NCBI GenBank assembly: GCA_025062045.1
Contig: JANXAF010000012.1
Coordinates: 1 to 47,596 of the forward strand
Direction: 5' to 3'
From: Thermodesulfobacteriota bacterium
GTDB taxonomy: Bacteria > Desulfobacterota > Syntrophorhabdia > Syntrophorhabdales > JANXAF01
Length of the DNA: 47,596 nucleotides
In this document: positions 1-47,596 of the stretch, piece by piece
How positions within the stretch are numbered: position 1 is the stretch's first letter
How the letters are laid out: every line of letters starts with the position of its first letter
The notes under the pieces: generated by a model
Told to the model about the DNA's origin: nothing
The model's database searches: none
Seen by the model: the letters and a program-made list of their open reading frames with translations, nothing else
Made by a program: the position numbers and the translations under genes

Positions 1-389
1 TAATCGAAGGGTTGTTATATTATCTCGTCAAGATACTCTGTAAGATCGCATCTATTGTGCGGATGGACTGACCCTTTGTGGTTATTTTTGTGCAGTTCCT
101 GTTTGGAAACTCTCTATACGGTTGATGATTATCTTCTGTAGAGTAATTACTTCATAAGGAAAAAAAACAGTAGGCTTGAAGGTGTCAGGTATGCCACGAA
201 GCTTTCTAAAATTTCATTGCAGATGGGTCTAGGGATTTTTTACTGAAACGTCCGTATTCTGTCTATACCCTACTTTAAGTCAGGAAAGCTTGTACGAGAG
301 CATATAGGCAAGGTGTGATGACTCTGGTTCTTTCAGTCTATTTTATGCTCAGTCTATTTTATGCTTAAGACTAGAACCTTCAACCCAGA
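1..389. other. Upstream region with no recognisable gene
   Basis: I see no convincing coding region here. The longest open stretches have no start with a ribosome-binding site and no recognisable protein motif. The only structure I can point to is a perfect 16-bp tandem duplication near the right end, just upstream of the promoter for the first gene. It may be the tail of a longer intergenic region or a decayed gene that begins outside the window. Confidence 0.5.
334..365. repeat. Perfect 2 x 16-bp tandem repeat
   Basis: The 16-mer CAGTCTATTTTATGCT occurs twice back to back (334-349 and 350-365), ending about 25 bp before the -35 box at 390. It is directly visible. It could be a recent slippage duplication or a pair of helically phased regulator sites; the 16-bp period is somewhat off the 10.5-bp helical repeat. 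Confidence 0.85.
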
Positions 390-418
390 TTGACTTCGTT
401 GGCCTATTGGGTTATGAG
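390..418 (+). promoter_or_regulatory. Sigma-70-type promoter for the MBL/HDAC pair
   Basis: TTGACT at 390-395 is followed after 17 bp by TATGAG at 413-418. Transcription would start near 425, giving a short leader of about 20 nt before the GTG start at 448. That leader contains the strong Shine-Dalgarno AAGGAAAGGAGG (431-442). Confidence 0.6.
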
Positions 419-447
419 AAAAGCATCACAAAGGAAAGGAGGAATGC

Positions 448-1173
448 GTGCCTAAAGTAATTGAAGGAGTATACTTCGTTCCAGGCAAAGACGAAATGAT
501 ACCGGATGCTCACACTTATATCATCGGATATCCAACTTCGAAAGATCTTTGTCTCATTGATCCGGGCCTTATAGGTAAAGCGAAGTATAAACTTGATTCC
601 ATTAGAAAGATGGGAGTCGCGCTCGAAGATATAAAGAGGATAATCTTGACCCATACCCATTTCGACCATTTAAGTGCTATAACTGAGATTAAAGAAAAAA
701 TTCCATGGGCTGAGCTTTGGGTTCATGAAATAGAAAGTGAGCTTATGGAACAAGGGGACGAGCGATTAATTTACGGCATGGAAATGTTTAGGCAGATGTG
801 TCAGGCACAGTACGGGATAAAAGAGGGTGCCTTCCGCATGAAGATCCATAAGAAACTTAAGGAGGGAGAAGTCTTAAATATCGGTGGGATGTCTTGGCAA
901 GTACTTCACATCCCTGGTCATTCGGCAGGTAGTATCGGCCTATATTGTCCCTCTCAAAGGGTTCTAATTTCTGGAGATGTGATCTATGCTGACTATGCCA
1001 TCGGTCGTTTCGATCTCTTCAGTGCAGATAGACATGCCTTACATGAGTCGCTTAGGCGTCTTTCGAAACTTGACGTGGATATTCTCCTTCCCGGTCACAA
1101 CCGCATTGTGACGAATCCACCTTCCGGCTATATAAAAGCAACTTTAGCTCAATGGGAGCCCTACCTTCTCTAA
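448..1173 (+). CDS. MBL-fold metallo-hydrolase
   Basis: This is a 241-residue metallo-beta-lactamase-fold hydrolase. The dinuclear metal motif HTHFDH is at residues 69-74. Further ligand candidates are His158 in IPGHSAGS, Asp177 in ISGDVIY and His217 in LLPGHN, the usual series for glyoxalase II-like and related hydrolases. No export signal is present, so it should be cytoplasmic. The GTG start at 448 is chosen because AAGGAAAGGAGG lies 5 nt upstream; the ATG at 444 is out of frame. The exported HDAC-like gene begins 4 nt after its stop, so the two are probably co-transcribed. The substrate cannot be read from the sequence; a thioester or lactone is typical of this broad family. Confidence 0.85.
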   Translation: MPKVIEGVYFVPGKDEMIPDAHTYIIGYPTSKDLCLIDPGLIGKAKYKLDSIRKMGVALEDIKRIILTHTHFDHLSAITEIKEKIPWAELWVHEIESELMEQGDERLIYGMEMFRQMCQAQYGIKEGAFRMKIHKKLKEGEVLNIGGMSWQVLHIPGHSAGSIGLYCPSQRVLISGDVIYADYAIGRFDLFSADRHALHESLRRLSKLDVDILLPGHNRIVTNPPSGYIKATLAQWEPYLL

Positions 1174-1177
1174 GAAG

Positions 1178-2479
1178 ATGATCAATCCTCGAACTTTTCA
1201 TTTTTTCTTCCTATTTTTTCTGTTCCTTTTCTTTGTTTCTGAATCCCGCCCTTCTTTTAGCCAGGCTGAGCAAGAGATATGGTATCACACAGGGTATCCT
1301 GGAGGAATTGTCGGGCCTAGGCAAGGAATGTCTGCGTTGATGGGACCTACAAAGATGCCTCTCATTTTTGAAGCGATTTTGCGAAATCGGCTTGTAAGAC
1401 CCGAGCAAATTCACACCGATCATCCTCAAGTTATAGGAAGAAAACCACCTGCACCGCCAATCGACCTCGAAAGTCTGCGCGAAGTTCACACAGATCGATA
1501 TTTAAAAGCTCTTTTTACTGGAGACCCCTTTCATCTTGCCACCTCCCAGGGTCTTCCAGTCTGGAACGAAAACATTGCAAGGGGTTGGCTTTTAAACGTA
1601 GGTGGACTTTATGAGGCTGCCCGGACTGCCCTAAAAAAGAGAACCATCACTGCTAATTTAGGCCACGGCTACCACCACGCGACTATCAACAGGGGTGGAG
1701 GTTTTTGCACAATTAACGGCCTAGTAGTTGTGGCCAGAAAACTAATCCGAGAGGGAGATGCGAAAAAAGTAATGATCCTCGATCTCGATCACCATGAAGG
1801 GGACGGTACGGCGGAGTGTATCATCGGCGATCCGGAGATATGGAATGTTACAATATTCGGAAGTCACATGGGAGGACCTCCGGCTTCGACAAACAATCAC
1901 GTTATTCAAGTTCAGCATTCGGCCTTCGAGGTCGGAAAACAAAGGGATACACATTACCTTGCCGTGATCGCAAAGATAGTACCCGAATTGATTCTACTTC
2001 AGAAACCAGATATTGTCCTTTACCAGGCAGGGATGGATCCTTTCGATTGTGCATCCATAACAAAGAAAGCCCTCGAACTTAGGGATGCCTTTGTTTTTGC
2101 CCTATGTCGATCTTTGGGCATTCCCGTCACATGGGTGCTCGCTGGAGGATATGCCGATTTGGATACCTTGATTGCCCTTCATACAGGGACAGTTCGGATG
2201 GCGAATGAAGTACTCCGGAAAGTAGAGCCAGGATATAGATTAGAGCACCAGCTTACAAATCCTTATTCTTGGACCGAAAAAAGAGGGGTAGTATATTTTC
2301 CTTCCTGGTCCTCTATTCTCAAAGGAAAGATGGACATCAGAAAACGGTTTGTCATAAGCGAAGAGGAAGCAAAGGAATGGAAAAAAAGAAGGACAGAACT
2401 ACTAAAAAGCGAAAGATTGCCAGATGGAGAAATCGAGTTAGCCTATAGAAGACTTTGGTATTCAAATCCCCTTCCCTGA
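1178..2479 (+). CDS. Exported histone-deacetylase-superfamily protein
   Basis: This 433-residue protein belongs to the arginase/HDAC superfamily (HDAC, AcuC, acetylpolyamine amidohydrolases). Visible landmarks are GYHHA at 164-168, GFCTING at 176-182, DLDHHEGDGT at 202-211 (likely Zn ligands Asp204 and His206), AGMD with Asp287, and LAGGY with the catalytic-type Tyr325. The usual HHG after the metal Asp reads HEG here (Glu207). Unlike most family members it starts with a signal peptide: a short polar stretch, an uninterrupted Phe/Leu/Val core at about 9-20, and a plausible cleavage site after FSQA (residue 30). It would therefore act in the periplasm, where an acetylated polyamine, sugar or peptide is a more likely substrate than a cytoplasmic protein. 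The ATG follows the MBL gene by 4 nt, suggesting translational coupling. Fold assignment is firm; substrate is unknown. Confidence 0.82.
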   Translation: MINPRTFHFFFLFFLFLFFVSESRPSFSQAEQEIWYHTGYPGGIVGPRQGMSALMGPTKMPLIFEAILRNRLVRPEQIHTDHPQVIGRKPPAPPIDLESLREVHTDRYLKALFTGDPFHLATSQGLPVWNENIARGWLLNVGGLYEAARTALKKRTITANLGHGYHHATINRGGGFCTINGLVVVARKLIREGDAKKVMILDLDHHEGDGTAECIIGDPEIWNVTIFGSHMGGPPASTNNHVIQVQHSAFEVGKQRDTHYLAVIAKIVPELILLQKPDIVLYQAGMDPFDCASITKKALELRDAFVFALCRSLGIPVTWVLAGGYADLDTLIALHTGTVRMANEVLRKVEPGYRLEHQLTNPYSWTEKRGVVYFPSWSSILKGKMDIRKRFVISEEEAKEWKKRRTELLKSERLPDGEIELAYRRLWYSNPLP

Positions 2480-2788
2480 AGGAAAAGGTTATTCGATGTA
2501 TCTTTACAAACATTCTGCCAGATCTTTTTTTGCGTACGAAAAATGCGTTCTAGGGAAGATCGACCGGTTGGGGGCCTCGAATCTAGAGTAAGGGAGCTTT
2601 TTTATTAAACGTTGTGGACTTTAGCTCCGAATAGATAAGGACAGAAAATGGCCAAGAAAAACTGCTGGAAAATAAAGTCTTCTTCGGTGTAAGCTATCAC
2701 CTAGTAGATCTTGAATGTTTTTTTCTACTTCGGGTAAAGAAATCCAAGATCTGCAAAGCTCCAAAACCCATAGCAATAGGAGGGAAGT
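2480..2788. other. Non-coding gap between HDAC-like and lipoprotein genes
   Basis: I find no supported gene in these 309 bases. The open frame on the minus strand has no family signature and reads through the lipoprotein start region. The stretch holds an 8-bp inverted repeat (2706-2752) and, at its right end, the Shine-Dalgarno AGGAGGG of the next gene. A strong promoter is not obvious: TTGAAT at 2711-2716 lacks a good -10 at the right distance. No intrinsic terminator is visible after the HDAC-like gene. Confidence 0.5.
2706..2752. repeat. 8-bp inverted repeat upstream of lipoprotein gene
   Basis: AGATCTTG at 2706-2713 is matched by its exact reverse complement CAAGATCT at 2745-2752, 31 nt apart. 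The repeats end about 36 nt before the lipoprotein start, so they could be an operator pair or the base of an mRNA hairpin. No regulator is identifiable. Confidence 0.6.
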
Positions 2789-3223
2789 ATGAAGACTATT
2801 AAGCATTTGCTTTTTGCGAGTCTTTGTCTTTTGGTGTTAAATGCGTGCGAGACCGTTCGGCCAACATCCCAGCGCACTTACGAGGGTGGGGCTGTGGGAG
2901 CGGTACTAGGTGGAATAGCCGGCGCCTTGCTTGATAGAGAGAATCCGTGGCGGGGTGGGGTAATAGGCGGTGCACTTGGAGCTGTTGCGGGAGCTACAAT
3001 CACTGAGATATCTGCGAGGGCTGCAAAAGAAGCACACGCATCGGGAAGACCTGTTGAATACAGAACAGAGGATGGTAGAACAATCTACAGGGCTGATCCC
3101 GTAGGATACGACGCATCGACCAAATGTACAAAGATACAGGAGAGAATTTGGCAGGATGGTAAGTTAGTAAAAGAAGAGATAAAAGAGGTGTGCGAGGGGA
3201 CAAAATACGAAAGACGGTATTAA
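2789..3223 (+). CDS. Glycine-zipper outer-membrane lipoprotein
   Basis: This is a 144-residue predicted lipoprotein. A type II signal peptide ends in the lipobox LNAC (Cys20). Residues 32-80 form a glycine-zipper region (GGAVGAVLGGIAGALL, then GGVIGGALGAVAGA), the pattern of the 17 kDa-antigen/SlyB/Rick_17kDa 2TM group that inserts in or associates with the outer membrane. The C-terminal 60 residues are charged and contain two cysteines (in TKCTK and EVCEG) that might form a disulfide. The start is fixed by AGGAGGG a few nt upstream and by the signal peptide. It stands alone, convergent with the TPR gene. A structural or envelope-integrity role is likely by family; nothing more specific can be said. 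Confidence 0.8.
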   Translation: MKTIKHLLFASLCLLVLNACETVRPTSQRTYEGGAVGAVLGGIAGALLDRENPWRGGVIGGALGAVAGATITEISARAAKEAHASGRPVEYRTEDGRTIYRADPVGYDASTKCTKIQERIWQDGKLVKEEIKEVCEGTKYERRY

Positions 3224-3263
3224 TTTGGGTTAATTGGCAGATTCCAGAAGTATATAAGGAATT

Positions 3264-4376
3264 CTAGTCTTTTAGCTTCTCTTCTTCCTGGTCTACTCTA
3301 CGTATTATCCAATAGAGATCCAGAGCCTTGTCCTGATCAAGGCTCTTCAAAATTTCGTATTGTTTTAGAGCAGAGATTTTATCACCTAATGACAGATATG
3401 CTAAGCCCAGATTGTAATAGGCCTCGGCAAAGTCAGGTTTCAAGAGTATTGCGGTTTTGTACGAATTTATTTCTTCACTTGTCATTCCCAAAGCAGCATA
3501 CGCATTACCCATGTTATTGTAGGCCTCTGCAAAATCAGGTTTAAGCTTTATTGCTTTTTTATACGCCTCAATTGCCTCTTTGTACAAACCAAGGGATGCC
3601 TTTATTATGCCAAAATTGTAGTAAGCCTCGGGAAAATCTGGCTTAAGCTTTATAGCTTTGTCATATTTGCTTATAGCCTCATCGTAGAGGCCGTGGTTTG
3701 CCAAAAGAAGACCGAGGTTTAGATATGCCTCTGGATAATCAGGCTTAAATTCAATTGCCTTCTCATACGCAAAGCGTGCTTCAGACATCTTGCCAAGTTG
3801 GGCGTATGCGATTCCACAGTTATAGTAAGCCTCGGCATAGTCGGGTTTGATCTTTATCGCATGCATGTAGGCCGTTATTGCCTCATCATAGAGGTTCAGT
3901 TTTCGGTAACATATCCCCATGTTATTGTAAGCTTGGTAATATTCTGGGTATATCTTTATGGACTCCTGGTAAGCCTTTATGGCCTCTTTCAAAAGCCCGG
4001 ATCTTGCCAGATAAAGACCCAAAGAAAACCAGTATTGGGCGAGTTTTTTGTTGTTTTGGTTTGAACCCTCTTTATTTTCAGGGACAAACTCATTTGCGTA
4101 CCCAAATTGCGTTTCTAGACTTTTTGAATCCGCATTCCATTGGAAGGAGTTTGAGACTATTGTTTTCGTGGACAAATTCTCTTCTGCTTTTTCAAGCTTA
4201 ATTGCTGAACCTACTAAGGAAGGATTCTTCGTTTCCCTCGTTGCTACCCTACCCTTTTTTTCTGAGGAATTGTGGAGACCATTAAGTAGGACGTCTTGTG
4301 AATGTGAAAAAGATAATCCAAAAAAGCAAAGTAAAACAACGAAAAAACGAGAACCTTTAGGCTTTCTTGTCACCAA
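3264..4376 (-). CDS. Exported TPR-repeat protein
   Basis: This is a 370-residue secreted or periplasmic protein. It has a signal peptide (basic start, hydrophobic core about 11-24, possible cleavage after SFSHSQ), a low-complexity linker to about residue 110, then a continuous array of about seven to eight 34-residue tetratricopeptide repeats with the EAYYNLGxAYxxLG and AIKLKPDF signatures. The repeats are so alike that the DNA shows a period near 102 bp. TPR arrays act as protein-protein scaffolds. The start is uncertain: the frame is closed by TAG two codons upstream, leaving TTG (4376) or GTG (4373), and neither has a clear Shine-Dalgarno. It is divergent from the rplU operon. The partner and process are unknown. 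Confidence 0.8.
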   Translation of the reverse strand: MVTRKPKGSRFFVVLLCFFGLSFSHSQDVLLNGLHNSSEKKGRVATRETKNPSLVGSAIKLEKAEENLSTKTIVSNSFQWNADSKSLETQFGYANEFVPENKEGSNQNNKKLAQYWFSLGLYLARSGLLKEAIKAYQESIKIYPEYYQAYNNMGICYRKLNLYDEAITAYMHAIKIKPDYAEAYYNCGIAYAQLGKMSEARFAYEKAIEFKPDYPEAYLNLGLLLANHGLYDEAISKYDKAIKLKPDFPEAYYNFGIIKASLGLYKEAIEAYKKAIKLKPDFAEAYNNMGNAYAALGMTSEEINSYKTAILLKPDFAEAYYNLGLAYLSLGDKISALKQYEILKSLDQDKALDLYWIIRRVDQEEEKLKD

Positions 4377-4502
4377 AGACTATAATATCACATTTTGGCA
4401 AAATATTAATCTCATTGGCAAAGAAACTCTATTTCGGATCCCTTTAGATTAAGAATTACATAAAATGTGAGAGTTGGTCTTCTAGGTAAGTTTTGTGCGA
4501 AT

Positions 4503-4531
4503 TTGACTTCGGATAGGAGTTATCGTAATAT
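4503..4531 (+). promoter_or_regulatory. Promoter of the rplU-cpoB transcription unit
   Basis: TTGACT at 4503-4508 and TAATAT at 4526-4531 are separated by exactly 17 bp, a near-consensus housekeeping promoter. Transcription would begin near 4538, leaving a leader of about 28 nt with the Shine-Dalgarno AAAAGGAGAAGG before the rplU ATG. The leader is too short to hold a large ribosomal-protein autoregulatory structure. Confidence 0.75.
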
Positions 4532-4565
4532 ATGTGGCTTTAAATAGGCCGAAAAGGAGAAGGAA

Positions 4566-4895
4566 ATGTACGCTATAATCGAGACAGGAGGAAAGCAGTA
4601 TAAAGTTGTGGAAGGACAAAAATTGAAAGTGGAAAAGCTTCCCTTTCCAGAAAATGATGTTATCGAGATAAGGGAGGTTCTCTTTGTAAGTAACGGCGAA
4701 AAGGCCTATACTGGCACGCCCTTTGTTCAAGGCGCAGCCGTTAAGGCAAAGGTTCTTTCCCACGGGCGTGCGAAGAAGATCATAGTCTTCAAGTACAAAA
4801 GGAGAAAGGACTACAAGAAAAAGATTGGCCATCGCCAGCATTACACAGAGCTTTTGATAGAAAAGATCAGTTTGGAGGGAGAACATGGCTCATAA
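4566..4895 (+). CDS. rplU: 50S ribosomal protein L21
   Basis: This 109-residue protein has the typical L21 start [14 protein letters not shown] and the conserved C-terminal [18 protein letters not shown] region that binds 23S rRNA with L20. Length is normal for the family. It is the first gene after the promoter at 4503-4531 and carries a good Shine-Dalgarno (GGAGAAGG). Its last 11 nt overlap the start of rpmA, so translation of the two ribosomal proteins is probably coupled. Confidence 0.98.
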
Positions 4896-5139
4896 AAAGG
4901 CTGGTGGAAGCTCAAGAAATGGAAGAGACAGTAGGGGTCAGAGACTGGGTGTAAAGATCTTCGGCAATCAATTCGTAAGAGCTGGTCAGATCATCGTGAG
5001 ACAAAGGGGAACAAAGATTCACCCCGGTAGAAACGTTGGCTGCGGAAAGGATCATACGCTTTTCGCTTTAGTCGATGGAATTCTTACATTCCAGGAGACA
5101 AAAGATAGGAAGGTGGCAATCGTAAATCCTATCAAATGA
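4885..5139 (+). CDS. rpmA: 50S ribosomal protein L27
   Basis: This 84-residue L27 starts [16 protein letters not shown], the N-terminal tail that reaches the peptidyl-transferase centre. It has no extra N-terminal leader of the kind that Firmicutes cleave off, so no Prp-type processing is expected. The central [21 protein letters not shown] and [14 protein letters not shown] segments are standard. The start overlaps the end of rplU and the stop overlaps the start of obg (ATGA). Confidence 0.98.
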
Positions 5140-6113
5140 AGTTTGTCGATGAGGCACGAATCTATGTCAAGGCGGGGGATGGCGGTCGCGGCTGCGTGAG
5201 TTTTAGGAGAGAAAAATACGTACCAAAAGGCGGACCCGATGGCGGAGACGGCGGAAGAGGTGGAAACGTAGTCATAGAAGGCGATAGAAACTTAACTAGT
5301 CTTCTTGATTTCAAGTACCGTAGAATCTACCGGGCACAAAATGGATCTCACGGTTCAGGAAACAATAAAAAAGGAAGAGATGGAAAGGATACTGTAATTA
5401 AAGTCCCCCTTGGAACCGTAATATACGAAGAAGAAAACGGTCTCCGTTTTTTAACCGAAATATTAGAAGATAAGCAAACATTCATAGTTGCAAAAGGTGG
5501 TAAGGGTGGAAGGGGAAATGCCCGTTTTGTAAGCCCCGTAAACCAGGCACCTGAGACATTCGAGTATGGAGAAAAGGGAGAGGAAAAACGGCTAAGACTA
5601 GTTTTAAAGCTTATTGCCGATGTTGGTATCATAGGACTTCCAAACGCGGGTAAATCGACGTTAATTTCAAAAATAACCCATGCAAGACCGAAAATTGCCG
5701 ACTATCCTTTCACCACGCTTATTCCAGAACTGGGGGTTGTGAATTTCGAAGATGGTGCCATTGTCGTCGCCGATATTCCGGGAATCATAAAAGGAGCATC
5801 ATTGGGTAAAGGATTGGGTCTTAGGTTTCTAAGACATATAGAAAGGACATCTTTTTTAGTGTGGGTCATCGATCTTTCAAAGGATATGCCTGAAGAAGAC
5901 TATAGAACTTTAAAAGAGGAGCTTGCCTCCTACGATGTAAGCTTGCTTCAAAAAAAGAGGCTTCTCGTCCTTAACAAGATGGATCTTGTCGATGAGAGCA
6001 AAAAGGAGAAATACGAAAAATATTTCGAAGATATAGGCGAAGAAACTGTCACAACCAGTGCCTTACATAACGTTGGTATCGAAACTTTGATTGAAAAGTT
6101 AAAAAACCTTTAA
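5136..6113 (+). CDS. obgE: Obg/CgtA GTPase
   Basis: This is a 325-residue Obg-family GTPase acting in 50S subunit maturation and growth control. The glycine-rich Obg fold fills residues 1-158 ([21 protein letters not shown]). The GTPase domain follows: P-loop GLPNAGKST at 167-175, TT in DYPFTTL, G3 DIPG at 213-216, G4 NKMD at 280-283 and a G5-like TSAL at 307-310. It ends right after the G domain, so the variable OCT tail of some Obg proteins is absent, as is common outside Firmicutes and Actinobacteria. The start overlaps the rpmA stop as ATGA. Confidence 0.97.
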
Positions 6114-7216
6114 TGACAAAGATAAGTAGGCTTGTTGTAAAGGTTGGAACTTCGATTCTCACAGACAAGTTGGGAAGGATAAATCCGCAAAAGATAAAGG
6201 ACATAGCCCGTCAAATAAAAAAGGTGAAAGAGATGGGCGTTGATCCCCTTGTCGTCACAAGCGGTGCCATTGCGTGCGGGATGGAACTTCTCGGGATAAA
6301 TAGAAAACCGAAAGAAATAGGAAAAAAACAGGCTTTAGCATCTGTCGGACAGGTAATCCTCATGAGCCTTTACTCCCATGCGTTCAAAGAGCATAACCTC
6401 CACATCGGCCAGATCCTTCTCACCCATGAGGACGTAAAGGACAAAGATAGGTGTCTCAACCTGACAAATACTTTGAATACCTTGCTTTCACTTGGAATAA
6501 TCCCAGTTGTAAATGAAAACGATGCTCTTTCGTTTAGAGAGATTCAATTCGGAGACAACGACAATCTTTCTGCGACGATTGCTCAGATCGTAAATGCCGA
6601 TTTGCTTCTTCTCCTTTCGGATGTGGATGGACTGTATGAGAAAAATCCAAAGAAGTATCCAGGCGCTAATCTTGTAAAGGTCGTGAAGAAAATAGACGAA
6701 AGAATATGGAGTATAGCGGAAGGTACGGAAAGTGAAAAGAGCATTGGAGGGATGCTAAGCAAGATAGAAGCAGCAAAAAAAGCCGGCCTTTATGGCATTC
6801 CTACTCGAATCGTAAGCGGAGATACAGAGGAGGTTATAGTGAGAGTTGTTCTAGGTGAGGAATTGGGAACACTCTTTCTTCCAGAAAGGAAACTTAGCAG
6901 AAAAAAATGGTGGACCGCTTTTGCTTTCAGAACTAAAGGCAAAATATGGATAGACGATGGCGCTGAGAAAGCTATAAAGGAAAACGGCAAAAGCCTTCTA
7001 CCAACGGGGGTGTTGAAAGTGGAAGGAGATTTCTCTAGAGGAGATTGCGTGGAAGTTGTAAATATTAAGGGTGTGCTTATCTCTAAAGGGATTGTCAATT
7101 ACGGATCACACGAGATTGATCTTATAAAAGGCCTGAAAACTATTGAGATTGAACAAAAACTTGGATATAAATACACCGAAGAAGTAATCCACAGGGACAA
7201 CATGGTGATACTATGA
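6113..7216 (+). CDS. proB: Glutamate 5-kinase (with PUA domain)
   Basis: ProB phosphorylates L-glutamate with ATP in the first step of proline synthesis. The 367-residue protein has the amino-acid kinase fold (VVKVGTSILTD at the start, VVNENDALS, FGDNDNLSA, SDVDGLY, GGMLSKIEAAKKA) and a C-terminal PUA domain from about residue 275 (KIWIDDGAEKAI, LLPTGVLKVEG, FSRGDCVEV). The first base of its ATG is the last base of the obg stop. It overlaps proA by 4 nt, so the two proline enzymes are probably made together and channel the labile glutamyl phosphate. Confidence 0.96.
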   Translation: MTKISRLVVKVGTSILTDKLGRINPQKIKDIARQIKKVKEMGVDPLVVTSGAIACGMELLGINRKPKEIGKKQALASVGQVILMSLYSHAFKEHNLHIGQILLTHEDVKDKDRCLNLTNTLNTLLSLGIIPVVNENDALSFREIQFGDNDNLSATIAQIVNADLLLLLSDVDGLYEKNPKKYPGANLVKVVKKIDERIWSIAEGTESEKSIGGMLSKIEAAKKAGLYGIPTRIVSGDTEEVIVRVVLGEELGTLFLPERKLSRKKWWTAFAFRTKGKIWIDDGAEKAIKENGKSLLPTGVLKVEGDFSRGDCVEVVNIKGVLISKGIVNYGSHEIDLIKGLKTIEIEQKLGYKYTEEVIHRDNMVIL

Positions 7217-8457
7217 AACCATATGAGCTAGCAAAAAAAGCAAAAGAGGCAAGTTTTATTTCTGCTAACCTTTCAACGGAAAAGAAAAACAGAATACTCC
7301 TCCGTCTGCGGGATTTACTCGAACTGGAAAGATCTTACATCTTCTCTGAGAACCAAAAAGATCTCGAGCTTGCAAAAAGACTTAATGTTCAAAAAAGCCT
7401 AATAGACAGGATGAGGGTTGACGAAAAGGTACTGAGAGAAATGATGGCAAGTATAAATGATGTAGTTTCGTTACCTGATCCAGTAGGCGAGATAACAAAG
7501 ATGTGGAAGCGACCGAACGGGTTACTTGTCGGAAGGATGAGGATACCTATAGGTGTCATTTTTGTGATTTACGAGTCAAGGCCAAACGTGACGGTTGAAG
7601 CATTTTCTCTTTGTCTCAAAAGTGGAAATACTGTAATACTTAAAGGTGGGTCTGAGGCTTTAAATTCTAACAATGCCCTCTACACCCTCATAAGAAGGGC
7701 GATCCAGGAAGAAGAAGTAGAAGCGGAAATAGTTCAGATGGTTCAAGTTCCTGAAAGAGAATACGTATATGAGCTTCTTAGCCTTGATGAGTTTATAGAT
7801 CTCGTTATCCCTAGAGGCGGAGAAGAACTTATAAGAACCGTAGTTGAAAAGTCCAAGATTCCGGTGCTTAAACACTATAAAGGTGTATGTCACATATTCG
7901 TGGACGAGTCCGCCGATCTCGATATGGCATACGAGGTGTGTCTAAACGCCAAAGTTCAGAAACCGGCAACTTGCAATGCCATGGAGACTCTGCTTGTTCA
8001 CGAAAAGATAGCCCCCATTTTTCTGCCTGAGATGGGAAAAAAGTTTTTGAATTACGGTGTCAGACTTAAAGGATGTGAAAAGACGAGAACCATACTCGAT
8101 GGAGTTGAGGAAGCGAAAGAATCGGACTGGTACGAGGAGTATCTGGACCTCATCCTCTCAATAAAGGTGGTAAAGGACATAGATGAGGCTATAGCCCATA
8201 TTAAAAAGTACGGATCTAACCATACCGATGCTATAATCACTCGGGATTACTATCGTGCGTGGCGCTTCATAAAGGAAGTTAATTCTTCATTGGTGCTCGT
8301 TAATGCTTCAACTAGACTGAATGACGGATTTCAGCTCGGTCTTGGCGCCGAGATGGGTATAAGCACTACCAAACTACACGCTTTTGGACCAATGGGCCTT
8401 GAGGAGCTTACGGTTACAAAATTTGTGGCCTTTGGAGAAGGACAACTGAGGTATTGA
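7213..8457 (+). CDS. proA: Glutamate-5-semialdehyde dehydrogenase (gamma-glutamyl phosphate reductase)
   Basis: ProA reduces gamma-glutamyl phosphate with NADPH. The 414-residue protein has normal family length, an aldehyde-dehydrogenase fold, the family segment GVIFVIYESRPNVTVEA, the cofactor-region stretch LKGGSEALNSN and the active-site cysteine Cys254 in KPATCNAMETLLV. It overlaps proB (ATGA) and shares one base with the nadD start. Confidence 0.97.
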   Translation: MKPYELAKKAKEASFISANLSTEKKNRILLRLRDLLELERSYIFSENQKDLELAKRLNVQKSLIDRMRVDEKVLREMMASINDVVSLPDPVGEITKMWKRPNGLLVGRMRIPIGVIFVIYESRPNVTVEAFSLCLKSGNTVILKGGSEALNSNNALYTLIRRAIQEEEVEAEIVQMVQVPEREYVYELLSLDEFIDLVIPRGGEELIRTVVEKSKIPVLKHYKGVCHIFVDESADLDMAYEVCLNAKVQKPATCNAMETLLVHEKIAPIFLPEMGKKFLNYGVRLKGCEKTRTILDGVEEAKESDWYEEYLDLILSIKVVKDIDEAIAHIKKYGSNHTDAIITRDYYRAWRFIKEVNSSLVLVNASTRLNDGFQLGLGAEMGISTTKLHAFGPMGLEELTVTKFVAFGEGQLRY

Positions 8458-9092
8458 TGAAAATTGGCGTAATGGGGGGAACTTTTGACCCTATTCACCT
8501 TGGGCACCTAAGAGCAGCTGAGGAAGTAAGAGTATCTTTCGGTTTGGAAAAAGTAGTGATGGTGCCGGTGAACATTCCGCCTCACAAAAGAGATTTCAAA
8601 ATCTCTTCGGCCGAGGACAGGTTGAACATGGTCCGGATGGCCATAACCGGAAATGAAGCTTTCGAGGTGTCGGATGTGGAAATCCAAAGAGGGGGTATAT
8701 CTTACACTCTGGATACGGTTTTTGAGTTTAAAAAAAACTATGGAGAGGTCTATTACCTTATAGGTGTAGATGCCTTCCATGAGATCGATACATGGTACAT
8801 GTACGAAGAACTCTTCTACCACACAAACTTCATCGTAATGGCAAGGCCTTCAAAGAGGACATTCTTAGGGCTTGAATCGTTTCCTTTAAAAGTTAGAGAG
8901 AAAATGGTCGATCTCGGCGAAAACACGTATAGGCATGTCTCGTCAAATATGACTTACGTTATTTGGGTCACGCAGCTTGACATCTCCTCATCTAAGATCC
9001 GCGAATACGTAAAAAAAGGAATTTCCATAAAGTATTTGGTCCCTCCCCAGGTGGAGGAATACATAAAGGAAAGGGGGCTTTACAAGGAATAG
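8457..9092 (+). CDS. nadD: Nicotinate-nucleotide adenylyltransferase
   Basis: NadD adenylates nicotinate mononucleotide in NAD synthesis. The 211-residue protein has the nucleotidyltransferase signature GGTFDPIHLGHL near the N-terminus and the C-terminal ISSSKIREYVKKG (ISSTxIR family motif). I use the ATG at 8457, whose A is the last base of the proA stop (TGATG); a TTG one codon upstream is also possible. The rsfS start follows the stop directly. Confidence 0.95.
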   Translation: MKIGVMGGTFDPIHLGHLRAAEEVRVSFGLEKVVMVPVNIPPHKRDFKISSAEDRLNMVRMAITGNEAFEVSDVEIQRGGISYTLDTVFEFKKNYGEVYYLIGVDAFHEIDTWYMYEELFYHTNFIVMARPSKRTFLGLESFPLKVREKMVDLGENTYRHVSSNMTYVIWVTQLDISSSKIREYVKKGISIKYLVPPQVEEYIKERGLYKE

Positions 9093-9467
9093 TTGGACGC
9101 GTTCGAACTGGCAAAAACGGCAGGAAGGCTAGCAGAGGAAAAAAAGGCAAAGGATATAGTAATACTTGAACTTATCGGCCTTACAGACATTGCTGATTAC
9201 TTTTTAATAGCCAGTGGTCGTAACGAAAGGCACGTAAAGACAATTGCAGAACACATATTGGAGTCTGCAAAGCACATGGGAATCAAGGTTTATTCCACAG
9301 AAGGTGTCGAAAACGGAAGATGGGCAGTTATAGACTTCTCAACTGTCGTTGTCCACCTTTTCCTTCAGCCACTGCGGGAACTGTACGATCTTGAAAGTCT
9401 CTGGTACGAGGCAAAAAAATACACGTTTTCTGGAGAAAAAAAATTAAAAGGAGCCGTTGATGGATAA
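9093..9467 (+). CDS. rsfS: Ribosomal silencing factor RsfS
   Basis: This is a 124-residue RsfS/Iojap protein, which binds L14 on the 50S subunit and blocks subunit joining when nutrients are scarce. The family core is clear: KAKDIVILEL, LTDIADYFLIASG, WAVIDFSTVVVHLF and the C-terminal YDLESLWY. The start is TTG, directly after the nadD stop; no ATG fits better. The 3' end overlaps the next gene by 8 nt. The nadD-rsfS pairing is very common in bacteria and supports the call. Confidence 0.95.
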   Translation: MDAFELAKTAGRLAEEKKAKDIVILELIGLTDIADYFLIASGRNERHVKTIAEHILESAKHMGIKVYSTEGVENGRWAVIDFSTVVVHLFLQPLRELYDLESLWYEAKKYTFSGEKKLKGAVDG

Positions 9468-9813
9468 AGAAAAGCTACTTTCATTCAAAAAGAGGCTTCT
9501 AAAGATGAGGGAGGACATTGTAAACAAATCGAAACGCCTAAAGGACGATTCCCTCTCTATTGGAACGGACGGTATCCAAGACATGGCAGATGCGGCAAGT
9601 AACACGTACAACGTTGACATTCTTATGAGTTTAAGTGACAACGACATGAATCTTCTAAAAGATATCGATACCGCTTTAGACAAAATCGAAAAGGGTCTAT
9701 TCGGAATATGTGAAGAATGTGAAGAGCCAATAAATGAAAAAAGGCTTGAGGTAAACCCAACTGCCCGTTACTGTATAAACTGTCAAAGAATGATAGAGAT
9801 GAAAGGAATGTGA
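9460..9813 (+). CDS. DksA/TraR-type C4 zinc-finger protein
   Basis: This 117-residue protein has the DksA/TraR layout: an N-terminal helical coiled-coil region (about 1-75) with acidic tip residues in the DMADAA stretch (41-46), then a four-cysteine zinc finger, Cys84-x2-Cys87 and Cys105-x2-Cys108, with the family sequence GICEECEEPI and ARYCINCQR. Such proteins enter the RNA polymerase secondary channel and modulate rRNA and stringent-response promoters. The ATG at 9460 is preferred over the TTG one codon earlier because AAAAGGAG lies 7 nt upstream. Its place next to rsfS puts two stringency-related functions together. Whether it is DksA proper or a shorter DksA-like paralogue is not settled. 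Confidence 0.88.
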   Translation: MDKEKLLSFKKRLLKMREDIVNKSKRLKDDSLSIGTDGIQDMADAASNTYNVDILMSLSDNDMNLLKDIDTALDKIEKGLFGICEECEEPINEKRLEVNPTARYCINCQRMIEMKGM

Positions 9814-11174
9814 TGAAGCTTAAGCTCTTTTTCCTTCTACTTGTCCTTTTTTTTCTCGTCTACCTTTACTTCTCTTACTTAAATCCCGATAGAGTCACAT
9901 TCCACATAGGTGGAGGAAAGGCTTTTGAAGCCACATTGGCAACACATGTGATGGTCGGATTTTTGTTCGGCTTACTCATCTCTCTAATCGTTGGGTTTTT
10001 TTCAGATTTTGCTCGCTCATTTACACGTTGGAAAGAAAAAAGAGAGGAAAGAAAGCGTAAAGAAGTTCAGAGCATGCTGGAAAAGGCAAGATACTACGAT
10101 TCAAAGGGCGAAAGGGATAAGGCAATTGAGCTTGCGAATCGTATAATCCGTAAAAATCCAGCTTTTGAAGATCCGTATATATTCCTTTCAGATGTGTACG
10201 CTTCCTCGAATGACTTCGAAAAAGCCTATGAGACACTTAATCTTGCCGAGATGAATGTTGGTAAAAGAGAGGCTTTTCTCGAAAGGAAAGCAGTGCTCGA
10301 TGTAGAAAGGAAAGACCTATATACGGCAGAGACCAATCTTAAAGAAATTCTAAAAATAAACGAGCTAAACTTTAAGGCGCTCAAAATGTTAAGAAAGATC
10401 TATGTCTCGCAGAAAAGGTGGGACGAAGCTCTAAATATTCAGAGAAGGATCGTAAAGCACCTAAAAACACCTGAAGAGGAAAGGAATCTTTTGGGGATAA
10501 AGTTTGAAAAGATAAGAGACGCTTTCGAAAAAAACGGTCCTTCAACGTATGAAACATTAGCTAATGAACTTAGAGAAATGATAAGCGATGACAAACGTTT
10601 CATACCAGCATACATTCTCCTTGCAGACATTTATAAGAAAATGGGTAAACTGAATGATGCAGGAAGGGTATACGGGAGGGGTTACAGTAAGACAGGTCAC
10701 GTGATATTTCTTAGAAAGATGGAGGATCTCTACATCGGACGTGGCGACCCGGGGGTCATCCTAAAGATCTACAGAAGAATTCTTGAAATCTCGCCCAAAG
10801 ACAAATTGATCTCCTTTCTTTATGCTTTACTCTGCTTGAGGCTTGAAATGATTGGGGAAGCGATGGACGTTCTAAACCAGCTTCATTACGAAGGCTTGAA
10901 CATCCCTGCTCTTTATCTAGCTATGGCACACGCTTACGTCCATAGGGGGGAACTAAAGAAAGCCGTCGAGAATTTTCTTAAGGCATACCCATCGGGTGAG
11001 CTTTTAATCCCATTCATCTGTACCAACTGCTACACTCCAAAGAAAGAGTGGACCCCATTTTGCAGCACTTGTTATTCCTGGAACACGATAAACGTTAAAA
11101 AGGACGAGTTTGCCTTTGAGGAATCTCAGGAGTTCAAAAGGCTTTACTCGGAGGAAGGGGGCGATACCTTTTGA
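9813..11174 (+). CDS. lapB: LapA-LapB fusion: LPS assembly/regulation TPR protein
   Basis: This 453-residue inner-membrane protein combines two proteins that are separate in E. coli. Residues 1-70 look like LapA (DUF1049): one membrane helix at 3-22, the short NPDRVTF segment, and a second helix at about 44-64. A basic linker leads into TPR-like helical repeats (about 85-395). The end matches the LapB/YciM rubredoxin-like metal site: Cys403-x2-Cys406 and Cys417-x2-Cys420, with YSWNTI equivalent to AWSTI in E. coli LapB. LapB recruits FtsH to degrade LpxC and so limits LPS synthesis. The ATG at 9813 overlaps the previous stop (TGATG) and has GAAAGGA upstream. Domain order is visible; function is by homology. 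Confidence 0.83.
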   Translation: MKLKLFFLLLVLFFLVYLYFSYLNPDRVTFHIGGGKAFEATLATHVMVGFLFGLLISLIVGFFSDFARSFTRWKEKREERKRKEVQSMLEKARYYDSKGERDKAIELANRIIRKNPAFEDPYIFLSDVYASSNDFEKAYETLNLAEMNVGKREAFLERKAVLDVERKDLYTAETNLKEILKINELNFKALKMLRKIYVSQKRWDEALNIQRRIVKHLKTPEEERNLLGIKFEKIRDAFEKNGPSTYETLANELREMISDDKRFIPAYILLADIYKKMGKLNDAGRVYGRGYSKTGHVIFLRKMEDLYIGRGDPGVILKIYRRILEISPKDKLISFLYALLCLRLEMIGEAMDVLNQLHYEGLNIPALYLAMAHAYVHRGELKKAVENFLKAYPSGELLIPFICTNCYTPKKEWTPFCSTCYSWNTINVKKDEFAFEESQEFKRLYSEEGGDTF

Positions 11175-12367
11175 TAGAGAGCGTGGTTATCAGCAACGAG
11201 AGAAAGATAGTCTTTTTGATTCTCGATGGATTAGGCGATATTCCAGATAAAAGGTATAATGACAAGACACCTCTTGAGGTGGCAAAAAAACCCAATATCG
11301 ATTCTTTGTCATTAGAGTTTGGTATTCTTGGACGGATAATCCCGGTAGAGATAGGAATTACCCCGGGAAGCGGGCCAGCTCATCTTAGTCTTTTTGGTTA
11401 CGACCCACTAAAGCATGAGATAGGAAGAGGGGTACTCGAGGCCTTAGGTTTGGACATGGAACTTAAAGAGGGAGATTTGGCAGCAAGAGCAAATTTTTGT
11501 ACCGTACAGGCCGGGATTGTAATTGACAGGAGGGCCGGAAGATTAAGCACAGAGGAAACTCGTAGGATATGCGCTATGATTTCGGAGGAAGTAAGAAAAT
11601 TAGATGGGATCGAGGTCATCATAAAACCCGGAAAATCTCACAGGTTCGTTGTGCTTTTTAGGGGTAAGGATCTTTCAGATAGACTCACAGACGCTGATCC
11701 CCACAAGGATGGACTACCTTATATTTATCCACAGCCGAAAGAAAAAGAAGCTGAGTTCACTGCAAAAATCGTGAAAGAATTTTTGTTCAGAGCACAAAAG
11801 GTTCTGTCCCATGAAAAGACCGCGAATGGAATTCTTCTTAGGGGATTCTCCATGATGCCAAAGCTCACACCTTTTAAGGAGAAGTATATGATGGGTGCTG
11901 CCTCCATCTGCACCTATCCGATGTACAGGGGGATATCGCGCATACTAGGGATGGAGGTCCTTGGAAATCCTACAACAAAGGACGAGATCGTCTCTCTGCT
12001 AAAGGACAATTTTGGAAATTACGAATTCTTTTTTATCCACGTAAAAGAGACCGACACAGCGGGAGAAGATGGAAACTTCGAGGAAAAAACAAAAGTGATA
12101 GAGGAAGTTGACAAGCTTGTGCCAGAGATATGGGAGCTTAAACCAGATGTAATGGTCATTACCGGAGACCACTCTACGCCCTGTCTACTTAAGGGACACA
12201 GTTGGCATCCTTGTCCTATCTTAATACTCAGTAGATATGGTGAAAGGGATCGATTAGAGTTCCACGAGAAGAACTGCTTGAGAGGAAGCATTGGCACAAT
12301 CTATAGCAAAAACTTAATGAACCTTGTTCTCGCCATGAGTGCAAAACTTGATAAGTTCGGTGCTTGA
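11171..12367 (+). CDS. apgM: 2,3-bisphosphoglycerate-independent phosphoglycerate mutase, archaeal type
   Basis: ApgM interconverts 3- and 2-phosphoglycerate in glycolysis/gluconeogenesis. The 398-residue protein belongs to the alkaline-phosphatase superfamily: metal-ligand Asp19 in FLILDGLGD, the likely nucleophile Ser67 in TPGSGPAHL, GRGVLEALG, DADPHKDG, HVKETDTAGEDG and the C-terminal metal motif TGDHSTP followed by GHSWHP. It is the archaeal-type enzyme, shorter than GpmI, and is widespread in anaerobic bacteria. The start is TTG overlapping the previous stop (TTGA) with GAGGAAGGGGG about 8 nt upstream. The 3' end overlaps the comF-like gene. Confidence 0.95.
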   Translation: MIESVVISNERKIVFLILDGLGDIPDKRYNDKTPLEVAKKPNIDSLSLEFGILGRIIPVEIGITPGSGPAHLSLFGYDPLKHEIGRGVLEALGLDMELKEGDLAARANFCTVQAGIVIDRRAGRLSTEETRRICAMISEEVRKLDGIEVIIKPGKSHRFVVLFRGKDLSDRLTDADPHKDGLPYIYPQPKEKEAEFTAKIVKEFLFRAQKVLSHEKTANGILLRGFSMMPKLTPFKEKYMMGAASICTYPMYRGISRILGMEVLGNPTTKDEIVSLLKDNFGNYEFFFIHVKETDTAGEDGNFEEKTKVIEEVDKLVPEIWELKPDVMVITGDHSTPCLLKGHSWHPCPILILSRYGERDRLEFHEKNCLRGSIGTIYSKNLMNLVLAMSAKLDKFGA

Positions 12368-13052
12368 TTCATTAAAGTCCGTTTTGCATTTAGTTTTTCC
12401 GGAAACCTGCGCTGGCTGTGGTCGGGACGGAAAAGTATTCTGCGAGGATTGTAGTAAAAGTTTATCTTTTGTGGAGCCTCATCTTTCGTGTTTTCTCTGC
12501 GGCAGGTTAATTGGAAAGCTTTCTCTTTGTGGAGAATGTTTAGAGCAAGAAAGAAATTACTCCGCAGGTTTTTTTCTGTACTATTACACGGGACCTGTGA
12601 AGAATGCTCTCTGTGCTTTTAAATTTGAAGGAAGAAAAAGAGCTGGAAGGATTCTCGTAAGGCTTTCGGAAAGAAGGATTTTGGGGATGGGTTTGAAGTT
12701 CGATTATATAGTTCCTATTCCGGTTACAGAAAAAAAGAGAAAAGAGAGAGGTTTCAATCAAGCATACATAATTGCTCAGGAAATATCCCGCATAACGAGG
12801 ATCCCTATCCTTTGCGGCCATCTGATTAAGAGTAAAGAAACTATGGACCAGTCAAGTCTTTCAAAAAAAGAAAGGGAAAAGAACGTAAAGGGTGCATTCA
12901 AAATAAGAAACGGAAGTTACTTTAAAGGAAAAAAGATACTGATCGTCGATGATCTTTTCACAACAGGATCTACTCTTATGGAAGCTTCAAAGGTAGTCAA
13001 GCTTGCCGGAGCTGACACAGTTTGCGTTTTCGCACTTGCCCGAGCAATCTGA
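12339..13052 (+). CDS. comF: ComF-family double zinc-finger phosphoribosyltransferase protein
   Basis: This 237-residue ComF/GntX-type protein has two N-terminal CxxC pairs (Cys24/27, Cys35/38) and a second set (Cys51/54, Cys64/67), then a type I phosphoribosyltransferase domain with RGFNQA and the PRPP motif ILIVDDLFTTGST. In naturally competent bacteria ComF helps bring DNA into the cytoplasm, but most homologues have no proven role. The start is uncertain: GTG at 12339 keeps the full family N-terminus, and GTG at 12360 is an alternative. It overlaps apgM by 29 nt and the next gene by one base. The type IV pilus genes elsewhere in this window make a DNA-uptake role possible, not shown. Confidence 0.87.
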   Translation: MQNLISSVLDSLKSVLHLVFPETCAGCGRDGKVFCEDCSKSLSFVEPHLSCFLCGRLIGKLSLCGECLEQERNYSAGFFLYYYTGPVKNALCAFKFEGRKRAGRILVRLSERRILGMGLKFDYIVPIPVTEKKRKERGFNQAYIIAQEISRITRIPILCGHLIKSKETMDQSSLSKKEREKNVKGAFKIRNGSYFKGKKILIVDDLFTTGSTLMEASKVVKLAGADTVCVFALARAI

Positions 13053-16000
13053 TGAAAAAGCTTTTAGCAATCATTTTCATTGTTTCGCTTTTCGTCATTG
13101 GATTTCTCTACTTGAAATCGAACTTCCTTCAGGTCTTTACGTACCTTTTTAGAAAAGTTACAAGCATAAACCTTGAACCTTCAAATGTCAATTTGAGATT
13201 CAGACCCTGGGAATTACTCGTCGAAATCGATGGGGCAAAGCTTACAGGGCCAATTGATGGATATATTGGGAAATCGAAGCTCCTCATAGACCTCGAAAAA
13301 GGCATCTGGTTAAAAAATATTTCCCTTTCCGATTTTGAGATCTCGGTGAAACCAAACGGAAAGGCCAAAACATCCTTTCCTCCCATAGAAAACTTAGAGG
13401 CGTTTCAGGGAAGTTTTAAGATCGGAAAGTACGAATTTTGCGTTGAAGATTTGAGGCTCGAAAATTTGGTTCGCGGACGGGCCTTTGGTCTATCTATGCG
13501 TATAAGAATGGAACCCTATTTTTCAGAAGCAAAGATAAACGCCAAAGGGCATTTTGGGGAAAAGATAGAGATCAGAGATGGTACATACGAAGTAAAGAAC
13601 TTAAAACTCTTCAGAATCGACCAGGCGGTAGATGGAAGTGCCGATCTTCGAGGAGGTGTGGTTTATAAGGGGTCGAGACTCGAAACAGAAGGTTTTTTTG
13701 TTTTGGCAGACGGCTCAATAAGTGTAAGTTTCTTAAAAGTACCATATCGTCTTATCGATGCACAGGGTTCGTATAGGCTCAAAGTGGAACCTTATGCTTC
13801 GGATCTTACAGTTTCCCTTTCAAATTCGGATGGTGTAGGGATAAAACTAGAAATGGATCTGAAAAAGAGATATTTGAAGCGCTTAAAAATCTCTACAAAC
13901 TTCATAGAGATTCAAAAGCTTAAAGATGTTGTAGCTGTGGAAAGCCTAACCGGCTATAGTCCTTGGAATTACATTTGGGGTGGAAAGGTTAAAGTAGATG
14001 ACCTCACGTATCTTTCAGGGCAACCAATTTCCGCAAAGTTAGCACTGGATGGAACTTCCGTATCTTTTGGAAGATTCCTATTCACGAATGTGACTGGCGA
14101 TTTGACAATCGATGGAAAAAACCTTGCCTTTTCTGGGATCTCGGGGCAGTACAAGTCAAGCTTTCTCGATAAGGTAAACGGTAGATTTGAGCTTAGCGGA
14201 AAAAAGAGCCTGATAATGGAAGGCTCTTTTTTTGCGAACCTTAAGGATCTTTCTAGCTTCATTCATAATGAGAATATAAAGGTTGCAAAAGGAAGATCGA
14301 AAGGAACCTTACACTTTTTTTGGGACGAATTAACTGGCATAAAGTACGATCTCATTGGCCAAATTGAGGGTGGTAATCTCATATTTAATGGGGTTCCCGT
14401 AAACGTGGAGGGAAAGTTCAGATTTACCGATCATGGATTTGAGTGTTTACCTATCTATCTGGCCCACAATGGAACTGTGCTGAGATTAACCGGACTTATA
14501 AAGGGAAAGAACGAATTCGATCTCCACGTAGAAGGGGCTATTTCGGCACCGACAATTACGTCGTTTAGGACTCTTCCTTTTAGCATTGGTGGCATTTCAA
14601 AAATAAACGTGAATGTTAGTATGTCCAATGGGAGGTTGAGAATAAAGGGGGGCTTTGATTTTACAAAGCTTTCATTATCTGTGTCCAAAATATTTGAAAA
14701 GAAGGAAGGTTTTCCAGCAAATCTGTCCTTAGAGCTTCTAAAACGTGGAAAATTAGTAGAGGTGAAACACTTACTATTCACACTGGGTGGGCTTCGGATT
14801 GAGGGTCTCGGCCGGGGAGATCCTCATGCAATGGACTGCGATTTTTCTTTGGAAGCTAAAGATTTGGAAAAGATAGCCCGTCTTTTTAACGTTCCTGAGA
14901 TTTCTGATGCGGGAAGCTTAAAAGGAAAGATTAGTATGACTGATTTTCGTTTCAGTTTGGATAAGCTACCTTTTATCAAAGGTTTCCTTGAGGTCAAGGA
15001 TGGGTTTTTAAAACTTCCATATTTCGATCCTCCAATTAGGAACATAGATCTCCGAATGGATTTTGAAGGGGAAAAGATGCATGTAAGGGTCCTACGGGCA
15101 AGGATTGGTAATTCCTCCTTGAAAGAAGCGGATCTAAAATTGGAGGGTGTGAGAGAGCCAGTTATATCCGGTGTTTTGCGGTTTGATAAGTTGGACATAT
15201 CGGATTTTAAAAGGGGTGACGGAAAATCACGGATTCCACTAATCGAAGAGGATACACTTATCTGGAGAACAAAACTGTTTTTGGATCTTTCATTTGGGCA
15301 AATCGTATATAGAGATCTTGGGTTCGCGGATAGCTCGCTATTTCTCAAAAAAAACGGAGCCCATTTTTACATAAGGGGTTACTGCCCAGATCTATTTGCA
15401 GGAGAATTCATAACGGAAAACTCATTTAAGCTACAAAAGCCAAAACCGGTCTTTGAAGGAAAATTTAATCTCAAGGGATTTAGCCTCTCACGGATGACTT
15501 CCCACCTAAAACACCATTATCAGGTGGAAGGGAAGGCAGATATATGGGCGAAATTCAAAACAGAAGGAGACGATTTAGATGAGATGAGAAAGAATCTTAA
15601 AGGAGAGGTTTTGGCGATAAGCAAAAAAGGCGTAATAAAAAAGTGGAACTTAATCGCAAAGGTTTTGGAGCTTCTAAATGTTTACCAGATTGTGAGACTA
15701 AAGATCGACCTTACAAGGCAAGGTCTCGCTTATAATAGAATGGGCGGTTCCTTCTCGATAAAGGATGGAAAACTTTCCACCCAGAATTTTGCAATCGATA
15801 GCCCATCTCTTATCATGTCTTCCCGCCTTGAGATAGATATGGGAAACGGTCAAATGAAAGGTAACATCTCGGTATCACCCCTTGTTGCTTTCGAAAAAAC
15901 ATTGGATAAGATACCCATCATAAGGAATTTACTTAGAGGCAAAGAAAAAGGATTTTTGAGCGTCGATTACTCTGTGCGGGGAAAAATTTCGGATCCGGAA

Positions 16001-16108
16001 GTGAGTATAGACCTTGTAAGAACGGTACCTGGAAAGATCTACGACATCTTGAAAAACATTTTTACTTTACCTTTTGAAGCTCTTGAATTGCAAAAGAAAA
16101 AGGATTAA
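13052..16108 (+). CDS. AsmA-like envelope protein
   Basis: This 1018-residue protein has one N-terminal membrane helix (about residues 4-20) and a long beta-rich body with the repeated LxGxIxxxxG strand pattern of the AsmA/TamB/DUF3971 group. The last 180 residues carry the AsmA-like C-terminal signature: RQGLAYNRMGGSFSIKDGKL, then SPSLIMSSRLEIDMG, IPIIRNLL and YSVRGKISDPEV. These proteins form hydrophobic grooves that carry phospholipids between inner and outer membrane or affect outer-membrane assembly. The real start is ATG 13052, overlapping the comF stop (TGATG); the longer open frame begins inside comF. Context with lapAB and tol-pal supports an outer-membrane role. Confidence 0.85.
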   Translation: MKKLLAIIFIVSLFVIGFLYLKSNFLQVFTYLFRKVTSINLEPSNVNLRFRPWELLVEIDGAKLTGPIDGYIGKSKLLIDLEKGIWLKNISLSDFEISVKPNGKAKTSFPPIENLEAFQGSFKIGKYEFCVEDLRLENLVRGRAFGLSMRIRMEPYFSEAKINAKGHFGEKIEIRDGTYEVKNLKLFRIDQAVDGSADLRGGVVYKGSRLETEGFFVLADGSISVSFLKVPYRLIDAQGSYRLKVEPYASDLTVSLSNSDGVGIKLEMDLKKRYLKRLKISTNFIEIQKLKDVVAVESLTGYSPWNYIWGGKVKVDDLTYLSGQPISAKLALDGTSVSFGRFLFTNVTGDLTIDGKNLAFSGISGQYKSSFLDKVNGRFELSGKKSLIMEGSFFANLKDLSSFIHNENIKVAKGRSKGTLHFFWDELTGIKYDLIGQIEGGNLIFNGVPVNVEGKFRFTDHGFECLPIYLAHNGTVLRLTGLIKGKNEFDLHVEGAISAPTITSFRTLPFSIGGISKINVNVSMSNGRLRIKGGFDFTKLSLSVSKIFEKKEGFPANLSLELLKRGKLVEVKHLLFTLGGLRIEGLGRGDPHAMDCDFSLEAKDLEKIARLFNVPEISDAGSLKGKISMTDFRFSLDKLPFIKGFLEVKDGFLKLPYFDPPIRNIDLRMDFEGEKMHVRVLRARIGNSSLKEADLKLEGVREPVISGVLRFDKLDISDFKRGDGKSRIPLIEEDTLIWRTKLFLDLSFGQIVYRDLGFADSSLFLKKNGAHFYIRGYCPDLFAGEFITENSFKLQKPKPVFEGKFNLKGFSLSRMTSHLKHHYQVEGKADIWAKFKTEGDDLDEMRKNLKGEVLAISKKGVIKKWNLIAKVLELLNVYQIVRLKIDLTRQGLAYNRMGGSFSIKDGKLSTQNFAIDSPSLIMSSRLEIDMGNGQMKGNISVSPLVAFEKTLDKIPIIRNLLRGKEKGFLSVDYSVRGKISDPEVSIDLVRTVPGKIYDILKNIFTLPFEALELQKKKD

Positions 16109-16110
16109 CT

Positions 16111-16974
16111 GTGAGACTCGGAATAATTGGAGCAGGAAAAGTTGGGATTTCGATTAGTTACGTTTTAAAAAGTAAAGGAATAGATCTTTACGGGGTCTCT
16201 TCTAGGAGGGAAGAAGCTCTGGCTTTAGCGAAAAACTATTTAGGCGAGTCTTTAGTATACACTACCGACAACTTCGAAATTGTTCAAGCCTGTGATGTAA
16301 TCGGTATTACGACCCAGGACAAAAACATAAGTGTCGTTGCAAAAGCTATATCCGATTCGTTTTTAAACCTTAAAGGAAAGATATTCTTTCATACAAGCGG
16401 TTCCCACTCTCTGGGTCCTCTACTCCCCCTTAAAGAGAAGGGTGCCGCCTTGGGATCGATTCATCCGCTCCAAACATTTCCGGATGTGGAAAGTGCGATT
16501 ACGGCTCTTCCAAAAACGTACGTCTTTGTGGAAGGAGAAGAAGAGGCAATGCCAGTGCTTGAAAATTTGGCTCAACTCATAGGATTTCGGGTTTACCGGA
16601 TAGAGAGCGAAAAAAAAGTAATTTATCACTTGGCGGCCGTCTTCGTCTGCAACCTTCTCTGCGCTCTTTTGTATGCGGGCTCTAACCTAATAGATATGAT
16701 AGGCTTCGATCTCCAACCGTTCTATCCAATAATAGAGACGACTATAAAAAATGTGAAAGAAAAGGGTCCGGTCCACTCACTTACAGGACCTGTGGTGAGA
16801 GGTGACGTTGAGACTATTAAATCTCACATTGAGATCTTAAAAAATATGCCCGATCATCTAAGTGTTTACTCTTCCCTTTCGGTCTTCGCGTTGGAAATCG
16901 CAAAGAAAAGAAGGAGCATAGATCCTCAAACCGAAAGAGAGATAGAAGAAATCTTAAGCGAACTTCGGAGGTAA
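16111..16974 (+). CDS. Rossmann-fold/DUF2520 oxidoreductase-like protein
   Basis: This 287-residue protein starts with a dinucleotide-binding fold (MRLGIIGAGKVGISI, an NADP-type GxGxxG), continues with GITTQDKNI and FHTSGSHS, and has the DUF2520 C-terminal domain (GSIHPLQTFPD, YHLAAVFVCNLLCALL, GPVVRGD). The layout resembles ketopantoate/6-phosphogluconate-type dehydrogenases, but the substrate of this family is not established. The GTG start follows the AsmA-like stop by 2 nt, with an A/G-rich Shine-Dalgarno in the preceding coding end. The sirtuin gene follows after 3 nt. Confidence 0.85.
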   Translation: MRLGIIGAGKVGISISYVLKSKGIDLYGVSSRREEALALAKNYLGESLVYTTDNFEIVQACDVIGITTQDKNISVVAKAISDSFLNLKGKIFFHTSGSHSLGPLLPLKEKGAALGSIHPLQTFPDVESAITALPKTYVFVEGEEEAMPVLENLAQLIGFRVYRIESEKKVIYHLAAVFVCNLLCALLYAGSNLIDMIGFDLQPFYPIIETTIKNVKEKGPVHSLTGPVVRGDVETIKSHIEILKNMPDHLSVYSSLSVFALEIAKKRRSIDPQTEREIEEILSELRR

Positions 16975-16977
16975 ATC

Positions 16978-17709
16978 ATGATCGAGGAAGCAATAAAGAT
17001 CCTCAAGAATACGACGAGTTTGCTCGTTATTACAGGAGCGGGAGTCTCTTCTGAGAGCGGAATTCCGACGTTCAGAGGTAAGGACGGTTTATGGGAAAAT
17101 TTTAGGGCCGAAGATCTTGCCACCCCTTGGGCATTCCAGAGAGATCCGGAGACTGTATGGAGATGGTATGACTGGAGAAGGGGTATAATTCACAAAGCGG
17201 AACCAAACAAGGGTCATTTGGCTATAAAGGAGCTTGAGGATATGTATGAGAGGTTCTTTCTTATCACACAAAATGTGGATGGATTGCACGGAAGAACAGG
17301 TGTAAAAAAAATGATAGAGATACACGGTAATCTCTGGAGGGTAAGATGTACAAAAGAAAGAAAGGTTTCAACTTTATTAGATGTTCCTCTTCGACAGATT
17401 CCGCCAAGATGCGATTGTGGCGCCATACTTAGGCCGGATGTTGTCTGGTTTGGCGAATCTATTCCTGAGGATCTTATGATGAAGGCCTACTCTCTTCTAG
17501 AAGCGTCGGACACTTTAATCGTTGCTGGAACTTCAGGTGTAGTTTATCCCGTGGCCTCCTTCCCCACTTACGCAAAGTCGAAGGGTACTAAAGTGATAGA
17601 GATAAATATCGAAAAAACTCCCATAAGTGCGATTGCGGATGTCTCAATTATGGGAAAGACAGGGGAAGTGCTTCCCGAAATTGTTGAAGGATTGAAGAAG
17701 ATGGTTTAG
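16978..17709 (+). CDS. cobB: SIR2-family NAD-dependent protein deacylase (CobB/SIRT5-like)
   Basis: This 243-residue sirtuin removes acyl groups from protein lysines using NAD. Signatures are ITGAGVSSESGIPTFRG (18-34), ITQNVDGLHGRTG (96-108) and the catalytic His116 in EIHGN. The zinc region has only Cys124 and the pair Cys145/Cys147 before RPDVVWFGE, as in E. coli CobB, which also lacks a regular four-cysteine set. Tyr64 and Arg67 in WRWYDWRR match the Y-x2-R pocket that in SIRT5 and CobB binds succinyl or malonyl lysine, so desuccinylase activity is predicted by family knowledge. It sits between the DUF2520 gene and tolB, 3 and 15 nt away. Confidence 0.92.
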   Translation: MIEEAIKILKNTTSLLVITGAGVSSESGIPTFRGKDGLWENFRAEDLATPWAFQRDPETVWRWYDWRRGIIHKAEPNKGHLAIKELEDMYERFFLITQNVDGLHGRTGVKKMIEIHGNLWRVRCTKERKVSTLLDVPLRQIPPRCDCGAILRPDVVWFGESIPEDLMMKAYSLLEASDTLIVAGTSGVVYPVASFPTYAKSKGTKVIEINIEKTPISAIADVSIMGKTGEVLPEIVEGLKKMV

Positions 17710-17724
17710 AATTATCGGAATTAA

Positions 17725-19008
17725 ATGAGATTTCTCAAATCTTTCTTTCTCGCGATTATTTTATTGCTTCCCGAATTAGCCTCAGCCAAAGTTTACCTTG
17801 ATGTATATGCGACAGGCTTAAAAAAGATAGTCATCGCGGTTCCACCTTTTAAAACAAAGGAAGTTTTAAAAACCGAAGTCGATATTTCAGAGCTAATAAG
17901 AAGTGATCTCGAATTTTCAGGTTTTTTTACGTGCGTTCCTGAATCACTGATGGACAGGGAATTAAAAGAAGAAGGCCTAGAAAGGCATGAGATACAGTTT
18001 AACAAATGGAAATCCATAGGCACTGAGCTGATTATAAAAGGAAGGTTTAGTCTTCAGAACGGTGAGGTAATGACAGAGGTTTTCTTGTATGACACAACGG
18101 CAGGATCGTTGGAATTCGCAAAAAGATACAGGGCAAAAAAGGACCTAATAAAACCACTTGCGCACAGGATAGCGGACGACGTGATAGAGTTGGTTACCGG
18201 TATGAGAGGAATACAGAGTTCGAGGGTCATCTTTGTTGCGGGACCTAAAGCTTCAACCGAAATATTTGTATCGGGGATAGACGGATTCGGTTTAAAAAAG
18301 CTCACTGATTATAAGACCATCACGGTCTTTCCCTCTGTTTCCCCTGATGGAAAGTACCTCTCCTATACCTCCTACAAGGAAGGTAAACCGAACCTCTATG
18401 TCGTGGACCGGGAAAGAAACGTGATCGTATACGTGGACAGAGATGATGGAATGAAAGTCGGTAGGGAGTGGCTTGACAGAAAGACCCTTCTTTATACCCA
18501 TACATCTGGCAGGTACTCCTCAATAGTAAAACTCGATCTTGAAACCAAGATAAAAAAGACGATCCTTAAAAAAGAAGGTATACTTGCAGGCCCGGCACCC
18601 TCGCCAGACGGAAAGAAGATCGTTTTCACATCGGACATGCACGGAACACCCCAGATATTTTCAATGGATCTCACTTCAGGAGAGATAAAAAGACTAACCT
18701 ACCAGGGCAGATACAACACTTCCCCGTCTTACTCGCCCAAAGGCGATCTTATAGCTTTCGTGTCGAAGATTGAGGGTGCTTTGGAGATATGTGTTATGGA
18801 TGCATCGGGTAACAACGTAAGGGTCCTTACAAATTCAGGTGGTATCAATGATTCGCCACATTTCTCTCCCTGTGGGAGATACATCCTTTTTTCTTCGCAG
18901 AAAGGCCCAAAAGCGACTCTCAACGTCATGTTTGTAAATGGAGAAAATAGAAGGACTCTAAACCTTACAGGTCAGAACGAAACACAGGGCAGGTTTGTTC
19001 CATACTAA
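17725..19008 (+). CDS. tolB: Tol-Pal system protein TolB
   Basis: TolB is the periplasmic partner of Pal in the Tol-Pal system that pulls in the outer membrane during division. The 427-residue precursor has a signal peptide with probable cleavage after LASA (residue 21), an N-terminal alpha/beta domain to about 165, then a six-bladed beta-propeller made of PD40/WD40-like repeats (SPDGKYLSYTSY, SPDGKKIVFTSD, SPKGDLIAFVS, SPCGRYILFSS). Length matches the family. pal and cpoB follow directly. tolQ, tolR and tolA are not in the window, so the locus is split. Confidence 0.95.
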   Translation: MRFLKSFFLAIILLLPELASAKVYLDVYATGLKKIVIAVPPFKTKEVLKTEVDISELIRSDLEFSGFFTCVPESLMDRELKEEGLERHEIQFNKWKSIGTELIIKGRFSLQNGEVMTEVFLYDTTAGSLEFAKRYRAKKDLIKPLAHRIADDVIELVTGMRGIQSSRVIFVAGPKASTEIFVSGIDGFGLKKLTDYKTITVFPSVSPDGKYLSYTSYKEGKPNLYVVDRERNVIVYVDRDDGMKVGREWLDRKTLLYTHTSGRYSSIVKLDLETKIKKTILKKEGILAGPAPSPDGKKIVFTSDMHGTPQIFSMDLTSGEIKRLTYQGRYNTSPSYSPKGDLIAFVSKIEGALEICVMDASGNNVRVLTNSGGINDSPHFSPCGRYILFSSQKGPKATLNVMFVNGENRRTLNLTGQNETQGRFVPY

Positions 19009-19024
19009 AGAAAGGAGTGAGCCG

Positions 19025-19645
19025 ATGGGCATTTTAGTCATTCTTCTTTTAATTATTTTTGTTCTCTCCGGGTGTTCTCCGAAAGTGATACAGCCTGTTT
19101 CGTATCCAGATAGAGCTTTATCCTACCCCGAAGAGTCGAAACCGGAGATAAGAATTCTAAAAGAAGCAGATCAGGTAAAAAAAAGAGAGATACGACCCGA
19201 ACAGATTCCCTATGAAACGCACAAAGAGGCAAAGATAGAAATTGAGGACATCGCAAAAAAAGAATACAGGGCGAAAAGTGAGATTCGTAGGCCAACTGAT
19301 GATAAAGAGCTTAGTTTTCCTTTTCAGGATATTCTCTTTGACTTTGACAGTTACACTATAAAGCCCGAATATTACGCGATTCTCGATGCAATTTCGGAAT
19401 GGCTAAAGTCAAAAAGTGAACAGGGTGTCATAATCGAGGGCCATTGCGATGAAAGGGGAACCCAGGAGTACAACTTGATCCTTGGTCAGAAAAGGGCCGA
19501 AGCGGTCAAGGAATACTTGGTAAGGAAGGGAGTTGATTCAAAGAGGTTAAGAGTCATTTCATACGGAAAGGAAAGACCTGTCGACCCACGTTCGACGGAA
19601 GAGGCATGGGCTAAAAACAGAAGAGCCCACTTCAGACTCGAATAG
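19025..19645 (+). CDS. pal: Peptidoglycan-associated lipoprotein Pal
   Basis: This is a 206-residue outer-membrane lipoprotein. The start at 19025 is chosen because it gives a clean lipoprotein signal ending in LSGC (Cys17) and has AAAGGAGTGA about 6 nt upstream; an earlier in-frame ATG at 18995 lies inside tolB and would put charged residues before the signal. After a charged linker comes the OmpA-like peptidoglycan-binding domain (ILFDFDSYTIKPE, IEGHCDERGTQEYN, LGQKRAEAV, SYGKERP, NRRAHF). It anchors the outer membrane to peptidoglycan and binds TolB. Confidence 0.95.
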   Translation: MGILVILLLIIFVLSGCSPKVIQPVSYPDRALSYPEESKPEIRILKEADQVKKREIRPEQIPYETHKEAKIEIEDIAKKEYRAKSEIRRPTDDKELSFPFQDILFDFDSYTIKPEYYAILDAISEWLKSKSEQGVIIEGHCDERGTQEYNLILGQKRAEAVKEYLVRKGVDSKRLRVISYGKERPVDPRSTEEAWAKNRRAHFRLE

Positions 19646-19656
19646 AGCGAAGCACC

Positions 19657-20505
19657 ATGTGGAGACTTGTCTCTTTATTTCTTATTCTTGTCCTTTTTGG
19701 ATGCGCAACAACTGACGAGCTTGTACAAACTCAGAGAAGTCTTGCTTCACTTCGGGTCGAGCTTTACAATCAAAGGGAAGAACTTTTAAGAAGAATTGCC
19801 GAAAGTGAAAGTAGGCTTGAAACAAGGCTAGAAGGCAAAGTCGAAAGAAGGTTAAAGGAGTATGAGGCGAAAGCCTACGAACAGGTCCAGAAGGAGCAGA
19901 AATTGCGTGAAAAGGAGTCAGAACAGCTCATAAGGCTTATGATAACGATCGATTCACTAAATGAGATGATAAAGTTCCTAACTGGTAAGGTAGACGAATT
20001 GGAATACCAGCTCAATACCTACTGGAAGGAGACTAAAGAAAACATATCCGATCTTAGAAAACAAGTGGCATCCATCATTGCGGCCCAGAAAAAGGAAGAA
20101 AAAAAGGAGGAAAAAAAGGAGGAAAAGACTTTTGAACAACTTTACAGAGAAGCGTTCAATTTGTATCAAAAAGGAAACTACGACGAATCGATAAGGAGAT
20201 TTAGTGAATTCGTCAAAAATTATCCTGATACCCCTTTTACTCCTAACGCTTATTACTGGCTTGGTGAGGCTTATATGAGTCAGGGTGAATACGAGAAGGC
20301 GATCCTTTCGTTTCAGGCTATAATTGAAAAATATCGGCGATCCGAATTTTTAAGGAAAGCCTATTTATCCCAGGCTGAGGCTTTCCTCGGTTTAGGCGAC
20401 AAAAAGAATGCACTAACCGCATTTAAACGTATCATCGAGCTTTTCCCTAAATCCGAAGAAGCAAAAATTGCGGAAAGAAGATTAAAGACCCTAGCTTCCG
20501 AATGA
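19657..20505 (+). CDS. cpoB: Tol-Pal coordinator CpoB/YbgF-like lipoprotein
   Basis: This 282-residue protein has an N-terminal lipoprotein signal (LFGC, Cys16), a long coiled coil (about 20-150) rich in Glu, Arg and Lys, a KKEE-repeat hinge, and C-terminal TPRs (FEQLYREAFNLYQKGNYD, SIRRFSEFVKNYP, APNAYYWLGEAY-like, GDKKNALTAFKRIIELFP). E. coli CpoB links Tol-Pal with peptidoglycan synthesis at the septum. E. coli CpoB is soluble, so the lipid anchor here is a difference, though one seen in other bacteria. It is the last gene of the long plus-strand unit, convergent with the PPC gene 5 nt away. Confidence 0.9.
   Translation: MWRLVSLFLILVLFGCATTDELVQTQRSLASLRVELYNQREELLRRIAESESRLETRLEGKVERRLKEYEAKAYEQVQKEQKLREKESEQLIRLMITIDSLNEMIKFLTGKVDELEYQLNTYWKETKENISDLRKQVASIIAAQKKEEKKEEKKEEKTFEQLYREAFNLYQKGNYDESIRRFSEFVKNYPDTPFTPNAYYWLGEAYMSQGEYEKAILSFQAIIEKYRRSEFLRKAYLSQAEAFLGLGDKKNALTAFKRIIELFPKSEEAKIAERRLKTLASE
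20089..20124 (+). repeat. Three 12-bp A/G-rich tandem units inside cpoB
   Basis: Units AAAAAGGAAGAA, AAAAAGGAGGAA and AAAAAGGAGGAA run in tandem and encode a KKEE repeat between the coiled coil and the TPR region. The 12-bp period keeps the frame, so unit gain or loss would change only the hinge length. Confidence 0.85.
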
Positions 20506-20510
20506 TAAGA

Positions 20511-20927
20511 TTACCAAAGGAATAGTCCCGTTTCGTGATCAAAACTTCTTGCGAGAATAGGTCCACTGAGTTCCAAAATGAGGTATTCCAGAGCAAATAC
20601 CCTACATCCTTCCTGCACATGTCCACCAAAGACACGATCTTTGTCGCCAACAACGATGTGGGCATGGATGAAGGGTCTTCCGTCTTTTTCCGATATGTTT
20701 CCAAACATAGACAAAATCTCTACACCGTCCTCGATAGATATTTGAACGTACTCCCTTTTCTTTTGATCATAGTAGGCAAGTCTAGCGGATTCTAAGGCGC
20801 CAATGGCCCAAAGGATACCCATTCTTATTCCTTTCGTTTGAACGAACTGGGTTAGTCCTTGAACAAGATCCTCCCCTTTCCTTAGTGATCCCATATGTAG
20901 CCTTTCCAATGTGTATACAGCGTCCAT
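20511..20927 (-). CDS. PPC/DUF296-domain protein
   Basis: This 138-residue single-domain protein is of the plant-and-prokaryote-conserved (PPC, DUF296) family. The metal-site segment HAHIVVGDKDRVFGGHVQEG is characteristic, with the H-x-H pair and the later GGH. In plants the domain is joined to AT-hooks in DNA-binding proteins; the bacterial stand-alone versions are trimers of unclear function, sometimes described as DNA-binding. The start has GGGGG within the correct distance. It is the last gene of the glycan operon, 8 nt after the GT39 gene, an odd companion for glycosyltransferases. Confidence 0.83.
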   Translation of the reverse strand: MDAVYTLERLHMGSLRKGEDLVQGLTQFVQTKGIRMGILWAIGALESARLAYYDQKKREYVQISIEDGVEILSMFGNISEKDGRPFIHAHIVVGDKDRVFGGHVQEGCRVFALEYLILELSGPILARSFDHETGLFLW

Positions 20928-20935
20928 GAAACCCC

Positions 20936-22576
20936 CTATCTATCATATGATTTGAAAAGGGCAAGGGACCTTCTGTCGGCCCTTTGTACGTAAAAAACCT
21001 CCTTTAAGCCGAGATTAAGGAGTTCTTTTCTTAAAACATCGTTCTTATCCCTTATTACAACGTACATTGGGTTATTACGTAACGACGAGCGTATTTCGTT
21101 CTCTTCTTTTACTTCTATCGGGTAAATTCCGCTGTAAAAAGGGAAAAACCCTCTTAAGGTTTCATCGGGTTTGTAAGCATAGACCGGTTCACCTTTAGGA
21201 ATCTCTTTAAGGACCTTCTCCATAAAGGGCTTAAAACTCTTGTAGGGATTTATGTAAGGACTCACCCAGAAAAGAAGAAAGAGAAGAAAAGAAAAATGAG
21301 CCATTCCGCTAAAGAAAATACTTTTTTTAAACCTGAGTCGCCTAAGATCAAAAATTGAGATTGCAGAAAGGGAAGCGATGGCAAAAGAGAAGATAGAAAT
21401 CCTTAAAATGTCCTCTCCTTTAAGGTCTGTTCCATATTTATTCGAGAAAAAGATAACAAGAGGAAGAAGCCCGATCCCGAGGGCAAAAATGATACCGGAA
21501 TGAATGTAGGTAAAAGACGTTTCCATGAGAGTCCGATTTTCAGACCTAAAAAAATGATCGAGGTACAGAGCAACCATCAGTGCTGCCGATGGAAAAATAG
21601 GAACCATATACAGAATCCTTTTTGTAGAAGCAAGGCTTAAAAGAACGAACCCCGAAATAAAGTAGCATTTGAGAAAAAGTAGAGCCTTTTTTTCGTGTTG
21701 TGGGCTTTTAGAAAAGACATAAACAAGGGCTGGAAAAAATAGGATTATCCAAGGAAAGAAGGCAGATGGAAACTCCAAAAAATAATAGTAAAATGGGTTT
21801 TGATGACCCGATGTTCCGCCGGGGAAAAATCTCAAAAGGTTATTATCGACGAAGAAAATCTTAAGATACTCTACATTGCCTTCTTTATATAAAAGCCATG
21901 TCCAGATTCCCAAACTTACCAAAAATACGGTTATCCCGTATTGAAGCTTCATCCTTCTTATCTCCCCTACATTCCTCTCGAAAATGAGAAAGGAAATAAC
22001 GGTAAGAGCAGGAATGGCAACCCCAATAAAGCCTTTGACAAAAAATGCAAGCGTGGAAAAAATACACATTAAAAAATAATACAGAGCTTTACTTCCTTCG
22101 TGACCGAAATAAGCTTTTAGAAACGCCCATAACGCAAAAAAGATGAAACAGGATAGAGCACTGTCTACAATTACCCATCGCGAAACCCTAAAATATTCCA
22201 GACACGTTGCAAGAATGAATGCGCCCAAAATCCCAACTTTTGTTCCGAAAAGGTTTCTTCCGATGAGAAATACGGCAAATGTGCCTAAAAAACTGTAAAA
22301 CGCAGAAGGGATTCTCGCAACCCAGTCCTCAACCCTTCCAGTAATTCTATAGGCAAAGGCCAAACTTAAATAGAATAGCGGTGGCTGTTCTAAAAATGGT
22401 TTTCGGTTAAGCATTGGTACGACATAGTTACCTTCCAGTGCCATCTCCCTTCCAATCTCTGCTACTCGTGGCTCATCAGGTGTCCAAAGGTCTCTGTTCC
22501 CTAAACCTAAAAAGAAAATAAGAACCGTCAAAGCGAAAAGAATCACATACTCATATCCATCTTTTTTCCAATTCAT
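20936..22576 (-). CDS. ArnT-like GT39/GT83 membrane glycosyltransferase
   Basis: This is a 546-residue polytopic membrane protein with about ten to twelve hydrophobic helices. The first periplasmic loop has the GT-C signature (LWTPDEPRVAEIGREMALEG, then EQPPLFY), as in ArnT, which moves a sugar from undecaprenyl phosphate to lipid A, and in related GT39 proteins. The C-terminal part is soluble. I start at ATG 22576 because GGGGAGA lies about 6 nt upstream; the longer frame from 22639 overlaps the previous gene and adds a charged segment without its own ribosome-binding site. The acceptor and sugar are unknown; transfer to lipid A, an O-chain or protein are all possible. Confidence 0.85.
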   Translation of the reverse strand: MNWKKDGYEYVILFALTVLIFFLGLGNRDLWTPDEPRVAEIGREMALEGNYVVPMLNRKPFLEQPPLFYLSLAFAYRITGRVEDWVARIPSAFYSFLGTFAVFLIGRNLFGTKVGILGAFILATCLEYFRVSRWVIVDSALSCFIFFALWAFLKAYFGHEGSKALYYFLMCIFSTLAFFVKGFIGVAIPALTVISFLIFERNVGEIRRMKLQYGITVFLVSLGIWTWLLYKEGNVEYLKIFFVDNNLLRFFPGGTSGHQNPFYYYFLEFPSAFFPWIILFFPALVYVFSKSPQHEKKALLFLKCYFISGFVLLSLASTKRILYMVPIFPSAALMVALYLDHFFRSENRTLMETSFTYIHSGIIFALGIGLLPLVIFFSNKYGTDLKGEDILRISIFSFAIASLSAISIFDLRRLRFKKSIFFSGMAHFSFLLFLLFWVSPYINPYKSFKPFMEKVLKEIPKGEPVYAYKPDETLRGFFPFYSGIYPIEVKEENEIRSSLRNNPMYVVIRDKNDVLRKELLNLGLKEVFYVQRADRRSLALFKSYDR

Positions 22577-22619
22577 ATCTGTCTCCCCGTTCCTACGTAG
22601 AATTTGGATTTTCAATTTT

Positions 22620-23786
22620 TTATCTAGTGAGGATTTCATGGTAAACTTTTAGCGTCTCATCGATATTCCTCTCGGGTCCGAATTCCTCCATCCATTTTCT
22701 CACGATCTTTCTTGCGAACGCTCTTCTTCCTTCATCCATAAAATACAGTATCGCATCTTTAAGTGCCATAAAGTCAGCTGGGTCCTCAAGCACGATCCCG
22801 CCATCTTTTGATCTTATGATGTCACTTGCTCCGTTGTATTTCGTTGTTATAACGGGAAGACCAGAAGCAAAAGCCTCAAGAACGGAGAGAGAGCAAGAAT
22901 CGTAGAATGTTGGATGGACGTAAATATCACTTGCGGCGTAGTATCTCTCTACGTCACTTACTGATCCCAAAAAAAGGACCCTGTCTGCGATATTTAGTTT
23001 TTTTGCCATCCTTTTGTAGCTCGAAATCCGACCCCTGCCAAGGACTATAAGGTAAAGGTCCTTTTTTTCATCGACAATGAGCGTTTGCATAGCCCGAAGA
23101 AGTACTTTCAACCCTTTTAGTCGGAAGTTGTGCCCTGCAAACATGAGAACGCATGAATGTAAAGGGATTCCTAATTTTTCCCGTACTGGCACTAAAAATC
23201 TTTCCCTGTTCTCTGGACGGAACCGATTCAAGTCACACGTGTTGAAAACGTATGCAATTTTACTTTCATCAATACCGTAATATCTTTGTATATTCTCTTT
23301 TACCATTTGGGAGATCGCTATTATCTTTTTTACTTTCTCCCCCTTAAACTGTCTTTTCTGCAACCATAAAATGAGATAATGGGAGGGGCTTAGATACCTC
23401 CTTAGCCATCTTAGTAAGTAGTAAAGCCTATTGTCTATTGATGCGAACTCCTGCTTAAGGTAAGCCTTTTCTACACCTCCGTGAGGATTAAAAACGTTCA
23501 TCGTTAGTCCTTCGTCTACCATGTGAATTATGTCGAATTCGTGCTTACTTAAGATCCGGCGAGTCGCTAGAATGAAACTTATAATTCTTAAGAATTTTGG
23601 CCTTTTAATGACTGGAACCAAAACGAGCTTATAGTCTTTAGGATTTTTATCTTCCGCATCTATTGCAAAAACGTAAACTTCGTGTCCTTTTTTTGAAAGC
23701 TCACTAGCAAGAAAAGAAAAGTAACTCTGACCTCCGGATGAAGGAAAAAAACGGTTAAGAACGATGGCGATTTTTAGTCTTCTCAT
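22620..23786 (-). CDS. GT4-family glycosyltransferase (WaaG-like)
   Basis: This is a 388-residue cytoplasmic GT-B glycosyltransferase. The N-terminal acceptor domain has RFFPSSGGQSYF; the donor domain has LMFAGHNFRLKGL, LGRG and the E-x7-E type nucleotide-sugar motif around DSCSLSVLEAFASGLPVI. The FxGHNFRxKG segment and lipid-interacting basic N-terminal helices resemble LPS core glucosyltransferase WaaG. It overlaps the upstream GT4 gene by 32 nt. Likely role is adding a hexose to the LPS core or a glycolipid; the substrate is inferred only. Confidence 0.85.
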   Translation of the reverse strand: MRRLKIAIVLNRFFPSSGGQSYFSFLASELSKKGHEVYVFAIDAEDKNPKDYKLVLVPVIKRPKFLRIISFILATRRILSKHEFDIIHMVDEGLTMNVFNPHGGVEKAYLKQEFASIDNRLYYLLRWLRRYLSPSHYLILWLQKRQFKGEKVKKIIAISQMVKENIQRYYGIDESKIAYVFNTCDLNRFRPENRERFLVPVREKLGIPLHSCVLMFAGHNFRLKGLKVLLRAMQTLIVDEKKDLYLIVLGRGRISSYKRMAKKLNIADRVLFLGSVSDVERYYAASDIYVHPTFYDSCSLSVLEAFASGLPVITTKYNGASDIIRSKDGGIVLEDPADFMALKDAILYFMDEGRRAFARKIVRKWMEEFGPERNIDETLKVYHEILTR

Positions 23787-24900
23787 AAAGAAGCCTTTCG
23801 TAGAATTCTATAAGACGGTGAGCTTGCATCCTATAGGTCCAGTTTTCTGATGCATAAATCCTTGCATTCTCCCCCATGCGTCTTCTCAAGTCATCATTGA
23901 GAAGAAGGGTTATTATTCTTTCTGCGAGGATCGCTTCATCTTTCGGAACTACAAATCCGGTCTCTCCCTCCTTTACAAGTTCTGGAAGCATTCCAGAATC
24001 AGATACAATAGCAGGTTTTCCCATAGCCATAACCTCCCTTAAAGCTCTCGCTGTTCCATCCGTTCCAGCCCTCATCATGACGAAAAGATCGAAGCAGTTG
24101 ATCACGGAGTAGTAGTCATCTATCCTATATCCGGCAAGGATAACATGATCTTCTATTTTAGCTTCCTTTATGGGTTTTAATACGCTCTTCTCAATCTGAG
24201 AGCTCCGACCGAGAATGAGAAGTTTCGAGTCAGGGATTTTATTTTTCACTATCCTGAATGCTCGTATTATAGTGTCGTACCCCCTGTCCGCCTTTAATCT
24301 CCCAATCACTCCAATTACTTTATCGTTAGGTCTTATTCCCAACTCTCCTCTCATCTCCTTTATCGTGCCGAAATCGAAATTTACCCCAGGTGGGATGACG
24401 CATGTCCTTTTGGGGTCTAGACCGAACCTCTCCACATCCCAAATCCTTATTCTTTCACTGTAGGTTACGATTCCATCAGTTCTTTTTACGACGAAGGAAA
24501 AAAAAGGATCCTTTTTCAATCCTTCCCTCTTATGGTCTGTACGAACGATTAACGGCCTTCTAGGTCTCAAGATCAAGGAGAAAAATGCCAAAAAATGGTC
24601 GTGGGAAAGGTGTGTATGGCAAATCTCAATTCCTTCTTTCTCGCAATACCTCCCTATCTCAAAAAGATCGTATATCCAATCTTTTGCTGAAAAGTACCTA
24701 TTCAACTTGAACTTCTCATAAAATGGTATCCCTCTTCTTTTCACCTCGCTCTCAATTGTCCTTTCAGGAAAGACTATAGGAGTTTTCCTATAGGCGATCC
24801 TTACCTCTATACCTTCCTCCAATAAAGCTTGGCATAAAGACACAACTGGCTCTGCCGGACCTGTCCACTTCCAGTCACTTATCAAGTGGAGGATCTTCAT
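23755..24900 (-). CDS. GT4-family glycosyltransferase
   Basis: This 381-residue GT-B glycosyltransferase has the group 1 donor domain: GVIGRLKADRGYDTII, KLLILGRSS, VILAGYRIDDYY, and GTDGTARALREVMAMGKPAIVSD, with the conserved Glu residues in a slightly unusual TARALREVMA context. The N-terminus starts MKILHLISDWKWTGP, typical of the acceptor-binding domain. The start overlaps the DegT gene stop (ATGA). Its C-terminal 32 nt overlap the next glycosyltransferase. It is probably a core or O-antigen glycosyltransferase. Confidence 0.85.
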   Translation of the reverse strand: MKILHLISDWKWTGPAEPVVSLCQALLEEGIEVRIAYRKTPIVFPERTIESEVKRRGIPFYEKFKLNRYFSAKDWIYDLFEIGRYCEKEGIEICHTHLSHDHFLAFFSLILRPRRPLIVRTDHKREGLKKDPFFSFVVKRTDGIVTYSERIRIWDVERFGLDPKRTCVIPPGVNFDFGTIKEMRGELGIRPNDKVIGVIGRLKADRGYDTIIRAFRIVKNKIPDSKLLILGRSSQIEKSVLKPIKEAKIEDHVILAGYRIDDYYSVINCFDLFVMMRAGTDGTARALREVMAMGKPAIVSDSGMLPELVKEGETGFVVPKDEAILAERIITLLLNDDLRRRMGENARIYASENWTYRMQAHRLIEFYERLLYEKTKNRHRS

Positions 24901-26006
24901 TGAGCAAAAAACTTTCTTATACTGTAACAGACTCTCAATACTTCATCTTCCTTAAGGGAAGGGTACATTGGTAAAGAGATGATCTGTGAAGCCGCCTTTT
25001 CGGCGTTTGGAAAATCTCCTCGTCTGTAATTTAGGAAGCTATAAGCCGGCTGCAAGTGGATGGGCGTTGGATAATGGATGAGTGTATGAATACCCGAGTT
25101 TCTAAGGTAAGATGCGAGCTCGTCCCTTTTTTCTGTCCTTACGACGAAGAGATGGTACACATGGTATGCCCAATCTGCCTCATACGGAAGATCTAGTGGT
25201 AAATCATGGAGTTCTTTTTTGTATAACCACGCTATATGCCTTCTTTTTTTGTTTTGTTCCTCGAGATGGGGAAGCTTTTTTCTTAAAAACGCAGCCTGTA
25301 TTTCATCAAGCCTCGAATTAAACCCCTGAGTTAGGTGCACGTGCTTTTCTTTCTGTCCGTAATTCCTAAGCATTCTGGCCTTATCATAAACTTCTTCCGA
25401 AGAGGTAACAATGATTCCCCCATCGCCTAGGCAACCAAGATTCTTTGTAGGGTAAAAACTGAAAGCAGACGCATCCCCTATGCTTCCGACCTTTCTTTCC
25501 TTGTACTTTGCCCCGTGAGCTTGGCATGCATCTTCTAGCACGAAAACCCCATACTTTCTACATACCTCTGTTATCTCATCCATCCTTGCCGGATGCCCGT
25601 AAAGATGAACAGGGATACACAGTTTTATTCCATTTTCCTTTCGCAATATGTCTTCCAGTTGGTTAGGATCCATCGTGTAAGTTTCAAGTTCTATGTCACA
25701 CAGTACTGGTTCCAGTCCCATCACGGAAAGAGCCATCACTGTGGCTATGTAGGTGTTAGGTGTCGTGACGAACCTGTCGCCTCTTTCAAGACCTAGCGAA
25801 AGCGCAGCTATACGCAAAGCATCTGTACCTGAGTTAACACCAACCGCGTACTTTACTCCGACAAAATCAGCAAATTCCTTCTCAAAGAGACTCAGCTGAT
25901 CGCCGAGTATATACTCTCCACTATCTAGCACCTCTTCAAAAATTTTTTTTAGCTCCTCTTTTATGTCTAGCGCGTCCCTTGCTAGGTTAAAAGGGTATAC
26001 TCCCAT
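24897..26006 (-). CDS. DegT/DnrJ-family sugar aminotransferase (3-amino-sugar type)
   Basis: This 369-residue PLP enzyme aminates a nucleotide-linked keto sugar. Family motifs are AVGVNSGTDALRIA, the Asp/Gln pair in LEDACQAHGA, the PLP lysine in SFYPTKNLG and the RLRNYG-like RMLRNYGQKEK with NSRLDEIQAA. The FYPTKNLGxxGDGG form is closer to C3 aminotransferases (FdtB/QdtB/DesV group) than to C4 enzymes such as ArnB; this is a judgement from motif memory. I place the start at ATG 26006, 4 nt after the epimerase stop, where the protein begins as family members do; the longer frame to 26048 lies inside the epimerase gene. It probably builds an amino sugar for the glycans made by this operon. Confidence 0.87.
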   Translation of the reverse strand: MGVYPFNLARDALDIKEELKKIFEEVLDSGEYILGDQLSLFEKEFADFVGVKYAVGVNSGTDALRIAALSLGLERGDRFVTTPNTYIATVMALSVMGLEPVLCDIELETYTMDPNQLEDILRKENGIKLCIPVHLYGHPARMDEITEVCRKYGVFVLEDACQAHGAKYKERKVGSIGDASAFSFYPTKNLGCLGDGGIIVTSSEEVYDKARMLRNYGQKEKHVHLTQGFNSRLDEIQAAFLRKKLPHLEEQNKKRRHIAWLYKKELHDLPLDLPYEADWAYHVYHLFVVRTEKRDELASYLRNSGIHTLIHYPTPIHLQPAYSFLNYRRGDFPNAEKAASQIISLPMYPSLKEDEVLRVCYSIRKFFAQ

Positions 26007-26010
26007 AACT

Positions 26011-27003
26011 TCACCAGTATTTGTCCTTGTACTTTCTGTAGAATTCAACTGTCTTTCTTATGCCCTCCTCCAAGGATGTTTTTGGCTCCCACTTAACCAC
26101 TTTTTTTATCCTTGATATGTCCGCGTAATAGTCTCCCGGCTCCACTTCCTTCCTTTCCTTAGTAAACTCTCTGAATTCCACTCGACCAGAGCCAACTATT
26201 TCTACTATCTTTTTTGCAAGCTCTATGAAGCTTACAGGTATCCCTGTACCAACGTTAAAAACCATTCCGTATGCTTCCTCAGTCAGAGCCGTAATCAGCA
26301 TACATTCCACCAGATCCTCGACGTACAGGAAGTCTCTGAGTATCTTTCCGTCCCCGAAGACAGGCACAACATCATCGTCCATTGCCTTTCTGATAAACCA
26401 ATTTAAAACACCGTACTCATCGTGCTGCATCTGGTGACGTGGCCCGTACGTGTTTGTGATTCTTAGACAGACCCCTTTGATTCCAAAAATCTCGTGATAC
26501 ACGAGAACCATTTTTTCGGCCGTTAGATTCGTTACTGCATATATACCCTTCGGGTTAGTTGGATGGTCCTCATCGACAGGGAGTCTTACCGATTTTCCGT
26601 ACTCACCCCGTGTTCCTGCAAAAATAACTTTGGCGTTCCTGTTGTTGTGGCGCAAAGCCTCAAGAAGAACAAGGGTTCCAAGACAATTTATCTCAAGATC
26701 CTGAATCGGATTTCTCATACTGTCTACGTGGTTTACCTGTCCTGCCAGATGAAAAACGTAGTCTTTTCCTTTCACCAGGTGGTTCATGGAAAGCTGATTC
26801 CTGACATCCGAGAAATTTACCTTGACTTTGTCCTCTATTTCATGAATATTAAAAAGATTTCCGCCCTGCCTTGGAAGCATGTTGTCTACTATCGTTACTT
26901 TCGCGCCATATTTTACAAGCTCTATCGCCAAATTACTGCCTATGAAGCCTAAACCGCCAGTTATTAAGACCTCCTTATCTTTATAAGCCTCGAATCTTTC
27001 CAT
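26011..27003 (-). CDS. NAD-dependent sugar epimerase/dehydratase (extended SDR) with YxxxN site
   Basis: This 330-residue extended SDR has the NAD motif LITGGLGFIGSNLA (13-26), HLAGQVNH, the NTYGPRH segment and FGDGKILRDFLYVEDLV, all typical of UDP-glucose 4-epimerase and GDP/dTDP-sugar dehydratase relatives. The catalytic triad is unusual: Thr131 in AGTRGEYG, Tyr155, and Asn159 where the YxxxK lysine is expected (YAVTNLTAEK). The codon is AAT, so the Asn is not a reading slip on my part. It may be a subfamily trait or a loss of redox activity. The start has GAAAGGG upstream and overlaps GT2 by 23 nt. It is probably the partner of the aminotransferase encoded next. Confidence 0.85.
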   Translation of the reverse strand: MERFEAYKDKEVLITGGLGFIGSNLAIELVKYGAKVTIVDNMLPRQGGNLFNIHEIEDKVKVNFSDVRNQLSMNHLVKGKDYVFHLAGQVNHVDSMRNPIQDLEINCLGTLVLLEALRHNNRNAKVIFAGTRGEYGKSVRLPVDEDHPTNPKGIYAVTNLTAEKMVLVYHEIFGIKGVCLRITNTYGPRHQMQHDEYGVLNWFIRKAMDDDVVPVFGDGKILRDFLYVEDLVECMLITALTEEAYGMVFNVGTGIPVSFIELAKKIVEIVGSGRVEFREFTKERKEVEPGDYYADISRIKKVVKWEPKTSLEEGIRKTVEFYRKYKDKYW

Positions 27004-27769
27004 AGTTAGCCCTTTCGCTCTGAGAGAGAACGTTTTGTATTTCCCAGAGCTTTCCCTGTTTCATGAAAACATAATAAGCTGTCGAGACAGCAATTATAAG
27101 ACCGGGGATCCCATCTAGGAATCCCATCTTTAAAAAGTAGTCCCTGATAAATCTGAAAAAAGGTCTCCCAATCATCTTTAGAAGGCTAAATTTTTTATTG
27201 GAATTAAAAAGGTCCCAGGCATAAGCTTCCGAGTACCTAATAATTGTGTGAATTTGATGGGACGTACTGGAATACGGAGTATGCATGTACTTATGCCTTA
27301 ACGTTCCTATTTTTCCATCCACTACGACCTTTGCGTGGATTCCTCCCTCCCACCTACCCTTCTCTCGCTTATATAACCTTATCTCTCTGTCAGGATACCA
27401 GCCACCGTGCTTTATCTCTCTGCCAAGATAGATATTCCTTCTGTGAATTATGTATCCGTCAAAACCGCCGTCTTTTCTTGATAGGGTTTCCCGTATCTCT
27501 TGTTTTAGCTCTTCTGTTAACCACTCATCCGCATCTATGAATAGCACCCACTCAAAAGAACATTGATCCTGTGCGAATTGATATTTTTTTCTTAAATCAT
27601 CTGTGTCCAGATGATAGAGCTTGTCCGCATATTTTGCAACTATTTCAGTCGTTCCATCCGTACTGTGGGAATCGACAACTACTAACTCGTCCTTGAGATC
27701 AGAAACACTAAGAAGTGCCCTCTCTATTGTCGGGGCGTTGTTGTAGGTGATCATAAAGACCGATAGCAT
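26981..27769 (-). CDS. GT2-family glycosyltransferase (WaaE/KdtX-like)
   Basis: This 262-residue GT-A glycosyltransferase has the family 2 motifs MLSVFMITYNN, VVVDSHSTDGTTE and the metal-binding FIDADEW, then a WaaE/KdtX-like middle (NIYLGREIKHGGWYPDREIRLY is present as a run of conserved residues around GGWYPD). The C-terminal part has hydrophobic and basic segments that may touch the membrane. WaaE adds a glucose to the LPS inner core in enterobacteria. It is the first gene of the minus-strand glycan operon, starting 14 nt after a good -10 box. Confidence 0.87.
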   Translation of the reverse strand: MLSVFMITYNNAPTIERALLSVSDLKDELVVVDSHSTDGTTEIVAKYADKLYHLDTDDLRKKYQFAQDQCSFEWVLFIDADEWLTEELKQEIRETLSRKDGGFDGYIIHRRNIYLGREIKHGGWYPDREIRLYKREKGRWEGGIHAKVVVDGKIGTLRHKYMHTPYSSTSHQIHTIIRYSEAYAWDLFNSNKKFSLLKMIGRPFFRFIRDYFLKMGFLDGIPGLIIAVSTAYYVFMKQGKLWEIQNVLSQSERANYGKIRGL

Positions 27770-27782
27770 AAAAAACCCCTTA

Positions 27783-27811
27783 AATCTACATCAAAAAAGC
27801 CTTGAAATCAA
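27783..27811 (-). promoter_or_regulatory. Promoter of the glycan operon
   Basis: On the minus strand TTGATT (27811-27806) and TAGATT (27788-27783) are 17 bp apart. Transcription would begin near 27776, just before the GT2 start at 27769, so the leader would be very short. It overlaps the opposing ugd promoter. Confidence 0.55.
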
Positions 27812-27829
27812 ACATCTAGCGGGTAAAAA
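27802..27829 (+). promoter_or_regulatory. Candidate promoter of ugd
   Basis: TTGAAA at 27802-27807 and TAAAAA at 27824-27829 are 16 bp apart. The -35 box shares two bases with the -35 box of the opposite promoter. The ugd Shine-Dalgarno AGGAGGTG (27849-27856) follows. Confidence 0.45.
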
Positions 27830-27860
27830 TTTATTTAAATTGCGATCCAGGAGGTGAGGG

Positions 27861-29181
27861 ATGAGGCTTTCTATTATAGGGGCAGGATACGTTGGACTAG
27901 TAACAGGTGCGTGTTTTGCCGAAACGGGGAATGACGTTGTTATAATGGACATAGATACGGAAAAGATAAAGATTTTAAAGGAAGGGCTTGTCCCTATATA
28001 CGAGCCACAACTAGAAGAGCTTATAAAGAATAATCTGGCTCAGGAAAGGCTTCGCTTCACAGAAGATATAAAAGAGGCAATCGATCACGGTCTTATAATA
28101 TTCATCGCTGTGAGTACTCCACAGGATAAAGATGGATCGGCAGATCTACGATTTGTGGAAGAAGTAGCTCATAATATAGGTAGATTCATGGAAAAATACA
28201 GAATAATAGTTGTGAAGTCTACAGTTCCTGTTGGTACTTGTTATAAGGTTAAAGCCATTATCGAGTCCGAGCTAAAAAAGAGGGATCTCGACATACCTTT
28301 CGATATAGCTTCTAATCCTGAATTTCTAAAGGAAGGTTCCGCCGTAGAAGATTGTATGAAACCGGAAAGGATAGTTATAGGTGTCGAAAACACAAGAGTT
28401 GAGGAGATTTTAAAAGAACTTTACTCTCCTTTTGTTAGAACTGGAGCGCCAATTATAACTATGGATATAAAGTCAAGCGAAATGACAAAATACGCCGCAA
28501 ACTGTATGCTGGCGACAAGGATCTCCTTTATGAACCAGATAGCCAACATCTGCGAAAGGCTCGGTTGTGATGTGATGATGGTGATGAGGGGGATCGGAAG
28601 TGACTCGAGAATAGGTCCAAAGTTTCTGTTTCCCGGGGTTGGTTTCGGTGGATCTTGCTTTCCAAAGGATGTGAGGGCACTTATTAGATCCTCATTGGAG
28701 GCTGGATATAGACCAACCATTCTGGAACAGGTAATAGAGGTAAATGAGATGCAAAGGAGAATCTTTGTGGAAAAGATAAAAAATTTTTACGGTGGAGATA
28801 TAAAGGGAAAAAAATTTGCGGTCTGGGGACTTTCCTTTAAGCCCAATACCGACGACATAAGAAATGCTCCTTCCCTTTTCATCGTTAAAGCCTTAACCCA
28901 GGATGGCGCGATTTGTTCGTGCTATGACCCAAAGGCTTTAAAAAACGCAAAAGAGTTTTTTAAGGACAATGGCAACGTGACTTTTGGAAACAACCAGTAC
29001 GAAGTCTTAGCCGGCGCGGACGCTCTGATTTTAGTTACCGAATGGCTCTCTTTCAGAGAACCTGATTTCGAGAGGATGAAGGCTCTTATGAAGGCTCCTG
29101 TGATATTCGATGGAAGAAACCAGTATAACCCTTTGACTATGAAGAAACTCGGTTTCCGCTACATCTCTATTGGGAGGCAGG

Positions 29182-29189
<8 letters not shown>
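27861..29189 (+). CDS. ugd: UDP-glucose 6-dehydrogenase
   Basis: Ugd oxidises UDP-glucose to UDP-glucuronate with two NAD+. The 442-residue protein has the NAD motif [50 protein letters not shown], and the catalytic Cys266 in [10 protein letters not shown], then the C-terminal UDP-binding domain ([17 protein letters not shown]). It is intact and of normal length. AGGAGGTG lies 5 nt before the ATG. The next gene, for UDP-glucuronate decarboxylase, overlaps its end, which gives a two-step path to UDP-xylose. Confidence 0.97.
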
Positions 29190-30426
<1,237 letters not shown>

Positions 30427-30428
30427 TC

Positions 30429-31067
30429 TCAAACGATCTCTAGGATTTCACTTATATCGTTTAGTATATAGGTCGGTTCTAGTTTCAAAAATTCGTCTCT
30501 TTCAGTTCTTCCTGTAAGAACTGCTGCTGTCTTCGTGCCCGCAAGCTTACCTCCAATTATGTCTGTTACGTGGTCACCCACAACCATCGCATCATACGCA
30601 TGAACGCAAAGGATTTGAAGAATTTTCAGTATGTGCTCCGGGTGGGGTTTAACCCTCCGCACATGCTCCCTCGTTATGACTGCACTTACGTAATCTTCGA
30701 AATCAGGAAAGACCTGAGTTACGGCACCCATGCACGTGCGAGTTATTATACCGATTCTTATGGATTTCCCGTTAAGATAATTGAGGACACGGCGGGTGTA
30801 AGGAAAAAGTGCCTTTTTCTTCGCGGCCTCAATTTCCAGCTCGTTAAGCTTCAAAAAGGCTTGGTCTTTGAACTCTTGACCCCTTTCTTCGAGCACTCCT
30901 TCAAGTTCATATATCATTTCAAGGACTGGCATATCGTTAAAAGAGTTCAGAGCCTCTGGCGGTAAGTATTGATATGCTATTTTTAGTACTTCCCGCCTCA
31001 GATGTGAAAAATCGAGGTTAAGAGGCGCAAGAGTACCGTCAAAATCGAAGATTATTGCTTTTACCAC
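30429..31067 (-). CDS. HAD-family phosphatase (serine operon)
   Basis: This 212-residue HAD hydrolase has motif I DFDGT (Asp8 nucleophile, Asp10), motif II Thr in GIITRT, the motif III lysine in RRVKPHPEH and motif IV GDHVTD. An all-helical cap lies between about residues 15 and 90. By sequence it looks like a phosphoglycolate-phosphatase-type protein. It is the third gene of an operon with an aminotransferase and SerA, so phosphoserine phosphatase activity is a reasonable inference. The start is GTG (31067), 8 nt after serA; no better ATG is present. Confidence 0.83.
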   Translation of the reverse strand: MVKAIIFDFDGTLAPLNLDFSHLRREVLKIAYQYLPPEALNSFNDMPVLEMIYELEGVLEERGQEFKDQAFLKLNELEIEAAKKKALFPYTRRVLNYLNGKSIRIGIITRTCMGAVTQVFPDFEDYVSAVITREHVRRVKPHPEHILKILQILCVHAYDAMVVGDHVTDIIGGKLAGTKTAAVLTGRTERDEFLKLEPTYILNDISEILEIV

Positions 31068-31075
31068 AAATTGTG

Positions 31076-32677
31076 CTACCTTAGCTTCCGGACGGGAAAT
31101 TCGATCTTTTTAACTTTCAAAATGTTGGGTAGGGCTTCTATCTCTTTTATGATCGTATCATCGATTTCTTCATCCAAACCCAAAAGGGATATGGCAACCC
31201 CTCCTTTCGATTCCCTACCAAAATGCATCGATCCGATGTTTATTCCTTTTTTGTGAAATACGCTGCTAATACTTGCTATCACACCTGGTCTATCGTAGTT
31301 ATAAACGAAAAGGAAAGTTCCTCCCTTTATATCCGCCTCCACATAAATGTTATTCACCTTTATAAGCCTTGGTTCTTTTTTCCCCAAAAGCGTTCCTTCA
31401 ACACTGTTTGAACGTCCGTTCTCTTTCACTGTTATAACGACTAAGGAGACGTAATCGTGATGTTCCCCTATTTTCGATTCTATTACTTTGATGTTTCTAC
31501 TTTTCGCCACTAAAGGCGCGTTAACGTAGTTCACTCCTTCTATCTGAGGTGAAAGTATATTTTTTAGGATGCCCTGAGTTAAAACCCTGGTCTCCAGCCT
31601 TGAAACTTCTCCAATGTAGTCGATAGATATCTCCTTTATCGGAAACTCTGTTATAGATCCTAAAAGACAGGCAAGATTCTCTGAAAGGGCAAGATAAGGA
31701 GCGATCTCTTTTGCCGTCTCCATGCTTACGGATGGGGCATTCACACTGTTCTTTATGACTCCATATTTGAAATACTCAACTATCTGATTCGCTATGTCTA
31801 TTGCAACCTTGTCCTGGGCTTCCACTGTCGATGCTCCAAGATGAGGAGTACAAACGGTCTTCTCCGAAAGGACGAGCGGGTCAGAAGGAGGCGGGGGCTC
31901 TACCTCGAATACATCCAGTGCTGCGTAAGACACTTTTCCGCTGTTTAAGGCATCAAGAAGGTCCTTTTCGTTAACGATCGAACCCCTTGCGACATTAACA
32001 AGTATTACCCCATCTTTCATCTTTTCGATGGCCTCTTTATTGATCATATTTTTCGTTTCCTTGGAAAGGGGAACGTGGATCGTTATTATGTCACTCTCTC
32101 TAAGGAGTGTTTCGAAGTCCACGAGTTCGACTTTCTTTGCCTCAGCATATTCTCTTGAAACGTATGGATCGTAAGCTATCACTCTCATGCCAAGTCCTAA
32201 CGCCTTTTCAGCGACAAGGGAACCTATGTTTCCAATCCCTATAATACCTAGTGTCTTACCGTATATCTCTATACCCATAAGTTTCTTCTTTTCCCATTTT
32301 CCTTCTTTCATTGTTCTATCGGCCTGCGCTATCTTTCTTGCGGCGGCGAATATAAGCCCGATTGTATGTTCGGCTGCGGCTAAAGCATTTCCTTGTGGTG
32401 TGTTCATGACTATTATTCCTTTTTCTGTAGCTGCCGCCACATCGACGTTGTCAACGCCGATACCCGCCCTTCCTATTATTTTTAATTTATCCGCCTTTTC
32501 TATAACATCTTTTGTCACTTTCGTTGCGCTTCTCACAATGAGAGCATCGTAATTTCCGATTATGGCTCTTAGCTCTTCGCCTTTAAGTCCAGTCTTTATG
32601 TCAAACTCGAAATTATTCTCTTTTAGTATCTCCAATGCCTTTTCAGAAAGATCGTCGGCGATTAAAACCTTCACCAT
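31076..32677 (-). CDS. serA: D-3-phosphoglycerate dehydrogenase
   Basis: SerA oxidises 3-phosphoglycerate with NAD+, the first step of serine synthesis. The 533-residue protein is the long form: substrate and nucleotide domains with GIIGIGNIG (143-152), catalytic Arg231 in NVARGS, Glu260 in DVFEVEP and His279 in CTPHLGAS; an intervening ASB domain (about 320-450); and a C-terminal ACT domain from about 460 (GTFLFVYNYDRPGVIASISSVF, INIGSMHFGRE) that usually mediates serine feedback. The Shine-Dalgarno AGGAGG is close to the ATG. It is flanked in one operon by an aminotransferase and a phosphatase. Confidence 0.97.
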   Translation of the reverse strand: MVKVLIADDLSEKALEILKENNFEFDIKTGLKGEELRAIIGNYDALIVRSATKVTKDVIEKADKLKIIGRAGIGVDNVDVAAATEKGIIVMNTPQGNALAAAEHTIGLIFAAARKIAQADRTMKEGKWEKKKLMGIEIYGKTLGIIGIGNIGSLVAEKALGLGMRVIAYDPYVSREYAEAKKVELVDFETLLRESDIITIHVPLSKETKNMINKEAIEKMKDGVILVNVARGSIVNEKDLLDALNSGKVSYAALDVFEVEPPPPSDPLVLSEKTVCTPHLGASTVEAQDKVAIDIANQIVEYFKYGVIKNSVNAPSVSMETAKEIAPYLALSENLACLLGSITEFPIKEISIDYIGEVSRLETRVLTQGILKNILSPQIEGVNYVNAPLVAKSRNIKVIESKIGEHHDYVSLVVITVKENGRSNSVEGTLLGKKEPRLIKVNNIYVEADIKGGTFLFVYNYDRPGVIASISSVFHKKGINIGSMHFGRESKGGVAISLLGLDEEIDDTIIKEIEALPNILKVKKIEFPVRKLR

Positions 32678-32686
32678 ATAGACCTC

Positions 32687-33826
32687 CTAAAGTTCCTTTA
32701 GAACCTCCAGTGCGGCAGATACACCCTTACCAAGTTCGAACTTGTACCCTAAATCTCTGAGAGTGAATTCCAAAGCGGAGATGGCTGTTATCACATCGTA
32801 CTTGTCAGCGTATCCGAGGGTGGCTATCCGGAAAACTTTTCCTTTCAGTTGATCTTGACCTCCCGCACCTGTTACCCCGTACTTTTTCCACATCGTTTTA
32901 TAAATCTCCTGACCGTCGATCCCGTCCGGAGCGCAGATCGCGGTAACTGCGGGACTTGGAGTTTTCGCAAAAATCTTTAGGCCGAGGGCCTTGGCCCCTT
33001 CCCTTGTTGCTCTTGCTAGGATATCGATTCTTCGGTAGATGTTTTCCAAGCCTTCGGTCCTTATCATTCTTAAAGATTCCCTAAGACCCATGATGAGAGA
33101 AATTGCGGGAGTAAAATTCGTCTGATTCTTTTTTAGATTTTCTAGTTCTTTCTGCCAATTAAAGTAAAACTTTGGAAGTTTCGACTTTTTATTAAATTCC
33201 CAAGCCTTGTCACTTACGCCACAAAAAGAGAGCCCTGGTGGTAACATCAACGCCTTCTGAGATCCCGCAACTAGTACGTCAATGTTCCATGCATCCTGAG
33301 GAAGTTCAAAGACTCCAACACCAGTTATCCCGTCTACAACCATAAGGGTATCCGGATAGTTCTTTACAATGTCAGCAATCTCTTTTATGGGGAATTTGAC
33401 CCCGGTTGAAGTCTCTGTTGCCTGGGTGTATATAGCTTTTGCATCAGGATGCTTCTTCAATGTACGTTCAACTTCCTCAGGGTCCAGATCTTCTCCCCAT
33501 GGAACATCGATATTTATGGTCTCAACCCCGTAAGCCTTACAAATATTAGCCCATCTTTCTCCAAACTTTCCTCCCCTTATACAGATCGCTTTGTCTCCAG
33601 GTGAAAGAACGTTCGTTACCGCACTTTCCATTGCGCCAGTACCGGAAGACGCAAATATGAGAACCTCATTCTTTGTACCGAAAAGATATTTAAGATTTTC
33701 CCTGACTTCTTCGAGAACCGCCTCAAAAAGAGGATTTCTATGGTGAAGGATTGGCTCCGCCATTTTAAGTAAGACTTCTGGCGGTATTGTGGTTGGCCCG
33801 GGGGCTAAAAGATATCTTTTCAACAT
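32687..33826 (-). CDS. Class V aminotransferase (SerC-substituting candidate)
   Basis: This 379-residue PLP enzyme is of the alanine-glyoxylate/serine-pyruvate aminotransferase group. It starts YLLAPGPTTIPPEVL, has HHRNPLFEAVL and SSGTGAMESAV for PLP binding, DGITGVGVFE, and the PLP lysine Lys191 in GSQKALMLPPG. It is not a classical SerC, yet it is the first gene of an operon with serA and a phosphatase, so phosphohydroxypyruvate is the likely substrate; close relatives in anaerobes have been proposed for that role. AGGAGG precedes the ATG. Confidence 0.87.
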   Translation of the reverse strand: MLKRYLLAPGPTTIPPEVLLKMAEPILHHRNPLFEAVLEEVRENLKYLFGTKNEVLIFASSGTGAMESAVTNVLSPGDKAICIRGGKFGERWANICKAYGVETINIDVPWGEDLDPEEVERTLKKHPDAKAIYTQATETSTGVKFPIKEIADIVKNYPDTLMVVDGITGVGVFELPQDAWNIDVLVAGSQKALMLPPGLSFCGVSDKAWEFNKKSKLPKFYFNWQKELENLKKNQTNFTPAISLIMGLRESLRMIRTEGLENIYRRIDILARATREGAKALGLKIFAKTPSPAVTAICAPDGIDGQEIYKTMWKKYGVTGAGGQDQLKGKVFRIATLGYADKYDVITAISALEFTLRDLGYKFELGKGVSAALEVLKEL

Positions 33827-33908
33827 TTTGAATTCCTCCTAAACTTTTTATCGCGTCCCTGTTTTTACCAAAAATTGCAAAAAAAAACAACAGAAAGAGC
33901 TTGGAATC

Positions 33909-34535
33909 TCAGTAGGCGAATAACACTTCCAGATTGACCCTCTCTTTAGGATTTATCTCCCTTTCTGCCTGAACCTCAATACGATAAAGATAAGGAAAGT
34001 GTTGCGGTGATATAATACCTGCTTGAGTATCGGTAACTCCGCCCCCTTCAAGACTTACAGGCTGGGTTGACGTATTCCCTGCAACAGTCTCTACGATCTT
34101 CACATAGACTCCGAAAGGGATGTCACCTTCGCTTTTCAGAGTAAATTTTATGTCCGGAGAAACTTTAGGATCGGACGAACTACTGCATAAGTTTGCCCAC
34201 TGGTTAGTGTTTTTTAAAAGTTTGTCCCTTATACATTCGTTACTCGTAATAAACGTGAAACGTGTCATTTCCGAAGATCTGTACTTATTTGCAATTTTTG
34301 CTATTACGTCTCCAGACTGGGATGCAACTTGAATAGAATCGGGAAGAATCTCCGTGCATAAAAACTCTATGGCCCCGAGAGCAGCTTCCTTTTCAACCCG
34401 GTACTTTTTTTCGAGAATCGAAATCTCCGTACCCCTTTCAAGAAGATATAAAACTACACCGACAAGGATCGATCCGATCACGATTAGAGCAAGAATCGAA
34501 ATAAGTGCGACCCCTTCTACTCTATCTACCATCAT
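33909..34535 (-). CDS. pilX: PilX-like type IV pilus assembly protein
   Basis: This 208-residue protein starts MMVDRVEGVALISILAL and has one N-terminal membrane helix (about 9-30) followed by an extracytoplasmic domain, the plan of PilX minor pilins. It lacks the usual GF-x3-E prepilin motif; the helix is preceded by VEG, so processing may differ. The start overlaps the pilW stop (ATGA) and is preferred over the longer frame, which would add a cysteine-bearing segment inside pilW. It is the last gene of the minor pilin set. Confidence 0.75.
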   Translation of the reverse strand: MMVDRVEGVALISILALIVIGSILVGVVLYLLERGTEISILEKKYRVEKEAALGAIEFLCTEILPDSIQVASQSGDVIAKIANKYRSSEMTRFTFITSNECIRDKLLKNTNQWANLCSSSSDPKVSPDIKFTLKSEGDIPFGVYVKIVETVAGNTSTQPVSLEGGGVTDTQAGIISPQHFPYLYRIEVQAEREINPKERVNLEVLFAY

Positions 34536-35620
34536 TGTAGATTCTTCGGTTGTACAGCCACCGAGTAAATCTTCCATCGGTAATTTCTGTAAGTTTGACC
34601 CAGAACCTGTGGCAAATTAAGCTCCCGACCTTTTCCAAATTCTCCGACATAGATTCTATCTTGATTGAAACTGTAGTCCGCATCTTTTTTTCCAATGTGG
34701 GTGAGGATGTAGAGGCGAACCTCCTTTATTCTCTTTCTTAAAGTCTCGGCATCATAAGTTGAGACATCGTCAATGTAGGAGTCGAGAAGTCCATCCCCAT
34801 TTAGGTCAACACCGAAAATTACCTGAAAATCAGCCACACAGTCCATAATAGGCAAGTAGGTAAATCTGCCGTCGCTGTGATTCAATGTCGCTTTATAGAG
34901 GATACCCGTATTAGGAGCACATCGAGATGGCATTCCCGAAGAAGGAACTCTTATAAAATAGTCTGTCCTGTTAAAAGGCATTCTCAAATTCGTGTCCGGA
35001 TCAACCCCGTATATGATGTACCTCTCGTTTTCCGTCTTAGGTGAAAAATTAGGACCAAGACCTTCTACCTTAAATAAAGTAAAAAACGAACCATTTGGGT
35101 CCATAACGAGTTCATCTATACGTTCCTTCCCTCTTCCTGGTTTTATAACAATCACCCTCTCGTTATTTTTTAATCTCAGTTTGGCATCGTCCCACATCTT
35201 CGGAGGCTCTCCGAACTTCACGTAGGTCCACTTCGTGCAGGTTTCATTCGTTCCGGCAAGAACAGATTTTATCACTAGTCTATCCGATCCGTTCATGCCC
35301 TTGTTATTATCCGAAATGATTGGTCGCGGAATTCCGGACGGCGCATCATTGAGGTGTGAAATCTCTAAATCACGGGCTTCTTCATACCGTATATTCCCCA
35401 TAAATTTCCTGCAGAGGCCATATCCTGCGTGTTCGACATCGTAACGGATATAATTTAGGGCAACCGTTAATTCTATCTGCGTCATTGAGCTTGCTGTTTC
35501 TCTTCTCGCTCCTTTAATCGTCGCCATAAATGTCTCTGAACCCATCATTATCACTATACAAAGGATAGCCATAACGACGAGAATTTCTATAAGGCTAAAA
35601 CCTCTGGATGTCCCTTTCAT
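34532..35620 (-). CDS. pilW: PilW-like minor pilin
   Basis: This 362-residue protein has a class III prepilin leader, cleaved at G-FSLIEILVV near residue 7, and the long hydrophobic N-terminal helix with Glu5 of the mature chain. Its length fits PilW, the largest of the minor pilins that prime pilus assembly. The middle contains an Asp-rich loop (GVDLNGDGLLDSYIDD) that looks like a calcium-binding EF-type loop. It lies 1 nt after pilV. Confidence 0.83.
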   Translation of the reverse strand: MKGTSRGFSLIEILVVMAILCIVIMMGSETFMATIKGARRETASSMTQIELTVALNYIRYDVEHAGYGLCRKFMGNIRYEEARDLEISHLNDAPSGIPRPIISDNNKGMNGSDRLVIKSVLAGTNETCTKWTYVKFGEPPKMWDDAKLRLKNNERVIVIKPGRGKERIDELVMDPNGSFFTLFKVEGLGPNFSPKTENERYIIYGVDPDTNLRMPFNRTDYFIRVPSSGMPSRCAPNTGILYKATLNHSDGRFTYLPIMDCVADFQVIFGVDLNGDGLLDSYIDDVSTYDAETLRKRIKEVRLYILTHIGKKDADYSFNQDRIYVGEFGKGRELNLPQVLGQTYRNYRWKIYSVAVQPKNLQ

Positions 35621-35621
35621 G

Positions 35622-36005
35622 TCACTGAGGCCTTGAAAGAATTGAAACAGAAGAATGCGTATATTCCTTTCCCCCTATGTTCCAGCTTACATCGATTCTT
35701 ATGGAGCTGCTAAAGTTCGATATCTTTTCCGAGGTCCATCTCACAAAAAAGTCTTTAGAAAAGTTTCTAAGCTGCCTTGTTACTACCTCACTTCCATTTG
35801 CAGACGGTATCCCTGAATTTCTAAATTGGTTCAACTTTTCCTCCACTATCCTTACAGCCTCATCCCTTGCTAGATTTATAAGACTCATTCTCATGTAAAG
35901 TATGAGGCCCTCAAATATGGCAAGCATGCCGATGGTGAGAATCACAAATGCAACAAGGACCTCTAAAAGTGTAAATCCATTACTCTTTCTCTTCGCAGTT
36001 ATCAC
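35622..36005 (-). CDS. pilV: PilV-like minor pilin
   Basis: This 127-residue prepilin-like protein has the leader MITAKRKSNG and cleavage before FTLLEVLVAF, followed by the usual hydrophobic helix. The FTLLEVLVAFVIL form is typical of PilV. The start is GTG (36005), inside the end of fimT (26-nt overlap). It belongs to the fimT-pilV-pilW-pilX series. Confidence 0.83.
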   Translation of the reverse strand: MITAKRKSNGFTLLEVLVAFVILTIGMLAIFEGLILYMRMSLINLARDEAVRIVEEKLNQFRNSGIPSANGSEVVTRQLRNFSKDFFVRWTSEKISNFSSSIRIDVSWNIGGKEYTHSSVSILSRPQ

Positions 36006-36489
36006 TTGTACACGCTCTCGTTCTATCCTTTATTTTTCCCATACTTATCCTTGTGCGTGAAATTTTTAGGCAGTCGTAACCGGGATTAACGTTTGAAAAA
36101 ACGCAGATTGTTCTGTTTGTGTCTGAATATCCCCTGGAGTCGAAAAGAATTCTATCTCCAGTGCCATACGTAAAAGGAAACTTGACTTTCTTTTCCGGAA
36201 GGATGAGGTTATCTCGGGACAGATCTAAAGCGTCGTCACCAAATGGTGAGGGGTGCGAATCTTCGTAACCCCTATACGCGTAAGTGGAGATTACGAGGAA
36301 ACACGTTCTATTCCGGTGCATCGCATTAAGCCTTAGATTCATCAAATCCGAGTATAACTCTTTTATCTGACCCTCAATCGAGTACCTCAATACAAGGTCC
36401 CGGAAACTGACTGCAGACAAAGACGCAAGGATCCCAATTATTGCTATAACTGCCAGGATCTCAAGTAGCGAAAAGCCGTTCTTTCTCAT
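35980..36489 (-). CDS. fimT: FimT/GspH-like minor pilin
   Basis: This 169-residue prepilin has a very short leader (MRKNG) before FSLLEILAVIAIIGILAS, and the GspH/FimT-type C-terminal domain with RLNAMHRNRT. Four cysteines are present (in TCFLV, TICVF, YDCLK and the pair ACTSDNC), so at least one disulfide is likely. FimT has been linked to DNA binding during natural transformation in some bacteria; this cannot be read here. The start overlaps the pilY1 stop (ATGA). Confidence 0.83.
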   Translation of the reverse strand: MRKNGFSLLEILAVIAIIGILASLSAVSFRDLVLRYSIEGQIKELYSDLMNLRLNAMHRNRTCFLVISTYAYRGYEDSHPSPFGDDALDLSRDNLILPEKKVKFPFTYGTGDRILFDSRGYSDTNRTICVFSNVNPGYDCLKISRTRISMGKIKDRTRACTSDNCEEKE

Positions 36490-39400
36490 CTTTCTTTTAT
36501 GTGAAGGATCTTTCTCTGTGGTGGAGGTGGAACAAGGATAGTAAGCCCCTGTCCTTTAGGTGGCATTCCAGTTACAGCTGTTCCTCTTCTTCCAGCTTTT
36601 TCGGAAAAAAAGGTGGAAAGGTTCACTTCTTTTATCTCACCCGTTGAGACCTGAAGGATTGCCTTTCCTTTTAAAAAGCCCGGGCTTCCTCCTGTGTCGT
36701 ATTTCAGAGCCCAAAGATACGTAGACCCGCCTATTTTGCAAATGTCAGAAGACGGTTTAAATGTCGTAAAAAAGACAGTACCCGTCGGGGTAGCCAAAGG
36801 ATCGGTAATCACCCTTTCCTGGAGATCCTCTCCCGTCGGAGGATCTAGGTTTACGTACCAGCCGATGTGGGTTCCTATGTTTTCTGACGGGTTTTCAGTC
36901 TGATTTTTTAACGCAGAGAAACTAACACTCAAAGAGCATCCAGAAATCAGATCGTTTTTTGCAGGTAGGTAGCACGGCTCCCTTACCCCGAATATTCTCC
37001 TTCTTGTTGAATCGTCCGCCGGGTTTCCCGGATCGTCGACTTCTGCTCCCCTTCTATAGAAATACCTTCCAGTTCCAAAATAGAGCCAAAGAGCTCCATT
37101 CCTCCTATCCTGCAGTTTTGCAACGGAAGCCGTAACTGGCCCCACATTATCAATCAAAATAGAAACTGTCCAATCTGCAGGATTCTGACTTTCATTCGTG
37201 AGAATCCTAAGAACACCCCCTTTCGTGCAGCTTCCCATCTCGCACTTAGTGAATCCTAAATAGATCGCATCATCTTTGTAAAAACCAGAAGAGTTTGGAT
37301 CATGACGGTCAGTGTCCACAGTGGAGTTGTACAAAGAGCCACCGAAGGCAGAAGAGATACCGGTATCGATCTTTCTTAAAAGCGTTCCCGTCCTAAGATC
37401 AAGTATGAAAATTTTTAAGCTTTGGTCTGATCTTCCAAGAAACTGGTTATAGTTTCGATCGATTGGACCTGTTGGACCGGATACAAAGATCACGAACCAT
37501 CTTCCATTCTTAGTACCTTCCCCCTGTCTTACAATTGCAGGACCGGATGTAGTAAGACCTAGTTCCGGATCGGAAAACTCCCACAAGAACTGTGGATTTT
37601 CAGGATCCGTCACATCCAAAGCAAAGTAGGAAGAAAATCCGATATTGGGAATAGGAGTCTTTATGCATTCTGTACACGCTGCACCGTAGTTTCTCGTGGC
37701 TCCACCTAGACCCATACCCCCTATAAGAATCGTTCTCCAGCTCTCTTTAGTTTTTGGACTCTCGGGATTGCCATTTATACTTGCCTCCACAAGGTAGGGA
37801 GATGAATCAACGTAGTATATGTGGCAGTAATCCTCATCTAAGAGGTACTTAAGATAGGGAAGAGCGTTCCTCGGTATAAACGCCCATAGCTCCTTTCCAA
37901 GCTCAGAACCCTCAAGATAAGCCTTCTCAAAGGAAACTCTTCCTGGCCAATCCTGTCTAAGATTTCCGATGTAGAACGCATGAAGCATCCCGTCATTCGC
38001 CCCAACGTATGCAACTGCCCTCCGTTTGTAAGTTTCTGCTGTTACGAATTCATAATAAGTCCAATCGTTATATCCGAGAGGTGGAGCAAGATGGTAGCTG
38101 TTTATCGGATTAAACGACTGGATCCTGGGTGTAGAATTGACAATATCACCAAGCCTCCAGATGCTAGTTCTATCACCTATTTTTACTCTTCTTGTTCTCG
38201 CTCCGGAGACTTCTTCCCCAATGACGAATCTTACAATTTTTTCAGCCTCTTGAGCTGTGGAAACCCCAAGATGTGGTGTAAGAGAAGAAAGATTTAAAAT
38301 CGAAAACTCGATCAGGGATCCTCCGATCTGAGTATAGATCCGTCTTGGAGATGTAACTATGTCTCGTTCCCAAAGCCTATAACCAGCTTCCCATAGGCTA
38401 AGAATATTCTCAATCGTATCTTTAGAGGCCAGGCCATCGGGCGTTCCATTTCCGTCGATGTCCCGGTATTTTTCGACCATAGTTTCGTTTGCGGACTCGT
38501 CGTAGTAAAACCGCACTATATAGTCCTGTCTTAGATCCAGCTTTCGGTCCCTATTCGTATCTTCCCTTATACTTGTCAGTTCAAGGTACGGATCTACGTA
38601 ATACCAGAGACTATGCATTTTTCCAATCCAAGTTATTTCCTGGTCCCCAAAAGATTTTCTGGGATAGTAAAGGGCCTGTAGCAAGGTAGCTCCACTTCCT
38701 TCACTCGATGCAAGAACTGAAACCGCAGTCCCTGTGGAGACCTGTCTTAATATGTCGAGTATTACTTCCGCTAGTTTCAGCTTTATCTCTATTGCGTCAC
38801 TTGCGCTGTAGAACGTATCAGGTACACCATCTCCATCCTTATCCCAGTCGGGGGATGAGCTTGGAATGGGTGTGCAGGCCGAACCTTTTCCACAGTTGGC
38901 CGTTGTGCAGCAATCATCGACAGGGCCGCAGACACCTTGAGGAAATCCGTTCGTTCCTCCTGGATAAGTCCTTGTCCTGTCGAAGGAGCCGTACATAGCC
39001 ACATTTTTCATAGAAAGCTCACCAGTTCCACCAAGCCACAAAGCCACAGAATAGATAGCTTCAACGTGACTTCTTATACCCGTAGGTTCATTTATAAACC
39101 CTATCTTATGCAGGTAATACGCGGGTACAACGGGATCGGGAGATTCTGTCTCTATATCAGCATCTATTCTGCAAGTCGAAGAAACTGGATAACCCCCCCT
39201 GTTCCATTGTCCGTCCGACATTAAGACAACAAAATTCTTTACGCATCTGACTAACTCGAATTCGTGACCCTGGCAGTTTCCGTCGTTATTTCTGTCATAG
39301 CACCTGTACATGGGATTCTTCCATTTATCGCCCTCTCCAGACTGAGGATGGGGACCTCCGTATTTTGGAGTTCTTTGCGCGAAATAGTTATAGGCATCCC

Positions 39401-40295
39401 AAAGGGCAGGAGCGGTAGGTGTAGCTCCAGTTGGTGGTTCAGAATTTATGGCAGTTATTACGTTCTTGTAAGGATTTACGGCATCGATATTTGCGGCCGC
39501 AGTAAAATCTCCTATGTAAACGGTCCGTATAACCCCTGAGGAATTGTAAAACATGGCACCGATCACAGGTCTAGGAGAGAGACCTTTTAGCTGGAAAAGA
39601 AGTCCTCCTTGGGAACCCGTGATCCTTTCCCATGGCACCTTTACTTTTGTTGATCCGTCCGTGCTTTTCATTACGCATCCGAAACTGTCGCAACTTAGTT
39701 GAGGGTCTGGATACATCTCAGGGTTACAGGATTTTACGGAGTTACTACAACTATCTGGGGATCCTCCTGTAAGCGCCCATCTTAAAACATCCATCCTAGA
39801 CATAAGCGCGTAGTTTAGATAGTTTCCAGAATATAAATTACAATCTCCTGACTGTTTAGCTTCTATACAACAGGCATACTGATTTACCCGACACCCGCGC
39901 GAACCCATAGGCTCGACGATATAACACCCTATTGGGTTTCTTCTGCAAACCCATCTCGTACACTCGGTCGTGCATGGGATACCTGTAGGAGTAGTCTCAA
40001 CATAAACTCCGCTCGCATCCAACCTGTAATATTTTTTTGGGTCAAAATATCCCTCGTAGGTTTTTGACGGATCGTAACGGTCAAGCACTCCATCACCATT
40101 CGCATCGCTGTCACCCAAAGAATAGGCCTTCCAAGCCATACTACCACTTGTATCGATTACAAAAAGGACATTCGGCTCAATAGGAGGAGCAATTGACGTT
40201 GGTAATTGGCAATAATCAATCATCGATTGTGATCCCAAAAAGGAAGGAAAAAAGATCGAATAGATGAAAATAACAACGAGAACGAAAACTCTCAT
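36486..40295 (-). CDS. pilY1: PilY1 type IV pilus tip adhesin
   Basis: This 1269-residue exported protein has a signal peptide (about 1-22) and an N-terminal von Willebrand A-like region with the MIDAS motif DTSGSM (Asp48, Ser50, Ser52). It is directly followed by a calcium-loop-like DSDANGDGVLD. Another such loop, DWDKDGDGVPD, sits near the middle. The C-terminal third is the PilY1 beta-propeller (AYVGANDGMLHAFY, GMGLGG, YFALDVTDPENPQFLWEF), with the DTDRHDP stretch at the place of the known calcium site. Many cysteines suggest disulfides. PilY1 caps the pilus and serves adhesion and surface sensing. In this operon it precedes the minor pilins, whereas in Pseudomonas it follows pilX. Confidence 0.92.
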   Translation of the reverse strand: MRVFVLVVIFIYSIFFPSFLGSQSMIDYCQLPTSIAPPIEPNVLFVIDTSGSMAWKAYSLGDSDANGDGVLDRYDPSKTYEGYFDPKKYYRLDASGVYVETTPTGIPCTTECTRWVCRRNPIGCYIVEPMGSRGCRVNQYACCIEAKQSGDCNLYSGNYLNYALMSRMDVLRWALTGGSPDSCSNSVKSCNPEMYPDPQLSCDSFGCVMKSTDGSTKVKVPWERITGSQGGLLFQLKGLSPRPVIGAMFYNSSGVIRTVYIGDFTAAANIDAVNPYKNVITAINSEPPTGATPTAPALWDAYNYFAQRTPKYGGPHPQSGEGDKWKNPMYRCYDRNNDGNCQGHEFELVRCVKNFVVLMSDGQWNRGGYPVSSTCRIDADIETESPDPVVPAYYLHKIGFINEPTGIRSHVEAIYSVALWLGGTGELSMKNVAMYGSFDRTRTYPGGTNGFPQGVCGPVDDCCTTANCGKGSACTPIPSSSPDWDKDGDGVPDTFYSASDAIEIKLKLAEVILDILRQVSTGTAVSVLASSEGSGATLLQALYYPRKSFGDQEITWIGKMHSLWYYVDPYLELTSIREDTNRDRKLDLRQDYIVRFYYDESANETMVEKYRDIDGNGTPDGLASKDTIENILSLWEAGYRLWERDIVTSPRRIYTQIGGSLIEFSILNLSSLTPHLGVSTAQEAEKIVRFVIGEEVSGARTRRVKIGDRTSIWRLGDIVNSTPRIQSFNPINSYHLAPPLGYNDWTYYEFVTAETYKRRAVAYVGANDGMLHAFYIGNLRQDWPGRVSFEKAYLEGSELGKELWAFIPRNALPYLKYLLDEDYCHIYYVDSSPYLVEASINGNPESPKTKESWRTILIGGMGLGGATRNYGAACTECIKTPIPNIGFSSYFALDVTDPENPQFLWEFSDPELGLTTSGPAIVRQGEGTKNGRWFVIFVSGPTGPIDRNYNQFLGRSDQSLKIFILDLRTGTLLRKIDTGISSAFGGSLYNSTVDTDRHDPNSSGFYKDDAIYLGFTKCEMGSCTKGGVLRILTNESQNPADWTVSILIDNVGPVTASVAKLQDRRNGALWLYFGTGRYFYRRGAEVDDPGNPADDSTRRRIFGVREPCYLPAKNDLISGCSLSVSFSALKNQTENPSENIGTHIGWYVNLDPPTGEDLQERVITDPLATPTGTVFFTTFKPSSDICKIGGSTYLWALKYDTGGSPGFLKGKAILQVSTGEIKEVNLSTFFSEKAGRRGTAVTGMPPKGQGLTILVPPPPQRKILHIKER

Positions 40296-40302
40296 AGAAT
40301 TG

Positions 40303-40626
40303 CTATTTGAAAATCATCTGATATATCTTTCCTTTCTCGCATACCGAGCTATTGATAAAAAAACTTATAGTTTTGCCTATAAGGGACGGATCGAAATCCT
40401 CCTTTGCATCCTCTGGCATAAAAAACTGCCTTGATCCTTCACAGCTCGGTGTTGTTACAAAGATCGTTACTATTCCTCTCGATCTATCAATTGCCCTTAT
40501 GTATCCGGTAAGATAAAGATTGTCTTGAGCGTAAACGTCCTGATGAGTGATAGATTTTAGCAAAAAAAATGCCAAGAAGAAACCAATTATAAGCCACGAG
40601 CGAAGATGGTTCTTATTAAAAACCAT
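40303..40626 (-). CDS. Small exported protein of the pilus operon
   Basis: This 107-residue protein has an N-terminal hydrophobic segment (about 11-23) that looks like a signal peptide with possible cleavage after VYAQ. I do not recognise the family. The mature part (about 73 residues) alternates short hydrophobic strands and has two cysteines (SCEGS and SVCEKG), suggesting a small disulfide-bonded beta fold. The start overlaps pilD by 40 nt and the stop is 7 nt before pilY1, so it is part of the operon and probably serves the pilus. Confidence 0.68.
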   Translation of the reverse strand: MVFNKNHLRSWLIIGFFLAFFLLKSITHQDVYAQDNLYLTGYIRAIDRSRGIVTIFVTTPSCEGSRQFFMPEDAKEDFDPSLIGKTISFFINSSVCEKGKIYQMIFK

Positions 40627-41369
40627 GTTAGCGTGTCCCCAAAGAATATGAAAGTTGCTGCACCGAGGGAAAGAAATGGGCCAAATGGGATTGCGTATTT
40701 CAAATTCTTCCCGTATCCAGCGATAAGTACTATACCCAATATGGTCCCGAAAAAGGCACCAGAGATTAAAGAAAAAATGGCTCCTCTCACACCCAGAAAA
40801 GAGCCTATCATGGCAAGAAGTTTTACGTCTCCAAAACCCATTCCTTCCCTCTTTGCTAAAAACTCGTAAATGTAAGCTATGATAAACAGGACCCCTCCTC
40901 CGAAAAGTGTGCCATAGATAGCGTCTTTTAAGTGAAAATGAGGATTCCTAAAAAAAGAGAACGCAAAACCGGCAAACATACCGCCTACACTCAAAAGATC
41001 AGGGATTATCTGAAATTCCAAATCTATGAAGGATATAACGATAAGCAAACAAAGAAGGACCATAAAGACCAAGGATTCTACCCCAATACCCTTCGTAGTA
41101 TAGAGACTGTAAAAGATAACTCCCGTGAGAAGTTCCACGAGCGGGTACCTTACAGGGATTCGGCTTTTGCATTCTCTGCATTTCCCTTTGAGAAGGATAA
41201 AACTTAAGAGGGGTACATTATCGTAAAACCGGATAGTCTTTCCACAGGATGGACAATAGGAGAATGGTCTTAAGATGGATCTTTTTCGCGGTATCCTGTA
41301 AATACAGACGTTAAGAAAGCTTCCAACGGCCAAACCAAGTAGGAATATGATAACGCCAAGCTCTTCCAT
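40587..41369 (-). CDS. pilD: Prepilin peptidase/N-methyltransferase PilD
   Basis: This 260-residue polytopic aspartic protease cleaves prepilin leaders and methylates the new N-terminus. The N-terminal cytoplasmic loop has the zinc cysteines C39-x2-C42 and C64-x2-C67 (SYCPSCG, KGKCREC). The catalytic aspartates are Asp116 in SFIDLEFQIIPD and Asp181 in the GFGD motif. About seven to eight membrane helices are visible. It is separated from pilA by an intrinsic terminator. Confidence 0.95.
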   Translation of the reverse strand: MEELGVIIFLLGLAVGSFLNVCIYRIPRKRSILRPFSYCPSCGKTIRFYDNVPLLSFILLKGKCRECKSRIPVRYPLVELLTGVIFYSLYTTKGIGVESLVFMVLLCLLIVISFIDLEFQIIPDLLSVGGMFAGFAFSFFRNPHFHLKDAIYGTLFGGGVLFIIAYIYEFLAKREGMGFGDVKLLAMIGSFLGVRGAIFSLISGAFFGTILGIVLIAGYGKNLKYAIPFGPFLSLGAATFIFFGDTLTWFLIRTIFARGL

Positions 41370-41384
41370 CTATCCCATAGCTAT

Positions 41385-41410
41385 GAAAATAAAAAGGGGG
41401 CATAGCCCCC
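41385..41410 (-). terminator. Intrinsic terminator after pilA
   Basis: On the minus strand a 6-bp all-GC stem (GGGGGC/GCCCCC) with a TAT loop is followed by TTTTTATTTTC. It lies 11 nt after the pilA stop and before pilD. It is the only clear intrinsic terminator I found in the window. Confidence 0.9.
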
Positions 41411-41421
41411 ATCAAGCTACC

Positions 41422-41874
41422 TTAGCCCTTTGGAAGGTATTCTTTGACTTCGTCATCTCCTCCCCAAGTCCATTTGGCACTACCACCCAGGTTTTCCCCG
41501 GTGAGTGTGATTTTCTTATCATTAACATCAGATGCTACTTTATCTAGAGTCACCGTGATCACAACTTTGTCTGGACCCTGGCCTACCACTGTTATTGCTT
41601 TTGCGTACTGCATAGGAAAAGAAATTCCCAAGCTCTCTTTTACTTTCGCTTCCGTGTCAAGATTTAGCCCTTCTACAGTCCCTTTTTCAGTATGATATGC
41701 AACCACGGCATTCTTCACCGCACCCATCGCATTGATGACCCCTGAGATTTTCGACTTCTTCGTATAACCAGTGTAAGCCGGTATTGCAATTGCCGCAAGG
41801 ATCCCTATGATGGCTATCACGATAAGTAGTTCGATAAGCGTGAAACCTTTTGAAACCTTTTTAGCCTTTAGCAT
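41422..41874 (-). CDS. pilA: Type IV major pilin PilA
   Basis: This 150-residue type IVa prepilin has a 10-residue leader ending in Gly10, then FTLIELLIVIAIIGILAAIAIPAY, the classical assembly helix with Glu5. The mature protein is about 140 residues. No cysteines are present, so the disulfide loop of many pilins is missing. The C-terminus is rich in Lys, Trp and acidic residues (AKWTWGGDDEVKEYLPKG). It has a strong Shine-Dalgarno (AGGAGGT) and its own promoter, and is followed by an intrinsic terminator, fitting high expression of the major subunit. Confidence 0.93.
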   Translation of the reverse strand: MLKAKKVSKGFTLIELLIVIAIIGILAAIAIPAYTGYTKKSKISGVINAMGAVKNAVVAYHTEKGTVEGLNLDTEAKVKESLGISFPMQYAKAITVVGQGPDKVVITVTLDKVASDVNDKKITLTGENLGGSAKWTWGGDDEVKEYLPKG

Positions 41875-41911
41875 GAGGACACCTCCTGTTTTTTTATAAA
41901 ATTTCCTTTCA

Positions 41912-41940
41912 ATTTTACCACCAGGTGAGGAGACTGTAAA
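41912..41940 (-). promoter_or_regulatory. pilA promoter
   Basis: On the minus strand TTTACA (41940-41935) and TAAAAT (41917-41912) are separated by exactly 17 bp. Transcription would begin near 41905, about 30 nt before the ATG. No convincing sigma-54 site (GG-N10-GC type) is seen, although many pilA genes use sigma-54. Confidence 0.6.
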
Positions 41941-41969
41941 TGATTTTTGTCACAGCCTTTTTAAAGAAG

Positions 41970-41992
41970 AAGGTCCCTAATATCGGGTCCTT
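41970..41992. repeat. Imperfect inverted repeat in the pilA upstream region
   Basis: AAGGTCCC (41970-41977) pairs with GGGTCCTT (41985-41992) with one T-T mismatch and a 7-nt A/T-rich centre. It lies 30 bp upstream of the pilA -35 box and could be an operator. Confidence 0.5.
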
Positions 41993-41996
41993 TAAA

Positions 41997-42011
41997 GTTT
42001 CTGTCAGAAAC
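41997..42011. repeat. Perfect palindrome GTTTCT-GTC-AGAAAC
   Basis: Six-base arms GTTTCT (41997-42002) and AGAAAC (42006-42011) surround a 3-nt centre. The site lies 6 bp before the TTGACA of the next plus-strand gene, a position typical of activator or repressor binding. Confidence 0.6.
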
Positions 42012-42017
42012 AAACGA

Positions 42018-42046
42018 TTGACATGTTTTTTAGGATAATTTTAAGT
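42018..42046 (+). promoter_or_regulatory. Possible promoter of the radical SAM gene
   Basis: A consensus -35 TTGACA is at 42018-42023. The best -10 at 17 bp is the weak TTAAGT (42041-42046). The initiation point would be close to the ATG at 42055, leaving almost no leader. Confidence 0.35.
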
Positions 42047-42054
42047 TTTTGCGG

Positions 42055-43299
42055 ATGAAGGTCCTCCTAATCAATTTTTTTACTGAAAAATCTATTCATC
42101 CCTGGAAAATCATAAGTAGAAAGTGGCCTCCTCTTGACCTTTTGAATGCTTCCACACTCCTTTCCCGACACGGGATAGAAAATTTGATTCTGGATTTAAA
42201 TACGGAAAGACTATCAAGTGGAAGCCTTAATAGATTAATCCAGAGGTTCGACAAAATTTTTGTCTCATCTGCGTCTATAGATAGGTGGACATGTCCGCCG
42301 CCTTACACGAAGGAATTTATGGAGTTTTTGAAATCTTTACCTGCAAAGGAAAAGATATACGCTTTGGGCCCCCACATTACGTTGATGCCCGAGGAGTGTC
42401 TCTTCGAAACAAAAATAAAAGGAGTCGTTATGGGTCAACCAGAACTCGGTATCCTCGAGGCTTGTCTAAAAAATAGAGATGGCATAGTAAGCTCAGATAC
42501 CTTCGATCTTGACATTCTCTCCCCTCCCGCATACGAAAAGGTAAAAATAGAGAAATACTTTTATCCACTGCTAGGTTCCAGATTTGCCCTTCTTGAAACG
42601 TCCCGCGGATGCTATTTCCAGTGTAAGTTTTGCTTCAAGCTAATGTATGGAAATAGGATTCTTAGAAAATCGCTCCCCAAGGTAATGGAGGAAATAGACT
42701 ACGTTGTAAGAAAGATCGGTGCCAGAAATGTCTACTTCATCGATTCCGAATTTGTCCTTGACAGGCTTTATGTTGAAGAGATGTGTAAAGCTATTATAAG
42801 GGAAAAGCTTAATTTTCAATGGTGCTGTCAGACCCGGGTCGATTCCCTCGATGAACCAATCCTTCACCTTATGCAAAGGGCCGGATGTAGATTGATCCAT
42901 TTCGGCTTGGAATCGGGTTCAGAGACAACCCTTACTTCAATGGGAAAACGTATAGATCTCGAGGAGGCTAAAAACATTATTCAAAAAGCAAACCGCCTAG
43001 GGATAAAGACCGCCGGATTTTTTATCCTCGGATATCCCGGAGAGAGCGAGAGAGATCTTGAGGCAACTGTTTCGTTTGCTTTGAAGTTGCCTCTAGATTA
43101 TGCATCCTTCCACATCTACATACCCTATCCTGACGTTCTTTACGGCACGGCACAGAAAGAGGGAAAGAACGCGCCCTTCTTTACGGCCAAAATGGCCTTT
43201 TTTAAGTTTTACCTTAGGCCTTCTTATCTTTTACGCAGAACACTTAGGAGTTTCCCCACTCTCGGAGAACTAAAACTTTTCTGGGATTTTATAAGATAG
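42055..43299 (+). CDS. B12-binding-type radical SAM protein
   Basis: This 414-residue protein has an N-terminal B12-binding-like Rossmann domain (MKVLLINFF, LILDLN, ALGPHITLMPEE, GVVMGQPE) and a radical SAM core with the 4Fe-4S motif CYFQCKFC (Cys186, Cys190, Cys193), then FIDSEFVLDR, QTRVDSLDEPIL and FGLESGSE. This is the plan of the broad BchE/Elp3-like methylase/cyclase group. The cobalamin domain lacks an obvious DxHxxG, so cobalamin may bind base-off or not at all. I start at ATG 42055; TTG at 42049 is in frame. There is no clear Shine-Dalgarno. Substrate unknown. Confidence 0.83.
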   Translation: MKVLLINFFTEKSIHPWKIISRKWPPLDLLNASTLLSRHGIENLILDLNTERLSSGSLNRLIQRFDKIFVSSASIDRWTCPPPYTKEFMEFLKSLPAKEKIYALGPHITLMPEECLFETKIKGVVMGQPELGILEACLKNRDGIVSSDTFDLDILSPPAYEKVKIEKYFYPLLGSRFALLETSRGCYFQCKFCFKLMYGNRILRKSLPKVMEEIDYVVRKIGARNVYFIDSEFVLDRLYVEEMCKAIIREKLNFQWCCQTRVDSLDEPILHLMQRAGCRLIHFGLESGSETTLTSMGKRIDLEEAKNIIQKANRLGIKTAGFFILGYPGESERDLEATVSFALKLPLDYASFHIYIPYPDVLYGTAQKEGKNAPFFTAKMAFFKFYLRPSYLLRRTLRSFPTLGELKLFWDFIR

Positions 43300-43317
43300 T
43301 GGATTTCCAACAAGAGC

Positions 43318-43346
43318 TTGAAGATTCCCTGATTTTCTTTGAAAAT
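43318..43346 (+). promoter_or_regulatory. Possible promoter of the suhB-kinase group
   Basis: TTGAAG (43318-43323) and GAAAAT (43341-43346) are 17 bp apart, 22 nt before the suhB ATG. The match is moderate. The -10 lies in a small inverted repeat ATTTTC-TTT-GAAAAT. Confidence 0.35.
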
Positions 43347-43367
43347 TCTTCCTGGGATATTTAAAAT

Positions 43368-44156
43368 ATGAGCATGGATGAGATCTTAAAGTTTGTAATT
43401 CATTGCGTGAAGGAGTCGGGAAAAATACAAAGGAAATATTTTCAGAAAACCTTGCAGATTGAGCACAAAGGAAGCATAAATCTCGTCACCAATGTGGATT
43501 TGGAATGTCAGGAAAAGATAGTTTCCATGATTCGGTCCGAGTTTCCTGAGGACGATATCTTAAGCGAGGAAGGTACTAACACAATCTCTTCCGCCAAAAG
43601 GAAGTGGATAATAGATCCGTTGGATGGAACAACAAATTATGCACATGGCTACCCGTTCTTTTGCACGTCCATCGCGTGCGAAATGGACGGAGAGCTTTAC
43701 GCGGGGGCAATCTACAATCCGATACATGAAGAGTTATTTTACGCAAAGAAAGGCTATGGTTCATATCTTAACGGGGAAAGGATAAGAGTCTCATCCATAT
43801 CGGATATATCCATCGCATTACTTAGCACAGGATTTCCTTACGATCTCGCAACTAGTAAAAGAAACAATATCGACAACTTTTTGAGATTTATTTTTAAGGC
43901 ACAGGCCATACGTAGGGACGGTTCTGCTGCACTTAACCTTGCCTATGTGGCAGCCGGTATATTCGATGGGTTTTGGGAGATAAAACTTAACCCCTGGGAC
44001 GTCGCAGCTGGAACATTGCTCGTAATGGAAGCAGGTGGTAGGGTTACAGATTTTTCTGGAAACCCGATAGACATTTACAAGGACGAAATTCTGGCATCTA
44101 ACGGGATCATTCACAAACAGATGCTAGAGATATTAAACTCTAGAGAGTCAAGGTGA
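43368..44156 (+). CDS. suhB: Inositol monophosphatase-family protein SuhB
   Basis: This 262-residue Mg2+-dependent phosphatase has the family motifs: Glu in LSEEGT (63-70), DPLDGTTNY (83-91) and the C-terminal NPWDVAAGTLLVMEAGG. E. coli SuhB also acts in rRNA antitermination with Nus factors; this role cannot be judged here. Substrates may be inositol-1-phosphate or fructose-1,6-bisphosphate. The start may be ATG 43368 or ATG 43374; no strong Shine-Dalgarno distinguishes them. The 3' end overlaps the V4R gene (GTGA). Confidence 0.93.
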   Translation: MSMDEILKFVIHCVKESGKIQRKYFQKTLQIEHKGSINLVTNVDLECQEKIVSMIRSEFPEDDILSEEGTNTISSAKRKWIIDPLDGTTNYAHGYPFFCTSIACEMDGELYAGAIYNPIHEELFYAKKGYGSYLNGERIRVSSISDISIALLSTGFPYDLATSKRNNIDNFLRFIFKAQAIRRDGSAALNLAYVAAGIFDGFWEIKLNPWDVAAGTLLVMEAGGRVTDFSGNPIDIYKDEILASNGIIHKQMLEILNSRESR

Positions 44157-44602
44157 AGGAGTATACTCTTTCCGACATAAAGAAGATAGTAAGACCGCGA
44201 TTAGGTGCGGATGTTCCGCTCGAGCTTTTTCGAGTATTGAGGATAATAGGCATGAGAAACCTCCTTGGAGAGAGCGCAGGACCGGCTCTATATATGATGG
44301 GAAAAGAAGTCGGCTCAATGTTCACACCCAAAACAGAAGAAGACATTGTTAGTGTCGTCAAAGATTTGCGGATCGGCATACCTGAAGTAGAGAGAATCGA
44401 CGAAAACCGTTACACCGTGAAACTCTACGAGTGTATCACTTGCGCCGGTTTTCCTGTGACAGGAGAAATGTTTTGTGATATGGAAAGCGGGATCCTTGCG
44501 GGACTTTTTGAGAAAGTGACCGGCAAAAAGGCAAAATCAACCCAGACAAAGAGCTGGTCCGTAGGTTACAATTACTGCGAATTCGACATCATCCTTTACT
44601 GA
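44153..44602 (+). CDS. V4R-domain small-molecule-binding protein
   Basis: This 149-residue single-domain protein matches the V4R (4-vinyl reductase) fold, a ligand- and sometimes metal-binding sensor domain found in XylR/DmpR-type regulators and BchJ. The core is visible: YECITCAGFPVTGEMFC, ESGILAGLFEKVTGKK and YNYCEFDI, with Cys94, Cys97, Cys108 and Cys142. The Cys normally found in the KCW segment is Ser134 here. The start is GTG overlapping the suhB stop. It is 8 nt upstream of a soluble histidine kinase and probably supplies its sensory input. Confidence 0.78.
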   Translation: MKEYTLSDIKKIVRPRLGADVPLELFRVLRIIGMRNLLGESAGPALYMMGKEVGSMFTPKTEEDIVSVVKDLRIGIPEVERIDENRYTVKLYECITCAGFPVTGEMFCDMESGILAGLFEKVTGKKAKSTQTKSWSVGYNYCEFDIILY

Positions 44603-44610
44603 GACTTCCA

Positions 44611-45510
44611 GTGGAAGACGAGATTCGTGAACTAGTAAAAAACAAAGAAAGACTCGAACTAGTCATATCGGAAGAAAAAGAGCTCTCCGAAGTAAGAAGG
44701 AAACTATTGGAAAAAAGTCTTAAGGAAATGGAAGAGCTTTATGCCTCACTCAAAGAAAAACTTGAAGATTTAAAGCAAAAAGATTTGAAAATAAGGGAAA
44801 TCGCTGAGAAACTTGAAAGAGCGAACAAGCTCTCTCTTATGGGAGAAATAACCGGGGCCATAGCGCATCAGATAAAAAATCCTCTTATCGCAATCCAAGG
44901 CTTCGCAAAAAGAATCCAGGATACCGAAAACTTGGACAAAATCAAATCCTACGCGAAGATCATACTGGAGTCCGCAGAAAAGCTAACGGAGGTTCTATCA
45001 AGACTTTTAGAATTTTCGCGAATGGAGAACCCAAAGAAAGAATGGATAAACATCAATCGGTTAATTTTGGACACACTTGGATTTTTTGAACACCATCTTA
45101 CACGGTTTAAAAAAATCGAACTTAATCTCGAACTTGCTGAAAACCTTCCGGATCTACATGTCGACAAGATTCATATCCAACAGGTTCTTGCAAATCTTCT
45201 AGTGAATGCGGCTCAGGCTATGCCGGATGGAGGGCCTATAGTTATAAAGACCGGTAAGGACGATGAAGGTGTTTACTTTGCCGTGATTGACAGGGGCAAA
45301 GGAATTCCGGAAGAGGTGCGAGATAAGTTATTTGAACCTTTTTACACCACTAAGCCCAAAAACGAGGGTACCGGTTTAGGTCTTGCTATCTGCAAAAGGC
45401 TTGTGGAGGCAAATGGGGGCCGAATAAGTTTTGAGACCGAAGAAGGCCGCGGTACTAAATTTTTCGTTCATTTCCCTGTGGGTCAGAACTCAAACTCCAT
45501 ACCGTCGTAA
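44611..45510 (+). CDS. Soluble sensor histidine kinase
   Basis: This 299-residue cytoplasmic kinase has no membrane segment. A charged coiled coil (about 10-72) leads to the HisKA domain with phospho-acceptor His86 in AHQIKNPL and the HATPase_c domain: N-box Asn199 in LLVNAAQAM, DRGKGIPEE (227-235), FEPFYTTK and GTGLGLAI (253-260). The start is GTG 44611. No response regulator is adjacent. It follows the V4R gene, so the sensor and kinase may form a split sensory unit. Its last 28 nt overlap the 3' end of the convergent MBL gene. Confidence 0.92.
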   Translation: MEDEIRELVKNKERLELVISEEKELSEVRRKLLEKSLKEMEELYASLKEKLEDLKQKDLKIREIAEKLERANKLSLMGEITGAIAHQIKNPLIAIQGFAKRIQDTENLDKIKSYAKIILESAEKLTEVLSRLLEFSRMENPKKEWININRLILDTLGFFEHHLTRFKKIELNLELAENLPDLHVDKIHIQQVLANLLVNAAQAMPDGGPIVIKTGKDDEGVYFAVIDRGKGIPEEVRDKLFEPFYTTKPKNEGTGLGLAICKRLVEANGGRISFETEEGRGTKFFVHFPVGQNSNSIPS

Positions 45511-46250
45511 GCAGCTATCACTTCAATTCCTGTTGCTCTTTTTACTTCTTCCGCAATAGTGTGCGGTTTTTGTCGGATAAGACTCATTCCGAAATGCGTC
45601 ATAATTGCTGTCTTTGGCCTGATTTTTTCTATGAGTCTTTTGAAGTCCTCTACGGATAAATGATCAATTTCCTCGTTCTTTTCTATAGGCTTTAGCCTTA
45701 AAACATTTACAATAAGGACATCGCAGCTGTAATACTGGGGTAGGTCTTCGAAGTATTTAGTATCGGAAACTAAACCGATTTTTACACCCAAATCGAACAA
45801 AAGACCATACGTTTCGACAGGATGAATGTGTCTTACGGGTGTAGTAAGAACGATATCCGCAATCCGGTAGGTCTTCCCTTCTTCCATGATTTCAACTCTT
45901 TCAAGTTTCTTTGAAAAACTTGAAAAAATTACAGGTTCGCCGATGATGGCGTCCTTTGGGCACAAAAGAACGCCCCTCTTTCTGAATCCTCCTTCCGTCA
46001 TAGCTTCAATTAGGACATTTGCATCGCTTGAGTGGTCTAGGTGTCTATGTGTCAAGATAAGACCGTCCAGTTGCTCAGGTTCCAAATTCTTTTTCGAAGC
46101 CCTTATTTTGACGATTGCGCCAGGACCAGGATCTATATAAACGTTCGTGTTTTTGTAATTTAACCAGAGCCCTGCTGTGGCCCGAAGCTGTTTTGAAAGT
46201 ACAAATCTTGCGCCTCCAGTTCCTAAAAATTTTATAAAACCATCAGCCAT
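45483..46250 (-). CDS. MBL-fold hydrolase (RNase Z/PhnP-like)
   Basis: This 255-residue metallo-beta-lactamase-fold protein begins GFIKFLGTGGARF, the start found in RNase Z, PhnP and related phosphodiesterases. The metal motif HRHLDH (68-73) is followed by a His in RHIHPVET, the Asp in LVSDTKYF and a His in MTHFGMS. It is a likely phosphodiesterase; specific substrate unknown. It has its own consensus promoter on the minus strand. Confidence 0.85.
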   Translation of the reverse strand: MADGFIKFLGTGGARFVLSKQLRATAGLWLNYKNTNVYIDPGPGAIVKIRASKKNLEPEQLDGLILTHRHLDHSSDANVLIEAMTEGGFRKRGVLLCPKDAIIGEPVIFSSFSKKLERVEIMEEGKTYRIADIVLTTPVRHIHPVETYGLLFDLGVKIGLVSDTKYFEDLPQYYSCDVLIVNVLRLKPIEKNEEIDHLSVEDFKRLIEKIRPKTAIMTHFGMSLIRQKPHTIAEEVKRATGIEVIAAYDGMEFEF

Positions 46251-46279
46251 TTGATTTTAAGCCCGCAAAATGTTAGTCG

Positions 46280-46309
46280 ATTATACGAAGAGCAAAGAGA
46301 GGTTGTCAA
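46280..46309 (-). promoter_or_regulatory. Consensus promoter of the MBL gene
   Basis: On the minus strand a perfect TTGACA (46309-46304) and a perfect TATAAT (46285-46280) are separated by 18 bp. Transcription would begin near 46273, with a leader of about 23 nt. The -35 lies within 4 bp of the ogt start codon on the other strand. Confidence 0.8.
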
Positions 46310-46312
46310 TCA

Positions 46313-46819
46313 TTGGTAATAAGTTACGCTATCTACCCCACATCCCTTTGTAACATAGCTCTTTTAGCGATGGATGGGAAACTTTTTGAGCTTCGCCTAG
46401 TTGAAGAGGAGGAGATGGTGATAAAGAAACTTATTCTTTCGCGCTTTCCGGATGCGTATGAGGATGAAGCTCAATTTAAAGTTTTACGCATTCTTCTTGA
46501 AAGGTATTTCAGGGGGGAAAACGTGGGTTTTGATGTGGATGTGGTCTTCCCCTCTTCAACACCCTTCGAAAAGAAAGTTTTTCTTGAAACGAGAACGATC
46601 CCTTATGGTGAGACTCGTACGTACGGGTGGCTTGCAGAAAAGATAGGATACAGAAACGCATCAAGGGCGGTGGGACAAGCTCTGAGAAGGAATCCCATCC
46701 CTCTTATTATCCCTTGCCACAGGGTCATCCAAAAAGACGGAAGATTGGGTGGGTTCTCTTGCGGGGTTCATATAAAGAGACGACTTCTCGAGCTGGAAGG
46801 AATAAAGCTAGAAAAATGA
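46313..46819 (+). CDS. ogt: Methylated-DNA-[protein]-cysteine S-methyltransferase
   Basis: Ogt repairs O6-alkylguanine by moving the alkyl group to its own cysteine. The 168-residue protein has the active-site motif PCHRV (Cys135), the helix-turn-helix RNASRAVGQALRRNP with the Arg finger, and YGETRTYG before it. The N-terminal domain is present, as in Ogt. The start is TTG 46313 with AGAGAGG about 10 nt upstream; no upstream ATG exists in frame. The last 12 nt overlap the 3' end of the transglutaminase gene. Confidence 0.93.
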   Translation: MVISYAIYPTSLCNIALLAMDGKLFELRLVEEEEMVIKKLILSRFPDAYEDEAQFKVLRILLERYFRGENVGFDVDVVFPSSTPFEKKVFLETRTIPYGETRTYGWLAEKIGYRNASRAVGQALRRNPIPLIIPCHRVIQKDGRLGGFSCGVHIKRRLLELEGIKLEK

Positions 46820-47512
46820 AACGAAAGATTCGACCTCTTTCTCGAATGGTTCTCTTATATAACCCTTTTCCAGGTATGTTTTAATCCATAGATCCACTCT
46901 TTCACTACCGTAAGCTTTTTTGAACCCTTCCACTATCCTTTCTACGGGAATATCCGAATAAACTCCTAAAAATTCGACGTATTCCATGAATTTCTTCTGT
47001 TCCAGATTGTAAGGCTGAAATATGGCGTCATTTCTTCCGTCGAATTCTAGAGGGGGAACTCTAAATTTCTCGCAGAGTTCTTTGTTAAAAGCAGGGGTTG
47101 CTTTTACCCAAATACCATTAAGGTAGAATTCGACGTACGCATGGTACGGAAACAAGTCACTACCTAAGAACTCTATAAGCTGCGGTGTGGCTAAGTGGTT
47201 TCTCACAGTGGCGAAACCTACCCTCGTTGGGATGTTACTGGCTCTTGAAAGAGCACAGAGAAGGGAGGCTTTAGGGATGCAGAATCCCCTTTTCCTTTTA
47301 AGCACGATACTAGCTTTGTAGTGTTCCGGAAGAAAAAAGGGTGTGTATGGGTCGTAAATTATGGTATCTCTTACGTAGAGGAACAGTTTTTTCGCAATCT
47401 CGACAGGATCCTTTAAATTCCCTTTTATTTTTTGTGATGTCTCTACTATTAGTGGGTTATTTGAATCTATGATTTCTGTGGGTTTTAGATAAATTTCGAG
47501 ATCTTTTTCCAA
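46808..47512 (-). CDS. Transglutaminase-like cysteine protease-fold protein
   Basis: This 234-residue protein has a transglutaminase-like core: Cys78 in KRGFCIPKASLL, His124 in FPYHAYVEF and the WVKATPAFN segment where the third catalytic residue is expected (Asp in classical members, not obvious here). The KATPAFNKELC and PLEFDGRND stretches are, as far as I recall, typical of this bacterial subfamily. It has no signal peptide, so it should be cytoplasmic. The start lies 7 nt after the stop of the decarboxylase beta gene, so it is in the same operon. Substrate unknown. Confidence 0.83.
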   Translation of the reverse strand: MEKDLEIYLKPTEIIDSNNPLIVETSQKIKGNLKDPVEIAKKLFLYVRDTIIYDPYTPFFLPEHYKASIVLKRKRGFCIPKASLLCALSRASNIPTRVGFATVRNHLATPQLIEFLGSDLFPYHAYVEFYLNGIWVKATPAFNKELCEKFRVPPLEFDGRNDAIFQPYNLEQKKFMEYVEFLGVYSDIPVERIVEGFKKAYGSERVDLWIKTYLEKGYIREPFEKEVESFVSFF

Positions 47513-47519
47513 CTTTCCC

Positions 47520-47596
47520 TCACTTAAGCAACGTCAAAAATGCTCCTGCTGCAACAGCTGTTCCTATGACACCTGCCACATTGGGACCCATGGCGT
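47520..47596 (-). CDS. oadB: Na+-translocating decarboxylase beta subunit, C-terminal fragment
   Basis: Only the last 25 codons are in the window. The reading frame ends AMGPNVAGVIGTAVAAGAFL followed by a short tail and TGA. This is the C-terminus of the OadB/GcdB/MmdB family, the membrane subunit that couples decarboxylation of oxaloacetate, glutaconyl-CoA or methylmalonyl-CoA to Na+ export. Which complex it belongs to cannot be decided. It is upstream of, and close to, the transglutaminase gene. Confidence 0.75.
   Translation of the reverse strand, partial: AMGPNVAGVIGTAVAAGAFLTLLK

Follow-up and report, generated by a model that had tools for sequence, protein, structure and literature searches.

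The window, a 47,596-nucleotide stretch of DNA from a bacterium of the order Syntrophorhabdales, contains a gene for a stand-alone V4R protein that lies between a suhB-like gene and a gene for a soluble histidine kinase (Table 1). The V4R reading frame starts with a GTG at 44153, overlaps the suhB stop by 4 nt and ends with a TGA at 44600–44602; the kinase frame starts with a GTG at 44611, and these coordinates agree with the 8-nt gap between the two genes that an earlier note on this DNA had described. The genome to which the window belongs (1.76 Mb in 29 contigs) has 25 receiver matches and 20 HATPase matches, and the window protein is its sole V4R match. None of the 25 receiver matches lies on the window's contig, so the note was also right that no response regulator is adjacent.

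Table 1. Coordinates of genes and sequence features at the V4R–kinase locus (window numbering)
Feature	Position	Strand	Evidence or remark
suhB-like gene, inositol monophosphatase family	43368..44156	+	Pfam Inositol_P, 4.9e-66
Stand-alone V4R gene, 149 aa, proposed sensor	44153..44602	+	Pfam V4R, 6.6e-14; MJ1460, Z 14.9
CxxC codons, Cys94-Ile-Thr-Cys97	44432..44443	+	Invariant in 21/21 aligned orthologs
Cys108 codon, equivalent by spacing to DmpR zinc ligand C151	44474..44476	+	21/21; spacing from PMC7264223 (partial text)
Ser134 codon, equivalent by spacing to DmpR zinc ligand C177	44552..44554	+	Ser in 21/21
Cys142 codon, equivalent by spacing to DmpR zinc ligand C185	44576..44578	+	21/21
Soluble histidine kinase, 299 aa: coiled coil, HisKA, HATPase_c	44611..45510	+	
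Kinase N-terminal coiled coil, proposed V4R docking element	44611..44835	+	Coiled-coil profile, G139 E 5e-7
H-box codons, His86-Gln87	44866..44871	+	Gln here and in G002; Glu in the 34 remaining distinct orthologs
HATPase_c domain; N, G1, F and G2 boxes intact	45163..45483	+	Profile match; alignment
MBL-hydrolase-type gene (putative)	45483-46250	convergent	After kinase

V4R domains occur commonly in both bacteria and archaea, and few of their signals are known. Residues 89–146 of the window protein match Pfam V4R with 52.2 bits against a cut-off of 31 (E 6.6e-14), and the protein also matches DUF2507 (E 4.8e-9). Its structure model (pLDDT 78.5) has the V4R/Bet3 fold: the best match is MJ1460 (Z 14.9, rmsd 2.5 over 109 residues), PoxR, MopR and DmpR give Z 12.4–13.7, TRAPP subunits including Thor-TRAPPC3 give Z of about 8.5–11, and there is a modest likeness to H-NOX (Z 8.3). 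Pfam detected no further domain, AAA+ or DNA-binding, within the 149 residues, and the NCBIfam model for MsvR gave 50.7 bits against a cut-off of 220, matching the V4R part alone.

Cys94, Cys97, Cys108, Cys142, Ser129, Gln131 and Ser134 are invariant among the 21 orthologs (of 36) that were aligned. Several proteins of similar fold have functional cysteines: the zinc ligands of DmpR are C151, E172, C177 and C185 (PMC7264223, partial text), MsvR has conserved C206, C232 and C240 (PMC3729527, partial text), the corresponding residues of V. cholerae H-NOX are C149, Q171, C174 and C182 (PMC7108781, partial text), and the zinc of Thor-TRAPPC3 is held by four cysteines (PMC10933270, partial text). 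In the window protein, Ser134 and Cys142 are 8 residues apart and Cys108 and Cys142 are 34 apart, like C177/C185 and C151/C185 of DmpR; by the same reckoning Ser129 takes the place of DmpR E172, and H-NOX Q171 corresponds to Gln131. The window protein thus keeps two of the DmpR ligands as Cys108 and Cys142 and has serine at the other two places, and the earlier remark that a normally conserved cysteine is Ser134 is correct as judged by the spacing to Cys142. Thor-TRAPPC3 has Cys at all four aligned places and Ser at 134, in a weak alignment (E 1.3). On this pattern of conservation, we consider it likely that Cys94, Cys97, Cys108 and Cys142 form a rearranged four-cysteine metal site.

The earlier note had guessed at an aromatic, lipid or metal/heme ligand. 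The window protein has no histidine and a single tryptophan (residue 135), it lacks counterparts of DmpR His100 and Trp128, and it gave no match to the HNOB domain up to E 1. We therefore rejected heme sensing of the H-NOX type, because there is neither a histidine nor an HNOB match, and phenol sensing of the DmpR type, because histidine is absent, Trp135 is the only tryptophan, and the zinc ligands differ; to that extent the ligand guess is unsupported.

The kinase matches HisKA (1.4e-13) and HATPase_c (1.2e-29), and Pfam found no sensory domain in it. Because its maximum hydropathy over 19 residues is 0.85, it has no transmembrane segment, and its AlphaFold model (pLDDT 77.4) consists of one helix spanning residues 2–104 followed by the kinase core. 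All of this matches the earlier description of a coiled coil, HisKA and HATPase with no membrane or sensory domain. The H-box reads AHQIKNPL in the window and in G002, whereas 34 further distinct orthologs have AHEIKNPL. The residue beside the phosphoacceptor histidine of the window's kinase is thus not acidic; among 18 H-boxes picked by pattern in the kinases of the window's genome and five related genomes, this is the only one with Gln. Asn90, at H+4, is invariant, and Asn or Thr at this position serves phosphatase activity (PMC3510030, partial text). According to the same partial text, CrdS E372Q lost kinase activity and kept phosphatase activity, NtrB E140Q is kinase-minus and phosphatase-plus by phenotype, and E-to-A substitutions in HK853, HK4262 and HK1190 abolished autokinase activity; Glu249 of CpxA has been described as a general base (PMC3904827, partial text). 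The change from Glu to Gln makes the autokinase activity of the window's copy doubtful, and Gln in the H-box with Asn kept at H+4 predicts a phosphatase-biased enzyme, without autokinase activity, in the window's family. The window's kinase thus combines Gln at H+1 with Asn at H+4 as in CrdS E372Q and NtrB E140Q, but its substitution is natural, whereas those are laboratory mutants. From the sequence, autokinase activity has probably been lost in this copy, which by analogy with the mutants may be a V4R-controlled phosphatase. The earlier note had mentioned neither this H-box change nor the CxxC that accompanies the missing V4R cysteine.

The V4R gene is present in 36 of 46 genomes of the window's order. 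suhB lies directly upstream at all 36 loci, and the kinase gene lies directly downstream on the same contig at 35; at the 36th (G023) the kinase opens another contig right behind the V4R C-terminus. (The G031 locus was read from a matching contig, L058.) The adjacency of V4R and kinase that the earlier note proposed to look for in relatives is therefore conserved throughout, once across a contig break, and its rival suggestion, that V4R goes with suhB instead, does not separate cleanly, as V4R adjoins both genes. The orthologs are 61–78% (V4R) and 47–66% (kinase) identical to the window's proteins. With starts picked by script at 34 loci for each gap, the spacing is −4 to 90 nt from suhB to V4R and −14 to 40 nt from V4R to kinase, and a 1-nt stop–start overlap occurs in 13 of 34 loci. 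Of 30 loci, the window included, 3 have receivers in the flanking sequence retrieved, and none has one inside the trio.

Among 119 genomes (the window's own included), V4R matches at the level of the orthologs (61–78% identity) were restricted to the order; all others were at most 36% identical, with one exception, a contig-end piece of 32 residues that belongs to an ortholog. When 395 genomes of the phylum were searched with a profile, one further V4R outside the order appeared, in G139. Two peptide patterns retrieved 29 named loci, of which 8 are labelled Syntrophorhabdus, Syntrophorhabdaceae or Syntrophorhabdales and the remainder mostly "Deltaproteobacteria" or similar; one (L056) is labelled Spirochaetae, which we read as a misplaced contig.

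Ten of the 46 genomes have no such V4R. In three of them (G015 and G036, of one genus, and G019), the MBL gene directly follows suhB at a distance of 13, 9 and 261 nt, respectively, and V4R and kinase are both absent between; the joint deletion is resolved only in these. In G009 (L083:1-301), the beginning of the kinase gene comes after suhB, with V4R missing between them, and the contig ends there. The kinase fragment, which covers the coiled coil and the approach to the H-box, is 39.7% identical over residues 16–78 (E 6e-11). No V4R was found elsewhere in G009, which is 75% complete, so either the V4R gene sits in the missing part of the genome or its kinase manages without V4R. No other result speaks against an inseparable V4R–kinase pair, and because of this one we lowered our estimate that the two form a functional pair slightly, to one that is still high. 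Of the other V4R-less genomes, G032 and G037 have a contig break inside the MBL gene, and neither suhB nor MBL was found in G001, G003, G041 and G045. A search of all ten for the kinase at a limit of E 1e-40 returned only other kinases, 32–37% identical; this search cannot exclude partial kinases, because the G009 fragment escaped it.

The closest V4R outside the order, that of G139, has 45% identity across 149 residues, with the four cysteines, Gln131 and Ser134 all conserved. The frame that follows it encodes a coiled coil, a GAF domain and a GGDEF domain and overlaps the V4R stop by 4 nt, although an ATG start is also found about 20 nt further on. The upstream gene encodes a GAF-HD protein (HD-GYP), and the 3.9-kb contig contains no suhB. 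A profile of the coiled coil, made from residues 1–72 of the window's kinase and 19 orthologs, matched the G139 GGDEF protein with E 5e-7 (7e-9 for its first 90 residues alone); the best of 1899 background segments reached 0.079, and none of 200 shuffles reached E 1. As the same N-terminal coiled coil accompanies V4R while the output differs, the constant part of the system would seem to be V4R plus coiled coil, with the output swap known from this one contig.

V4R genes precede signaling enzymes elsewhere too. Hybrid or soluble kinases directly follow second, distant V4Rs within the order (L068, L073, L074) and V4Rs found elsewhere (L067, L192, L212, L221); another V4R (L070) is about 330 nt from a kinase, L075 precedes a GGDEF protein, and L069 precedes a SpoIIE-type protein. 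The partners of L067, L068, L069, L073, L075, L212 and L221 have in common a HAMP-like stretch before the hybrid kinase, GGDEF or SpoIIE part, and Pfam HAMP was matched, weakly, in L221 and L070 only. A fusion of V4R with HisKA, for which the earlier note had suggested a search, is found in L234, as XylR_N-V4R-HisKA-HATPase-REC-HATPase.

Outside the order, 3 of 58 sampled stand-alone V4Rs have a kinase (HATPase) as same-strand neighbor. This sample is non-random: it consists of best-scoring short frames, leaves out the V4R-rich family f16 and omits previously fetched genomes, several of which have kinase, GGDEF or SpoIIE neighbors. Kinases were spotted with a home-made profile of 14 kinases of the window's genome, which recovers five known V4R-adjacent kinases and one more. 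We thus rejected V4R beside a kinase as a general rule, and on 3 of 58 in such a sample the arrangement is a recurrent but minority context. The earlier statement that V4R usually shares a chain with its output does not hold here: among the matches listed outside the order, 114 of 132 are in open frames of at most 300 aa, as are 78 of the 92 listed when f16 is left out. Four f16 genomes (G058, G095, G130, G158) have at least 15 V4R matches each. In L178, L179, L191, L176, L199 and others outside the order, a stand-alone V4R directly follows a frame of about 437 aa; by eye, that of L178 resembles the large membrane subunit of a TRAP transporter and stands behind binding-protein-like and small membrane frames. 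In the literature, searched without most subscription papers, we found among the matches listed no paper on a kinase or cyclase that has a stand-alone V4R as its partner.

The closest well-studied precedent for a sensor and kinase in separate chains is H-NOX/HnoK, in which a separate sensor inhibits the neighboring kinase, oxidation of the zinc-site cysteines is one trigger, and H-NOX also serves c-di-GMP enzymes (PMC7108781, PMC12329717, partial texts). The V4R–kinase locus likewise encodes a soluble sensor candidate of similar outline fold beside a kinase without a sensor domain, and its proposed cysteine site has the 8-residue spacing of the H-NOX zinc site, whose oxidation activates the sensor; the G139 V4R may similarly serve a GGDEF protein. 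Unlike H-NOX, the V4R protein has no heme histidine or HNOB match and has a different set of cysteines, and the kinase of the window's family has the H-box Gln. DmpR, PoxR and MopR share the fold and the matching cysteine spacing, but they are fused to a sigma-54 activator, whereas the window protein stands alone, has Ser at two of the four zinc-ligand places and lacks the phenol-contacting His and Trp. The V4R domain of MsvR from methanogens has conserved cysteines that govern a redox response (PMC3729527, partial text); in contrast to MsvR, the window protein has no DNA-binding domain, falls well below the MsvR cut-off and has its output on another polypeptide. Thor-TRAPPC3 and MJ1460 are stand-alone V4R folds like the window protein, Thor-TRAPPC3 with the weakly aligned cysteines described above. 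We know of no kinase partner of either.

The mechanism that we infer would have the V4R protein as input, with a cavity-forming fold and a metal probably held by Cys94, Cys97, Cys108 and Cys142. After docking on the coiled coil at the N terminus of the enzyme encoded downstream, it would switch that enzyme in trans, just as H-NOX controls HnoK. The output would be an ordinary HisKA kinase in most of the order, and in the window's family a phosphatase acting on a response regulator phosphorylated by another kinase. The signal could be thiol redox, a hydrophobic ligand or both. That V4R and kinase form a functional pair is very probable, and they probably work together in the manner of H-NOX/HnoK; docking through the coiled coil is probable; for the model as a whole our confidence is only slightly on the favorable side. 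The earlier proposal of a split sensor stands as far as the pair behaves as a unit, in view of the 36 of 36 loci, the joint loss in two genera, the other V4R genes beside kinase, GGDEF and SpoIIE proteins, the output swap and the fusion, with G009 pulling the other way. What is unusual about the pair is the output swap and the H-box change. Tentatively, V4R and its cognate coiled coil may form a trans-acting input module that is plugged onto a HisKA kinase or a diguanylate cyclase. With V4R in the role of H-NOX, the module would parallel both H-NOX/HnoK and the pairing of H-NOX with c-di-GMP enzymes; it would sense through a rearranged cysteine metal site, and in one lineage its kinase would have turned into a dedicated phosphatase. 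The conserved V4R–kinase pair, for which an output swap and natural deletions are at hand, offers two proteins that can be tested together in vitro, and it links V4R proteins to signaling of the H-NOX type; if the phosphatase-only role is true, it would be a natural case of a kinase/phosphatase separation described from mutants in the papers cited here.

The strongest competitor, a serious possibility even if we would not bet on it, is that the V4R cavity senses a hydrophobic small molecule (acyl, aromatic or another metabolite) that drives the partner, and the cysteines hold a structural zinc only. Bet3, with palmitate, and PoxR, with phenols, use the cavity, and the zinc site of the Asgard protein tethers sheet and helix (PMC10933270, partial text); the V4R model matches proteins of the Bet3/PoxR type (Z about 9–14). 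The missing counterparts of DmpR His100 and Trp128, in a protein with no His and one Trp, speak against this. A tie of V4R to suhB, or to both neighbors, with the kinase merely co-transcribed, is very unlikely. The constant presence of suhB upstream and the suhB–kinase remnant of G009 fit it, but in G015, G036 and G019 suhB persists in the absence of both V4R and kinase, no suhB was found beside the V4R–kinase pair on L056, and the G139 V4R sits with HD-GYP and GGDEF genes on a contig without suhB.

Two further alternatives concern the window's family in particular. That its kinase is an ordinary active one and Gln87 harmless is rather unlikely: all other boxes are intact and the G002 kinase is 66% identical, but the E-to-Q phenotypes of CrdS and NtrB, the E-to-A results in HK853, HK4262 and HK1190 (PMC3510030, partial text) and the general-base role described for CpxA Glu249 (PMC3904827, partial text) argue otherwise. 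We think it improbable that the pair is instead decaying there, with kinase activity lost and the locus gone from G001. Gln87 occurs in two genomes, and G001 (98% complete) has no suhB, V4R or MBL match; against decay, the frames of G000 and G002 are intact and their V4R and kinase proteins are 78% and 66% identical, respectively.

A controlled phosphatase would act on a regulator encoded elsewhere, and the earlier note had advised looking for orphan response regulators. Orphan receivers are present, but co-occurrence pointed to no partner. One, P0004, is a 415-aa receiver–LpxC fusion (L087:592-1839, equivalent to G000 contig C6:52977-54221, outside the window; Response_reg 8.7e-33, LpxC 6.8e-77). 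No kinase was found on its contig, 42 of the 46 genomes of the order have a match over both domains, and no such fusion appeared by title among the literature matches listed. With this orphan in the genome, lipid sensing that feeds LpxC looked attractive; we rejected the fusion as obligate partner because all 10 V4R-less genomes keep it, which leaves room for a looser link. P0007 (27 of 36 genomes with V4R, 6 of 10 without; Fisher p 0.43) and P0005 (30 of 36 and 8 of 10) showed no association either. The profiling covered these three of a set of orphans to which P0006, P0008 and others also belong. In a cluster of three receiver genes, L100:574-1845 (G000 contig C4, about 160754-161083) places a receiver before a membrane part that, by eye, is of the formate/nitrite-transporter type.
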